Below, one piece after another: positions 1 to 50,388 of a stretch of 50,388 nucleotides of DNA. The stretch's first letter is position 1; each line of letters opens with the position of its first letter. This DNA is from Balneolaceae bacterium ANBcel3 (GTDB lineage: Bacteria > Bacteroidota > Rhodothermia > Balneolales > Natronogracilivirgulaceae). The stretch lies in NCBI GenBank assembly GCA_030012235.1, contig JASCXY010000003.1, forward strand, positions 1-50,388. The letters run 5' to 3'. Made by a program: the position numbers and the translations under genes. The notes under the pieces are model-generated. The model was not told the DNA's origin and did not search any database. It saw nothing but the letters and a program-made list of their open reading frames with translations.

Positions 1-1
1 T

Positions 2-2743
2 CTCACAATCACCATGAGAACAGCCGGAACCAGCCTGGCCGGACAGGCCACCGGACCCGGTGTGATTGCCGATGTTTCCCGTCATATGAACGCCATCCTC
101 GAAGTATCACCGGAAAAACGCACGGCACGCGTACAGCCCGGAGTTATAAGAGATCAACTTAATCATCAGCTTAAAGAGCATGGTCTCTTTTTTGCCCCCG
201 ACACTTCTACCACCAACCGGTGTATGATCGGTGGCATGGCCGCCAATAACTCCTGTGGATCGTATTCTATAAAGTATGGAACCACACGGGAACACCTCCT
301 TGAAATTAAGGCCGTTTTGGATGACGGAAGCTTCGTCGTCTTTAAACCTTTAACGGAGAAGGAACTGAATGAAAAACGAACACTTGAAACCCGGGAAGGT
401 GAAATCTATCGCCGTATGTACTCGCTCCTGAGAGATAACCGGAATCTGATCTTTGACAAGGCCCCACACCCCGAAGTCTTTCGAAGAAATACCGGATACG
501 CCCTCGACAAATTGTGCGAAATGCATCCTTTTACCGAAGGCGGACGCCCGTTTAATATGTGTGAACTTCTGGCTGGAAGTGAAGGAACACTCGCTCTTTT
601 TTCGGAATTACTGGTCTCTCTGACCCCGGCTCCTTCTCAAAAAGTGTTGGTTATTTCTCAGTTTAACCGACTGGATGATGCACTTGAAGCCACAGTAATG
701 GCTGTTAAACACAAACCTGCCGCCGTAGAACTCGCTGATAAAAAAGTTCTGGACGCAACAAAAGGGAATCCGCTTCACCGAAGAAATCGTTTTTTCCTGT
801 ATGGTGACCCGCATGCCATTCTAATAACAGAGTTTCATGGCACAGAAAGTGACGGGGTATCTGGTAGAGCAACCGTACTCCTTGATGAACTTCAAAACTC
901 GTTTGCAGACTCATTTCACTCGCTTTTTTTAAAAGAAGAGGAGATGAAACGAATTTGGGATCTTCGAAAAGCCGGCCTCGGCCTTCTCATGGGGCACTTG
1001 TCGGATGCCAATTCTCCTGAGTTTGTGGATGATACCGCCGTTCGTGTAGAGGATTTGCCTTCGTACATCCGGGAATTCAGGAAAATCATGGAAAAGCATG
1101 GCCTGGATTGTGTCTATTATGCCCACGCTTCTGCCGGTGAACTGCATCTTCGCCCCATTTTGAATTTGAAAACCCGCGAGGGACTGGAAAAAATGAAAGC
1201 GGTGGCTCAGGAAACCGCTGATTTGGTGAAGAAGTATCGCGGATCTCTGTCCGGCGAACACGGCGATGGCCGTTTGCGTGCTCATCTGATTGAATCAACA
1301 TACGGAACCGAACTTTATCAGCTTTTTAAACAGGTGAAGGAAATATGGGATCCGGACTACCTGTTTAATAAGGGAAAAATCATCTCCCCTCCACCCATGG
1401 ATCATCAACTCAGGTATTCTCCGGAATGGAAGGATATTGAGGTTCCAACCATTTTTAAATGGCAGGAAACCAAAGGTTTCGGCAAGGCACTTGAAGCGTG
1501 TAATGGTGCTGCCGAGTGCCGGAAACTTACGTTTAGCGGGGGAATGATGTGCCCTTCGTACCGTGCAACTCTGAATGAAATAGACAGTACCCGTGGCCGT
1601 GCAAATCTGTTGAGACAGCTCTTTTCCCGGGACTCAGCGGACGCTTTTTCTTCTAAGGAAATCCGGGAGGCTCTTTCTCTGTGTCTCTCTTGTAAAGCCT
1701 GTAAAACCGAATGCCCGGCCAATGTGGATATGGCGAAACTGAAAGCCGAGTTTACACATGGATGGCATGAACGTCGGGGTATTCCGGCCGATGATCGCTT
1801 TTTCGGTAACCCGTTTGGCATCTATCCGCTCGCTTCGATGTTTCCCCGCCTGACAAACTTCAGCCTGAAGAGTCGCCTGATTAAAGGGCTTCTCTCGCGT
1901 TCTATTGGCCTTGCCCCCGAACGGTCACTTCCGGATTTCGCTCCCAAATCATTTATTTCACTGCTTCGTGAGCAAGATCTCCCGTCTGTCAAACCTTCCG
2001 GAATTCCCGGGGTCGTATTGCTGGCAGATTATTTTAATACGTATCATGACCCGCAGATCCCTCTCGCCGCACTAAATCTGTTTAAACTTCTCGGTGTTCC
2101 GGTGCACGTTCAGGTTCCTTTTTCAAGTGGTAGAACACAGCTTTCCCGGGGATTGCTTAAACAGGCAAAAAGTATCGCCAAATCAAAGATTCTGGAGCTG
2201 CATCCTTTTGTACAAAAAGGGTTTCTTATCACCGGCCTTGAGCCCGGAGAGGTGCTGACTCTTCGTGATGAATACCCCGATTTTTTTAGTGGTTCGTTGC
2301 ATCAAAAAGCACTGGAACTGCAACAATCTACGCTCCTGTTTGAGGAGCTTCTTTTAACGGATACGTTTCTTCCACTTCTTCAAAAGACCGTTAATGGAAA
2401 CGGCCAGCCGGTGCTTCTTCAAAATCATTGTCACAGTATCCAGCTAGGTAATGAAGACGCTTTAAAGAACCTTTTTGAAGCTACCGGATATCAGCCCTCT
2501 GTATTGTCATCGGGCTGTTGCGGAATGGCCGGAAGCTTTGGTTACCAGAAAAAAAACTACGCCGTTTCTATGGATATAGGCTCTCTTGAACTGTTCCCGG
2601 CTGTTGAGAAAGCGGCTCCGGAGTCACAGATTTGTGCCCCCGGATTCTCCTGCCGACACCAGATTCATGATGGCACCGGCAGAAACCCCTCACATCCCGC
2701 AGAGATTCTATGGAAACAAAGAAACCGTTCAGAATCAGAATAA
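2..2743 (+). CDS. FAD-linked oxidase fused to 4Fe-4S and CCG domains (5' partial)
   Basis: The reading frame is open to the left edge, and the ATG at 14 lies inside the FAD-binding motif (RTAGTSLAGQA), so the true start is upstream of the window. Counting from that ATG, about residues 1-450 form the flavin-dependent D-lactate/glycolate dehydrogenase-like part (PCMH FAD-binding domain plus FAD-oxidase C-terminal domain, with SGEHGDGR). An iron-sulfur part follows, with CxxCxxCxxxCP at C557, C560, C563 and C567. A CCG (heterodisulfide reductase-like) domain ends the protein with GCCG at residues 834-837. In this family a 2-hydroxy acid is oxidised by FAD and electrons leave through the cluster to the respiratory chain. 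The substrate cannot be read from the sequence. It may be D-lactate, glycolate or another 2-hydroxy acid. The gene stops inside a palindrome shared with the convergent PAS gene. Confidence 0.93.
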   Translation, partial: LTITMRTAGTSLAGQATGPGVIADVSRHMNAILEVSPEKRTARVQPGVIRDQLNHQLKEHGLFFAPDTSTTNRCMIGGMAANNSCGSYSIKYGTTREHLLEIKAVLDDGSFVVFKPLTEKELNEKRTLETREGEIYRRMYSLLRDNRNLIFDKAPHPEVFRRNTGYALDKLCEMHPFTEGGRPFNMCELLAGSEGTLALFSELLVSLTPAPSQKVLVISQFNRLDDALEATVMAVKHKPAAVELADKKVLDATKGNPLHRRNRFFLYGDPHAILITEFHGTESDGVSGRATVLLDELQNSFADSFHSLFLKEEEMKRIWDLRKAGLGLLMGHLSDANSPEFVDDTAVRVEDLPSYIREFRKIMEKHGLDCVYYAHASAGELHLRPILNLKTREGLEKMKAVAQETADLVKKYRGSLSGEHGDGRLRAHLIESTYGTELYQLFKQVKEIWDPDYLFNKGKIISPPPMDHQLRYSPEWKDIEVPTIFKWQETKGFGKALEACNGAAECRKLTFSGGMMCPSYRATLNEIDSTRGRANLLRQLFSRDSADAFSSKEIREALSLCLSCKACKTECPANVDMAKLKAEFTHGWHERRGIPADDRFFGNPFGIYPLASMFPRLTNFSLKSRLIKGLLSRSIGLAPERSLPDFAPKSFISLLREQDLPSVKPSGIPGVVLLADYFNTYHDPQIPLAALNLFKLLGVPVHVQVPFSSGRTQLSRGLLKQAKSIAKSKILELHPFVQKGFLITGLEPGEVLTLRDEYPDFFSGSLHQKALELQQSTLLFEELLLTDTFLPLLQKTVNGNGQPVLLQNHCHSIQLGNEDALKNLFEATGYQPSVLSSGCCGMAGSFGYQKKNYAVSMDIGSLELFPAVEKAAPESQICAPGFSCRHQIHDGTGRNPSHPAEILWKQRNRSESE

Positions 2744-2768
2744 CTCCCTGAAATTTCAGGGAGTTATT
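2739..2768. terminator. Perfect 30-bp palindrome between convergent genes, likely bidirectional terminator
   Basis: The arms are AATAACTCCCTGAAA (2739-2753) and its exact reverse complement (2754-2768). The TAA stop of the oxidoreductase (2741-2743) and the TGA stop of the opposing PAS gene (2756-2758 on the minus strand) both lie inside it. In either direction the RNA would fold into a hairpin ending in a short A/U-rich side, as expected for a two-way terminator. The U-tracts are short. Confidence 0.75.
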
Positions 2769-4015
2769 TCGGACTCCTTATCGACTACAACAACAGCGCC
2801 TTTGATATCAAAGGTGGGAAGCTTCACCGGTTTGGCATAGTCCATGACAGGGAGCACTTCTCCGTCTTTTTTTATCAAACGGTATTCGGCACAACGGGAC
2901 CGGCCGTCGTCTACTTTTTTCAGATGCTCCCGTGCCTTATCCTGATCTTCCGGGTGAATCAGCAATTTCCAGCCATCATAGCCTCTGCATTCATCACGAG
3001 TATAGCCGGTGATCTTCAGTACATCGTCAGATACCCACTTAAACTCCGGGTTTTTCTCCTGATTAAGCGCAATCCCGTATTTAAAATCACTTTTTGTATT
3101 AAAGATCCGGTTAAAATCCTGATTTCGCTGATATAACGTCTTGAGTACTTTCTTACGCAGAGAGATATTGCTGATCTCCATCCGCATTACTTTTTCCTCT
3201 TTCAATTCCAGCGGTTTGATACTGGCTTCAATCTGAATCGGCAAGCCGCTTTTATGCTGAAGTATAAACCGATAATCCGGCTGAGAAGAAAAATCCTGCT
3301 GCCAAAGTTCTTTAAAACGGGCTTCGAGAAGAGAACCATGCTTATCCGGCATAACTTCCCAGACTTTCATCTGTGTAAGCTCTTCTTTTTCGAATCCTAT
3401 GAGCTCCTGAAACGATTTATTGGCGAAACGAATGGAACCATCTGACGAAATATCCACAATGGTTCGTTTGGATGTCTCATAGAAATCATCCATCTCGATC
3501 TTGCTGTCAACCAGTGACTGCTCAACACGCTTGCGCTCCGTAATATCGTGCTGATACGAAACCCAGTGAGTAATTTTTCCATCGTGGTTTACCAAAGGAT
3601 GAATATCCCACTGATTTACAAACTCGGAGCCGTCTTTCCGATAGTTGATGGTTTGACCAAAAAAGGATTTTCCTTCAATGAGGGAATCTCTGAGCCGATC
3701 CAGCGTGGCCCGATCGGTCTTGGGCCCTTGAAGTATCCGGGGAGTTTTACCTAAAACTTCTTCTTTCTTATAACCCGTCATCCGCTCAAAACCATCGTTT
3801 ACATAGACAATTTTGGGGCCTGGTTTTTCAAGATCAAGCTCGGTGATAACTATAGAATCGTAGTCATTTCGAATTGCTGATTCTAATAATTTCAGTTCTT
3901 TTCGGGACCTGTCCCGTTCTTCAATGATTGACTCGACCAGATCTTTCAATGCTTCAACGGATGTTTCATCTTTGGCGTTAGCCTTGATGATTTGCATCAC
4001 TTTAAAGATATCCAT
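2756..4015 (-). CDS. Triple PAS-domain sensor protein without output domain
   Basis: The protein has about 419 residues from the chosen ATG at 4015 (MDIFKVMQ). The frame stays open further upstream, but that extension looks non-coding. A short helical, charged N-terminus (about residues 10-45) precedes three PAS domains at roughly 48-165, 180-290 and 300-415. The first reads GKTPRILQG at residues 89-97, which matches the flavin-binding LOV helix pattern except that the photoactive Cys position is Pro, so blue-light adduct chemistry is not expected. PAS/PAC phrases such as YVNDGFERMTGY and HDITERKR are clear. There is no kinase, GGDEF, EAL or DNA-binding domain, so it may pass a signal by binding a partner protein. 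Ligand and partner are unknown. It is convergent with the oxidoreductase and lies downstream of cdaA, 174 bases away. Confidence 0.85.
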   Translation of the reverse strand: MDIFKVMQIIKANAKDETSVEALKDLVESIIEERDRSRKELKLLESAIRNDYDSIVITELDLEKPGPKIVYVNDGFERMTGYKKEEVLGKTPRILQGPKTDRATLDRLRDSLIEGKSFFGQTINYRKDGSEFVNQWDIHPLVNHDGKITHWVSYQHDITERKRVEQSLVDSKIEMDDFYETSKRTIVDISSDGSIRFANKSFQELIGFEKEELTQMKVWEVMPDKHGSLLEARFKELWQQDFSSQPDYRFILQHKSGLPIQIEASIKPLELKEEKVMRMEISNISLRKKVLKTLYQRNQDFNRIFNTKSDFKYGIALNQEKNPEFKWVSDDVLKITGYTRDECRGYDGWKLLIHPEDQDKAREHLKKVDDGRSRCAEYRLIKKDGEVLPVMDYAKPVKLPTFDIKGAVVVVDKESEITP

Positions 4016-4189
4016 AGACTTGTTTTTTTTAAAGTAACAACGCAGTTTCTTATGCCTTCCAAGTAACGGCATATACAAATATGATGTAGAGAATAGATCC
4101 ATTCTATCCTTATGAATCATCAATACAACCGGAATCGTTCCCAATTCGTTCCGATCAGACCAAAATTATTCTGAAGATGTGCGAAGATA

Positions 4190-5008
4190 TTAAAGCTCCA
4201 GCTCAGACTGCCTGAAACTGGATGACTCCTTGTCTTCGTCTTTGGTCTCTCCCAAATGCTTTTCCATTTCATAACGAAGCTTTTGGATGGTCATTCCGCT
4301 GGTAAGAGACCCGTTATGAGCCACCGACACTCTTCCCGTTTCTTCGGAAACCACCAGGACCAATACGTCATTGACTTCGCTGATACCAAGCGCCGCTCGA
4401 TGCCGGGTTCCAAAAACAGAAGAAATACTCGGATTCTGACTAATAGGCAAATAGGCACTCGCTGCAAAAATTTTATTGTCCCTGATAATGACAGCACCGT
4501 CATGTAAAGGCGTATCTTTGTTAAAGATAGTGAGCAGCAACTCACTGCTGACTTTAGCATCAATTTTTACACCGGAATCCACCAGGTCATTCAATGCAGT
4601 TCCTTTAGAAAAAACGATGAGCGCCCCTGTCTTGGACCTGGACAAAGATTTGACGGCTTCAATGACCTCTTCGATAACAGAAAAGGATCCCCCCCGGTCG
4701 AAGAATCTGTAAAGACTGGTATTTTGACCGATGTTATATAATAGTTTTCGAATTTCCGGCTGAAAAATGATAATGACGGCAATAACCCCCACATCCAGCA
4801 TGCGTCGCAACAAGAAGTTGATCGTTGTCAGGCCGAACAAACTGACCAAACCGTTAACCAGAAATACAATGGACAGACCTATAACCACCGGAATAGCAAA
4901 GGATCCGCGAATCCAGCGGTAAAGCAACACGATAACAATGGCAATTGCCAGTGTTTCCAGCAAATCCTTAATTCCAAACTCCAGAAACCCGATCGGAAGA
5001 AACTCCAA
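4190..5008 (-). CDS. cdaA: Diadenylate cyclase CdaA
   Basis: This enzyme joins two ATP molecules to make the second messenger c-di-AMP at the inner membrane. The 272 residues fit the CdaA family. Three hydrophobic segments at about 16-31, 37-59 and 72-82 are followed by a DisA_N (DAC) domain. The catalytic DGA motif is at 170-172 and the ATP-binding RHR motif at 202-204, both intact. The C-terminal tail is charged. The gene follows folP on the same strand (101 bases apart), an arrangement I recall as common in Bacteroidota. The CdaR (YbbR) and glmM neighbours typical of Firmicutes are absent here. In better-studied bacteria c-di-AMP controls potassium and osmolyte balance and the cell wall; the targets in this organism are unknown. 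A candidate hydrolase for the linear product is encoded at 47200-48177. Confidence 0.95.
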   Translation of the reverse strand: MEFLPIGFLEFGIKDLLETLAIAIVIVLLYRWIRGSFAIPVVIGLSIVFLVNGLVSLFGLTTINFLLRRMLDVGVIAVIIIFQPEIRKLLYNIGQNTSLYRFFDRGGSFSVIEEVIEAVKSLSRSKTGALIVFSKGTALNDLVDSGVKIDAKVSSELLLTIFNKDTPLHDGAVIIRDNKIFAASAYLPISQNPSISSVFGTRHRAALGISEVNDVLVLVVSEETGRVSVAHNGSLTSGMTIQKLRYEMEKHLGETKDEDKESSSFRQSELEL

Positions 5009-5101
5009 TGCTTAACTCTGTTTTAAATAATGACGTGGTTATCTTTAGAACATAATATCGTTTATTTTTTAACGTATGGAAAGCGTCAAAGTGATTTGTT
5101 T

Positions 5102-5120
5102 CCGGGATTTTAACGCCCGG
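5102..5120 (-). terminator. Small GC stem-loop across the folP stop codon
   Basis: CCGGG (5102-5106) and CCCGG (5116-5120) pair around a 9-base loop that holds the TAA stop of folP (5110-5112). There is no U-tract, so this may be an RNA 3'-end or processing signal, or chance. Confidence 0.3.
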
Positions 5121-6000
5121 GTTCTTCAAACGAAGATATCGCCGAATACATCTTTACCATATCTGAGGCTTCCCTGACATCATGAACACGCAAGATGGAG
5201 GCACCATTCATGAGCGCATGATAATGAGCGGCAAGTGTTCCTTGGAGTCTATTCCCTACCTCTCTGGGTCCGTTTTGACCTGCCAACACGTGACCTATAA
5301 ATGATTTTCTGGAAGCCCCTGCCAAAACCGGATACCCAAATTCGGTAAAGGCCCTCAGATCGCCAATGATCTTTAGATTATGTTCTACTGTTTTACCAAA
5401 ACCTATTCCGGGATCCAGAATAATCTGTTTTACCCCGCATCCGGCGGCCTGATCCACCTTTTCATGAAAGAAAGTCACTATCTCTTTAATGAGATCGGAG
5501 TAAAACGGCTGATTCTGCATGGTCTGAGGATTTCCTATGCTGTGCATTATGACCAAAATAGCCTGATATTCTGCACATAGTTCCGCCAGGCGAGGCTCAA
5601 ATCGCAAACCGCTGATGTCATTTACTATATCCGCTCCGGCATCCAGCGCCTTTTTTGCTACACTGTATTTGGTGGTATCTACCGATAATAACACCTCCGG
5701 AAAGTGCCGGGCCGCATCTCTGATTACCGGGACGACCCTGGACGCCTCTTCTTCTTCAGAAACCGGAACGGCTCCCGGCCTGGTTGACTCTCCGCCAATA
5801 TCAATAATATGCGCTCCTTCGGTAGCCATTCGCTCAATGTGCTCCAGGGCTTCTTTCTCCTGTTGGAAGCGGCCTCCATCCGAAAAAGAATCCGGAGTCA
5901 CATTCAAAATTCCCATGATGGCTGGTGTTGAAACAGCAAGCGCCTTGCCCGAAAGGACAAAGCGCTTGTTATCAAAACTCCTGGAGATATTATTCACCAT
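5110..6000 (-). CDS. folP: Dihydropteroate synthase
   Basis: The enzyme condenses 6-hydroxymethyl-dihydropterin diphosphate with p-aminobenzoate in folate synthesis and is the sulfonamide target. The 296 residues form a typical TIM barrel. Diagnostic segments are GILNVTPDSFSDGG (30-43), DIGGESTRPGA (67-77), the conserved NDISG (127-131), ILDPGIGFGKT (194-204) and GASRKSF (228-234). It sits 30 bases after the ferredoxin gene and 101 bases before cdaA, so the three may be co-transcribed. No other folate gene lies in the window. Confidence 0.97.
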   Translation of the reverse strand: MVNNISRSFDNKRFVLSGKALAVSTPAIMGILNVTPDSFSDGGRFQQEKEALEHIERMATEGAHIIDIGGESTRPGAVPVSEEEEASRVVPVIRDAARHFPEVLLSVDTTKYSVAKKALDAGADIVNDISGLRFEPRLAELCAEYQAILVIMHSIGNPQTMQNQPFYSDLIKEIVTFFHEKVDQAAGCGVKQIILDPGIGFGKTVEHNLKIIGDLRAFTEFGYPVLAGASRKSFIGHVLAGQNGPREVGNRLQGTLAAHYHALMNGASILRVHDVREASDMVKMYSAISSFEEPGR

Positions 6001-6030
6001 TACCTCCGATAGGAAAATGTGACAATCCGA

Positions 6031-6363
6031 TCAATCTTCTTTGATCATATCTGCCGTTTTCTCTTTTTCTGCCCATTCGTCGGCATCCGGAAGCGGATCC
6101 TGCTGCTCATTGATCACATTGTCATCCCACAATTCAGCAAGACGCTCGTTCAGTTCGATGTAATGCTCCCACTTTTCAGGTACTTCATCATCCGGGAAAA
6201 TGGCTTCGACCGGGCATTCAGCGACACAAGCATCGCAATCTATACAATCGTCCGGGCTAATGGCAAGAAAGTTTGGCCCTTCACGAAATGCATCTACGGG
6301 ACAAACCGCAACACAGTCCGTATATTTACAATTCACGCATGGTTCAGCAACTACGTATGTCAT
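6031..6363 (-). CDS. fdxA: Seven-iron-type ferredoxin (3Fe-4S/4Fe-4S)
   Basis: This 110-residue soluble electron carrier has two cluster motifs. The first is [18 protein letters not shown], in which the second motif cysteine is followed by an insertion before the next one, as in Azotobacter-type FdxA. The second is [16 protein letters not shown]. The acidic C-terminal extension ([13 protein letters not shown]) is also typical of that family. A good Shine-Dalgarno-like AAGGAA (6370-6375) lies 6 bases before the ATG, supporting the start. It is followed after 30 bases by folP. Its redox partner is unknown. Confidence 0.92.
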
Positions 6364-6458
6364 GTTTAATTCCTTGCTTGTTAATTAATTGAAAACTGAC
6401 TTATCCTTATTGGATTTATACGATAATAAAAAATCCTTTACTTCTTTCAGACGCTAAT

Positions 6459-6473
6459 TTATTTGATAAATAA
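6459..6473. repeat. Short AT-rich inverted repeat upstream of the ferredoxin gene
   Basis: TTATTT and AAATAA surround a GAT centre about 95 bases before the ferredoxin ATG. It could be an operator or part of a promoter, but AT-rich repeats this short also occur by chance. Confidence 0.2.
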
Positions 6474-6482
6474 GACAGATTC

Positions 6483-6519
6483 AATCCAAATAAAAGAAAA
6501 GCCTCGGGTTATTTGGATT
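6483..6519 (-). terminator. Stem-loop across the stop codon of the NPP phosphodiesterase gene
   Basis: AATCCAAATAA (6483-6493) is the exact reverse complement of TTATTTGGATT (6509-6519). The 11-bp stem starts inside the last codons, and the TAA stop (6509-6511) is part of it. The loop is 15 bases. There is no strong U-tract after it, so factor-independent termination is uncertain. Confidence 0.45.
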
Positions 6520-7720
6520 CTCTGAGAATCCCTTTCAAAACTTCCAGGGAACCGTCGTTCTCAGCCGGTTCAAGGCCCAAAAGCTCACACACCAGCTCGT
6601 AAATATGAGTCAGCTCAAACGGCGGGATGGTTTTTCCGGAAACGATATCAGGGCCCATTGCCATAAATATAGTTCGCATTGCCGGCTCGCGGTGATCCCA
6701 TCCATGATTCCCGGCCAAAATGCCGCGGCGCTCAAAAAAGGGCCGGCTGGTTATGCTCCAGGGCAGATCTGCAACCATAATGATCGGAGGAGTCCTTCGA
6801 TGACTTCCTATCCGAAACTCTTCCGGCAGCTGATCTTTTTTATATACCCGGTAATGTTGCTCCGATGACTTCAGAGCCTCATATACTTCTTCCTTCTTTC
6901 CATCTTCGGGTACAATCATGGCAACGGCTCCCCATCCGACCACACGTACATCCCCCAGATCGATGACTTCATCTAAAAAAATCAGCTTCTCCTCAGACAA
7001 TGCCGCCATTCCATGATCAGAAACAAAAAGAATATTGGTATGTTCATTGAGTCCATGAACACGAAATTCCTCCAACAAATACCCTATCACTTCATCCATT
7101 TCTGCAATCGCTGCGGTCATCTCATCGCTGTCCGGCCCGTACCGGTGTCCATATGAATCCGGTTTACTGAAATAGAGGGTTACAAAACCCGGACGCTCTC
7201 CCGGTGCGGAAGACAACCAGGTAACGACAGAATCCACTCGTTGCTTATAGGGCAAACTACCATCGTACGGATACCATCTGGACGGACGTATTCCTGAAAT
7301 CTCGGCCTCACTGCCCACCCAAAACATAGATGCCGTCCCGACTCCCTGCTTTTCTGCAGTGACCCAAAGCGGCTCCGCCTCGTACCAACGCCCTTTTACG
7401 ATTTCATCCCGATTTCCCAGGCTGAACGTGGCATCCCATTCCGGATCGTACATCGTATTGGATAAAATGCCATGGTTTTCAGGATACATCCCGGTTACAA
7501 TGGAATAGTGATTCGTGAAGGTCATGGTCGGAAACACCGGTATCATATATTCCGCCGATACACCCTGTTCTTTAATCCAGTCGAAGTGAGGTGTTTCCGT
7601 TCGCTCAAAGTATTCCGGCATAAATCCGTCTATGGAGATAAGTAACACCGAATGCTCTTGTGAAGCTGAAACCGATACCGATAACAGCAATGCAATGATC
7701 AGACTGTACAAGTGTTTCAT
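6509..7720 (-). CDS. Secreted ectonucleotide pyrophosphatase/phosphodiesterase (NPP family)
   Basis: This 403-residue protein of the alkaline phosphatase superfamily should hydrolyse phosphodiester or pyrophosphate bonds of nucleotides or related substrates in the periplasm. A signal peptide covers about residues 1-20. The zinc ligand D31 lies in ISIDG, and the likely nucleophile T67 lies in PTMTFTNHYS. The later metal ligands appear in order: KPDSYGHRYGP, VSDHGM and GNHGWDH. The length matches bacterial NPPs. The gene reads toward the ferredoxin gene 145 bases away and diverges from the small outer membrane gene at 7985. Family members differ in substrate (nucleotides, choline phosphodiesters), and this cannot be settled here. 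Confidence 0.92.
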   Translation of the reverse strand: MKHLYSLIIALLLSVSVSASQEHSVLLISIDGFMPEYFERTETPHFDWIKEQGVSAEYMIPVFPTMTFTNHYSIVTGMYPENHGILSNTMYDPEWDATFSLGNRDEIVKGRWYEAEPLWVTAEKQGVGTASMFWVGSEAEISGIRPSRWYPYDGSLPYKQRVDSVVTWLSSAPGERPGFVTLYFSKPDSYGHRYGPDSDEMTAAIAEMDEVIGYLLEEFRVHGLNEHTNILFVSDHGMAALSEEKLIFLDEVIDLGDVRVVGWGAVAMIVPEDGKKEEVYEALKSSEQHYRVYKKDQLPEEFRIGSHRRTPPIIMVADLPWSITSRPFFERRGILAGNHGWDHREPAMRTIFMAMGPDIVSGKTIPPFELTHIYELVCELLGLEPAENDGSLEVLKGILRESK

Positions 7721-7984
7721 TCGAACCCTGGCATAATTGTTCTGTGGATTTTCAGCCTTATATCGTACACATCTAATGATAGTTTACTATATTTACAAGG
7801 CCAGACAGACCTGCTCCGTCAGACAGTACCTTCCGGAAGGACTTACATTTAATATCCATAGTTTTGCGTACAATACACACACATGCCTGGCATTTATAAA
7901 CTTTATGTGCAACTTCTGACAAATATTTACATCTCTCTACTACTCTTTGACTTTTTTAAACCTCCTAACCGCTTTGTTGTTGAA
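7721..7984. promoter_or_regulatory. Divergent intergenic region with a candidate -7 element
   Basis: These 264 bases separate two divergent genes and must hold both promoters. TATATTTAC at 7788-7796 matches the Bacteroidota -7 pattern TAnnTTTG except for the final base. It lies about 190 bases before the ATG at 7985, so the transcript leader would be long. No clear -33 TTG was seen at the expected distance, and no further small gene was recognised. Confidence 0.3.
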
Positions 7985-8443
7985 ATGCGAAAAACGGCTA
8001 TACCTTTTCTTTTTCTTTTCATCTTTACCCTTGGAACGGTTGAAAGCTATGCTTCAGACCAGAATAAAGGGGTAGGTGTCTTAATCGGAGATCCAACCGG
8101 AATCAGTTTTGCCCTGCGCACCCAAACCGACCGGGCCTTTGCCGGTGGACTGGCATGGTCTTTCAGAGGCCATTCCACCATGCATTTCCATCTGGACTAC
8201 CTTTTCTATCATCATGGGATCATCCCTGTAGAGAAGGGTTCATTGCCCCTTTACTATGGATTAGGAGGAAGGCTGCGCTTTGGAGATACGGACAAACTTG
8301 GAATTCGGATCCCTCTGGGAATCGCCTATCAATTTGAAAATGACCCGATTGAGCTCTTTTTTGAAATCGTACCCATTTTAGAGTTGGTGCCAGGTACAGC
8401 ACTTTCAGGAAATGCTGCGATAGGTATCCGCTATTACTTTTGA
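7985..8443 (+). CDS. Small outer membrane beta-barrel protein (DUF3996-like)
   Basis: The frame opens at 7883, but the ATG at 7985 gives a classic signal peptide (MRKTAIPFLFLFIFTLGTVESYA), so I use this start (152 residues). The mature part opens with GVGVLIGDPTGISF and is built of alternating polar and apolar stretches ending in IGIRYYF, whose terminal Phe is typical of proteins inserted by BamA. The pattern resembles the DUF3996/BAPKO_0422 barrel family. The function is unknown. It is convergent with the CheY/metallo-beta-lactamase gene, 14 bases away. Confidence 0.75.
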   Translation: MRKTAIPFLFLFIFTLGTVESYASDQNKGVGVLIGDPTGISFALRTQTDRAFAGGLAWSFRGHSTMHFHLDYLFYHHGIIPVEKGSLPLYYGLGGRLRFGDTDKLGIRIPLGIAYQFENDPIELFFEIVPILELVPGTALSGNAAIGIRYYF

Positions 8444-8468
8444 TTCCGGTTTGTGGCTCAGGCCGGAA
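8444..8468. terminator. Inverted repeat between convergent genes
   Basis: TTCCGG (8444-8449) and CCGGAA (8463-8468) pair with a 13-base loop that contains the TGA stop of the minus-strand gene (8458-8460). It starts directly after the TGA stop of the plus-strand gene (8441-8443). A shared weak terminator is possible. U-tracts are poor. Confidence 0.35.
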
Positions 8469-9708
8469 CTTTAAAATGGCTCCCCTCTTTGGCCAGTTCA
8501 GCATGTATTCCGAGATCTTTGACCATTTCTTTGAGTTTTTCTGAGATCTGGTCCAGTTTTTCATCGGTTGAATCCGGATCAAAGTGGGTTAAAAACACAT
8601 GGCGAATGTTGTTCTTTTTTGCAGTTTCAACAACTACTTCCCACGCCGAATGTCCCCAGTTTCGTTTCTTTTCATACTCTTCACGATCGTATTGTGCATC
8701 GTGAATGAGAACATCCGCATCTTTAACGAACTCATCAAATTGACGCAAGAAAGGATCTCCTTCTCCATTAGAGTCTACATTGGCCATGCTCAGTTCGTTA
8801 TCAGGACAGAAAACAATCGTCTTTTTCCCAATAGTAATCTTATATATGGCCGTTTCCACCGGATGATTTGCAGACATGTACTGAATACTGTATCCCTCGT
8901 ACTGTTGCTGAGCATGCGACTGTACATGGTACTCCAGTTTGGCCTGAAGCATTTGCGATGTCACGGGGAAATACGTATAGGACATCTGATCCAGCAGAAC
9001 TTCTTTGGTATTGCCTTCCATTTGAGGCGGCATATGGATATCAAACCGACTGTCCGGTACATAGAGTGGTTTGAAAAACGGAAACCCCTGAATATGATCC
9101 CAATGGGCATGAGTGAAAAAAATGCGTCCATTTAATGGCTTGCCTGAAGCTAACAGCTCATTGCCAAGCGCCCGGATCCCTGAACCTGCATCAAGAATTA
9201 ACAATTTTTTTTGTCCAGGGATAAGGATCTGCAAACAGGTAGAGTTACCTCCGTATTTTGTGTACTCTTCTCCAGGACAGGGTGTTGACCCACGCACTCC
9301 CCAAAAGATAATTTCTATACTATCGCCAAGTATCTCATCAATCTTATCCGCAAAGAGGCCGTAATCCATCGGTTTGTGGAAAAAGTCTGTAACCCCGGAT
9401 GAAAGAGCAATTTCTTTTTCAACAGGATAATCCCTGGTCGTAAGCACAAGTATAGGAATACCCGTCAGGTCTTTGTCGTCTTTCATGAGCTTGCACAAGT
9501 GCAGGCCGTTTCCATCCGGAAAGTGCAGATCCATAATGATCAGATCAGGTTTTACCCTTCTTGCACATTCAATAGCTCCCTCATAACTGTTGTGATGAGC
9601 AAAATCATACCCTTTTTTTTCGAGAAAAGAGCCTACCAATTCACACAAAGTGAGGTCGTCCTCAATCATGAGGATCATAATATCTTTTTCGCTTCCGGAT
9701 ACCGCCAT
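8458..9708 (-). CDS. CheY receiver fused to a metallo-beta-lactamase-fold hydrolase
   Basis: The 416-residue protein joins a response-regulator receiver (about 10-125) to a metallo-beta-lactamase-fold domain (about 131-400). The receiver has the acidic pair D17/D18, phospho-acceptor D60 (IIMDLHFPDGNG), a Thr switch near 90-91 and K112. The hydrolase has the zinc motif HAHWDH at 200-205 and a later DAQYD...WGHS segment, resembling the PhnP/RNase Z-like branch that cleaves phosphodiesters. The opening FWGVRGSTPCPG is typical of that branch. Phosphorylation probably switches hydrolase activity. The substrate is unknown, and no histidine kinase gene is adjacent. M1 and M11 are both possible starts. 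It follows the DUF349 gene on the same strand by 86 bases. Confidence 0.9.
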   Translation of the reverse strand: MAVSGSEKDIMILMIEDDLTLCELVGSFLEKKGYDFAHHNSYEGAIECARRVKPDLIIMDLHFPDGNGLHLCKLMKDDKDLTGIPILVLTTRDYPVEKEIALSSGVTDFFHKPMDYGLFADKIDEILGDSIEIIFWGVRGSTPCPGEEYTKYGGNSTCLQILIPGQKKLLILDAGSGIRALGNELLASGKPLNGRIFFTHAHWDHIQGFPFFKPLYVPDSRFDIHMPPQMEGNTKEVLLDQMSYTYFPVTSQMLQAKLEYHVQSHAQQQYEGYSIQYMSANHPVETAIYKITIGKKTIVFCPDNELSMANVDSNGEGDPFLRQFDEFVKDADVLIHDAQYDREEYEKKRNWGHSAWEVVVETAKKNNIRHVFLTHFDPDSTDEKLDQISEKLKEMVKDLGIHAELAKEGSHFKVPA

Positions 9709-9783
9709 TTATATCCTGTTGCGGACATGAGTTCCGTCATGGCCTGGGTTGCATGTTAACCTGTGATTTCTACAATGGTAGAA

Positions 9784-9804
9784 TCAGGCAAATATCATGC
9801 CTGA
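9784..9804 (-). terminator. Stem-loop across the stop codon of the DUF349 gene
   Basis: TCAGGCA (9784-9790) and TGCCTGA (9798-9804) pair exactly around a 7-base loop. The TGA stop (9795-9797) lies in the loop. The bases after it on the minus strand are only mildly U-rich, so terminator strength is uncertain. Confidence 0.45.
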
Positions 9805-11975
9805 CTCCCGTCATCCGACCTTAATTCTTCAAGTTTTTTCTGCTTTTTTTCTAATTCTTTTTGAGCTTTGTCGATTTTCTTCTGTACATCCTCAATCAAA
9901 GCATTTCCCTGTCCTCCAGGATTAATGAAGGTCATGGTATCTTTGTACCGCAATATTTCTTCCTGAAGCTTATCGCATTCCTTCTTAAGCTTAAAAAACT
10001 CATCACGAGGCCCTTTTTGTTCTTTTGAAACACCGGAGGCCTGTGCCGGAGCCCCTGTTCTGGACTCTTTTCTGGCTCTCTGATAAATTACATCACAGGC
10101 CAGTTTATACTCTTTATCCAACTTGCTTTTTTTCTTTATCGGTACGAATCCAATTTCTTTAAAAGCATCCTGAAGTTCACGGGTTTTCTGAACAGCCTCT
10201 TTGGGGTCATCTAAATCCGCCAAAGCCTCTATTTGCTTAACAATCTCCCTTTTCTGGTCGTAGTTCTTTTTCTGCTCTTCCCGAACTACTTTATAGTGCG
10301 AACGACGGTTTTCATAAAACGCATCGAGTGCGGATTTAAACCTTTTCCAGGCTTTACCCGCTTTTCTTCTTGGAATCGGTCCAATCTTTTTCCATTCTTC
10401 CATCAGGCCGTCCAGCTCCCGGGACGTTTCATTCCAGCTGGTACTGTCCTTCAGAGACTCCGCTTTTTCACAAAGAGCCAGTTTTTTCTCCAGGTTTTGT
10501 TGCTCCTGGCCTTTAATTACTTCCTGATTTTCACTTTTTACCTTATTGAACTTTTGGGTCGCTTCATTAAAACGCTCCCACAGTTCATCGTTTTTATCTT
10601 TAGGCCCCGCACCGATTTTTTTCCATCTTTTGTGCAGGCCATTCATCTCACGAACCGCTGTAGCTAAATCCTTTTCTTCCAGTAAAGCTTCCGCTTCTTC
10701 ACAAATCTTTTCTTTTTTCCGAATATTCCGGACGGTCTGCTTTCTGAAGGCTTCGTTATGTTCAAACTTCTTGTCAAAGTAATCATCCCGAGTCTTTTTG
10801 AACTTGTCCCAGATTACATCCGACTGCTCAAGAGGCACATGTCCGATTTTTTTCCACTGACGGGCAAGTTCTTCAACTTCTATATCCAGCTTGTCCCAGT
10901 TTTTAGTATCCGGCCCGCTAGATGAAACCAACAAAGACATTTTGTCCAGTATAGCCAGCTTCCCTGCCAGGTTTTCTTCTTCTTTCTGAGCCTTCTTGAC
11001 CAGCAACTCAACTTTCTTCTCGTTGAATTCGTCCATCAGCTCCTGAAACTTTTTGTCTTGCTGATCTGACTCAGCATCGGCCGGGAATACTTTGATATTC
11101 TCCCAACGGTTAGAAATGGAGTTAATTTCTTTAAACGCCTGCCATTTCTTCTTATCTATAATTTCCTGCAACTGACCCAGTAATTCAGCTCTTTTTTCAA
11201 CATTGGCCTTTTTTCGCTCTTTGCGTTTCTCTTGCAGCTCATTTTTAACCGCAAAGATTTTTTGCTCCACGTTATCAAGAACAGCCATCAATTCCTGATA
11301 CCCTTTTTCCGATGAAAGGCCTTCTTCGGCTCCTGCAATTTCATCCCACTTGAAGCGGACATTATCCAACTCATGCTTTGCCTGTTGCCAGTTTTCTTCA
11401 ACAGGCAAACTCAATAACCCTTTCACTAATTCCGCTATGGGTTCAAGTTTTTCAGAATATTCAGGCAACACCATTTCCTGGTCTTCTTTGTCTTCAACTG
11501 CAGACTCCTGGGCGGGTTCTTCCGTTTCTTCTATGGAGGATTCCTGATTCAATTCTTCTGTGGATGGATCTTCTTCTTCCGGAACCACTTTGGCTTTATC
11601 GTCAGACGACACTTCCTGAACTTCCTCTTTTTGCCCTGCCAATCCCTTTTGTTTTTGCTTCGCATCTTCAATTTTAGTCAGAAGCGCAGAAAAGTCTCCA
11701 ATAGATCTGGACTTAACCACATCTTCACGAAGTTCTTCCAGCTTATCTATGACACTCTGCGAAGGTTCTTCTTCGATCAGGATCTTCAGTTGTTCAGAAA
11801 CGTATTTTTCCAATGCCTGAAACTCTTTCTCAAAATAGGCCACCGCTTCTTCTGCCTCTTCGGATGAAACTTTGGTTAGCTCATTTCCTGAGAAAAATGC
11901 ATTGTCTTTTTGCCGGACGTGACCGTCAGCGGTTACTATAGAAAACTCTTTTTCCATCAATTCCACAGTATTCAC
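9795..11975 (-). CDS. DUF349 repeat coiled-coil protein
   Basis: This is a 726-residue, strongly helical and highly charged protein. After an N-terminal helix region there is an acidic low-complexity linker (about 135-180), then about six DUF349-type repeats. The four clearest carry the W/F-K-K/E-I-G-x-x-P core (WKKIGHVP, WKKIGAGP, WKKIGPIP, FKEIGFVP) followed by a helical segment. The end is a coiled coil (KAQKELEKKQKKLEEL). There is no signal peptide or membrane segment, so it should be cytoplasmic. The family is widespread in Bacteroidota and its role is not established. A structural or nucleic-acid-associated role is only a guess. Nearest neighbours are the CheY/hydrolase fusion downstream and a dehydrogenase gene upstream. 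Confidence 0.88.
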   Translation of the reverse strand: MNTVELMEKEFSIVTADGHVRQKDNAFFSGNELTKVSSEEAEEAVAYFEKEFQALEKYVSEQLKILIEEEPSQSVIDKLEELREDVVKSRSIGDFSALLTKIEDAKQKQKGLAGQKEEVQEVSSDDKAKVVPEEEDPSTEELNQESSIEETEEPAQESAVEDKEDQEMVLPEYSEKLEPIAELVKGLLSLPVEENWQQAKHELDNVRFKWDEIAGAEEGLSSEKGYQELMAVLDNVEQKIFAVKNELQEKRKERKKANVEKRAELLGQLQEIIDKKKWQAFKEINSISNRWENIKVFPADAESDQQDKKFQELMDEFNEKKVELLVKKAQKEEENLAGKLAILDKMSLLVSSSGPDTKNWDKLDIEVEELARQWKKIGHVPLEQSDVIWDKFKKTRDDYFDKKFEHNEAFRKQTVRNIRKKEKICEEAEALLEEKDLATAVREMNGLHKRWKKIGAGPKDKNDELWERFNEATQKFNKVKSENQEVIKGQEQQNLEKKLALCEKAESLKDSTSWNETSRELDGLMEEWKKIGPIPRRKAGKAWKRFKSALDAFYENRRSHYKVVREEQKKNYDQKREIVKQIEALADLDDPKEAVQKTRELQDAFKEIGFVPIKKKSKLDKEYKLACDVIYQRARKESRTGAPAQASGVSKEQKGPRDEFFKLKKECDKLQEEILRYKDTMTFINPGGQGNALIEDVQKKIDKAQKELEKKQKKLEELRSDDGSQA

Positions 11976-12238
11976 AATTTAATATGTACTGGTTTATCAA
12001 TGATAACTACATGCTATCATATCGCTCTAACTATTATAATCGCCCTTGCATCTTCATAAAATGCCTTATAAATACTATTGGCCCTATGAAGATAGGTAAC
12101 CGGACTCTGCCGGACATGTTTGAATGTGCACGTTTTTTTAAGCACACTGCTGAAGCCGGGCAATTGATAAAGTTAGCTTATCAGAATAATAAAAACCAAC
12201 GGAATAATAAATACCTGAACAGGATGAATTGTTGATGT
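11976..12238. other. Intergenic region upstream of the DUF349 gene
   Basis: This AT-rich stretch between two minus-strand genes must hold the DUF349 promoter. A weak inverted repeat (CTTCATA at 12052-12058, TATGAAG at 12085-12091) is the only structure I noticed. Short open frames here show no family features. Confidence 0.3.
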
Positions 12239-13042
12239 TTACTTTTTTTTCATCGCTATCCCACCTACAAACATCGATATCGACAGCGGCAGCCATTTTG
12301 AAAATAAATATGCGCCCCATAAAAAAGCTCTTGATACCGCCATCTTTTTATTACCTGCAAGTGCCTTCAACCCTTTCAGAGCAACCGACTGAGGGGATTG
12401 CAACCCCCGGAAAGCAGCCTTCTTTTTGCTGATTCCGGCCACTCGTAAAAATTCAGTATCTACCGGCCCGGGACACAGAACAGATACATGCACGTTATTT
12501 TTTTTGACTTCTTTCCGAAGGCTGAGCGAAACGTTGATTACAAATTGCTTGGTGGCTGAATACACAGAGAAGTAAGGAATAGGTAAAAAACCAGCCATCG
12601 AAGCAATATTCAATACTCCTCCCGAACCTTTCGCCAACATATCAGGTATTAAAAGCCTGGTTAAAATGACCAGGGATTGCATATTAACCTGCATCATATC
12701 TTCGTATTGCTCCAGTTTGCCATCTTCAAAACGGCCATTGTATCCAAACCCAGCGTTATTGATCAGTATATCAACGCTGAGCTCTCTTTCAGCCAATTCC
12801 CGGACAAGCTCTTTTGGCCCCTCAGGATCCGATAAATCGCAGACAATGACATGCACCCTGACTTTATCATCGGTAGATAGTTCTTCGGCGATGCTTTTGA
12901 GCCGCTCTTGTCTTCGGGCCGTTAAAATCAGCTCCGCACCAAAAGAAGCCAAAAGCCGGGTAAAGGAGATCCCTATTCCGGAAGAGGCTCCGGTAACCAA
13001 CACTTTTTTTCCCTTATAGTACTGCTTAACCTTTGAATTCAT
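12239..13042 (-). CDS. Short-chain dehydrogenase/reductase (SDR)
   Basis: The 267 residues form a classical SDR. The nucleotide-binding GASSGIG motif is near residues 18-24, the NNAG motif near 91-94, the catalytic Ser in NIASMAG and the YxxxK pair in YSATK. The residues after the glycine motif (TARRQERL) suggest NADP(H) preference, by family rules. The C-terminal 40 residues are hydrophobic (AFLWGAYLFSKWLPLSISMFVGG), as in SDRs that associate with the membrane and act on lipids or ketones. The substrate is unknown. It stands alone between the DUF349 gene and a divergent cyclase gene. Confidence 0.92.
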   Translation of the reverse strand: MNSKVKQYYKGKKVLVTGASSGIGISFTRLLASFGAELILTARRQERLKSIAEELSTDDKVRVHVIVCDLSDPEGPKELVRELAERELSVDILINNAGFGYNGRFEDGKLEQYEDMMQVNMQSLVILTRLLIPDMLAKGSGGVLNIASMAGFLPIPYFSVYSATKQFVINVSLSLRKEVKKNNVHVSVLCPGPVDTEFLRVAGISKKKAAFRGLQSPQSVALKGLKALAGNKKMAVSRAFLWGAYLFSKWLPLSISMFVGGIAMKKK

Positions 13043-13407
13043 AGCAACAATAACGTTTTAAGGATGCGGTCAACCGAATATCGAATTCGATCTGTTCGGT
13101 AAATGGGGCCGGTATTTTTTTTTGATATCGTTTCATTTGGAAGCTAAAAAAAACAGATTCACGCATTAATCATTTTTTCAATTTTCCGATAACTACCGTA
13201 ACTCACAACATCGTCTTTGAGTTATCTGTTTTTCCGTATCAACATATTCTTATTACCTTAAAAAGAATAACCGGTTTAATAAAAAGGTAAGGAAATAAAA
13301 TCGTTTTTCTTCCATATCTTCATGTTATTATATCATCTGTCCTGTTTCTTGTGTGGGTTTTATGTAAATGCTGCCGTTAACACAAGTACTATTAATTTGT
13401 TGTAAAG
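13043..13407. promoter_or_regulatory. Divergent intergenic region between the SDR and cyclase genes
   Basis: These 365 AT-rich bases separate two divergent genes and should contain both promoters. GATAACT (13188-13194) and AGTTATC (13220-13226) form an inverted repeat with a nested partial one, which could be an operator or chance. I saw no RNA gene and no convincing small protein gene. Confidence 0.35.
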
Positions 13408-14586
13408 ATGGAACGTGCCTGCGGAGATTATACCATTTTAGTTGTTGAAAACAACAAACTGCATCTCGAGTTATTACTGAGCATCCTCAATGAGAGGGAT
13501 TACAGAATTGCCGCAGCTACGACCGGTCCTAAAGCCCTGAAAATCTGTAATGAAATCCTCCCGGACCTGATCCTTATGGATGTTCATATGCCCGGAATGG
13601 ATGGCTTTGAGACGGCCGAACAACTATTAACCAGCGAAAGAACTCAACACATCCCCATCCTGTTTACTTCGACCCTTTCAGATAGTAAAAATGTCGTGCG
13701 GTGTTTTGAAGCCGGTGGTGTGGATTACATCAGCAAACCTTTCAAGAAAGAGGAACTTCTTGCCAGGATTCATACCCACCTGTCTTTAAATAAACTGAGA
13801 GAGCAACTGGTTACCGACAGAGATAACCTGACGTCTATTCTGCACAATATGCTTCCCTCCAGGCTAATAAATACACTTAAATCAGGGCGCTTTCCAAAAC
13901 CTGAATCTGTGGATAACGCCGCCGTGTTGTTCACAGACTTCAAAAACTTTTCCAAATTAAGCCATCACATAGGCTCTCGTGAAAGCGTAGAACACCTCAA
14001 CCTGATTTATTTTGCCTTTGACGAAATCGTGGAGTGCTTCGGCCTGGAACGGGTCAAAACCATTGGAGACGCCTATTTTGCTGTCGGTGGAATCAATACC
14101 ACACCGGAAAACATTTTTCTAAGCCCTGTTTTGGCTGCCTTAAAAATGCAGGAGTTCATTTCTTATTATAACGCTATGAGAAGTGACTTTCAGTGGGAGC
14201 TGCGGGTCGGTGTTTGTACCGGACCGGTAACTTCCGGCATTATAGGTTATCAAAAAATAGCCTATGACGTTTGGGGAGATACCGTAAATCTTGCAAACCG
14301 GCTGGAAAACCGATGTGAACCCGGCCTGGTTGCCATTCCGGAGTTTGTCTATGAACGCATCAAGCCACATATCACAACATCTCATATGGATGTTATTGAG
14401 TCCGGCGCCTGGGGATCCGTACATCTGTACCAATGCAATGGATTTTCCAGGGACCTTCCCGACTTGCACAAACATCTGTATGAAAGCATTAACCCGAAAT
14501 TAATGCTGGAAGAGGCCTCAAATAAAAAAAGCATCCTTGGGAAAATCTTTTCTCTGGCCCCCTCCCAAAATCAAAACGGCCATTAG
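13408..14586 (+). CDS. Response-regulator-controlled adenylate cyclase (class III)
   Basis: The 392-residue protein joins a receiver domain (1-125; phospho-acceptor D58, switch Thr near 87-89, K110) through a helical linker (about 128-150) to a class III nucleotidyl cyclase domain (about 170-330). Metal-binding D177 (FTDFKNF) and D221 (TIGDAY) are present. The base-specifying residues are K217 (KTIGD) and D287 (YDVWGDTVN), the adenylate rather than guanylate pattern. The transition-state N294 and R298 are present. It should therefore make cAMP under phosphorelay control. The receiver acidic pocket reads E14-N15 instead of two acids, so metal binding or phosphorylation may be altered. The gene stop overlaps that of the convergent mscS-type gene (TTAG, 14583-14586). 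No kinase gene is adjacent. Confidence 0.93.
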   Translation: MERACGDYTILVVENNKLHLELLLSILNERDYRIAAATTGPKALKICNEILPDLILMDVHMPGMDGFETAEQLLTSERTQHIPILFTSTLSDSKNVVRCFEAGGVDYISKPFKKEELLARIHTHLSLNKLREQLVTDRDNLTSILHNMLPSRLINTLKSGRFPKPESVDNAAVLFTDFKNFSKLSHHIGSRESVEHLNLIYFAFDEIVECFGLERVKTIGDAYFAVGGINTTPENIFLSPVLAALKMQEFISYYNAMRSDFQWELRVGVCTGPVTSGIIGYQKIAYDVWGDTVNLANRLENRCEPGLVAIPEFVYERIKPHITTSHMDVIESGAWGSVHLYQCNGFSRDLPDLHKHLYESINPKLMLEEASNKKSILGKIFSLAPSQNQNGH

Positions 14587-15416
14587 TCTCCGGATCCGTT
14601 GGTCTTGTACAAGTGGACATCTCTCTGCGGAAAAGGAATCGTAATCCCTTCTTTATCAAACCGCTGTTTGATCTTTTTAGTAAGATCCAGTTTGGTAGCA
14701 AAGAAATCCACCCGCTTTGTCCAGGGCCTGACCCAGAGATCTACAGAACTGTCACCCAACTCACCTACCGCCACAAGAGGCTCCGGTTCCTTAAGTACCC
14801 GTTCCTCGGCAGATAACTCTTCTTTGATAAGCCGGATAGCTTTGTCAATGTCATCTGTATAACTGATACCAAAAACCATATCCACACGCCGGGTTTCGTT
14901 GCGCGAGAAGTTCATGATCTCTGCACCCCAAATCCTTGAGTTGGGAACAATAATGAAAATATTGTCAAGGGTATGCATTTTCGTCATGAAAAGCCCAACT
15001 TCATCCACAATTCCTGTAATACCGGTAATGGATACAAAATCGCCTACTTCAAATGGACGAAAAGATAACAGCATAACCCCGGATGCAACATTGGACAGGG
15101 TTCCCTGCATCGCCAAACCTATGGTCAGGCCGGCCGCACCAAGCAAGGCGATCAGACTGGTCGTTTCAAATCCAAACTTAGAGAGTACAGCGAGTAACGT
15201 TGCCGCAAGAATAAGTATGCGAACGATCTTGGCCAATAGCGGGGTAAGCGTACTGTCCATTTTTTCGGTCTTCTCGCCCCACCTTTTTATACGCTTATAC
15301 GCCCAACCGGCTATAAGCCAGCCCAATACAAGCATGACAACAGCACCGATAATGTCAAACCCATACGGTATGACCTTCTCGGCAACTACTTCCTGAATAT
15401 CGATTTCGTTCATCAT
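14583..15416 (-). CDS. Small-conductance mechanosensitive channel (MscS family)
   Basis: The 277-residue inner membrane channel opens on membrane stretch to release solutes. Three hydrophobic segments are visible at about 18-40, 62-80 and 87-115. The last is the Gly/Ala-rich pore helix (ALLGAAGLTIGLAMQGTLSNVASG). The conserved FRPFEVGDFVSI follows at the start of the beta domain, then the mixed C-terminal domain. Length and order match the minimal MscS type. Two Met codons open the frame, so the start is uncertain by one residue. The gene is convergent with the cyclase gene, with overlapping stops. In other bacteria c-di-AMP affects osmolyte balance, so a link to CdaA is conceivable but not shown. 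Confidence 0.94.
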   Translation of the reverse strand: MMNEIDIQEVVAEKVIPYGFDIIGAVVMLVLGWLIAGWAYKRIKRWGEKTEKMDSTLTPLLAKIVRILILAATLLAVLSKFGFETTSLIALLGAAGLTIGLAMQGTLSNVASGVMLLSFRPFEVGDFVSITGITGIVDEVGLFMTKMHTLDNIFIIVPNSRIWGAEIMNFSRNETRRVDMVFGISYTDDIDKAIRLIKEELSAEERVLKEPEPLVAVGELGDSSVDLWVRPWTKRVDFFATKLDLTKKIKQRFDKEGITIPFPQRDVHLYKTNGSGD

Positions 15417-15540
15417 TCCCTCCTGTTAATACGTTTAAGTCCAGCGGCTCGTCGGTTTATTTTCATGTATATCATAGCATACAGCCCTGGCTAGTTTCAA
15501 AGGATGTATGTGATGCACTTTGTCGCTTTTTGTACATACA

Positions 15541-15570
15541 AAAAAAGCAGGCTTGATAAAGCCTGCTTTT
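15541..15570 (-). terminator. Intrinsic terminator of dps
   Basis: AAAAGCAGGCTT (15543-15554) pairs perfectly with AAGCCTGCTTTT (15559-15570) around a 4-base loop. On the minus strand the stem is followed by a run of U (A-run from 15547 leftward). It begins 18 bases after the dps stop codon. Confidence 0.88.
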
Positions 15571-15588
15571 CTGTAAAAGGCCGGATAC

Positions 15589-16083
15589 TTATTGCAGATG
15601 GCTCCTGAGCATCCAGGCAACTTTGGAATGCACTGAAATTCGTTCTATCGCTACGTCCATGGATGCCTCATCTCCAGCTTCATCACATAGGGGCAACACT
15701 TTTTGTGCGGTTCGAACTACCGCCTCGTTGGCCTCCTGAAGCCGTTTTAGCATCGTCTTTGCATCAGGAACATCTTCCTCTTCCACGATGCTTGTAATTT
15801 TTGAATAGGCTTTGAAGGAACCCGGAGCAAAATGTCCCAATATCCGGATCTGCTCCGCTATAACATCAATAGCTTCCGCCAGTTCGGTATACTGCCCCTC
15901 AAATAACTCATGCAGAGGCTGAAAGTTCATACCTGTCACATTCCAGTGATAATTGTGCGTTTTAAGGTACAGCATATAACTATCTGCAAGCAGGTGGCTT
16001 AAAGCCTCTGCGATCTTCTCTCGCTGCTCAGCAAGGATTCCAATATTTACGTTTGAGTCTGTTTTCCCAATCATATCACTCAT
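15589..16083 (-). CDS. dps: Dps-type DNA-protecting ferritin-like protein
   Basis: Dps forms a 12-subunit shell that oxidises and stores iron using hydrogen peroxide and shields DNA in stress. The 164 residues form a four-helix bundle. The inter-subunit ferroxidase ligands are present: H46 in KTHNYHWNVTG, H58, and D73/E77 in AIDVIAEQIR. The gene has its own terminator downstream and stands apart from its neighbours (64 bases from the pseudouridine synthase gene), so it is probably regulated alone, as expected for a stress gene. Confidence 0.96.
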   Translation of the reverse strand: MSDMIGKTDSNVNIGILAEQREKIAEALSHLLADSYMLYLKTHNYHWNVTGMNFQPLHELFEGQYTELAEAIDVIAEQIRILGHFAPGSFKAYSKITSIVEEEDVPDAKTMLKRLQEANEAVVRTAQKVLPLCDEAGDEASMDVAIERISVHSKVAWMLRSHLQ

Positions 16084-16147
16084 AACACGATTTTTTTTAT
16101 TAATAGATGTCTGATACTTCTAATTAACTCAATAACGAAAAGCTCTC

Positions 16148-16867
16148 TTATTTCGTTCTGTTTTTAAAATAGACAAGCAATCGCTTAAGGTCTTTCGGAA
16201 TCGGAGCTTCAATACAAATCACCCGCCCGGTAGCCGGATGAACAAATTCAAGCCTCGATGCATGAAGCGCCTGACGGTCAATCAGCGGTTCGTCTTTTTC
16301 TCCTTCTGCATAATGGCGGTCTCCAACCGTTGGATGGCCTATTTCGCTTAACTGAACTCGAATTTGGTTTTTTAATCCCGTATCCAGTGCAATTTCCAAA
16401 AGAGACGCCCCATTGTATTTTTCAATCACCCGATAATTGAGCCTTGCTCTGGTTCCGGAGGGATCCTCTTTTGAGACGACAACATTCCTGAACCCCTCTT
16501 TGATTCTTTTAAGATAATGAATCAATTCATCTTCTTCTTTTTGGGGCACCCCCCGAACCAACGCCAGATATATTCGGGCAGGCTCATGATTTCGAAACTG
16601 AGCAATGAGCGGATCTCTTGATTTCCTGTTTTTTGCGAACAAAACCACACCTGAAGTGTAGCGGTCTATCCGGTGTACCGTATGCGCTTTCCTTTTAACA
16701 TCATCAAGATAATGCTGAACCGCCTCCAGTAAATTGTCGGATTTCATTCCTGGTACGGGTACCGATAACACTCCCGGAGGTTTGTTCAAGGCAATTACAT
16801 CGCGATCTTCATACAGAATATCTGCGCTAATACGTGAATTGATGCGTACAGATGTTTTCTTTTTCAT
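16148..16867 (-). CDS. RluA-family pseudouridine synthase
   Basis: This enzyme isomerises uridine to pseudouridine in RNA. The 239 residues contain the family motif HRIDRYTSGVVLFAK (about 64-78), whose Asp is the catalytic residue, and the later GLKNQIRVQLSEIGHP motif. There is no S4 RNA-binding domain, so it belongs with the short RluA/TruC-like members. The target (rRNA or tRNA position) cannot be inferred. It lies between dps and the TPR gene on the same strand, 101 bases from the latter's predicted stop. Confidence 0.92.
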   Translation of the reverse strand: MKKKTSVRINSRISADILYEDRDVIALNKPPGVLSVPVPGMKSDNLLEAVQHYLDDVKRKAHTVHRIDRYTSGVVLFAKNRKSRDPLIAQFRNHEPARIYLALVRGVPQKEEDELIHYLKRIKEGFRNVVVSKEDPSGTRARLNYRVIEKYNGASLLEIALDTGLKNQIRVQLSEIGHPTVGDRHYAEGEKDEPLIDRQALHASRLEFVHPATGRVICIEAPIPKDLKRLLVYFKNRTK

Positions 16868-16901
16868 ATCTAAACCTTACACAAAGGGGACTATGAGGGC
16901 T

Positions 16902-17030
16902 TTAGGTCTTCTTCAAAAACTTACTGAATTCTTCGATTTTATTTGAAGAAAGTGAGAAGCCCGTTTGCCTATTTATTTGAGTTTCCCTCTCTCTTATTTT
17001 TTCCACAATGGCATACATGCCTGTTTTCAA
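16902..17030 (-). other. Candidate +1-frame C-terminal extension of the TPR gene
   Basis: In the frame one base ahead of the TPR gene, about 42 residues run to a TAA at 16902. They are helical and Lys/Glu-rich, and the first part overlaps the TPR gene's odd tail. They may be the real C-terminus after a frameshift (natural, programmed or a sequence error). A separate 37-38-residue peptide beginning at the internal Met (GMYAIVEK) is the alternative. Confidence 0.4.
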
Positions 17031-17547
17031 GTACTTCCAACGTCTGAGTATCTTCGGGGAAAAGAGACCGACTGTACGCAAGCGTCTGAGCCGCTTCCTC
17101 TTCTTTTCCCATTTTCGCAAAAAGCCCGGCCTTATTTCTCAGAACCAGAGGCGTTTCTCCTCCAAATTGGATAATGGACTCCAAAATATTCTCCGCCTCT
17201 GCATATTTTTCCTGTAATACCAAAACATCGAATAGCTCATTTAATAAACCGACATGATCCGGCCAGCTGGACAAAGCTTGTCGATACTTTTCTTCTGCTC
17301 GTGCAATATACCCCGTCATGGCATACACAGAGCCTAGCATGAACAAAGCAAAGGTCCGGTCATCGTCACGGGCCTGCGTCAGAAGGTCTTCAACCTGGCT
17401 TCCCACTTCTTTTAAATCGCCTGTCAACCGATAACTTTTTCCCGTTTCACCCAGGGACTCCGCCTCTGAAAGCCGGTCTGAAAGATCTACAATCTTTTCT
17501 GAGAGCTCCAGCAACCGGAGTTTTAAATCTGCCTTTTGACCACTCAT
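16969..17547 (-). CDS. TPR-repeat protein, possibly frameshifted near its C-terminus
   Basis: The annotated frame gives 192 residues. A helical N-terminus is followed by about three TPR-like helix pairs (RTFALFMLGSVYAMTGYIARAEEKYRQAL; NELFDVLVLQEKYAEAENILESII; LRNKAGLFAKMGKEEEAAQTLAYSRSLF). TPRs mediate protein contacts. No signal peptide is present. The last 18 residues (NRHVCHCGKNKREGNSNK) look unlike the rest. In the +1 frame from about 17030 a natural-looking helical tail (LKTGMYAIVEKIRERETQ, then FSLSSNKIEEFSKFLKKT) runs to a stop at 16902. A single extra base near CTTG (about 17029-17031) would explain this. See the finding on this locus. Confidence 0.75.
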   Translation of the reverse strand: MSGQKADLKLRLLELSEKIVDLSDRLSEAESLGETGKSYRLTGDLKEVGSQVEDLLTQARDDDRTFALFMLGSVYAMTGYIARAEEKYRQALSSWPDHVGLLNELFDVLVLQEKYAEAENILESIIQFGGETPLVLRNKAGLFAKMGKEEEAAQTLAYSRSLFPEDTQTLEVLENRHVCHCGKNKREGNSNK

Positions 17548-17590
17548 GTAGGAAAACCCGATGGATATAATACGCTCAAGTCCAACAATG

Positions 17591-17950
17591 TCAGGATAAG
17601 GTCAACTCAACGTCGTGAACATTACGAAGTATCTGTTGTGCGTTTTGATCCTTGTTCTGCATTACACGGTGTTCCAGATTGGTTACAAGCGACGCTCTGG
17701 ATTCCTCAAATGCATTTTCTTTGGCTCGCTTATCCGAGGTAGTCCGAATAATGACGTAAATATCATCCGCCCGTATCACGCTATATAAGCCATCATCATT
17801 ACAGGCATGAGAGCGAAGTTCCTCATACTTCTGATAGAGCGCAGGAAAATCCGTTGACTTCTCGGCTTTGTCCACGATAACTACATCGTCCATTCCCTCC
17901 GCACTAAGCGGAATATGGCACAGATAAAAATATTTTTGCTGATAGAGCAT
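17591..17950 (-). CDS. Conserved-looking small protein of unknown function
   Basis: I do not recognise this 119-residue protein. It starts MLYQQKYFYLCHIPL and has an alternating beta/helix pattern (VVIVDKAEK; FPALYQKYEELRSHA; GLYSVIRADDIYVIIRTTSD) followed by a long, polar helix (KENAFEESRASLVTNLEHRVMQ). There is no signal peptide, membrane segment or metal motif. The frame is uninterrupted, codon-balanced and sits head-to-tail with the TPR gene, 43 bases away, so it is probably real and may be co-transcribed with it. Confidence 0.6.
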   Translation of the reverse strand: MLYQQKYFYLCHIPLSAEGMDDVVIVDKAEKSTDFPALYQKYEELRSHACNDDGLYSVIRADDIYVIIRTTSDKRAKENAFEESRASLVTNLEHRVMQNKDQNAQQILRNVHDVELTLS

Positions 17951-18141
17951 AGACTGTTTATTTATGGTTCAATGAAATCAGACAGATTATCAGCGTTTAG
18001 CCTTGCATGCTTCTGATTCCACGTACAATTCGTTCAATCACCCATCTTATTCTACGTTTGCAACGGTCCTGTTTCATCCGTTCTGTGCATAACGGTTCTT
18101 CTTTTTTCCAAGACAGAAGATATAAAAAGATTCAAAGTATT

Positions 18142-18990
18142 TCACGTAGACTCTCTCAGCCATTGCTGTATAATTTCAAATACGCGCTCCACATCTTCTA
18201 TATAAACGGACTCGTTTTTCTGATGATACGGATGAATCGCAGGTTCAATGGCAAGGGAAGGAACAGGATTTCCTCCATTTTTATTCAAATGCAACCCATA
18301 TTGTAAATAGTCATTGTGATTATTAGCCATTCGTATTCCAGGATCTATGGAGAGTAGTTCATCACACATTTTAAGCGTATGCTCTTTCTCTTCTTCGGTT
18401 ACAACAGCGTTCGTAAACTCCCAGTGCGAACTGTACAGAGCAACACCCGGCTGACCTTTAAAAAGCGGTGTGGTATCTATGGTAATCACACATTTTGGAA
18501 CCATATCGTGCTCCAGCAAATACTCTGATATTCTTTTTGCCCCCAGTCCATGAGAATATCCCTTTCCTTCATTTTTCAGCAAGTGCGGATGATGTTTCAG
18601 TCCATAGCTTTCTTCCATCTCTGAAAACAACAACAGCAACGGTGGAAAGTCGTCGGACTGCGACTGTAGAGCCATCGCTATACATATCGCCAACCCAACT
18701 GCGTCATCCATCTGGCCTATGGCTTTTTCCGGTGTAATCTGGACCGGCAACGTGCTCGGAGGATGTTCTCCAAAATGATTTATTTTATCCAAATGCGCTG
18801 ATAGTGCCACCGGCTTTTTATCAGCGTTTCCCGGAATCACTGCAATCAGGTTATTATCCGGAACATGGTGCCACTGAATATGCTCTATCGGCTTAAGGTG
18901 CTCTTTGATCATGGGATGGATGACTTCTTCCCAGGAGGAAAATGATGGCACAGAAGCCAGATTTTTCACAAGATGTACAAGATCGTTCAT
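18142..18990 (-). CDS. M42/M28/M20-type zinc metallopeptidase
   Basis: The 282-residue cytoplasmic protein looks like an aminopeptidase or peptidase-like deacylase of the zinc-dependent clan MH. The full set of metal and catalytic residues is visible in order: H66 and D68 (SAHLDK), D95/D96 (GQMDDAVGL), E126/E127 (EMEESYG), D172 (TIDTTP) and a C-terminal His-rich AIHPYHQKNESVY. It is shorter than most M42 enzymes, and the dimerisation insert seems reduced. The substrate is unknown; dipeptide or N-terminal residue cleavage is the family expectation. No signal peptide is visible. It is divergent from the pilin-like gene. Confidence 0.85.
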   Translation of the reverse strand: MNDLVHLVKNLASVPSFSSWEEVIHPMIKEHLKPIEHIQWHHVPDNNLIAVIPGNADKKPVALSAHLDKINHFGEHPPSTLPVQITPEKAIGQMDDAVGLAICIAMALQSQSDDFPPLLLLFSEMEESYGLKHHPHLLKNEGKGYSHGLGAKRISEYLLEHDMVPKCVITIDTTPLFKGQPGVALYSSHWEFTNAVVTEEEKEHTLKMCDELLSIDPGIRMANNHNDYLQYGLHLNKNGGNPVPSLAIEPAIHPYHQKNESVYIEDVERVFEIIQQWLREST

Positions 18991-19260
18991 CGAAATATCG
19001 GATTATAGTGTTTACGTACCATTCTGAACGGCACAATTCATGGCTTGTTGCTCATGTTTTGTATCGGCAAAACCCTAAAATGGTATTCTTTTATATATTT
19101 TTACAACCTTTGAACAAAAACAGACTGCATTGTGGTTACAGGATGATATGTATTTTTCGGAATTAATGATTTGTTGCATATCTTAGTACGTGGACGTATT
19201 TTCGATAGTCAAAGCGTTTCCAACCATATAGATTTATTCTCATTTAATCGCAGCAATAAC
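18991..19260. promoter_or_regulatory. Divergent promoter region
   Basis: These 270 AT-rich bases separate the peptidase gene (minus) and the pilin-like gene (plus). Both promoters should be here. TATCTTAG at about 19179-19186 is a weak candidate -7 box. An open frame from 19171 runs into the next gene but lacks protein-like character. Confidence 0.3.
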
Positions 19261-19725
19261 ATGCATATAGATACACGAAACAGGATTATCAGTGGAGTTC
19301 TGGCGGTCATTATTATTGTTCTCGCTTGGGTATTATATGATTCCATTGTATCTCCCTACGAAAAAATTGAAAAACAAAGAGCTGTTACAGAGCAGGTACG
19401 GCACCGAATGAGCGTTGTTCGTGATGCCCTTGTTGAGCATCAGCGTAGAAATAACGCCTTCCCGGAATCATTGGATGACCTTGTTAATTGGTTAAAAACA
19501 AACGACGAAATGGTAGAGCGTGGCTCCGAATTATTCCCTTTTTTGCCACCTCATGAATACAATCCGGACTCTTTGATTTACTCTCCCAGAACCGGCAACC
19601 GTTTTAATTATACATTAAACGACACTCTTCGGCCGAATATTTACCTTCTGGAAGACCCGGATACAGATGATGCCATTGGATCTTTGGAGCGAACCAATCT
19701 TCTGAATGCCACAAACTGGAACTAA
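19261..19725 (+). CDS. Membrane-anchored protein with pseudopilin-like C-terminal domain
   Basis: The ATG at 19261 is chosen because it places a clean membrane helix (ISGVLAVIIIVLAWVLYDSIV, about residues 11-31) after a short basic N-terminus. The rest is periplasmic: a long helix (EQVRHRMSVVRDALVEHQRR) and a small domain with NNAFPESLDDLVNWL and YNPDSLIYSPRTGNRFNYTLND. The latter resembles the type II secretion pseudopilin GspG fold, though there is no typical prepilin cleavage site. The 154 residues do not let me name a family. It is 10 bases upstream of the DUF3822-like gene, so the two probably share an operon. Confidence 0.65.
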   Translation: MHIDTRNRIISGVLAVIIIVLAWVLYDSIVSPYEKIEKQRAVTEQVRHRMSVVRDALVEHQRRNNAFPESLDDLVNWLKTNDEMVERGSELFPFLPPHEYNPDSLIYSPRTGNRFNYTLNDTLRPNIYLLEDPDTDDAIGSLERTNLLNATNWN

Positions 19726-19735
19726 TCCGTGAATC

Positions 19736-20605
19736 ATGTCGGAGACCGGTGCGCAACTTGGAATTAATTTAGACGCGAACAAGCTTTTTTACGCGGTCTC
19801 CACTCCAGATACACAGGGTGTTCTCTCCAGAATCGGCTCCGTCGACTTTTCTTTCGATCTGATTGATTCCCTTACTTACAGGGATCCGGAACGTCTATCC
19901 GGTATTTCTAACACGGTCCAGAAAATTATCCGGGAGCACGGAGTTAAACAGGTTCATTTTTTAACACCACCCGGGTTTGAGTGCTGGAGCATCCTTCCAC
20001 GTTCCGTATTTGATATCGAAGATGAGCGCAGAGCACATCTGAATGTCCTTACCCAGGGCACACGATTTGAAAGAGCAGCGGCCAAATGGCATGAATTGAG
20101 CAACCGGGACTTCCGCCTTCTTTCCCTCTCACGGGAAGAGCAACGTGAAGCTCTACATTCCATGGCAGATAAGAGTTGTAAGACCCGTTTGTTTTCGGAA
20201 TTTGAAGTAAGTAAAGCCTGGCTTAATCATATAGGCACAAACGGATCTTATCTGGTCATTTCTGCTTGCAGTCGTGTAGTCACGGTAACCTCCTTCCTTT
20301 TGGGAAAGCTTAGAGCCGCAACTTTTATCAAACTGGAGGATATACACGACCTTCCGTACCTTTGGCTGCAATATGCCTCTCACCTTCCCTGGATGAAGGG
20401 CTTTCATGACAATATCTGGCTCTACGGGAGTCAATCCGACCGGATTATGGAGTCTTTGAAACCATATATCGATCCGGGCTCAGAAATCGCTGCCATCGAC
20501 CGCCTGGAAACCATGAATATGAATTGCTCTGAAAATACGTTTAGTTTCTCCCTGGAGCGCGCCTTCGCTTCCATTATCCTTGCAGGAACTCCATGCGAAT
20601 CATAA
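19736..20605 (+). CDS. DUF3822-like protein (probable RNase H/actin-like fold)
   Basis: The 289 residues start MSETGAQLGINLDANKLFYAV, a beta-strand pattern typical of actin/RNase H-like folds. Two repeated halves seem present, the second near SYLVISACSRVVTVTSFLLG. I place it with DUF3822 mainly because Bacteroidota commonly carry a DUF3822 gene directly before rsmD and coaD, as here. The sequence match itself is unchecked. No ATP-binding motif is obvious. It overlaps rsmD by 13 bases, implying translational coupling, and follows the pilin-like gene by 10 bases. The function is unknown. Confidence 0.65.
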   Translation: MSETGAQLGINLDANKLFYAVSTPDTQGVLSRIGSVDFSFDLIDSLTYRDPERLSGISNTVQKIIREHGVKQVHFLTPPGFECWSILPRSVFDIEDERRAHLNVLTQGTRFERAAAKWHELSNRDFRLLSLSREEQREALHSMADKSCKTRLFSEFEVSKAWLNHIGTNGSYLVISACSRVVTVTSFLLGKLRAATFIKLEDIHDLPYLWLQYASHLPWMKGFHDNIWLYGSQSDRIMESLKPYIDPGSEIAAIDRLETMNMNCSENTFSFSLERAFASIILAGTPCES

Positions 20606-21144
20606 CCGGAACACTGAAAGGACGCCGTATTACGGTGCCAAAAAATACAGAGATTCGTCCGACCTCTGACCGGACCAAAGAGAGTATCTTTAATATTATC
20701 GACGCCCGCAGTAACCTGAACCGGGCAACGGTGCTGGATCTGTTTGCCGGCTCCGGCAACCTTGGCTTTGAGGCCATTTCCCGTGGCGCCGCTCATGTCC
20801 TTTCTGTAGAAGCTTCTTTCAAAGCCGTTGAGCATATTGAAAAAACCGCTGAGCTTTTCGGTGTGAAACAGCAGATACAAGCTTTGTGCTCAACCGTCGA
20901 ACGCTTTCTAAGCGGCCCTTCTACCCCGTATGATTTTATTTTTGCCGATCCACCGTACGATTACGAGCATCTGCCCGACTTGCCTGATCTGATTCTTGGC
21001 GAGAGCTGGCTTAAACCCGGTGGATGGTTTCTACTTGAACACGACAAACGGTATTCGTTCGCAGAACACCCGAATTGTGTTTTTTCCAAGCCATACGGAA
21101 GAACCATCGTTACCATTTTTATGGCCGCCAGCCCCGAAGATTAA
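20593..21144 (+). CDS. rsmD: 16S rRNA (guanine-N2)-methyltransferase RsmD
   Basis: RsmD methylates G966 of 16S rRNA using S-adenosylmethionine. The 183 residues carry the family N-terminus MRIITGTLKGRRI, PTSDRTKESIFNII, the SAM-binding LDLFAGSGNLGFEAISRGA (about 48-66) and the catalytic DPPY motif (about 117-120). The start overlaps the end of the preceding gene by 13 bases. coaD follows after 114 bases, a classic rsmD-coaD pair. Confidence 0.97.
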   Translation: MRIITGTLKGRRITVPKNTEIRPTSDRTKESIFNIIDARSNLNRATVLDLFAGSGNLGFEAISRGAAHVLSVEASFKAVEHIEKTAELFGVKQQIQALCSTVERFLSGPSTPYDFIFADPPYDYEHLPDLPDLILGESWLKPGGWFLLEHDKRYSFAEHPNCVFSKPYGRTIVTIFMAASPED

Positions 21145-21258
21145 CTCCACCTGTCTTTCTCCCGAAGCATCCCCTCGTTACGGCGCTTTTCATTTTTAAA
21201 CTCTTTCGTATCTTGATGGATACCGTTTAACCTTTGACATGGCTCAGCCTATACTCTC

Positions 21259-21741
21259 ATGAAAGTTATCTATCCGGGCTCTTTTGACCCCATCACATAC
21301 GGACACCTTGACGTACTTGAGCGGGCAACCAATATGTTCGACAAGGTTCTGATCACCATCGCTGTAAATACCAGAAAAAACAGCGTTTTCACCCCGGAAG
21401 AACGTTCTGAACTGATCCATGAAAGCATTTCTGGGGAACCCTGGTTTCATAAGGTTGAAATACATCAGTTTTCCGGACTACTGGTAGATTTTGCCCAAAA
21501 AAATAATATTAAAACCCTTATTCGGGGGGTCCGTCAGTTTTCAGATTATGAATATGAGTTCCGCATGGCTCTTATGAACAGAAAGTTAAATAAAGACATT
21601 GATACTCTGTTCCTTATGCCCAGAGAAGAGCTGACCTTTGTGTCCGGTTCCCTGGTTCGGGAAATAGCCTGCTGGAAAGGGGATCTTAGCCCATTTGTCC
21701 CCGTAAACGTAGCCAAAGCACTTATGGATAAGTTTTCATGA
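21259..21741 (+). CDS. coaD: Phosphopantetheine adenylyltransferase
   Basis: CoaD transfers AMP from ATP to 4'-phosphopantetheine in coenzyme A synthesis. The 160 residues match the usual length. The nucleotidyltransferase motif YPGSFDPITYGHLDV (4-18, containing the TxGH signature), the RGVRQFSDYEYEF segment and the late FVSGSLVREI segment are all present. It follows rsmD. Confidence 0.98.
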   Translation: MKVIYPGSFDPITYGHLDVLERATNMFDKVLITIAVNTRKNSVFTPEERSELIHESISGEPWFHKVEIHQFSGLLVDFAQKNNIKTLIRGVRQFSDYEYEFRMALMNRKLNKDIDTLFLMPREELTFVSGSLVREIACWKGDLSPFVPVNVAKALMDKFS

Positions 21742-21790
21742 TGAGCTGATGTTTATTATCCACATCCTCTCTTTGGTCTAATCTTTTTCG

Positions 21791-21818
21791 AATTTTGTAG
21801 CCATATGGCTACAAAATT
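21791..21818. promoter_or_regulatory. Perfect 28-bp palindrome upstream of the aminotransferase gene
   Basis: AATTTTGTAGCCAT (21791-21804) is followed at once by its exact reverse complement (21805-21818). It lies 50 bases after the coaD stop and directly before a candidate -7 element (TATATTTAC, 21821-21829), 65 bases before the ATG at 21883. Position suggests an operator for a dimeric regulator. It could also be the coaD terminator, but no U-tract follows. Confidence 0.6.
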
Positions 21819-21820
21819 TG

Positions 21821-21829
21821 TATATTTAC
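21821..21829 (+). promoter_or_regulatory. Candidate -7 promoter element of the aminotransferase gene
   Basis: TATATTTAC resembles the Bacteroidota -7 consensus TAnnTTTG. A TTTTG at 21793-21797, inside the palindrome, lies 23 bases upstream as a possible -33 element, which would let a regulator bound to the palindrome block it. Confidence 0.35.
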
Positions 21830-21882
21830 ATGCTTTTTAGGACGTAGAAAATATACAATATCAATCAGATAAGCATACTATT

Positions 21883-23079
21883 ATGATCGCTCAACGTTTA
21901 CAGGTGATTGCACCCTCAGAGACTTTGAAAATATCCGGCAGGGCAAAAGAACTGCAACGGGAAGGAAAATCCGTCATTTCTTTAAGTCAGGGTGAACCGG
22001 ATTTCAAAACACCCGAACATATTTGCGATGCAGCAATTAAGGCCGTTCGGGACGGCCATCACGGTTATACCATGAATCCGGGAACACCGGAACTTCGTGA
22101 AGCTATTTGCAAAAAACTTAAGGAAGAAAACGGACTGGATTATACTCCTGCACAAATCATCCTTTCCAATGGTGCGAAACAATCTATTGGTTTTGCTCTT
22201 TATGCTACACTGGACAAGGGAGATGAAGTAATTATCCCGGCACCATATTGGGTTTCCTATCCGGAAATGGTAAAACTGGCCGAAGGTACACCGGTAGTGG
22301 TTTCAACGGCCTTTGAAAATGATTATAAAATGACGGCAGAGCAGCTTAAAGAAGCGATCACGCCAAAAACTAAAATGCTGATCCTTTGCTCTCCTTCTAA
22401 TCCAACCGGAAGCTGCTACTCCAAAGACGAACTGAAGGCACTGGCCGATGTTCTTAAGGATCATCCCAATATCCTTATTCTCTCGGATGAAATTTACGAG
22501 TACATTGTATTTGACGGAGAGCATGTGGGCATCGCTCAGGCCGCTCCTGAACTTAAAGACCGTGTGCTCCTCATTAACGGCTTTTCTAAAGGATTTGCCA
22601 TGACGGGATGGAGATTAGGATACCTTGCTGCCACCACGGATATCGTAAAAGCTGTTGGGAAAATTCAAAGCCAGCTGACTTCTGCTCCCTGCACCATCTC
22701 ACAAAAAGCCGGAGAAGCAGCCTATCTTAGTCCCCGTGACTCGGTAAAGAAAATGGTAGAAGCATTTCGTGAGCGCCGGGCATACCTGGTTCAGGCACTG
22801 AACGAAATTGAAGGTGTCAAATGCTTTAACCCCGGTGGTGCTTTCTACGCATTTCCTGATATTTCAGCTTATCTGAATTCAAAAACACCTTCCGGTGATG
22901 AAATCAAGACAAGCACAGATCTGTGTATGTTCCTTTTGGAAGAAAGAGGCCTCGCGGCTGTCCCGGGTGATGCGTTTGGAGAGCCCAGTGGCATCCGTCT
23001 CTCGTATGCCGCTTCCATGGAACACCTTCAGGAAGCCATTAAGAGACTAAAAGAAGGCCTTGCGGCTCTGTCCAAATAA
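21883..23079 (+). CDS. Class I pyridoxal-phosphate aminotransferase (aspartate aminotransferase type)
   Basis: The 398-residue enzyme belongs to the Igamma-like AspC branch found in Thermus and Bacillus. It transfers amino groups between aspartate (or an aromatic or prephenate substrate) and 2-oxoglutarate. PLP-binding residues are visible: N173 (PSNPTG), D202 and Y205 (LSDEIYEY), K236 (GFSKGFAMTGWRLGY, Schiff-base lysine) and R244. SLSQGEPDF and YTMNPGTPELREA are typical of this branch. The upstream palindrome and promoter-like site suggest it is transcribed separately from coaD. The exact substrate cannot be told from the sequence. Confidence 0.94.
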   Translation: MIAQRLQVIAPSETLKISGRAKELQREGKSVISLSQGEPDFKTPEHICDAAIKAVRDGHHGYTMNPGTPELREAICKKLKEENGLDYTPAQIILSNGAKQSIGFALYATLDKGDEVIIPAPYWVSYPEMVKLAEGTPVVVSTAFENDYKMTAEQLKEAITPKTKMLILCSPSNPTGSCYSKDELKALADVLKDHPNILILSDEIYEYIVFDGEHVGIAQAAPELKDRVLLINGFSKGFAMTGWRLGYLAATTDIVKAVGKIQSQLTSAPCTISQKAGEAAYLSPRDSVKKMVEAFRERRAYLVQALNEIEGVKCFNPGGAFYAFPDISAYLNSKTPSGDEIKTSTDLCMFLLEERGLAAVPGDAFGEPSGIRLSYAASMEHLQEAIKRLKEGLAALSK

Positions 23080-23138
23080 ACTTTTTACGTAATGAAGGCG
23101 TTTTAGTCTTTGATTTATGAACGAGAAAACACATAAAA

Positions 23139-23426
23139 ATGCCAACATATCAGTATAGAAGGGAAGACGGTTCTACCTTTGAAATCATCCAGAAAATATC
23201 CGAAAGTGCACTGAAAACATGTCCACAGACAGGTCAGAAGGTTGCCAGGATTATTTCAGGTGGTGCCGGAGTCGTATATAAAGGCGATGGGTGGTACGTA
23301 ACGGATTACAAAAATAAATCCAACGGATCATCTTCGCAAAGTGGATCCAACGGCAACTCAGCATCCGGCAGTTGCTGTTCCACCAATGATTCAAGCTGTA
23401 AAGCAAAAGCAGAAACATCTTCTTGA
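23139..23426 (+). CDS. FmdB-family zinc-ribbon protein
   Basis: The 95-residue protein begins MPTYQYRREDGSTFEIIQ as FmdB-like proteins do and ends in a Ser/Gly/Asn-rich tail. The usual C-x2-C pairs are only partly kept: one CP motif appears in LKTCPQTGQK, and cysteines in the tail (SCCSTNDSSCKA) could form an alternative metal site. The role of the family is poorly known, with a regulatory function proposed. The stop codon lies in a stem-loop, and the next gene starts 22 bases after it. Confidence 0.82.
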   Translation: MPTYQYRREDGSTFEIIQKISESALKTCPQTGQKVARIISGGAGVVYKGDGWYVTDYKNKSNGSSSQSGSNGNSASGSCCSTNDSSCKAKAETSS

Positions 23427-23438
23427 TGTTTCTGCTTT
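23406..23438 (+). terminator. Strong stem-loop across the FmdB stop codon
   Basis: AAAGCAGAAACATC (23406-23419) pairs exactly with GATGTTTCTGCTTT (23425-23438) around a 5-base loop; the TGA stop is at 23424-23426. A short U-run (ACTTTTTG) follows. The GTG start of the next gene is only 10 bases after the stem, so it may act as a partial terminator or attenuator rather than a full stop. Confidence 0.65.
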
Positions 23439-23447
23439 CTACTTTTT

Positions 23448-23819
23448 GTGAAAGAGAGTGACCGCCATAGAACCGGCAGCCTGGGAGAAAAAAGAGCCTG
23501 CGAATATCTCCGGGAAAAAGGCTATATCATCATAGAAACCAATTACCGGTTTATGAGGGGAGAAATCGATATCATCGCTTCTACCGACAGAGAACTTGTT
23601 TTTATTGAAGTAAAAAGCCGAACTTCATCGCACTTTGGCTTTCCCGAAGAAAGCGTCGATACCAGAAAAAGAAAACAGCTCTTCAAAGTGGCGGAAGCCT
23701 GGATTCATGAAAGAAAAATGACGGGATCACCGGTTCGCTTCGATGTAATCTCCATTTTGCATCCTGCCAAACCGGAAGAACAGATTTCGCATATTGAAGG
23801 AGCATTCTGGCGACTTTAA
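23448..23819 (+). CDS. yraN: UPF0102/YraN-family predicted endonuclease-like protein
   Basis: The 123 residues start at a GTG and match the YraN family: GSLGEKRACEYLREKGYIIIETNYR, then GEIDIIAS and LVFIEVKSRTSSHFGFPEESV. These give the Asp and Glu-x-Lys of a RecB/PD-(D/E)xK nuclease-like fold. The family's role is not settled (DNA processing has been suggested). The start site lies very close to a strong upstream stem-loop. The next gene begins about 130 bases downstream. Confidence 0.93.
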   Translation: MKESDRHRTGSLGEKRACEYLREKGYIIIETNYRFMRGEIDIIASTDRELVFIEVKSRTSSHFGFPEESVDTRKRKQLFKVAEAWIHERKMTGSPVRFDVISILHPAKPEEQISHIEGAFWRL

Positions 23820-23952
23820 TTCTTCACCTGCTTCTTTTTAACGGGATGCAGAAATACCTAAATGCAGATCGTGCAACTCAAAGATGCGTATGTTACAAAA
23901 ATAACCTATTTTGTCAGGAATAATCCTGATTCTGATATCTGACATTGATGGT

Positions 23953-24255
23953 ATGAATCTACAATTTCTCAATCCGCTTCGCTGGCGCAGATCGTTTCTT
24001 TTTTCCGTATTGCTGTTATTGCTCATTGTATGGTTTGGTTTTTTCGATACCTATAGTGTGCGAACACGAATTCAGCTTTCGAATGAAAAGAAAGAACTGA
24101 CCAGGGAAACCGAACGCCTTTATGAAGAAGCCGAAGCGTTTAACCAGGAAAGAGAAGCCCTCGAAAAAGACCCGGCCTTATTGGAAAAAGTGGCCCGGGA
24201 AGAGTATGGAATGAGAAAACCAGGGGAAACCATTTATAGAATTCAGGAAAAATAA
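23953..24255 (+). CDS. FtsB/DivIC-like septum formation initiator
   Basis: The ATG at 23953 is chosen because it gives a short cytoplasmic tail, one membrane helix (SFLFSVLLLLLIVWFGFF, about 15-32), and then a coiled coil (LSNEKKELTRETERLYEEAEAFNQEREAL). The end has the FtsB/DivIC signature DPALLEKVAREEYGMRKPGETIYRI. These proteins form the periplasmic link between divisome complexes. The protein is 100 residues long. Transcription probably continues into lptD. Confidence 0.88.
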   Translation: MNLQFLNPLRWRRSFLFSVLLLLLIVWFGFFDTYSVRTRIQLSNEKKELTRETERLYEEAEAFNQEREALEKDPALLEKVAREEYGMRKPGETIYRIQEK

Positions 24256-24282
24256 ACCGAGGATCACCTTGACTGAAGTATT

Positions 24283-27042
24283 GTGCCTTTTGCACATGTT
24301 TGTATTTATCTTCTCTTAACTTCTCTGCTGGCCATAATCCCGCATGACAGGCTTGCAGGTATGAACAGCCCTGAAGATCCTTTGTCAAGGCCAGATACTA
24401 CCCTCAGAGATACGACCATAACTGTTCCTGATGAAGTCCCCGTCGTTCCTCCAGACCCGGATACCCTGCAAGCGCCCGCTCCGGATAACACCGATGAATC
24501 CATCTCCCGGGAACGTCCACCTGAAAGAACTTCTTCACAGAATCAAGGCAAGCAGGTTTATTTTTCTTCAAGAGATTCTCTTCGCTTTGTGGCCCGTGCA
24601 CCAAGACAAGCTTTTTTATACGGAAATGCCGATGTATCCAGTGATCTCGGGCGGCTTACCGCCGGTGAAATCATGCTGGATCTGGATAAAAATGAAATGA
24701 GCGCACAGGCAGGCATCCCTGGTGATACGTTGTCAGAGCCTGTTCTTGAGCGGGGAAGCGACCGTATACGTAGTCAGCGCATTGCCTATAATTATCAAAC
24801 CGACAAAGGTAAGTTTGATGTGGCCCGCATTTCCATGGATCAGGGAAATGTTATAGGTACACAGGTTAAACGCACCGCTCCGCATGTAATTTTCGTGGAA
24901 GATGGCATGTACTCAACCTGTGAACTGGATCATCCCCACTTCTATATCCGGGCCCATCGTATGAAAGTGGTCGATGAAGATGAAATCTTTTTTACCAGAG
25001 CCCGGCTGTATATTTTAGACATCCCGTATCCCCTCATTTTTCCTTTTGGCTATGTCCCCTCCGGAATCACCCGCCGTCAATCCGGTATTCTTGAACCTAC
25101 GTTTACCTATCAGGATCAGCAGCGAAGAGGACTCGGTCTCCAGAATCTTGGCTGGTTTCAATATTTCAGCGATTATCTCACAGGAACGGCCTCGTTTGAT
25201 ATCTTCACATCGGGATCCTATTACATTGACTCCCGGCTGAATTATAGCCGTACAGGCCGATATACCGGTTCTCTTACGCTTGGATACTCCAGAGACCAGG
25301 GGCTTGAATCAACAGATCCCGATTTTTCACGAACCATTCAACGCCAGCTGGCATGGAATCATCGCCAAACCATTAATCCTTATTCAAACTTTTCTGCGAA
25401 TATCAATTTGCGAACCCAGGATTTCTATCGTGTAAACTCTTATGACATCGACGACAGGGCCGAAGTAACCACTTTTTCCAATCTCTCCTATAACTTCAAT
25501 CAGCCGGAAGGGCGGTATACCGTGAGCGTAGCCAGCCGGTATAACCAGAATTTTGCAACCAATGCAACCACGCTGACCGGACCGGATGTTAATTTTTCTA
25601 TGCGCCGGATTACTCCTTTTCAACGGTCCGGTCCCGCATCCGCTTCTTCCTGGTACGAATCCATCAATATTCAGTATCGAAGCAATTTTCAATCGCGCTA
25701 TAACTTCCGGCCATTGGATCCTGATTCTGAGATCGGATTTTTTGAGGCCTTATTTAACCCGTCCAAACACCGGGAAGCCACCGGAGATTTCAGACATATT
25801 AACACCGGTATCCGTCATAATGCTTCTGTAAATGCCCAGCTACTGAGCCGAAATAGCATTACACTCTCCTCCAGTATTTCTCTTAATGAATATTGGTATC
25901 CGCAAACCGTTCGAAAAGAATGGAATGCTGAAGAAGCACGTGTAGAGACGTTCATGCAGAGTGGTTTTGCCGCCGGAAGAGACTTCCAGACCAGTATCAG
26001 CGCCAATACTACGATCTATGGTATCAGTCAAACACGAATAGGCCGCTTTCAGAGTTTCAGACATACCTTCAGGCCATCGCTTAGTTTTAGCTACAGACCG
26101 GATTTCAGCGAATCTTTTTGGGGTTATTATCGAACCGTTCAATCAAATGCAGACGGCGCAACACAAAAATATTCCATCTTTGAAGGCGGAATTGTCGGCG
26201 GTCCCGGTTCCGGCAGGCAACAATCCCTGGGGCTCACCCTTTCGAATGTACTTGAAGCCAAGGAGGTAAGAAGGGATTCAACCGGAGAACGAAACGAACG
26301 TAACGTCCGCCTTATTGATCAGTTTAATCTGAATGCCAGCTATAACTTCGCTGCAGATAATTTCAATTTGTCCGATTTGAACGCCAGTTTTTCAACCTCT
26401 TTCATTCAGAACCTGAACCTGAGAGCCAATGCCGTTTTCAGTTTTTATGACACCGATGACGATGGTAATCGGATTGACCGCTATTTGTGGCAGGATTCCG
26501 GAAAATTTTTGAGAATGACCAGCTTTTCTCTTACGGCCAGGACAGAGTTCCGAAGTGATGGCGGAATGCGCGGACGGTTTGAACCATCTCACACCCACTT
26601 CCCAAAACACTACGACCCATTGGATCAGACCCAGTTTCATCCGGTAGACCAGGCTCTCTTACACGGTCGTGTTGAACGAATTGATGTACCCTGGTCTGTT
26701 TCTCTAAACTTTAATTATAGCTGGAGGGAGCTTCCCGGCGGAAATTCCCGAAAAACGGCGGTACTAAACGCTCAAAATATTCAGGTCCGGCTTACTCCGG
26801 AGTGGCAGGCAGGCACCCAAATTGGCTATGACTTTATCGAAAAGAAATTAACGCCGTCTCAGTTTAATGTGACACGCAACCTCCACTGCTGGGATTTGAC
26901 CTTTCAGTGGAACCCTTTTTCAGACTTCAAGTTTTTCTTGTTCAGACTCACCGTCCGAGACACTCGTCTGCAGGGATTGTTCCAAAAGTTACCGGGACTG
27001 AACAATCTGGAAAGACGATCCGGAACGATCGGAAGATTCTGA
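24283..27042 (+). CDS. lptD: LptD-like outer membrane LPS assembly protein (large Bacteroidota type)
   Basis: LptD inserts lipopolysaccharide into the outer leaflet. The 919 residues begin at a GTG with a signal peptide (about 1-25), followed by a Pro/Asp/Glu-rich linker (28-85) and the OstA-like N-terminal beta-jellyroll domain (about 90-200; FVEDGMYSTCELDHPHFYIRA). IPYPLIFPFGYVPSGITRRQSGIL leads into the C-terminal barrel. The rest is a long, aromatic and polar barrel region with many short beta strands. Size and domain order match the enlarged LptD of this phylum. The cysteine pattern of E. coli LptD is not conserved. It is the last gene of the plus-strand run. Confidence 0.86.
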   Translation: MPFAHVCIYLLLTSLLAIIPHDRLAGMNSPEDPLSRPDTTLRDTTITVPDEVPVVPPDPDTLQAPAPDNTDESISRERPPERTSSQNQGKQVYFSSRDSLRFVARAPRQAFLYGNADVSSDLGRLTAGEIMLDLDKNEMSAQAGIPGDTLSEPVLERGSDRIRSQRIAYNYQTDKGKFDVARISMDQGNVIGTQVKRTAPHVIFVEDGMYSTCELDHPHFYIRAHRMKVVDEDEIFFTRARLYILDIPYPLIFPFGYVPSGITRRQSGILEPTFTYQDQQRRGLGLQNLGWFQYFSDYLTGTASFDIFTSGSYYIDSRLNYSRTGRYTGSLTLGYSRDQGLESTDPDFSRTIQRQLAWNHRQTINPYSNFSANINLRTQDFYRVNSYDIDDRAEVTTFSNLSYNFNQPEGRYTVSVASRYNQNFATNATTLTGPDVNFSMRRITPFQRSGPASASSWYESINIQYRSNFQSRYNFRPLDPDSEIGFFEALFNPSKHREATGDFRHINTGIRHNASVNAQLLSRNSITLSSSISLNEYWYPQTVRKEWNAEEARVETFMQSGFAAGRDFQTSISANTTIYGISQTRIGRFQSFRHTFRPSLSFSYRPDFSESFWGYYRTVQSNADGATQKYSIFEGGIVGGPGSGRQQSLGLTLSNVLEAKEVRRDSTGERNERNVRLIDQFNLNASYNFAADNFNLSDLNASFSTSFIQNLNLRANAVFSFYDTDDDGNRIDRYLWQDSGKFLRMTSFSLTARTEFRSDGGMRGRFEPSHTHFPKHYDPLDQTQFHPVDQALLHGRVERIDVPWSVSLNFNYSWRELPGGNSRKTAVLNAQNIQVRLTPEWQAGTQIGYDFIEKKLTPSQFNVTRNLHCWDLTFQWNPFSDFKFFLFRLTVRDTRLQGLFQKLPGLNNLERRSGTIGRF

Positions 27043-27067
27043 TCTGCCTCGCTTACAAAGAAAGGAA

Positions 27068-27724
27068 TCAATCTATGAACCCGCTGTTGCGCAGAACGTC
27101 TTCGGTTAATCCTCCACCTGGTTTTTGATTGCCAGACTCCCGATTCTGCATAAACCGAAGAACATATTTGCCAAGGATATCAAACTCGAGATTTACTTTA
27201 TCTCCTTTTTTCCGATGCTTGAGTACCGTGTGCTCCCAGGTATAAGGTATTATAGCAATGATAAACTGGTTGTCAGATTCTCTGGCCACCGTCAGACTGA
27301 TTCCATCTACCGCGATACTGCCTCTGCCCACTACCAGGTCTTTCCACTCCGGGTCATATGATATGGTATAAAGCCAGTTCGTTCCCTCTTTTTGAACAGA
27401 TTCAACCACCCCTGTGGTATCAACATGCCCCTGGACAATATGTCCGTCAATCCGCTGAGATAACGTGAGGGATCGCTCAAGATTCACCTCATCTCCCTTT
27501 TTTAATGAACCCAGAGCCGTTTTACGAAGGGTCTCTTCCACCATTTGAACCGCAACCCTTTTAGTTTCTTTACGCACTACCGTCTGGCACACCCCATTCA
27601 CCGCAAGGCTGTTATCAATCTCCAGCTCTGCAGCCAGATGACACTCAATTTCGAGCTCTTTTCCACCACCGATATCCTTCACCGATGTGACCTTACCCAG
27701 TTCTTCAATGATTCCATTAAACAT
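27068..27724 (-). CDS. ribE: Riboflavin synthase alpha chain
   Basis: The enzyme dismutates two 6,7-dimethyl-8-ribityllumazine molecules to riboflavin. The 218 residues hold two lumazine-binding repeats: residues 1-95 (MFNGIIEELG, NGVCQTVV) and about 96-190 (DGHIVQGHVDTTG, SIAVDGISLTV). It lies 33 bases after ribD. No FMN riboswitch is evident upstream of either. Confidence 0.96.
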   Translation of the reverse strand: MFNGIIEELGKVTSVKDIGGGKELEIECHLAAELEIDNSLAVNGVCQTVVRKETKRVAVQMVEETLRKTALGSLKKGDEVNLERSLTLSQRIDGHIVQGHVDTTGVVESVQKEGTNWLYTISYDPEWKDLVVGRGSIAVDGISLTVARESDNQFIIAIIPYTWEHTVLKHRKKGDKVNLEFDILGKYVLRFMQNRESGNQKPGGGLTEDVLRNSGFID

Positions 27725-27757
27725 AGTTCAACTGTATTAAGTTTAAAAATAACGGCC

Positions 27758-28876
27758 TCAAAAATAACCGGTATATAACATATCATCACCGACCTGTGTC
27801 CAGTTTTCTGTCTTCAGAGGAATGATTTCACTCATTCGCTCTACTCCTAGCCCAAGGACACTTCTTGTTCCACCTCCCAGCATTTTAGGAGCCAGAAACA
27901 GATGGATTTTATCCACCAGATTTTGTCGTATCAAGGCTGTAGCCAGATTACTTCCCGCTTCTACCAATACCGATGTAATCCCGAGCCGACCAAGTTCATT
28001 AAATGCCTGCTCAAGATTGCAGTGCCCGTTTAACTCCGGTACAACAACGTTTTTTCCATGAAACGGATCCGGTTGCAACAACTGAAGCGCAGGATCCTCA
28101 TTACCACCAATCCCTTTATTGTGGGTTATACGAATGGTTTTGTGTTCATGAATATCACTGAACAAGTGCAATTGGTCGGGTAAGGTACCCGGACCGTCAA
28201 GAACTACCCGCCGTGGCTGCCTTCCTTCCACATGACGAACAGATAGCCGGGGATTATCAAACAGCGCCGTATTTCGTCCTACCAGCACTGCATCATACTC
28301 ACTGCGCCATTGATGAACCAGTGCTCTTGAGGCCTTCCCTGTAATCCACTTTGAACTTCCATCGGGTGCAGCAATATATCCATCCAGAGTCTGAGCCATT
28401 TTCAATATTACAAAAGGCTTATGAAACTGAATGTAGAATAAAAATGCTTCATTCATTTTCCGGCCTTCTTCTTCCAGCAGTCCGGTTTCCACCTTAATCC
28501 CTTTTTTTCGGAGTAAGGCAATCCCCTTCCCGTTCACTTTCGGGTTCGGATCCTCCATGGCAACCACAACTCTTTTCAACGGGTACTTAGCCAGTTCATC
28601 AGCACATGGAGGTGTTTTTCCATGATGGGCGCAGGGTTCAAGGGTCACATAAACCGTTGCATCAAGAAGATCGGACGGGTCTTTTACCTTTTTAAGAGCA
28701 TTTATTTCAGCATGAGGCTGGCCGTAACGCTCATGATACCCCTCTCCAATACGAACACCTTCTTTAGAATAAATGACACACCCCACAAGTGGGTTCGGAG
28801 AGACATATCCTTTTCCCTTCTGCGCCAGAGCCAGCGCTTTTTTCATTCGCTTAGTATCGGCCAAAGAGAATGCCAT
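27758..28876 (-). CDS. ribD: Bifunctional riboflavin deaminase/reductase
   Basis: RibD performs the second and third steps of riboflavin synthesis. The 372 residues join a zinc deaminase domain (about 1-145; H55 and E57 in HAEINA, C82 and C91 in PCAHHGKTPPC) and an NADPH-dependent reductase domain (about 150-372; FVILKMAQTLDGYIA and SKWITG). Both domains look intact. ribE follows directly. A terminator from the upstream ppiD gene separates this pair from it. Confidence 0.97.
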   Translation of the reverse strand: MAFSLADTKRMKKALALAQKGKGYVSPNPLVGCVIYSKEGVRIGEGYHERYGQPHAEINALKKVKDPSDLLDATVYVTLEPCAHHGKTPPCADELAKYPLKRVVVAMEDPNPKVNGKGIALLRKKGIKVETGLLEEEGRKMNEAFLFYIQFHKPFVILKMAQTLDGYIAAPDGSSKWITGKASRALVHQWRSEYDAVLVGRNTALFDNPRLSVRHVEGRQPRRVVLDGPGTLPDQLHLFSDIHEHKTIRITHNKGIGGNEDPALQLLQPDPFHGKNVVVPELNGHCNLEQAFNELGRLGITSVLVEAGSNLATALIRQNLVDKIHLFLAPKMLGGGTRSVLGLGVERMSEIIPLKTENWTQVGDDMLYTGYF

Positions 28877-28883
28877 AGCAAAA

Positions 28884-28913
28884 AAAGGGCGCTGATTTAT
28901 CAGCGGCCCCTTT
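28884..28913 (-). terminator. Intrinsic terminator of the ppiD-like gene
   Basis: An AAAGGG-CGCTGA arm pairs with TCAGCGGCCCCTTT, with a small bulge, and a run of U (A-run 28880-28886 on the plus strand) follows on the minus strand. It lies between the ppiD-like stop (28923) and the ribD start (28876). Confidence 0.8.
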
Positions 28914-28922
28914 GATAAAAAA

Positions 28923-31007
28923 TCACATAGGTTGCATTAATCGCTGTTGCACCCTGAAGTCCCGGATCTCGGCATCGGCCTTAAGGCGATCCATCCAGAT
29001 ACGACCCAGCGTTTCAGTTTTCCGTTCTACAAGTTCATCCCTCAATGATCTGCGGTCAGCCGATGTCATTTCTGATACATCTGCCATTCTGCGTTGATCC
29101 ACAACAAGGACAAAAGCTGCGTTTCTTCCGGTAATCACATTTGATAATTGGCCTTCTGGTATTGAAAAAGCAGCACCAACCAAGGCTGTTTCGCGTCCGA
29201 CACCCGGAATCGTCATCGCATTCATTCGAATTCGTTCTGCCTGACCAATATCTCTACCTGAGGCTTCGGCCAGAGCTTCCATGTTTTCTGAAGCTGCACG
29301 CAATTCTCTTGCCTGATCAGCGACCATTTGCTGCCTCTTCTGATTACGAAGGGTAGTTTCGATCTGAGACTGAACTTCATCCATTGGCCGGGGGCCTTCC
29401 GGAATAATTTCATTTACTTTAAAGACAATAAAATGATCCTCCGTCTCAATAACATTAGAAACCCGGCCAGCTCTCATAACCGCAAGCTCATTTAGAACAA
29501 TCCTGCTTTGTCCAAGGCCCGGTATAAACGGGTTTCCTTCCGTTGCCATTGCTTCTTCTACCGTATATTCATTTCTTTCGGCCTCTTCAACAAAGCCATC
29601 GGAAGCAGCAAAATATTGAAAATCTTCTGCTTCATTTGCAAGACGCTGAACCGTTTCAAACGGATCTGCTTCAACATTCTGACTCAAATCCGCAAATCGT
29701 ATTTCCCTGTTCGTACGGTCTACGATCTGGTAAATATAAAGTCCATCCTCTCCTTCCAGTGGCCCGACTACACTTCCTGGAGCCGCATTGAAAATAGCAC
29801 TGGCATGAGCCTCCGGCTTATCCGTGCGCTCAATGTATCCCATGTCACCTCCGCGCTCGGCACTCTGACGGTGTCTGGAATAGTCTGCAGCCAGTTTTGA
29901 AAAAGAAGCCCCTTCGTTAAGCTGCTCCATGATGTCTGATGCACGACGTCGCTCCGAGTCCGTATTGTGGAGCTGAATTTGGCGTACGCGCACATAAAGT
30001 TGATCCGATGGCCGATCTTCAAGAACACGGATCATATGTACTCTGTCTCCATGCACAAAAGGTTCACTCACCTCACCGGGCTGGAGTTCATAGGCCTTTA
30101 AGTGTTCCGTGCGGACATCAGAAGGTTTCAGGAAGGAATCAAAATACCGGGTTTCTGAAAAATTGTCGTTGAGAAAACGCTCTACATTTTCAGCTGCGGC
30201 AAATTCATCTCTTAGATCAGCCAGCCACTGTATGGTTCTAGTGGTATCTTCTGCCGTTGGAGCTATGGGGAAAGTCACAAAAGAGATATTCCAGGATTTA
30301 TTTCTGAGAAAACGATCCTGATTATTTCTGTAATAGGAGCGAATTTCTGAGCTGCTTACTTCAATATCTTCTGAAGAAATGTCAGAGTAAGGGAATCGGA
30401 TATACCGGAAATCGGCACGGCTGTTCCTTTGCTTGTACTCCTGTTCGATTTCCAGGTCACTCACACGAATGGAGGACTGCATAAACTGCTGCAATTTTTG
30501 CTGACGTCTCTGCTGCCTCAGTTCCTGTTCGATCATAATCCAGACTTCTCTGTTCTCAGGAGCTTCAATAGCATGCTGAAGTGCTATGCGGTCAATCGTT
30601 CCGTCTTCTCTGGTAAACTGCTGACGAATAAACGGATCGGGATTTTCTCCGGTGACCATATCCACCAGCTCAGAATCCGTAACGATGATTCCCATGTCAT
30701 CCATCTTTTTTTGCAGAATTTTGTCTACAACAAGCTGTTCCCATGCCATTTCTTCATATTGAGCACGAACCTCGGTATCAGGGCTGGTACCGGTCTGCTG
30801 GCGATGCTGCTCAGTGAACATGTTTACACGCTGATTGAATTCGGCATAAGAGATGGGGGTCCGGTTTACTTCACCCATATTCTGAGGGCCGGACATCATT
30901 GCATCGAATACCTGGGTATCGGCCAATACCCAAAGCAAGCCAAATGATAAAATAAGGATCCAAATAATATATTTAGTCCCGGATCGAAGTTTTTGCATCA
31001 AACCCAT
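28923..31007 (-). CDS. PpiD/SurA-type periplasmic chaperone and peptidyl-prolyl isomerase
   Basis: The frame opens at 31127 but the ATG at 31007 is favoured: it has a Shine-Dalgarno-like AGAGG (31014-31018) six bases before it and starts a basic segment plus membrane helix (KYIIWILILSFGLLWVLA). From there the protein has about 694 residues, anchored in the inner membrane with a periplasmic body. A SurA_N-like helical region (YAEFNQRVNMFTEQHRQ..., KILQKKMDDMGI) precedes a parvulin rotamase domain (RVRQIQLHN ... GGDMGYIERTDKP) and a long C-terminal helical region. It should help outer membrane proteins fold. It has its own terminator. Confidence 0.92.
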   Translation of the reverse strand: MGLMQKLRSGTKYIIWILILSFGLLWVLADTQVFDAMMSGPQNMGEVNRTPISYAEFNQRVNMFTEQHRQQTGTSPDTEVRAQYEEMAWEQLVVDKILQKKMDDMGIIVTDSELVDMVTGENPDPFIRQQFTREDGTIDRIALQHAIEAPENREVWIMIEQELRQQRRQQKLQQFMQSSIRVSDLEIEQEYKQRNSRADFRYIRFPYSDISSEDIEVSSSEIRSYYRNNQDRFLRNKSWNISFVTFPIAPTAEDTTRTIQWLADLRDEFAAAENVERFLNDNFSETRYFDSFLKPSDVRTEHLKAYELQPGEVSEPFVHGDRVHMIRVLEDRPSDQLYVRVRQIQLHNTDSERRRASDIMEQLNEGASFSKLAADYSRHRQSAERGGDMGYIERTDKPEAHASAIFNAAPGSVVGPLEGEDGLYIYQIVDRTNREIRFADLSQNVEADPFETVQRLANEAEDFQYFAASDGFVEEAERNEYTVEEAMATEGNPFIPGLGQSRIVLNELAVMRAGRVSNVIETEDHFIVFKVNEIIPEGPRPMDEVQSQIETTLRNQKRQQMVADQARELRAASENMEALAEASGRDIGQAERIRMNAMTIPGVGRETALVGAAFSIPEGQLSNVITGRNAAFVLVVDQRRMADVSEMTSADRRSLRDELVERKTETLGRIWMDRLKADAEIRDFRVQQRLMQPM

Positions 31008-31292
31008 AAAAAGCCTCTGATACGTATTTAAAAAAGGATGTTTTCGGTTGATCTGTAAAACCAGCCATTCAAGAGCGAATATTCCCCAATCACCCGGGAT
31101 TCTGATCCGCTTGCGTTTCCTGTTCACTCAGATGCAAAAACACCCATTTGAACGAACGGCCGATCATCATATTAATAGCTTAAAAATATACGGTAATTAC
31201 TGTGAATTACAAAGCACATCCATAGAACGCAATCCACCCTGAATTTCTTTTAAAAAAGATGACGAAAAGGGATCCGAATGGATACCTTCATC
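31008..31292. other. Intergenic region upstream of the ppiD-like gene
   Basis: These 285 bases between two minus-strand genes hold the ppiD-like promoter. I see no RNA gene. The open frame preceding the chosen ppiD start (31008-31127) is Arg/Lys-rich and judged non-coding. Confidence 0.35.
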
Positions 31293-32225
31293 TCAAAAAA
31301 TATCAATTAATCGCATATGCTTGAGGAAATGCCGCGGATCATCCTTCAGTATTTCTGTAATATCTTTTAAATTGCCAATGGTAGCATCCAGGTTATCGTA
31401 TAAAGAAGGATCCCGTATCAGTTTTCCAATGGTTCCTTCTCCCTCATTGATCGCCTGCATCATCAGATGCAATTCACTGCTGACGCCCTCCAGCTCTCTG
31501 GATATAGAGGCCAGTTCTCTGCTGGTATCTTCCAGATTGGTCAGAATTTGTTCAAGTTGCCCCTGCTGACCCGTGCTTAATGTATCCATGTTTGCCAGGA
31601 ACCGGCTCAGACTCTGTATAGACTGATCGAGATCGGCTTTTCGATCCTGTATCAGGGAATGGACCTCGACAGAAGACCCCTTCAGGCCTTCTATGGCTAG
31701 CTGTATATCTTCCCTTGCTCCTTCTTTCATGATGACATTAAATTGATCCAGAAGCTCTGCAAGGTTATGGGTTGTTCGAAGAACATCGGGTTTAATTTCT
31801 TCTGCAAAACCACCTAGCTCTTCAATCGCACCGGTGGCATACCCCCCTTCAATGGTTCCCCCGTCAGGTATCATTTCATCACTGTCTGAAAAATAGAGGC
31901 GAATATGTTTCCCTCCAATTAGATCCGATGCTTCAATAACCGCTTTGGATCCAACCGGAACCCCCTCAGAATAGGTCAAATAAAGCTCCACACGTACCCT
32001 GTTGGGCCCTTCAAGCTCAATTCTTCCCACAGAACCAACCTTAACACCGGAAAGATGCACAGAACTCCCTGTACTGATCCCGTCCACTCGTTCAAAATAG
32101 GTAATGAGCTGAACTCCGGGCCTGAACAGCGGTATATCCTGCATAAACCGGAACCCTATTACAGCTACCAGCATGGCAATTACAATCGTCAGGCCTATTT
32201 TAATTTCATTCTGAACTTTTCTCAA
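31293..32225 (-). CDS. mlaD: MlaD-type MCE domain lipid transport protein
   Basis: The 310-residue protein has one N-terminal membrane helix (IGLTIVIAMLVAVIGFRFM) and an MCE domain (about 38-115; GISTGSSVHLSGVKVGSVGRIEL, SDLIGGKHIRLYF). A long helical and coiled-coil C-terminus follows. MlaD rings bind phospholipids moving between the inner and outer membranes. It is the third gene of the mlaE-mlaF-mlaD operon. MlaB and MlaC genes are not visible here, as is usual in this group. Confidence 0.93.
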   Translation of the reverse strand: MRKVQNEIKIGLTIVIAMLVAVIGFRFMQDIPLFRPGVQLITYFERVDGISTGSSVHLSGVKVGSVGRIELEGPNRVRVELYLTYSEGVPVGSKAVIEASDLIGGKHIRLYFSDSDEMIPDGGTIEGGYATGAIEELGGFAEEIKPDVLRTTHNLAELLDQFNVIMKEGAREDIQLAIEGLKGSSVEVHSLIQDRKADLDQSIQSLSRFLANMDTLSTGQQGQLEQILTNLEDTSRELASISRELEGVSSELHLMMQAINEGEGTIGKLIRDPSLYDNLDATIGNLKDITEILKDDPRHFLKHMRLIDIF

Positions 32226-32257
32226 CGTCTTTTCCTCGTATTCGTTTCAATCAGATT

Positions 32258-32992
32258 TTAAATCGTGTATTCACTGGCTTTGACAAAGGCTTTGAGGGCC
32301 TTGTGGTCACTGGTTTTCATTTCATCTATCGTACCATACCAGCTTAGTTTTTGCTCGTCCAAAAAGGCAACCTTATCCGCTACGCGCAAAACACTGTGCA
32401 TATCATGTGTAATAACCACCGAGGTAATGTCCAGCGTCTCGGCCATATTAATAATGAGGTCGTTGATCTCATTGGAGGTCTGTGGATCCAGCCCGGAAGT
32501 CGGTTCATCATACAAAAGATAATCGGGTTTCAATACAATTGCCCGTGCGAGTCCTACTCGTTTCCGCATCCCACCGGATAACTCGGCCGGAGATTTATTT
32601 CCAATATCAGATAAATTAACCAAATCCAGTGACTCCAGAACTCTGTTCCGAATTTCCTGCTCCGTAAAATCCGAGAAATATCGCAAGGGAAAGGAGACAT
32701 TTTCGAATGCCGTAATAGAATCAAACAAAGCCGCTCCCTGAAACAAGACACCGAATCGCTGGCGCAGTTTCCGAAGTCGGGCATATCGCATTTCAAAAAC
32801 ATTTTCCCCGTCAATCAGTACTTCGCCTTCATCGGGATACAACAAAACATTAAGATGCTTCATCAAAACCGACTTACCAGAACCTGACTTGCCAATAATG
32901 GCCAGGGTTTCACCGGGATGGATATCAATGGATACATCCTTCCATACCAGGTTCTTTCCAAAGCTTTTGGTTAAATTTTTAATTTCAATCAT
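32258..32992 (-). CDS. mlaF: MlaF-type ABC transporter ATP-binding protein
   Basis: The 244-residue ATPase powers the Mla lipid transporter. The Walker A motif is GKSGSGKS (about 34-41), the signature is LSGGMRKRVGLARAI, and Walker B is YLLYDEPTSGLD. The switch His is in VVITHDMHSV. MRKR rather than QRQR in the signature is typical of the MlaF branch. It sits between mlaE and mlaD with short gaps (9 and 32 bases). Confidence 0.95.
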   Translation of the reverse strand: MIEIKNLTKSFGKNLVWKDVSIDIHPGETLAIIGKSGSGKSVLMKHLNVLLYPDEGEVLIDGENVFEMRYARLRKLRQRFGVLFQGAALFDSITAFENVSFPLRYFSDFTEQEIRNRVLESLDLVNLSDIGNKSPAELSGGMRKRVGLARAIVLKPDYLLYDEPTSGLDPQTSNEINDLIINMAETLDITSVVITHDMHSVLRVADKVAFLDEQKLSWYGTIDEMKTSDHKALKAFVKASEYTI

Positions 32993-33001
32993 TGCTGCAG
33001 A

Positions 33002-33739
33002 TTACAGTAATACAAATGCGAGTACAAAGTCAGCCAGCAAAATATAGATACAACTCAATACCGCCGCCTGGGTGGTTGCTTTTCCAACACCTTCTGCCCC
33101 TCCGGTTGCAAAATATCCTTTGAAACAGGAAATAGAGGTGATGATAAAGCCAAAAACAAACGATTTTATAATTCCAAAACTTACATCTGCCGGTGTAAAT
33201 ACCTGCCGGGCCCCCAGCATAAAATCGGATACCGGCAATGCTCCGGTCATCAGCGCACTTGCAATTCCTCCCAATAGCCCTGCCACTACGGCCGTAACAT
33301 AAATGATCGGAAACATAAAAACTCCGGCCAAAACCCGGGGCATCACAAGGAATGTCACGGAGTTAAAACCCATGGACTCCAGTGCATCAATCTGCTCACT
33401 TACCGACATTGTACCCAACTCCGTTGCAATCCGCGCGCCCACACGGCCGGCCAGAACCAATCCACTGATTACAGCGGCAAGTTCGATCAACAGCGACTGA
33501 GATACGATAGATCCAATGGTTGTTGCCGGTATAAAACCCGCTACCAACTGATACGAAGTCTGGATTGTCATTACCGCACCTGTAAAAAACCCAGCCAGCA
33601 TAATGATCGGGAGAGAATCATACCCCGTCTTTACCATCTCATTGATCAGGTTCTTCCAATACATACTGAACTCCGTGGAAGACCGGATTGCTTCATAGAT
33701 TAAACGGCAATAGCGTCCGACATCAATAAAAAGGCGCAT
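33002..33739 (-). CDS. mlaE: MlaE-type ABC transporter permease
   Basis: The 245-residue inner membrane permease contains the MlaE family features: an N-terminal amphipathic helix, LIELAAVISGLVLAGRVGARIATELGTMSVSEQIDALE (the conserved Glu/Gly-rich element) and five or so membrane helices ending in AVLSCIYILLADFVLAFVLL. It is the first gene of the mla operon and diverges from porQ. Confidence 0.95.
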   Translation of the reverse strand: MRLFIDVGRYCRLIYEAIRSSTEFSMYWKNLINEMVKTGYDSLPIIMLAGFFTGAVMTIQTSYQLVAGFIPATTIGSIVSQSLLIELAAVISGLVLAGRVGARIATELGTMSVSEQIDALESMGFNSVTFLVMPRVLAGVFMFPIIYVTAVVAGLLGGIASALMTGALPVSDFMLGARQVFTPADVSFGIIKSFVFGFIITSISCFKGYFATGGAEGVGKATTQAAVLSCIYILLADFVLAFVLL

Positions 33740-33958
33740 CTATCAGAATTATGAGCTTATGCATGTACGATTTAAAAGAATACTACAAAAATTTGTGCAT
33801 TTTTTATAATATGCTCTGGTTGTTGTCACCGTTACAATATCAAAAACAAGGTGATAAAAAAATACTTCCTGCTTTTATACGTTCCTATTTAAGCTTTATT
33901 TGAGAGGCCAGTATTCCAGAGGTCATCGAATTTACCATATTTTGAGCACAATTATATA
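33740..33958. promoter_or_regulatory. Divergent promoter region between mlaE and porQ
   Basis: These 219 AT-rich bases must carry promoters for both operons. CATATTTTG near 33938 is a near match to the -7 pattern for porQ. No other structure was noted. Confidence 0.3.
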
Positions 33959-34963
33959 ATGATAAAACCTGCACGCCGCATATACGGGCTAAAACTTTTA
34001 CTTTTGTCGATGCTTTTCTCCGTATCCACGGCGATTCCGGCAAAAGGACAGTTTACAGAAGACCGGGTATTTGGTTTCCTTGAACTTACCGGATCGGCAA
34101 GAAGTGCAGGACTCGGTGGAAATCATGTAGCTCTTGCCGACGGTGGAGTTTCCCTGTTTACTGCCAATCCGGCTTACCTCACAGATCGTGCACACAAAGA
34201 AGTTTCTTTCTCTTATCTCAACCATCTTTCGGATATTTATCTTGCTACCGTTGACTTTGCGTATCATCTGGATCAACTTGGAACCTTTGCTTCCGGCATC
34301 AGGTATCTGAACTACGGTGACATGCAACGGACTACACGTGACGGAGCCCGTATAGGTACTTTCAATGCGTATGACTTTTCCTGGAGTTTTGCCTTTTCAC
34401 GTGAATGGCTGCCTTCTCTGACGGCCGGCATTGGTACCCAGCTGATTGCCAGTTCATACGATGATTATCAATCTACGGGAGTCGCTTTTTTTGGTGGATT
34501 GATGTACACGTTCAATGAGGGCAATACCATCGCCGGACTCTCATTTCAACATCTGGGTACCCAGCTAACAACGTATGACGGAACCCGGGAAGAACTTCCT
34601 TTTACCATAACTGCAGGCATATCTCACCGCCTCAACCACCTTCCTCTGCGGTTTAATCTGGCTCTGCATTCATTGAACAAGTGGGAGATTCCTGTTTATG
34701 ATGACGACTCTCCCGGCTTTGCGGACTACCTGTTCAGACATGTGCGCCTCGGTACTGAAATCCTGTTTTCGAAACATGCACATCTGCGCCTTGGCTATGA
34801 TCATCTGAAAAATCAGAGCCTGAAATCTGATAAACGCCTGGATTTTGCCGGAGCTTCTATCGGCCTGGGAATTATGGTTTATTCTATTCACATGGATATC
34901 AGCCGCTCTTCGTTCAGTGAATCGGGTGGAATTACCCAGATCAGCCTTTCAAAAAACTTCTAA
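33959..34963 (+). CDS. porQ: PorQ-like type IX secretion / outer membrane beta-barrel protein
   Basis: The 334 residues have a signal peptide (about 1-30) and the PorQ/PorV-family opening FGFLELTGSARSAGLGGNHVALADGGVSLFTANPAYL. The rest is a FadL-like beta-barrel of paired amphipathic strands, ending in ISLSKNF with a terminal Phe. PorQ is part of the type IX secretion surface-attachment machinery in Bacteroidota. No other T9SS gene is in this window, so secretion by that route is inferred only from the family. It lies between the divergent mla operon and aroC. Confidence 0.85.
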   Translation: MIKPARRIYGLKLLLLSMLFSVSTAIPAKGQFTEDRVFGFLELTGSARSAGLGGNHVALADGGVSLFTANPAYLTDRAHKEVSFSYLNHLSDIYLATVDFAYHLDQLGTFASGIRYLNYGDMQRTTRDGARIGTFNAYDFSWSFAFSREWLPSLTAGIGTQLIASSYDDYQSTGVAFFGGLMYTFNEGNTIAGLSFQHLGTQLTTYDGTREELPFTITAGISHRLNHLPLRFNLALHSLNKWEIPVYDDDSPGFADYLFRHVRLGTEILFSKHAHLRLGYDHLKNQSLKSDKRLDFAGASIGLGIMVYSIHMDISRSSFSESGGITQISLSKNF

Positions 34964-35013
34964 ACCGTCCATACCCGGCAGATTATGTCAAGAAAACTCA
35001 GCCGTAAATTCAC

Positions 35014-35022
35014 TATATTTAC
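35014..35022 (+). promoter_or_regulatory. Candidate -7 promoter element of aroC
   Basis: TATATTTAC lies 46 bases before the aroC ATG, matching the -7 consensus TAnnTTTG with one difference. No obvious -33 TTG was seen. The same nonamer appears before the aminotransferase gene. Confidence 0.35.
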
Positions 35023-35067
35023 AGCTTGTCATACCCTATTTTTAATCATTCCAAGTATCTCTGATTC

Positions 35068-36276
35068 ATGATTCGATATTTGACTGCAGGTGAATCACAC
35101 GGGCCTGAACTGATTGGTATTGTAGAAGGCCTTCCGGCCGGATTACCTTTGTCTGCTGAATTCATCGCTGGCCAACTGGCCAGAAGACAAGAAGGCTATG
35201 GCCGTGGTGGAAGAATGGCTTTTGAAAAAGACGCGGCTGAAATTACCTCCGGCGTTCGCTTTGGCAAAACCATGGGCCACCCCGTCTCGCTAAAAATGGT
35301 GAATAAGGCCTATCTTAAAGATGATGCCAATTGGCCTCACACGATGTCGATTACCCCTGTAAAAGAACAGCCCCCTGAGAAAATCACTCTGCCCAGACCT
35401 GGACACGCTGATTTACCGGGAGTTCAAAAATATCGATTCGATGATATCCGCCCGGTTATTGAACGGTCAAGTGCCCGGGAAACCGCCATGCGTGTTGCCT
35501 GTTGTGCAACGGCAAGAGCTTTTCTTGATTATTTTAATATTCAAATTGGCGGCCATGTTATTCAAATAGGTGAAGCAGGGTACGATTCCTGGAGTCAAAT
35601 CCGTGAAATCGCAGACCCGCTGTTAGCTTCCGCTGCCAGCCATCTGGGACAACAAGCCGATGCCTCTGAGGTCCGGTGCCTGGACAGCCGGATCAGTAAA
35701 GATATGGTTGAGGAGATTAAACTCCGGCGAAAAGAAGGGAGTTCTCTTGGCGGTATCTATGAAATCGTGGTTACCGGGCTTCCCGCAGGCCTAGGGACCT
35801 ATGTACACTGGGACCGAAAGCTGGAGGGGCTGATTGCCCAGGCCATTATGAGTACGCAGGCCATGAAAGGTGTTGAGATTGGCCTTGGATTCGAGTCTGG
35901 AAAACGACACGGGCATCAGGTACACGATGAAATCATCCAAAAGGATGGTGTATTTGCAAGAAAAACGAATCGTGCCGGCGGTCTGGAAGGTGGTATTACA
36001 AATGGAATGCCCTTGATCATCCGTGGTGTGATGAAACCCATCCCTACCATGCTGAAACCTCTCAAGACTGTTGACATGAAGTCCGGAGAGGTAACCGATA
36101 CACGCTATGAACGTTCGGATGTGTGTGCCCTGCCCCGGGCAGTGGTGGTTGCTGAAAATGTCATTGCACCGGTACTTGCTAATGCCTTTCTCGAAAAGTT
36201 TGGAGGGGATTCTATAGAAGAAATTGAACACCGGTACAACAGTGAAACTGCTTCTGACGTTGATATAGTGAAATAA
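35068..36276 (+). CDS. aroC: Chorismate synthase
   Basis: AroC makes chorismate from 5-enolpyruvylshikimate 3-phosphate, using reduced FMN, the last step of the shikimate pathway. The 402 residues contain the opening signature AGESHGPELIGIVEGLPAGLPL, then GYGRGGRMAFEKD (about 50-62), RSSARETAMRVA and a Gly-rich GGLEGGITNG segment. It is longer than the E. coli enzyme and fits the Bacillus-like form. A TPR gene starts 35 bases later. Confidence 0.97.
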   Translation: MIRYLTAGESHGPELIGIVEGLPAGLPLSAEFIAGQLARRQEGYGRGGRMAFEKDAAEITSGVRFGKTMGHPVSLKMVNKAYLKDDANWPHTMSITPVKEQPPEKITLPRPGHADLPGVQKYRFDDIRPVIERSSARETAMRVACCATARAFLDYFNIQIGGHVIQIGEAGYDSWSQIREIADPLLASAASHLGQQADASEVRCLDSRISKDMVEEIKLRRKEGSSLGGIYEIVVTGLPAGLGTYVHWDRKLEGLIAQAIMSTQAMKGVEIGLGFESGKRHGHQVHDEIIQKDGVFARKTNRAGGLEGGITNGMPLIIRGVMKPIPTMLKPLKTVDMKSGEVTDTRYERSDVCALPRAVVVAENVIAPVLANAFLEKFGGDSIEEIEHRYNSETASDVDIVK

Positions 36277-36311
36277 CAAAAAGGTCACACTATCGTACTC
36301 TTATCGCCATT

Positions 36312-36641
36312 ATGAACACCGAGCGGATTCAAGCCCTGAATAAATTTTTAGAAGAAAACCCGGAGGACAGTTTCTGCAGGTTTGCCCTGGCACTTGAGTA
36401 TCTCTCATCAGGCGATGTACATCGTGCACGTTCCTTTTTTGAGTTCATCGTCCAACATGACCCTGCATACACCGGTGTGTATTATCATCTTGGCAAGCTG
36501 TACGAATCAGAAGGCCTTACACAGAAGGCACTCGAAATATACCAGCGCGGACTGGATATTGCACATAAAAATCAGGATTTGCATCTTGCCAATGAATTAA
36601 AAGATGCTATTTCAGAATGGAGTATCAATCATGATACGTAA
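36312..36641 (+). CDS. Small TPR-repeat protein
   Basis: The 109 residues are nearly all TPR: an N-terminal pair (FCRFALALEYLSSGDVHRARSFFEFIV), a second (AYTGVYYHLGKLYESEGLTQKALEIYQRGL) and a short tail. There is no signal peptide. It overlaps the LysM gene by 11 bases, so both are likely translated together. It probably binds a partner protein in the cytoplasm. Confidence 0.85.
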   Translation: MNTERIQALNKFLEENPEDSFCRFALALEYLSSGDVHRARSFFEFIVQHDPAYTGVYYHLGKLYESEGLTQKALEIYQRGLDIAHKNQDLHLANELKDAISEWSINHDT

Positions 36642-37833
36642 ATCGATCGTATTACTAACCCTTTTTCTCGCTGTGCCCTTTGTCCTTGCCGGCCAACAAA
36701 CAGATGAATCTGTTCATATTGTACAGCCCGGAGAAACACTCTTCAGCATATCGAGACATTACGAAGTTTCCGTGCAGGAACTTCGGGAGTGGAATCGTCT
36801 GCCGGATCATGCCATCATTCCCGGACAACGGCTGTTTATCAGCCCGGGCGTTCCTTCTCAGGATCCTGATTTTAGACCTCCTGCAGATACATTAACGCAT
36901 GTGGTCGAACCAGGACAAACGCTTTTCCGGATATCCAGAATGTATAATGTCCCCGTAGAAAAAATCCAGGAGGTAAATCAACTGGAAGCTCCGGTATTAT
37001 CTATTGGACAAGAATTAATTATCATACAGAGAGGACCCGATTTTGAGCCTGCTCCTTCTGAACCTTCGGCTGCCGCTGCCGATACGGTTACGGATCAGGA
37101 AACCAGCCATGAACCTGAGCTGGAAGAGGATTCTTTTTCGAAGCCCGCTTTTTCGTACTATGAAGTTCGTCCCGGAGACACACTGACCCGGATAGCATCT
37201 CAATTTCAAATGACCGTTGATGAAATCATGGAGATGAACAATCTGGATGATACTTTCCTGAGGGTTGGAGACCAGCTTCGGATACGCCGGCTCTCTCCGG
37301 TAGCTCCATCGGTTGCCGCCGATTGGGATATTGAGAGTACTCCACAGGGTAAATTCGTCAACTATCGCATCACCAGAGACGATGATATCGGCCAGCTGTT
37401 GCGCTATCACCAAATGGACCGAAATGAGTTTCTTGCACTGAATCCGGGCAGAAGTCTGTCTGAAATCCGCCCGGGCGATGAAGTAACACTGATACTTGCA
37501 GCTACGGCCGTTCAAAGAAACCCCTACTTAGTTCGCCATGAACAAGGCAGCCGTGAACTCTTTTCTATAACCCGGTATCCGGATTACCAATCGGGAACTC
37601 CGACTACAAGCGGGGAGTTATATAATCCGAAGTCCCTGACCGCTGCACACCCAACATTACCATTAGGTACCGTCGTTTTTGTGGCTAATCCGGAATCCGG
37701 ACACGGGGTATATGTGTTAATCAATGACCGGACTTCCGACCAAAGGGTTAAATTGTCAGAAGCCGCTTTTAGTGCGTTGCAGTTTACAGATCAGTCGGAC
37801 TTGTATGCTGAAATCAATGAGGTTTCTCCGTAG
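36631..37833 (+). CDS. LysM and RlpA-like DPBB cell-wall protein
   Basis: The ATG at 36631 is chosen, with GGAG (36619-36622) 8 bases upstream and a signal peptide (MIRKSIVLLTLFLAVPFVLAGQ) starting at it. The 400 residues carry three good LysM domains (VQPGETLFSISRHY; VEPGQTLFRISRMY; VRPGDTLTRIASQF) and one degenerate copy. A C-terminal double-psi beta-barrel follows, of the RlpA type (SGELYNPKSLTAAHPTLPLGTVVFV, then VLINDRTSDQRVKLSEAA). RlpA cleaves naked peptidoglycan. The catalytic Asp of the INDR motif is kept. It should act at the cell wall in division or cell separation. It overlaps the upstream TPR gene. Confidence 0.88.
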   Translation: MIRKSIVLLTLFLAVPFVLAGQQTDESVHIVQPGETLFSISRHYEVSVQELREWNRLPDHAIIPGQRLFISPGVPSQDPDFRPPADTLTHVVEPGQTLFRISRMYNVPVEKIQEVNQLEAPVLSIGQELIIIQRGPDFEPAPSEPSAAAADTVTDQETSHEPELEEDSFSKPAFSYYEVRPGDTLTRIASQFQMTVDEIMEMNNLDDTFLRVGDQLRIRRLSPVAPSVAADWDIESTPQGKFVNYRITRDDDIGQLLRYHQMDRNEFLALNPGRSLSEIRPGDEVTLILAATAVQRNPYLVRHEQGSRELFSITRYPDYQSGTPTTSGELYNPKSLTAAHPTLPLGTVVFVANPESGHGVYVLINDRTSDQRVKLSEAAFSALQFTDQSDLYAEINEVSP

Positions 37834-37918
37834 AGGATTCCGGGAAGACTGGTGATATGGGTTCCCGGCATGGGTTACCTTTGAAAGAGGATCTTTTAAA
37901 AAATACAATGGAATATCT

Positions 37919-38485
37919 ATGACACAACTGTCACCGGAAGAAATCCAGAAGCAAAATGACTTTGATGAAGAAATACTTCCTCATTTGGATGCTTTGTATG
38001 GTTTTGCCCGTAAACTTACTTCTTCAGAGGCAGATGCCGAGGATCTTGTTCAAGATACCATTGTAAAAGCCTACCGATTCTTTAACAGTTATGAAAAAGG
38101 CACTAATGCAAAAGGGTGGCTGTTTCGGATTATGAAAAACTCGTACATCAACCTGTACAGAAAAGTATCCAAACAACCGGCAAAGGTAGATTATGATGAA
38201 ATAGAACCCTTCTATGAGAGTATACGCAGCGAGCAGTCCAATACAACCGATATGGAAAGTACGATGTTCGGTTCGATGATGGGGGATGAAATCACAGAAG
38301 CCCTTACCAGAATCCCGGAAGATTTTCGTACCGTTGTACTTCTATGTGATGTGGAAGGCTTTTCCTATGAGGAAATTGCAAACATGCTGGATGTTCCCAT
38401 TGGCACCATCCGCTCCCGCCTGCACCGGGGACGAAATCTGCTTAAAGATATGCTGGCCGATTTTGCAACCCAGCGCGGGTATTAA
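37919..38485 (+). CDS. ECF-type RNA polymerase sigma factor
   Basis: The 188 residues have sigma region 2 (LYGFARKLTSSEADAEDLVQDTIVKAYRFF, WLFRIMKNSYINLYRK) and region 4 (ALTRIPEDFRTVVLLCDVEGFSYEEIANMLDVPIGTIRSRLHRGRNLLKD). They are joined by a linker rich in Ser, Glu and Met (EPFYESIRSEQSNTTDMESTMFG). It directs RNA polymerase to a set of stress or envelope promoters. No anti-sigma gene is next to it; the following gene, a histidine kinase, lies on the opposite strand, with stop codons overlapping by 4 bases (TTAA, 38482-38485). Confidence 0.95.
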   Translation: MTQLSPEEIQKQNDFDEEILPHLDALYGFARKLTSSEADAEDLVQDTIVKAYRFFNSYEKGTNAKGWLFRIMKNSYINLYRKVSKQPAKVDYDEIEPFYESIRSEQSNTTDMESTMFGSMMGDEITEALTRIPEDFRTVVLLCDVEGFSYEEIANMLDVPIGTIRSRLHRGRNLLKDMLADFATQRGY

Positions 38486-39804
38486 TGGATTTCTTTTGTT
38501 TTTTTCTTTGAATGCTCCAATGGAAGCAGCATCCGAATGGTTGTTCCTTTGCCCGGAACCGACTTGTGAACAAAAACACGGCCTCCGTGATACTGCTCAA
38601 CAATTCTTCGGGTCAAACTGAGTCCCAGTCCCCATCCTCTCTTCTTAGTACTGAATCCGGGATCAAAAATTTCGTTTTTGATACTTTTTGCAATTCCTTT
38701 ACCTGTATCAGATACATCGATGACATAATGTCCGTTATACTCATGGGCTACGATATCCACCCTGGCTTCTGTACAGGTTTTATCAATGGCATCAAGGGCA
38801 TTCTTCAACAGATTTTCAAGAGCCCAGGTAAATAACTCCGGACTCATCGGAATCCGCCGATCCGACTGGATGTCCATATTTAGTTCCACATGCTTTCCCA
38901 CCTGTGGCATGCGCTTCTCCAGGTATTCTTTTACTTGCCGGATAATGAGCGCAACTTTTGTTGGCTTTAGCTCGGGAATGGAGCCGATTTTATTGAAACG
39001 ATCGGCTACCGTTTGCATTCGCTGCAAATCACTGTGAATTTCATGGGTAATATGCAATGTACCGGGATCATTATTTTGATCTTGAAGCAATGCCGTCCAC
39101 CCATATAAACTCGAAAGAGGAGTTCCGAGCTGATGAGCCGCCTCCCTGGCCATTCCTACCCAAAGATTGGACTGCTCGGTTCGTTTGATACTGCTCAAAC
39201 TCAGATATCCCAACCCGAGAAACAGGGCAAGTAACCCAAATTGAACATAGGGGAAATAGCGAAGTGTACGTATAAGTCCGCTGTCCCCATAATAAATATA
39301 TTGGTGCTGTAGCATCTCTTCAGCACCAATTTCAATTAAAATAGGCTCGTTTAATGCCGCAAAAGATTCAACGGTTTCTTCGTTCAGACGATGCTCATCA
39401 ATGTTCCTGTGATGCAAAATCTCACTGCTCTCATCCACGACGACAGAAGGAATATCAAACCGATTCTTAATGATTAACTCCGATGCCACAAAGTCAAGAG
39501 AAGAGTTGGCCAAATCGGTTTCGGCTCTTCTTAAGGACTGAATCCAACGTGATTTAACAGACTCCAGCAGTGCGGGATTGTTGGATATTTCCTGAGCAAT
39601 ACGATCGAGCTGCTGCCTTGTATCCTGGTAATGCGGCTTGCTGTTATATTCCATAGCCCGTGCCCACAACTCGACACTTGAACGCTCTTTTTCCCGAATT
39701 TTTTCAATAATAAACTGCGTGTATACAAGAGAACCCACCGCTGTCACTATCAAAAAAAAGGCTATGGCGGCTTTGATCCGGTTGGAAGTACTTTTAAGGC
39801 GCAT
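38482..39804 (-). CDS. Membrane sensor histidine kinase
   Basis: The start at 39804 (MRLKSTSNRIKAAIAF) gives 440 residues with two membrane helices (about 11-33 and 186-205) flanking a helical periplasmic domain. The phosphorylated His is H224 in EAAHQLGTPLS, followed by a HATPase_c domain with NLLKNALDAIDK (N box), DTGKGIA (G1) and GWGLGLSLTRRIV. The HxLGTP form of the H box is often seen in Bacteroidota kinases without a linked response regulator. None is encoded nearby. The ligand is unknown. It is convergent with the sigma factor gene, with interlocking stops. Confidence 0.92.
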   Translation of the reverse strand: MRLKSTSNRIKAAIAFFLIVTAVGSLVYTQFIIEKIREKERSSVELWARAMEYNSKPHYQDTRQQLDRIAQEISNNPALLESVKSRWIQSLRRAETDLANSSLDFVASELIIKNRFDIPSVVVDESSEILHHRNIDEHRLNEETVESFAALNEPILIEIGAEEMLQHQYIYYGDSGLIRTLRYFPYVQFGLLALFLGLGYLSLSSIKRTEQSNLWVGMAREAAHQLGTPLSSLYGWTALLQDQNNDPGTLHITHEIHSDLQRMQTVADRFNKIGSIPELKPTKVALIIRQVKEYLEKRMPQVGKHVELNMDIQSDRRIPMSPELFTWALENLLKNALDAIDKTCTEARVDIVAHEYNGHYVIDVSDTGKGIAKSIKNEIFDPGFSTKKRGWGLGLSLTRRIVEQYHGGRVFVHKSVPGKGTTIRMLLPLEHSKKKTKEIH

Positions 39805-39986
39805 GATCGTATTTTCTGAGAGATTTAAACCTGAAAACATGCTGGTTAACAGGCTTACGCACGTTACCATTCTATTAACGTTCGTAACGTTCCAGGTATT
39901 TCAAATAGGGTGCACTGAAAGATAATACTACCGGTGACTCAATTATCCAACTACCTGAATCCTGGGGCTTTCTCTACATTGAAATG

Positions 39987-40011
39987 CGCCTGGTTTCGTA
40001 CTGTTCAGGCG
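39987..40011 (-). terminator. Stem-loop across the clpX stop codon
   Basis: CGCCTG (39987-39992) pairs with CAGGCG (40006-40011) around a 13-base loop. The TGA stop (40005-40007) is part of the right arm. No clear U-tract follows, so termination strength is uncertain. Confidence 0.4.
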
Positions 40012-41249
40012 GATACTTTTCTTTTTTTATAAACAGGAGGTGCTTCGTTCAAAATAGTATCTCTGGTAATGATACAACGCTCTACATTCTCCATAGTAGG
40101 AAGCGTAAACATAATATCCAGCATAGCCTTTTCCATAATGGATCGAAGACCACGGGCACCGGTTTTTCTCTTCATAGCCTGACGTACTACTTCCTGAAGA
40201 GCTTCCTCTTCAAATTCGAGCTCCACTCCTTCTATCCGGAAAAGCTTCCTGTATTGCTTGATAATAGCATTTTTAGGTTTAACCAATATATTTACCATGG
40301 CCTCTTCGGAAAGATCCTGTAAACCGGAAATGATCGGCAGGCGGCCTATTAACTCCGGGATTAGACCATATTTCTGTAAATCCTCCGGCTCAACATGCGT
40401 AAAAATGGCCGGATCATCTTTATCAAATTTATCTGAGTGATTGGCTGTAAAGCCCATGCTTGAGGATGAAAGCCGCCGGGAAATGATTTCATTCAGGCCT
40501 TCAAAAGCACCCCCGCAGATAAACAGAATATTTTTTGTATTCACAGAGATAAAACTCTGCTCAGGATGTTTTCGTCCTCCCTTGGGAGGCACATTGGCTG
40601 TGGTCCCTTCCAGAATTTTTAGAAGCGCCTGCTGCACGCCTTCCCCGGAGACATCCCGTGTAATTGAAGGATTGTCCCCTCTCCGTGCTACCTTATCGAC
40701 TTCATCGATATATACGATTCCCTGCTCGGCTCTTTCCACATCATAATCAGCGGCCTGCAGCAAGTTAGACAAAATACTTTCCACATCTTCACCAACATAT
40801 CCGGCCTCGGTCAGCGCTGTTGCATCAGCGATGCAAAACGGGACATCAATAATACCGGCAAGCGTACGGGCGAGCAATGTTTTTCCCGAACCGGTTGGTC
40901 CAAGTAAAACAATATTACTTTTCTCAATCTCCGCGTCATCGTCGTCGATCATTCCTGGATGAGAAATTCTCTTGTAGTGATTATAAACCGCCACAGAAAG
41001 TGTTTTCTTTGCCTCTTCCTGATCAATGACATATTCATCCAGATATGCTTTTATCTCAACGGGCTTCAGGTCTATACGAACGTCCTTTTCGGCTATTTCT
41101 TCTTGTGCAAGCTCTGTTTTGACAATGCCCGATGCATCTTCAATACACCGGTCACAGATATACACATTCGGACCCGCAACCATGCTGGTCACCTCATCAC
41201 TGCCTCTTTGGCAAAAGGAACATCGTATTTTTTTTTCTTTGCTGCTCAT
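40005..41249 (-). CDS. clpX: ATP-dependent Clp protease ATP-binding subunit ClpX
   Basis: ClpX unfolds tagged proteins and feeds them to ClpP. The 414 residues carry an N-terminal zinc-binding domain (C10/C13 in CSFC and the YICDRC pair), Walker A GPTGSGKT, Walker B YIDEVDK, the pore RKH segment ([11 protein letters not shown]) and sensor-2 GARGLR. The ClpP-contact loop reads SMGFTA, with Met where E. coli has Ile. It follows clpP by 28 bases, forming the Tig-ClpP-ClpX operon seen across bacteria. Confidence 0.98.
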
Positions 41250-41277
41250 CTGTAACGTTTTGTGACGGAATATAAAA

Positions 41278-41931
41278 CTACTTTTTACTTTCGGTACGCT
41301 CTAGAACCTTATCTACCAATCCATAATCAAGAGATTCTTCGGCATTCATCCATTTATTCCGGTCAGAGTCTTTGATTACATCCTCAACCCCTTTCCCGGT
41401 GTGTCTGGCGATAATTTCACTCAGTGTCTGCTTAATCCGGATGATTTCCCGGGCTTCAATTTCAATGTCGCTGGCCTGTCCCTGAGTACCACCTAACGGC
41501 TGATGAATCATTACTCTGGAATGGGGTAACACCGAGCGCTTCCCTTTCTCCCCTGCAGTCAGGAGAACGGCCCCCATGGATGCCGCCATTCCCATGCAAA
41601 TGGTTGCTACGTTGCAACGAACATGCTGCATGGTATCATAGATGGCCAATCCTGAAGATACCACACCCCCGGGACTGTTAATGTACAGATGGATATCTTT
41701 TTCAGGATCATCCGACTCCAAAAAGAGCATTTGGGCTACGATACTGCTGGCAACCGCATCATTAATCGGTGTTCCAAGAATAATAATCCGGTCTTTAAGA
41801 AGGCGGGAATAAATATCAAAAGCCCGCTCTCCCCGATTGGTTGTTTCAATAACCATAGGGATCAGGCTGTTCTGGGGCTCCATATATTCCATGCTTTTTT
41901 GGTCAAACAGCGGTTGTTTCCAGTGATTCAT
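41278..41931 (-). CDS. clpP: ATP-dependent Clp protease proteolytic subunit ClpP
   Basis: ClpP forms the barrel-shaped serine protease that degrades proteins unfolded by ClpX. The 217 residues have catalytic S118 (GMAASMGA), H143 (MIHQPLGG) and D188 ([10 protein letters not shown]), all present. The first ~25 residues look like a leader removed on maturation. The start overlaps the trigger factor stop by 4 bases (ATGA-type), so translation is coupled. Confidence 0.98.
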
Positions 41932-43232
41932 GAGTCGCCTTTTTCGTTACGTTCCTTTTTCTTTTTTTCCTGATACTCCTCTTTTGAAAGCTCTTTCACC
42001 TGAACATCGTTCAGTATTTTTTCAAAAACCTTGTCGGCCCGGATATTTTTTCTAAGATTTTCGAGCTGATCGTTTGACTGAGCATAGAAATTCTTGATCA
42101 TTTCCACCGGCATACCATACCTCGCCGCTTCACCGGCAAGTTTGGCGTCTACATCTTCCGGAGTGATTTCTACATCATCGTATTTCTTTTCCAGTTCATC
42201 CAGGATAAATGCCCACCGGGCTTCTTTGGCAGCATCCTCTTTGATGGACTCCAAATACTCTTCTTCATTAAAATCTTCCGGAACCTCACCCTGCTGCTGT
42301 TGTTTCATGCGATCCAGAAAGGCCTGCTGGAACCGCGCAAGAACTCTGTCCGGAACATCAATATCGTCATGAACCTTGATCAACTCATCCATCACTTCCT
42401 GCTTGGCAATATCTCCGGAAACCTGGTCGAAATAGTTTTGAATCTGACTTTTGATGTGACTTCTGAAATCTTCAACCGAAGTAATCTCCTCGTTAGTCAC
42501 TTTCTTCACAAACTCATCATTCAGCTCCGGAAGCTCGAGGCTTTGAACCGATTTTACGGTCACACGAAAGACTTCTTTGTCGTCGCCTTCAGCCAGCTCC
42601 ACATCGGCCTCGTCCCCCTTCTTCTTACCCAACAAAGCCTCTTTGAATGGAGCAAACTGCTCATCAGAAAGATCTATACTCTTGTCGGTGTCCTTTTCCT
42701 CTTCTTTGGGATTTCCTTTCTCATCCAGAGGAACTGCATCGATCGTCACCTTGCTTTTTTCCTGAACCGGTTCTTCTGACTCTTTCCATGTTCCGGCACG
42801 CTCACGACTGTGCTCCAGCTCCTCATCTACCTCTTTATCTGTCACGTCATGGACCATTTTATCAATAGTCAGCTTGGAAATGTCCGTGAGCTCAAATTCC
42901 GGCCGTACACCAATCTCAATTTTCACTTCCAGATTTTTGTCGTCCCATTTCAACTCATCAAACTTTGGTTCACCAATCGGACTGTACTTTGGAACTACTT
43001 CGTCGCGAAAGATCTCCTGCACGTAGTTATTGATTTCTTCCGATTCAATATCTTTGCCAAAACGCTTTTTAATAATGGTGAGCGGCATCTGCCCGGGACG
43101 AAAGCCCGGCATGTTTATTTTCTTACGATAGGTTCGATACGCTTTTTCAAACCGCGGCTCAAGTTCTTCTCTTGTGGCCGATATGGTTAAAATTTTGTCT
43201 ACTTTTGTCTTATCTTCAACAGATATCTTCAC
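41928..43232 (-). CDS. tig: Trigger factor
   Basis: Trigger factor binds the ribosome exit tunnel and helps new proteins fold. The 434 residues start with the ribosome-binding domain, whose signature GFRPGQMP (about 43-50) is intact. The middle PPIase domain (about 155-245) is divergent and highly charged ([15 protein letters not shown]), as often seen in this phylum, so isomerase activity may be weak. The C-terminal chaperone arms are helical. It is the first gene of the tig-clpP-clpX group. tRNA-Leu lies 71 bases upstream. Confidence 0.95.
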
Positions 43233-43303
43233 GTTATCAACAATTTAGGGTTTTGAGCAAAGATGAAAACCGGAACGTCCGGATCATAGATTCATTTATT
43301 GAG

Positions 43304-43385
43304 TACGAGAGGGGGGACTCGAACCCCCAAGCCTTTCGGCACTAGATCCTAAATCTAGCGTGTCTACCAATTTCACCACTCTCGC
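43304..43385 (-). tRNA. tRNA-Leu (anticodon UAG)
   Basis: The 82-base minus-strand gene folds into a cloverleaf. The acceptor arm GCGAGAG pairs with CTCTCGT (with one G-U pair), discriminator base A. The D arm is typical of leucine. The anticodon arm CTAGA-TTTAGGA-TCTAG gives anticodon UAG, reading CUN codons. A variable arm of the long (class II) type, TGCCGAAAGGCT, is present, followed by the T arm with GGTTCGAGTCC. No CCA is encoded. Confidence 0.95.
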
Positions 43386-43623
43386 ATCACGCAACGCTGA
43401 CTCAGATTTACTGATCTCATGTTAAGCCTGATAATATACGATTTATTTGAGTTTTTTTCAATGCAAGCCCTCTCAAACCGGTTTGACCTGATATCTCTTA
43501 TCTCTATGGTTGCAGATCATTAAAGCACGTATATTTTAAAGTAATCAATTGCTATTATATATTTTCTATTTAAGCCTGATTGACTATTTTCAAACGTACA
43601 CATTGTTAATAAATGCAGGGATT
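43386..43623. promoter_or_regulatory. Divergent intergenic region between tRNA-Leu and cutA
   Basis: These 238 AT-rich bases must hold promoters for both genes. TATATTTT-like runs near 43530 and 43555 are weak candidate -7 boxes. The open frame that precedes the cutA start from 43549 looks non-coding. Confidence 0.3.
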
Positions 43624-43944
43624 ATGATAGATTGCTTTTTGGTTTATATCACTACTTCAGATCGTAACCAGGCAGAAACGATTGGGAACGCATTAATTGA
43701 GGAAAAACTGGCAGCATGTGTAAACCTGATCGATCCTATTACTTCTATCTTTAAATGGGATAACAACATAGAAAAAGAAAAGGAAATCGTCGTCCTGGCA
43801 AAAACCACTTCTGTTCGATATCCCGCTCTTGAACAACGGGTTAAGGAACTTCACAGTTACGATTGCCCTTGTATTGTCGCCCTGCCTATCACGTCAGGAA
43901 ATCCGGACTTTCTTTCCTGGATCGAGGAAGAAACCCGTTTATAG
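43624..43944 (+). CDS. cutA: CutA-family divalent cation tolerance protein
   Basis: The ATG at 43624 gives 106 residues, the usual length for this trimeric, ferredoxin-like-fold protein. Family signatures are clear: YITTSDRNQAETIGNALIEEKLAACVNLI (with the ACVN site) and ELHSYDCPCIVALPI. CutA was linked to copper tolerance, but its true role is debated. Its stop precedes the in-frame start of the crotonase gene by 34 bases. Confidence 0.94.
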   Translation: MIDCFLVYITTSDRNQAETIGNALIEEKLAACVNLIDPITSIFKWDNNIEKEKEIVVLAKTTSVRYPALEQRVKELHSYDCPCIVALPITSGNPDFLSWIEEETRL

Positions 43945-43978
43945 TAGTCCTAAACTCAAACCTATATTACCAGAAACT

Positions 43979-44752
43979 GTGGCTGATCTGCGAATAAATA
44001 AAAAGAAACACATTTTTTGGGCTGAAATCGACCGACCGGAAACAAAGAATACCATTGATTTCAAAATCATGGAATTACTTGAAAACCTGTTGGATGAAAT
44101 TGAGCAGAATAATAACATCCGGGTTTTGATCCTAAGTGGAGCAGGTGACCGTTTTTTTGCTTCCGGAGCCAATATCGAAGCCTTTTCTACCCTGAAAGCA
44201 GAAAAAGAAGGCCTGGAGATGGCAGAACGGATGTCTTCCATCTTGAACCGGCTGGAATCCAATCGGTTTTGGTCGCTTGCCTGTGTAAATGGAGATACTT
44301 ACGGCGGCGGCTGTGAACTGCTGCTTGCTTTCGATTTTTCTATCGCCAGTAAAATTTCTACGTTTTCTTTTACGCAAGCCAGTATGGGCCTGCCTCCCGG
44401 ATGGGGTGGAATAACACGTCTTGTAGAGCGAGTAGGGAGATCCCGTGCACTGGAGTGGCTCGCCAGTGGAGAAGAAATCTCCTCGGACGAAGCCTTTCAG
44501 GCCGGACTGATTAACCGCCTTTCCATTACTTCCGAACTTCGCAGAAATACATGGGAGTGGGCTCTTCAGCTGGCACGCATCCCTCCGGACTTAATTCAAG
44601 AACTTAAACACGGAACCAAGTTCTCCCTGGAAAATCCCCGAAATGACGCTTTTAAAAGAGAGCGCGAACGCTTTGCTCACTTTTGGGCCTCCAAGGATCA
44701 CCTGGATCGGGTGGAAGATTTTCTGAGAAAAAAGAAGAAAAAAAAGCTATAA
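43979..44752 (+). CDS. Enoyl-CoA hydratase/isomerase family protein (crotonase fold)
   Basis: The frame is open from 43829, overlapping cutA, but the GTG at 43979 gives 257 residues and a family-like start (VADLRINKKKHIFWAEIDRPETKNTID). The oxyanion-hole and CoA-binding segments are SGANIEAF and NGDTYGGGCELLLAFDF. The first catalytic Glu of hydratases (E113 here) is present. The residue aligned with the second Glu is Q133 (FSFTQASMGLPPGWGG), so simple hydratase chemistry is doubtful; isomerase, decarboxylase or another crotonase reaction is possible. The C-terminus is a run of Lys. The gene is convergent with the SMP-30 gene. Confidence 0.88.
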   Translation: MADLRINKKKHIFWAEIDRPETKNTIDFKIMELLENLLDEIEQNNNIRVLILSGAGDRFFASGANIEAFSTLKAEKEGLEMAERMSSILNRLESNRFWSLACVNGDTYGGGCELLLAFDFSIASKISTFSFTQASMGLPPGWGGITRLVERVGRSRALEWLASGEEISSDEAFQAGLINRLSITSELRRNTWEWALQLARIPPDLIQELKHGTKFSLENPRNDAFKRERERFAHFWASKDHLDRVEDFLRKKKKKKL

Positions 44753-44762
44753 ATATGCTTCC

Positions 44763-45785
44763 TTAACGCAGACGAATCCGCAGTATATAGCTGTTCGCGG
44801 TCATGTACAGAACGTCTTCGTTCCCGTTGAAGGCACAGTTCGAGATAAATTCACCCGCATAAATCCGCCCAAGTGGTTCCGCATCGGGTGAAAAAATCCA
44901 GACACCACCCGGACCCGTGGCAAAAATATATCCATCGCTTCTTACCTTCATGCCGTCGGGAAGACCGGGAGCCGTTCCAACGTATTCGGTTACATCATAA
45001 AATACTCTTGGATTGGCCAGATCCCCGTTTTCAAGAACATCATACACCATCCACAACGCCTTGCCCCGATCTGAATTTGCTACATAAAGCAGAGATTCGT
45101 CCGGTGAAAACGCCAATCCGTTGGGACGGGTAAGATCATCCACAACACGCGTAACACTTCCGTCCGGATCTACACGGTATACGCCATATACATCCATTTC
45201 TTTGGCAGGATCATTTACATACCCCTCTAATCCATAGGGGGGATCTGTGAAATAGACACTTCCACTGCTATGCTGAACAAGATCATTCGGACTGTGAAAT
45301 CGTTTGTCGTTGTAATGAGTCGCCAGAAACGAAAATTCCGGCTCGGGATGCTCAAGATCCGCATCCATCCGGGCAATGCTCCGATTGCCATGCTGACAAA
45401 GTAACAGAGCCCCATCCTTTCCGATAATCAGTCCATTTGACCCGATTTCTCCGCCACGGCCAGAGTCCCCCGTATAACCGGAAGGATTCAGATAAGTGGT
45501 TACTCCATCTTCTTCCGTCCATTTGTAAATCGTATTGGCAGGTACATCTGAGAATAACAGAAAACCATGCTCATCAACCCAAACAGGGCCTTCTGACCAA
45601 CGATATCCCTGGCCCAGTACCTCAGGAGTATGTTCCGTTGAAATAACTTCAGAAAGCCTCTCATCCAGCACTTCGATTCCTGCTTCTTCTTTGGGTGGAT
45701 AGGTATCCTGCCCAAAGGCCATCTCTGTGGTTTGTGCCCAAAAAAAACACCCTGCAATCCCTATTCCGTATAAAGCTCGTTTCAT
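44763..45785 (-). CDS. Secreted SMP-30/gluconolactonase-family hydrolase
   Basis: The 340 residues start with a signal peptide (MKRALYGIGIAGCFFWAQTTEMAFGQ), then form the six-bladed beta-propeller of the SMP-30/gluconolactonase family. Calcium or zinc ligands are expected in YRWSEGPVW (Glu), FHSPNDLVQ (Asn) and GLAFSPDESLLYVANSD (Asp). GYTGDSGRGGEIGSNGL is a typical blade. It should hydrolyse a sugar lactone or related ester in the periplasm. The physiological substrate is unknown. Confidence 0.93.
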   Translation of the reverse strand: MKRALYGIGIAGCFFWAQTTEMAFGQDTYPPKEEAGIEVLDERLSEVISTEHTPEVLGQGYRWSEGPVWVDEHGFLLFSDVPANTIYKWTEEDGVTTYLNPSGYTGDSGRGGEIGSNGLIIGKDGALLLCQHGNRSIARMDADLEHPEPEFSFLATHYNDKRFHSPNDLVQHSSGSVYFTDPPYGLEGYVNDPAKEMDVYGVYRVDPDGSVTRVVDDLTRPNGLAFSPDESLLYVANSDRGKALWMVYDVLENGDLANPRVFYDVTEYVGTAPGLPDGMKVRSDGYIFATGPGGVWIFSPDAEPLGRIYAGEFISNCAFNGNEDVLYMTANSYILRIRLR

Positions 45786-45854
45786 TTGATTGAATTTAGT
45801 TTTTGGTTCTTCCGGCTTCTGCCGGTTGGATCATTTTGTACCTTTATTACAACA

Positions 45855-47012
45855 CTATTCTTCAAGCAGCCGTTTACGAAGTACAACCTCCGTTTCTCTC
45901 ATCGAGCCGCCTCGCAAAAAAGTAATGTTCATATGCTCACCACGATTATACTCATGAAGCACAGCCCGGGCATGTTTTTCACCGTAAATTACCTCCCCGC
46001 CTAACCGGGTAACAATATCACCAGGACGTATTCCTGCCTGATACGCCGGGCCGTCTCTGTTGACTCCGACGATGAATAAACCATGCTTCACCGGAAGGTA
46101 ATACCGTTCCGCAATGGAACGTGTAACCGGAACCATTTCCAGGCCCATACTGTAATTCAGCCGACCGGGGTTTTCCTGTACCAGATAATTTACCATGGAT
46201 GCAATTTTTTTTCCGGGTATGGCAAACCCATGATTCCGGTACGTCTCTGGCAACAATGAATCCGGAAAAACAATATTCATTCCTGCAAGTCTTCCATCCA
46301 TATATAAAAGCGGCCCGCCGGAAGCCTCTGTTCCGGTCTTCGTGCTAAGCATTAAAACATCAGGATACACATAGCCCGGTGACTGCTCTATCTCAAGCAG
46401 TTGTCCCGTAGAAGAAATAATTCCGGGCGAGAGTATCGGAGAAGCAAAATAATGATAATGCGCCGGGCTTGCGGAAATACTAAACACCGTTGCTCCTGTT
46501 TGGACCGAGTCCCCTTCACAAAATATCAGATAGGGTACCTCTTTCTCCATTTCCAGCTTTAAAAGAGTAATTCCGGAGTGTGGATCAGCTCCGACAACAT
46601 GCGCCTCAGCCTTTCTTCCATCGTACATGGTCACTTCGGTGGTCTCGGGTAATGATCCGGTATCTGGTATCCAGGTCACAATAAATCCATCCTCGGAGAT
46701 AAAATAACCGGTAAAAACAGCTTTCGAATACGGGTTACGGATGAAAAAATCATCTGGCTCATCCGATGGAAAGGTAATAAATACCACCGCTTTTTTGGAT
46801 TGCCTGTACGCATCTGAAAGATCGGATGGCCCTGCTGTATGAACGCCCACCTCATAGCCGCGGGTATTCCCCGGACTTACATGAACTATTCCGCGTTGAT
46901 GTACTTGTATGGCCACATCCTGTTTCGGATTATGATCCATACAAGCCATAGGGAAAAACACCAGGAATACCGTAGCAATTATGCCATAGAGTCTGTTATT
47001 ATTCTTTTCCAT
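45855..47012 (-). CDS. DegP-like PDZ lipoprotein with lost catalytic His and Asp (pseudoprotease)
   Basis: The 385-residue protein resembles trypsin-like DegP/HtrA proteases followed by one PDZ domain (about 295-385; VPVTRSIAERYYLPVKHGLFIVGVNRDGPAYQAGIRPGDIV). The N-terminus has a lipobox (FPMAC, C24), so it should be a lipoprotein. Aligned to DegP, the active-site His is Pro (P116 in FIVTWIPDTG), the Asp is Gly (G147 in GADPHSGITLL), and only the Ser (S231 in TEASGGPL) remains. It is therefore probably an inactive, substrate-binding protein, or the alignment of the first half is unreliable. It lies between the SMP-30 and NrnA genes on the same strand. Confidence 0.82.
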   Translation of the reverse strand: MEKNNNRLYGIIATVFLVFFPMACMDHNPKQDVAIQVHQRGIVHVSPGNTRGYEVGVHTAGPSDLSDAYRQSKKAVVFITFPSDEPDDFFIRNPYSKAVFTGYFISEDGFIVTWIPDTGSLPETTEVTMYDGRKAEAHVVGADPHSGITLLKLEMEKEVPYLIFCEGDSVQTGATVFSISASPAHYHYFASPILSPGIISSTGQLLEIEQSPGYVYPDVLMLSTKTGTEASGGPLLYMDGRLAGMNIVFPDSLLPETYRNHGFAIPGKKIASMVNYLVQENPGRLNYSMGLEMVPVTRSIAERYYLPVKHGLFIVGVNRDGPAYQAGIRPGDIVTRLGGEVIYGEKHARAVLHEYNRGEHMNITFLRGGSMRETEVVLRKRLLEE

Positions 47013-47199
47013 TTACATTCTTGAATCATTTACAGCACAATGACAGACGATAACACAGGCCGATATCCAAATATGGTATCAAAGAATAAGAGTCTGTCAG
47101 AGAAAGAACATATTCTATTAAAATTACGGAGAAACACCATCGTCATTCAAAGGATATCCGCCTTATAAATACTATGAAAATAACGATTGAACGGCTGTT

Positions 47200-48177
47200 T
47201 TATTCATTCAAAAAACGACTAATTTCCGCAACCAGCTCCCACGTAGCTTTTTCAACAGGACCCGGGTGCCACGCTCCGGCCGCATTAAAATGGCCGCCGC
47301 CTTCAAACGACCTGGCCAGTTTATTTAAATCTACCCTGGATTTACCTCTCAGGCTTACTTTAATCCTGCCATTTTTTTCATACAAAAATACTGAAACCAG
47401 AACCCCTTCTATAGCAAGCGGGTAATTGACAAATCCCTCCAGATCTTCCAGCGTTGATCCTGTTTCTTCCAGTTGCCTCTGCGTGACAACCATAGTGGCC
47501 ACCCGGCCATCTTCATGCAAATCAATCGAATTGAGCGCATTCCCCAGCAGCTGATACTGCCCCAGTGTCTTTCCCTCATAAATTTTTGAATAAACTTCAT
47601 CCGGACGAATTTTTCCGTACTGTAAAAGGCTTGCTACCGCTTCGTGAGTTCCTGCGGTAACTGTCGGAAACCGAAAAGACCCGGTGTCCGTCATTATTCC
47701 GGAATAGAGCGCTTCGGCTACGGACCGATTGATCAGAGAAAGGCCACTTTCCTCAAAGATTCTCCATACCAGAAAAGCGGTAGAACTGGCGTCCGGATCC
47801 CACAACATGGCATGGAAAAAAGACTCCGGAGGATCCATATGGTGGTCGATCAGAAATACAGGCTTATCGGTCTCTTGTAAGAAATGCTGCATATTTCCAA
47901 AACGTGAAGGATGATTTCCGTCCACCAGAACAAAGGCATCACAGGTTCGAACGAGTGCTTCAGAAGGAGCCTCAACTCGTGTACTTCCTTCCAGCCATTT
48001 CATATTTCCCGGTACCGGGTCGTCATTAAACAATAACGTTTGAAGGCCTTGTTGTTCCAGCCAAAACGAAAGTGCCAGCTGTGAACCGATCGCATCACCA
48101 TCGGGATTGATATGTGAAAACAACCCTATTCGTGAATATTTTGTCAGCTCTGCACTAAAATTCTTTACCATCTTCAT
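47200..48177 (-). CDS. nrnA: NrnA-type DHH/DHHA1 phosphoesterase
   Basis: NrnA-like enzymes cleave short oligonucleotides, 3'-phosphoadenosine 5'-phosphate and, in some species, c-di-AMP or pApA. From the chosen ATG at 48177 (the one at 48171 is also possible) the protein has about 325 residues. The DHH domain includes SHINPDGDAIGS, LVDGNHPSRFG, LIDHHMDP and GIMTDTGSFRFP. The DHHA1 domain ends GGGHFNAAGAWH. All metal-binding motifs are present, one in a variant form (DGNHPSR where DxSDxxR is usual). With CdaA in the same region it is a candidate for c-di-AMP turnover. It diverges from thiN. Confidence 0.92.
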   Translation of the reverse strand: MKMVKNFSAELTKYSRIGLFSHINPDGDAIGSQLALSFWLEQQGLQTLLFNDDPVPGNMKWLEGSTRVEAPSEALVRTCDAFVLVDGNHPSRFGNMQHFLQETDKPVFLIDHHMDPPESFFHAMLWDPDASSTAFLVWRIFEESGLSLINRSVAEALYSGIMTDTGSFRFPTVTAGTHEAVASLLQYGKIRPDEVYSKIYEGKTLGQYQLLGNALNSIDLHEDGRVATMVVTQRQLEETGSTLEDLEGFVNYPLAIEGVLVSVFLYEKNGRIKVSLRGKSRVDLNKLARSFEGGGHFNAAGAWHPGPVEKATWELVAEISRFLNE

Positions 48178-48262
48178 TATCTTTATGTTTTTAAGCGGTT
48201 TCATACCTATTATCAGGCTTTCCAACCAATAATCAAAACGATCATTAAAACTTTCAGAACTG

Positions 48263-48895
48263 ATGCGGATCCTGATTCTCGCACATGGTGATGCCCCGTC
48301 CGAAGAATTGTTTCGGTCGTTTCATCGGTCATGCGATCTCTTTATCGCTGCCGACGGTGGTGCCAACACGGCCCTCGGACTTGGAATTGTACCGGATATC
48401 ATCACCGGAGACATGGACAGTTTTAATGTTCAAAAAGACCTCCAAAGTCTGGTTATACATGATCCCGATCAGGAAACCAATGATCTTGAAAAAGCGCTGT
48501 CCCTGGCAAAAAAGAATAACGCCCGAAGAGTGGATATCCTCGGCGCAACCGGAAAACGATTGGATCATTCTCTCAAAAACCTCTCTGTTTTACTGCGTTT
48601 TAATCCTTTTTTTGAACATCTGACATTTTATGATGATGCGTTCTCAACCCGGATTATCCCAAAAGACTTCAATGCAACCCTTCCCGTGGGTCACACGGTA
48701 TCTCTGTTTCCCCTTTCAGGCCGGGTTTCAGGAATAACAACCCATGGCCTCACCTTCCCACTGAAGAACGAACATCTGGAAAACGGAGTCAGAGATGGAA
48801 CATCCAATGAAGTTTCTGAGCCATCCATACGAATTACCCATGAGTCCGGGGCACTGGTGTTCATGACCCGTTTAACTACCAAAGACTTCGAATAG
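48263..48895 (+). CDS. thiN: Thiamine pyrophosphokinase
   Basis: The enzyme transfers pyrophosphate from ATP to thiamine. The 210 residues carry the family motifs: AADGGANTALGLG, ITGDMDSF, DQETNDLEKAL and GATGKRLDHSLKN, in the right order. The C-terminal thiamine-binding part (SGITTHGLTFPLKNEHLENGVRDGTSNEVSE) matches well. The following symporter gene starts 2 bases after its stop, so they are co-translated. No TPP riboswitch is visible upstream. Confidence 0.96.
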   Translation: MRILILAHGDAPSEELFRSFHRSCDLFIAADGGANTALGLGIVPDIITGDMDSFNVQKDLQSLVIHDPDQETNDLEKALSLAKKNNARRVDILGATGKRLDHSLKNLSVLLRFNPFFEHLTFYDDAFSTRIIPKDFNATLPVGHTVSLFPLSGRVSGITTHGLTFPLKNEHLENGVRDGTSNEVSEPSIRITHESGALVFMTRLTTKDFE

Positions 48896-48897
48896 AC

Positions 48898-50289
48898 GTG
48901 CACGGAATCGATTTACTCATCATCTGCGCCTATTTTATTCTGCTGATTTTTCTGAGTACCTTCCGCCGGAATAAAGATCATACGGAAAGCAGCTTTCTTC
49001 TATCCGGCCGAAGCATGACGCTGCCCGCCTTTGTAGCCACACTGGTATCTACCTGGTACGGAGGAATCCTCGGTTCCGGAGAATACAGCTACCAGTTTGG
49101 AATCTCACAATGGGTTGTGTTCGGCCTCCCTTACTACCTTTTTGCTATTCTGTTTGCCGTTTTTCTGGCTGGAAAAATTCGATCGAACAAAGCCCTTACC
49201 ATACCTGAAGCCATAAGCAACACCTATTCCAAAGGCTCCGGTAATGTTTCTGCTCTGCTCATTTTTCTGCTGGTCAGCCCTGCTCCCTATATACTTATGC
49301 TTGGCCTGCTCTTTCAGTTTGTGACTGGATCAGAAAGCCACACTCTCCTTTTTTCTGTCATTGTTGCCCTCTTTTCGGTTGGATATGTGAGTATCTCCGG
49401 ATTTAAAGCAGTTATTCGAACCGATATCCTGCAAGTAATCTTGATGTATTCCGGTTTTTTTGTGCTGCTTGTACTTGCATTTAACTACGCCGGAATGCCC
49501 TGGGAGATATGGGGGGATTTGCCTGAAACACACCGTTCATTTGATGGTGGCCACGGGATACCTTTTGTCCTTGTTTGGTTTTTTATAGCCCTCTGGACGT
49601 TCGTTGATCCTTCATTTCATCAGCGGGCTGCCGCTGCAACGTCGGGCTCTACGGCCCGAAAAGGGATCTACCTGTCGGTTGGCTTTTGGTTTATTTTTGA
49701 TATGTGTACGGCACTGACCGGAATCTATGGCTTTATCATCCTGGGTGACATTGATCAGCCTCTTCTTGTGTATCCTGAACTGGGCCGGTATCTTTTGCCC
49801 GCAGGACTTACCGGATTGTTCTTTTTAACGCTGCTGGCAACCATCATGTCTACACTGGACAGCTTCCTGTTCATATCCGGCCAAACACTTGGGCGTGATC
49901 TGATCTCCCGAAATTACCGAATTGAAAACCCGATTCATGCCACCCGATGGGCCATGCTGATCTCTGCAGGCATAGGAATTCTTCTTATCATGATTTTTCC
50001 AAGTGTTATCGCTTTATGGTATGTCATCGGCTCTGTAATTATCCCCGGGCTGCTCCTGCCGGTTCTGGGAATCTATGTTCCGTTTTTCCGGGTTCCCCAA
50101 AAACTGGTAATGTACTCCCTCCTTCTGCCCTGTCTGACCTCGCTGGCCTGGCTAGTCCTGGGGGTTTCCGTTTCAGAGGATCTATACAGCTATGCTTTTT
50201 TGGGACTGGAGCCTTTTTATCCGGGATTGGCTCTTGCGATTATTCTATTATTCGCCGGGAAAGTACTTGAAACAAACTCTGAAAACTGA
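48898..50289 (+). CDS. Sodium:solute symporter family protein
   Basis: The 463 residues start at a GTG 2 bases after thiN and are almost all hydrophobic: about 12-13 membrane helices. The SSS family pattern is visible in SSFLLSGRSMTLPAFVATLVSTWYGG, FDGGHGIPFVLVWFFIALWTFVDPSFHQRAAAA and MSTLDSFLFISGQTLGRDL. The transported solute cannot be told from the sequence. Its coupling to thiN suggests thiamine or a precursor, but symporters of this family also carry sugars, amino acids or vitamins. Confidence 0.88.
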   Translation: MHGIDLLIICAYFILLIFLSTFRRNKDHTESSFLLSGRSMTLPAFVATLVSTWYGGILGSGEYSYQFGISQWVVFGLPYYLFAILFAVFLAGKIRSNKALTIPEAISNTYSKGSGNVSALLIFLLVSPAPYILMLGLLFQFVTGSESHTLLFSVIVALFSVGYVSISGFKAVIRTDILQVILMYSGFFVLLVLAFNYAGMPWEIWGDLPETHRSFDGGHGIPFVLVWFFIALWTFVDPSFHQRAAAATSGSTARKGIYLSVGFWFIFDMCTALTGIYGFIILGDIDQPLLVYPELGRYLLPAGLTGLFFLTLLATIMSTLDSFLFISGQTLGRDLISRNYRIENPIHATRWAMLISAGIGILLIMIFPSVIALWYVIGSVIIPGLLLPVLGIYVPFFRVPQKLVMYSLLLPCLTSLAWLVLGVSVSEDLYSYAFLGLEPFYPGLALAIILLFAGKVLETNSEN

Positions 50290-50299
50290 AAAGATCCCA

Positions 50300-50313
50300 G
50301 GTTCAACTGAACC
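50300..50313 (+). terminator. Small stem-loop after the symporter gene
   Basis: GGTTCA and TGAACC pair around 2 bases, 10 bases after the TGA stop. With a 2-base loop and no U-tract it is a weak terminator candidate. The last 75 bases of the window hold no gene I can see. Confidence 0.3.
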
Positions 50314-50388
50314 AAAATACGATTCTAAGAGAACTCTGATTCACAAACACGTCTGATTCGGGACACATCCCATAGAAGCATATGCGTA

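Follow-up and report, generated by a model that had tools for sequence, protein, structure and literature searches.

A single-PDZ HtrA-like protein with a lipoprotein-type N-terminus and a degenerate catalytic site in one family of Balneolales

Members of the HtrA/Deg family are built from a chymotrypsin-like domain followed by at least one PDZ domain, and the protein considered here follows this plan. It shares its fold with DegP and DegQ (peptidase S1C), but carries one PDZ domain against their two and lacks the catalytic His and Asp. In DegS and AlgW, which are active proteases, a transmembrane helix provides the anchor. Like the present protein, they combine one protease and one PDZ domain with an N-terminal membrane attachment and a probable envelope location, and AlgW is among its best PDB sequence matches. 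However, the anchor is of the Cys type here and there is no triad. The scores obtained with curated models remain below the cut-offs (71.6 bits against 422.95 for the DegS model TIGR02038, 121.5 against 416.2 for the Do-family model TIGR02037, which covers DegP and DegQ, and 32.6 against 800 for the MamO model NF040961). Two orthologues with a complete His-Asp-Ser triad (HDS; G002 and G022) likewise fail the curated DegP, DegS and MamO models, so these cut-offs do not separate active from inactive proteins.

Degenerate HtrA homologues have been described. MamO has a degenerate triad and a non-Gly residue at position 193 in each MamO; according to that report, it also possesses a TauE domain as well as a pair of metal-binding His residues, metal binding was shown, the loss was tied to the redundancy of two proteases, and inactive MamE paralogues also exist (PMC4794232). 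The protein described here resembles MamO as an HtrA homologue with a degenerate site, MamO being kept, according to the same report, for a non-catalytic role; position 193 would correspond to the Gly lost here two residues before the Ser. It differs from MamO in having no second family copy in its genome. PflC of Campylobacter jejuni is presented as a triad-less HtrA fold with two PDZ-like domains, a scaffold that builds a flagellar disk; in sequence alignment its Ser matches, whereas its Asp column differs and the loop of the His is missing (PMC12222027). The present protein differs from it by its single PDZ domain and its lipoprotein-type N-terminus. Bacterial HtrA pseudoproteases are therefore already known (MamO, PflC), although few among those found by our literature search, and the present case is set apart by the lipoprotein-type anchor, the single PDZ domain and the loss in a single-copy orthologue. 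This search, with most subscription journals outside its reach, found no report of an nrnA-linked HtrA lipoprotein family.

The gene lies in a stretch of 50,388 nucleotides from Balneolaceae bacterium ANBcel3 (the window; genome G000). The features of the locus are collected in Table 1.

Table 1. Features of the HtrA-like gene and its neighbours (positions in the window)
Feature	Position	Strand	Basis
Single-PDZ HtrA-like lipoprotein, catalytically degenerate, 385 aa	45855..47012	(-)	ORF opened by ATG and its translation, Pfam, DegP fold match, orthologues
N-terminal hydrophobic signal with Cys24, lipobox-like PMAC	46941..47012	(-)	Cys column is C in 106/107 orthologues
Degenerate chymotrypsin-fold domain, residues 97-284	46161..46724	(-)	Block pLDDT mostly 78-95; 26/82 near-invariant positions kept
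Pro116 in catalytic His column	46665..46667	(-)	Column is H in 105/107 orthologues
Gly147 in catalytic Asp column	46572..46574	(-)	Column is D in 105/107 orthologues
Glu229-Ala230-Ser231; Ser in nucleophile column, Gly-Asn ahead of Ser lost	46320..46328	(-)	Orthologue alignment
PDZ domain, residues 286-382, conserved	45867..46157	(-)	Pfam PDZ_2; 20/26 near-invariant positions kept; short branch
NrnA-like DHH/DHHA1 phosphoesterase, conserved upstream neighbour	47200..48225	(-)	Pfam; NrnA match at 104/107 orthologue loci
SMP-30/gluconolactonase-like gene, downstream, not a conserved neighbour	44763..45785	(-)	Pfam; adjoins HtrA gene in 1/107 loci

Two Pfam profiles exceed their cut-offs: Trypsin_2 (residues 101-245, E 3.5e-12) and PDZ_2 (residues 289-376, E 7.7e-11), the latter marking the sole PDZ region. 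A single-chain AlphaFold2 model was obtained from the protein and 40 HtrA relatives of named genomes; its mean pLDDT is 81.1 and its pTM 0.74, with values above 80 across most of the protease and PDZ regions, and the aligned HtrAs, 22-29% identical to the query, may bias it towards the HtrA fold. The best fold match is DegP (8f0a; E 7.2e-25, Z 30.2, rmsd 3.8, 301 residues; Foldseek, VIA-align). The claim in the preliminary description that the PDZ domain is intact agrees with the profile match and with the conservation of its near-invariant positions. His347, 99% conserved among HDS members and kept in all four degenerate ones, falls within a predicted helix (345-352) which presumably is the one where class I PDZ domains have a ligand-contacting His; this is a lead only. 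The lipobox proposed in the same description is upheld by the Cys column (the one row of 107 without C is cut by a contig end) while the motif itself is atypical, with Pro at -3. The usual residue at this position is Leu. A promoter scan gave no signal (6 sites against 6.2 expected); terminator-like sites number 8 against 4.0 expected (sd 2.1) and were given no weight.

The His, Asp and Ser columns were read from an alignment of the protein with 106 orthologues and 4 DegP references. They hold P, G and S (P116, G147, S231), as first described, whereas the two DegP-like proteins that this genome encodes have the full triad of H, D and S. Two features of active S1C peptidases are absent: the triad, and the Gly that stands two positions ahead of the Ser (GNSGG) and is replaced here by Glu229. 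The retention of SGGPL, pointed out earlier, holds for the motif itself, but the segment around it is also altered, since Gly-Asn ahead of the Ser has become Glu-Ala. This Gly is present in all 103 HDS orthologues and is replaced by E, S, A and A in G000, G019, G014 and G015. As it is lost in all four degenerate proteins and the nearest orthologue has Glu in the Ser column (two others have Ala), the retained Ser231 is no sign of retained function and any weight on it lacks support. No His is found within 20 residues of position 116, the nearest being at 138, and a substitute would need to come from elsewhere in the fold. A frameshift was considered and discarded: at each of these sites, the two alternative frames show nothing motif-like, and most contain stops. 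A second reading frame was discarded as well, only one of the six frames matching a family HMM built without this protein (207 bits).

A profile of the five carriers found in the family of the window genome (20 genomes including this one: G000, G019, G002, G014 and G015 carry the gene) was run against 128 genomes of the order, with orthologues defined by more than 400 bits. Such a match is present in 107 genomes; the next matches listed are of DegP length and score below 250 bits. Across the order, the family consists of single-PDZ HtrA lipoproteins encoded next to an NrnA-like gene, and the window protein is orthologous to its members by locus, length, Cys and PDZ. Unlike it, 103 of the 107 keep the triad. 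The exceptions are HDA in G014 and G015, PGS in G000 and RGE in G019 (34% identical to the window protein), and all four belong to the window's own family. The preliminary description had called the protein unusual among HtrA-like proteins, which this rarity bears out. It had also regarded orthologues with a full triad as an argument against a pseudoprotease; they are the rule, but they do not rescue the activity of the window protein, and indicate a derived loss, restricted to a single family. Outside the order, 40 related single-PDZ proteins of the same phylum, a non-random choice among the best matches listed, have HDS in 39 cases, and the 40th shows the HDS motifs in the correct frame. Peptide patterns retrieved no close relatives in the named genomes, and a profile search of these found only generic HtrAs, including those of Ignavibacteria and Rhizobiales. 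Judged from the alignments, the window protein appears to be a real, derived pseudoprotease, rare in the order.

The HtrA gene is located directly downstream of the NrnA-like DHH gene in all five family carriers. Across the order, the three loci without an NrnA match are short contig pieces or lie near contig ends, and in 13 of the 104 others nrnA was labelled 'down' by the script where the open stretches appear to overlap or to form one frame, as seen on inspection in the fused genus g28. The gap between the two genes is 187 bases in the window and a few bases in several other loci. This adjacency suggests a shared unit. The SMP-30 gene was rejected as a partner because it is a neighbour at a single orthologue locus; G017 (L253) and G016 (L257), without an HtrA gene, have an SMP-30 gene at the same place by nrnA, so its presence varies independently.

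In genus g28, a single uninterrupted frame of 754-779 aa encodes both the NrnA-like protein and the HtrA lipoprotein in 7 genomes (L118:728-2998 in G100, L117, L128, L088, L110, L097 and L076); in an eighth, G108, L084 is cut by the contig start and the junction is present. In the G100 fusion, NrnA (7-302) is followed by a hydrophobic segment that contains a lipobox-like Cys, and after it comes HtrA (426-752). This arrangement is odd, with an export signal in the middle of the protein behind a phosphoesterase of cytosolic type. Cleavage at the Cys would give two separate proteins.

Within the window's family, G000 and G019 are sisters (99/99) while the clade joining G014 and G015 to them is weak (57/61); the degenerate members form very long branches, and the tree program issued a warning that long branches meet. 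The Gly before the Ser is altered in all four, which is true of none of the triad residues, and a single shared first lesion at this Gly, rather than two separate losses of catalysis, is possible. The 15 other genomes of the family have no orthologue above 400 bits; NrnA was found in 13 of them. In 12, the HtrA gene is missing beside nrnA, a count that excludes G004 and G005 (60% and 51% complete); nrnA directly adjoins an ECH-type gene in 10 of these, among them G009, which holds the end of nrnA only, and an SMP-30 gene lies between in the other two, G016 and G017. G013 (L258:2506-2856) encodes a diverged 117-aa family piece with the lipoprotein Cys, in which Gln replaces the invariant Gly before SGF; the contig ends shortly ahead of its His site. 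Because several relatives have lost the gene, the protein seems to be becoming dispensable in this family. Six genomes outside the family are also without an orthologue: G112 and G115 have a distant nrnA match with no HtrA of this family within 1.5 kb either side, and nrnA was not found in the other four.

Erosion was assessed at 114 positions (window residues 60-385) conserved in at least 95% of the 103 HDS members. Of these, the window protein has retained 26 of 82 within the protease domain, 20 of 26 within PDZ and 1 of 6 in the pre-protease segment; the corresponding numbers are 44, 22 and 6 for G019, 59, 20 and 6 for G014, and 69, 25 and 6 for G002. Protease and PDZ retention differ with Fisher p of 7e-5 in G000, 0.005 in G019, 0.80 in G014 and 0.18 in G002. 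On a fixed topology of 36 rows, the G000 tip measures 4.4 substitutions per site for the protease domain and 0.70 for PDZ, and the G019 tip 0.98 and 0.39, while the 32 HDS tips (G014 and G015 being left out of these sums) total 5.25 against 8.66; very long branches are poorly estimated and the comparison is good for direction only. PDZ is thus the faster part in HDS members and the slower part in G000 and G019. Identity between these two is only 30% over the protease domain but 55% over PDZ, at near-saturated synonymous sites, whereas the HDS pair G002-G113 has 61% and 63%. The substitution pattern indicates that constraint on the window protein has been relaxed in the protease domain and maintained in PDZ, the reverse of the active orthologues. 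The HDA pair G014-G015 behaves differently: its protease domain has a pS of 0.79 and a pN of 0.10 (pN is 0.105 in PDZ and 0.18 in nrnA), pN/pS being used in place of dN/dS because synonymous sites are saturated. With pN so low relative to pS, a protease domain without nucleophile is being conserved, and appears to be under strong purifying selection. In a neutral simulation with 0.25 changes per site, only 0.05% of 4000 runs left a frame of comparable length open, and at 0.5 none of 4000 did.

The reading we favour, and consider probable, is that an ordinary single-copy HtrA protease was inactivated in place, after which some species retained it as a lipid-anchored PDZ binder and others lost it. 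The starting point would be a single-copy, lipid-anchored, single-PDZ HtrA protease of which no second copy was made. The sequence itself shows that the His and Asp of the triad are gone together with the Gly ahead of the Ser, that the protease domain has drifted with its predicted HtrA fold retained, and that the PDZ domain has stayed strongly constrained. The window protein would still be exported and lipid-anchored, and may serve as a receptor or scaffold that does not cut, its PDZ domain binding C-terminal or exposed peptides of envelope proteins, while true proteolysis would fall to the genome's two DegP-like proteases. The substrate sensor or chaperone suggested in the preliminary description is likewise a hypothesis. 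It counts against this reading that the HDA pair, and not the window protein, supplies the best evidence of selection on a dead protease domain, that of the window protein being much eroded. The very long branches of the degenerate members, the Pro at -3 of the signal and the possible bias of the structural model also weigh against it. Plain decay fits the absence of the gene at the locus in 12 relatives too: once its protease function had become redundant in the family, the catalytic site would have eroded and the gene would be heading for loss, PDZ retention reflecting a lag. The 12 of 20 genomes with nrnA and no HtrA gene beside it, the diverged 117-aa piece at a contig end in another, and a strongly accelerated protease domain, 30% identical even to its nearest relative, make this a rival to be taken seriously; 385 open codons, the PDZ identity to G019 and the purifying selection on the dead domain of the HDA pair nevertheless make it rather unlikely.

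Our favoured reading of a free-standing binder must also be set against regulation of the genome's DegP proteases, via mixed trimers or substrate delivery. HtrAs are trimers, the fold is predicted to be kept and two DegP-like proteins are available. MamO and MamE provide a published inactive-active pair (PMC4794232). However, the segment before the protease domain, conserved in active orthologues, is lost here (1/6 positions), and we regard such regulation as improbable. Far less credit can be given to continued proteolysis with another catalytic base or a Ser-only mechanism: Ser231 and GGPL are retained and His residues exist at 138, 145, 185, 187 and 261, but the change of Gly-Asn to Glu-Ala, the disappearance of many HDS-invariant positions and the Ser-to-Glu replacement in the nearest orthologue speak against it. 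An assembly or alignment artefact is the least credible explanation; the genome is a draft of 490 contigs with 4.27% contamination, yet there is no frameshift signal, the locus order is intact with nrnA and a TPK-like gene, the Asp-to-Gly change is shared with a second genome and the Ser is lost in a third and a fourth.

A broader proposal, which we advance tentatively and hold to be somewhat doubtful, is that the order-wide, nrnA-linked HtrA lipoprotein has a non-catalytic, PDZ-based job separable from proteolysis, and that one family dropped catalysis in place without duplication and was left with a lipid-anchored PDZ receptor, with HDS, HDA, PGS, RGE and gene loss as stages. A single locus in one family offers the full triad, loss of the Ser, loss of all three residues and loss of the gene, with PDZ held in the carriers. 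This series allows testing which part of the HtrA job is cutting and which is binding, and the case shows an enzyme turning into a non-cutting protein, or vanishing, within one bacterial family.
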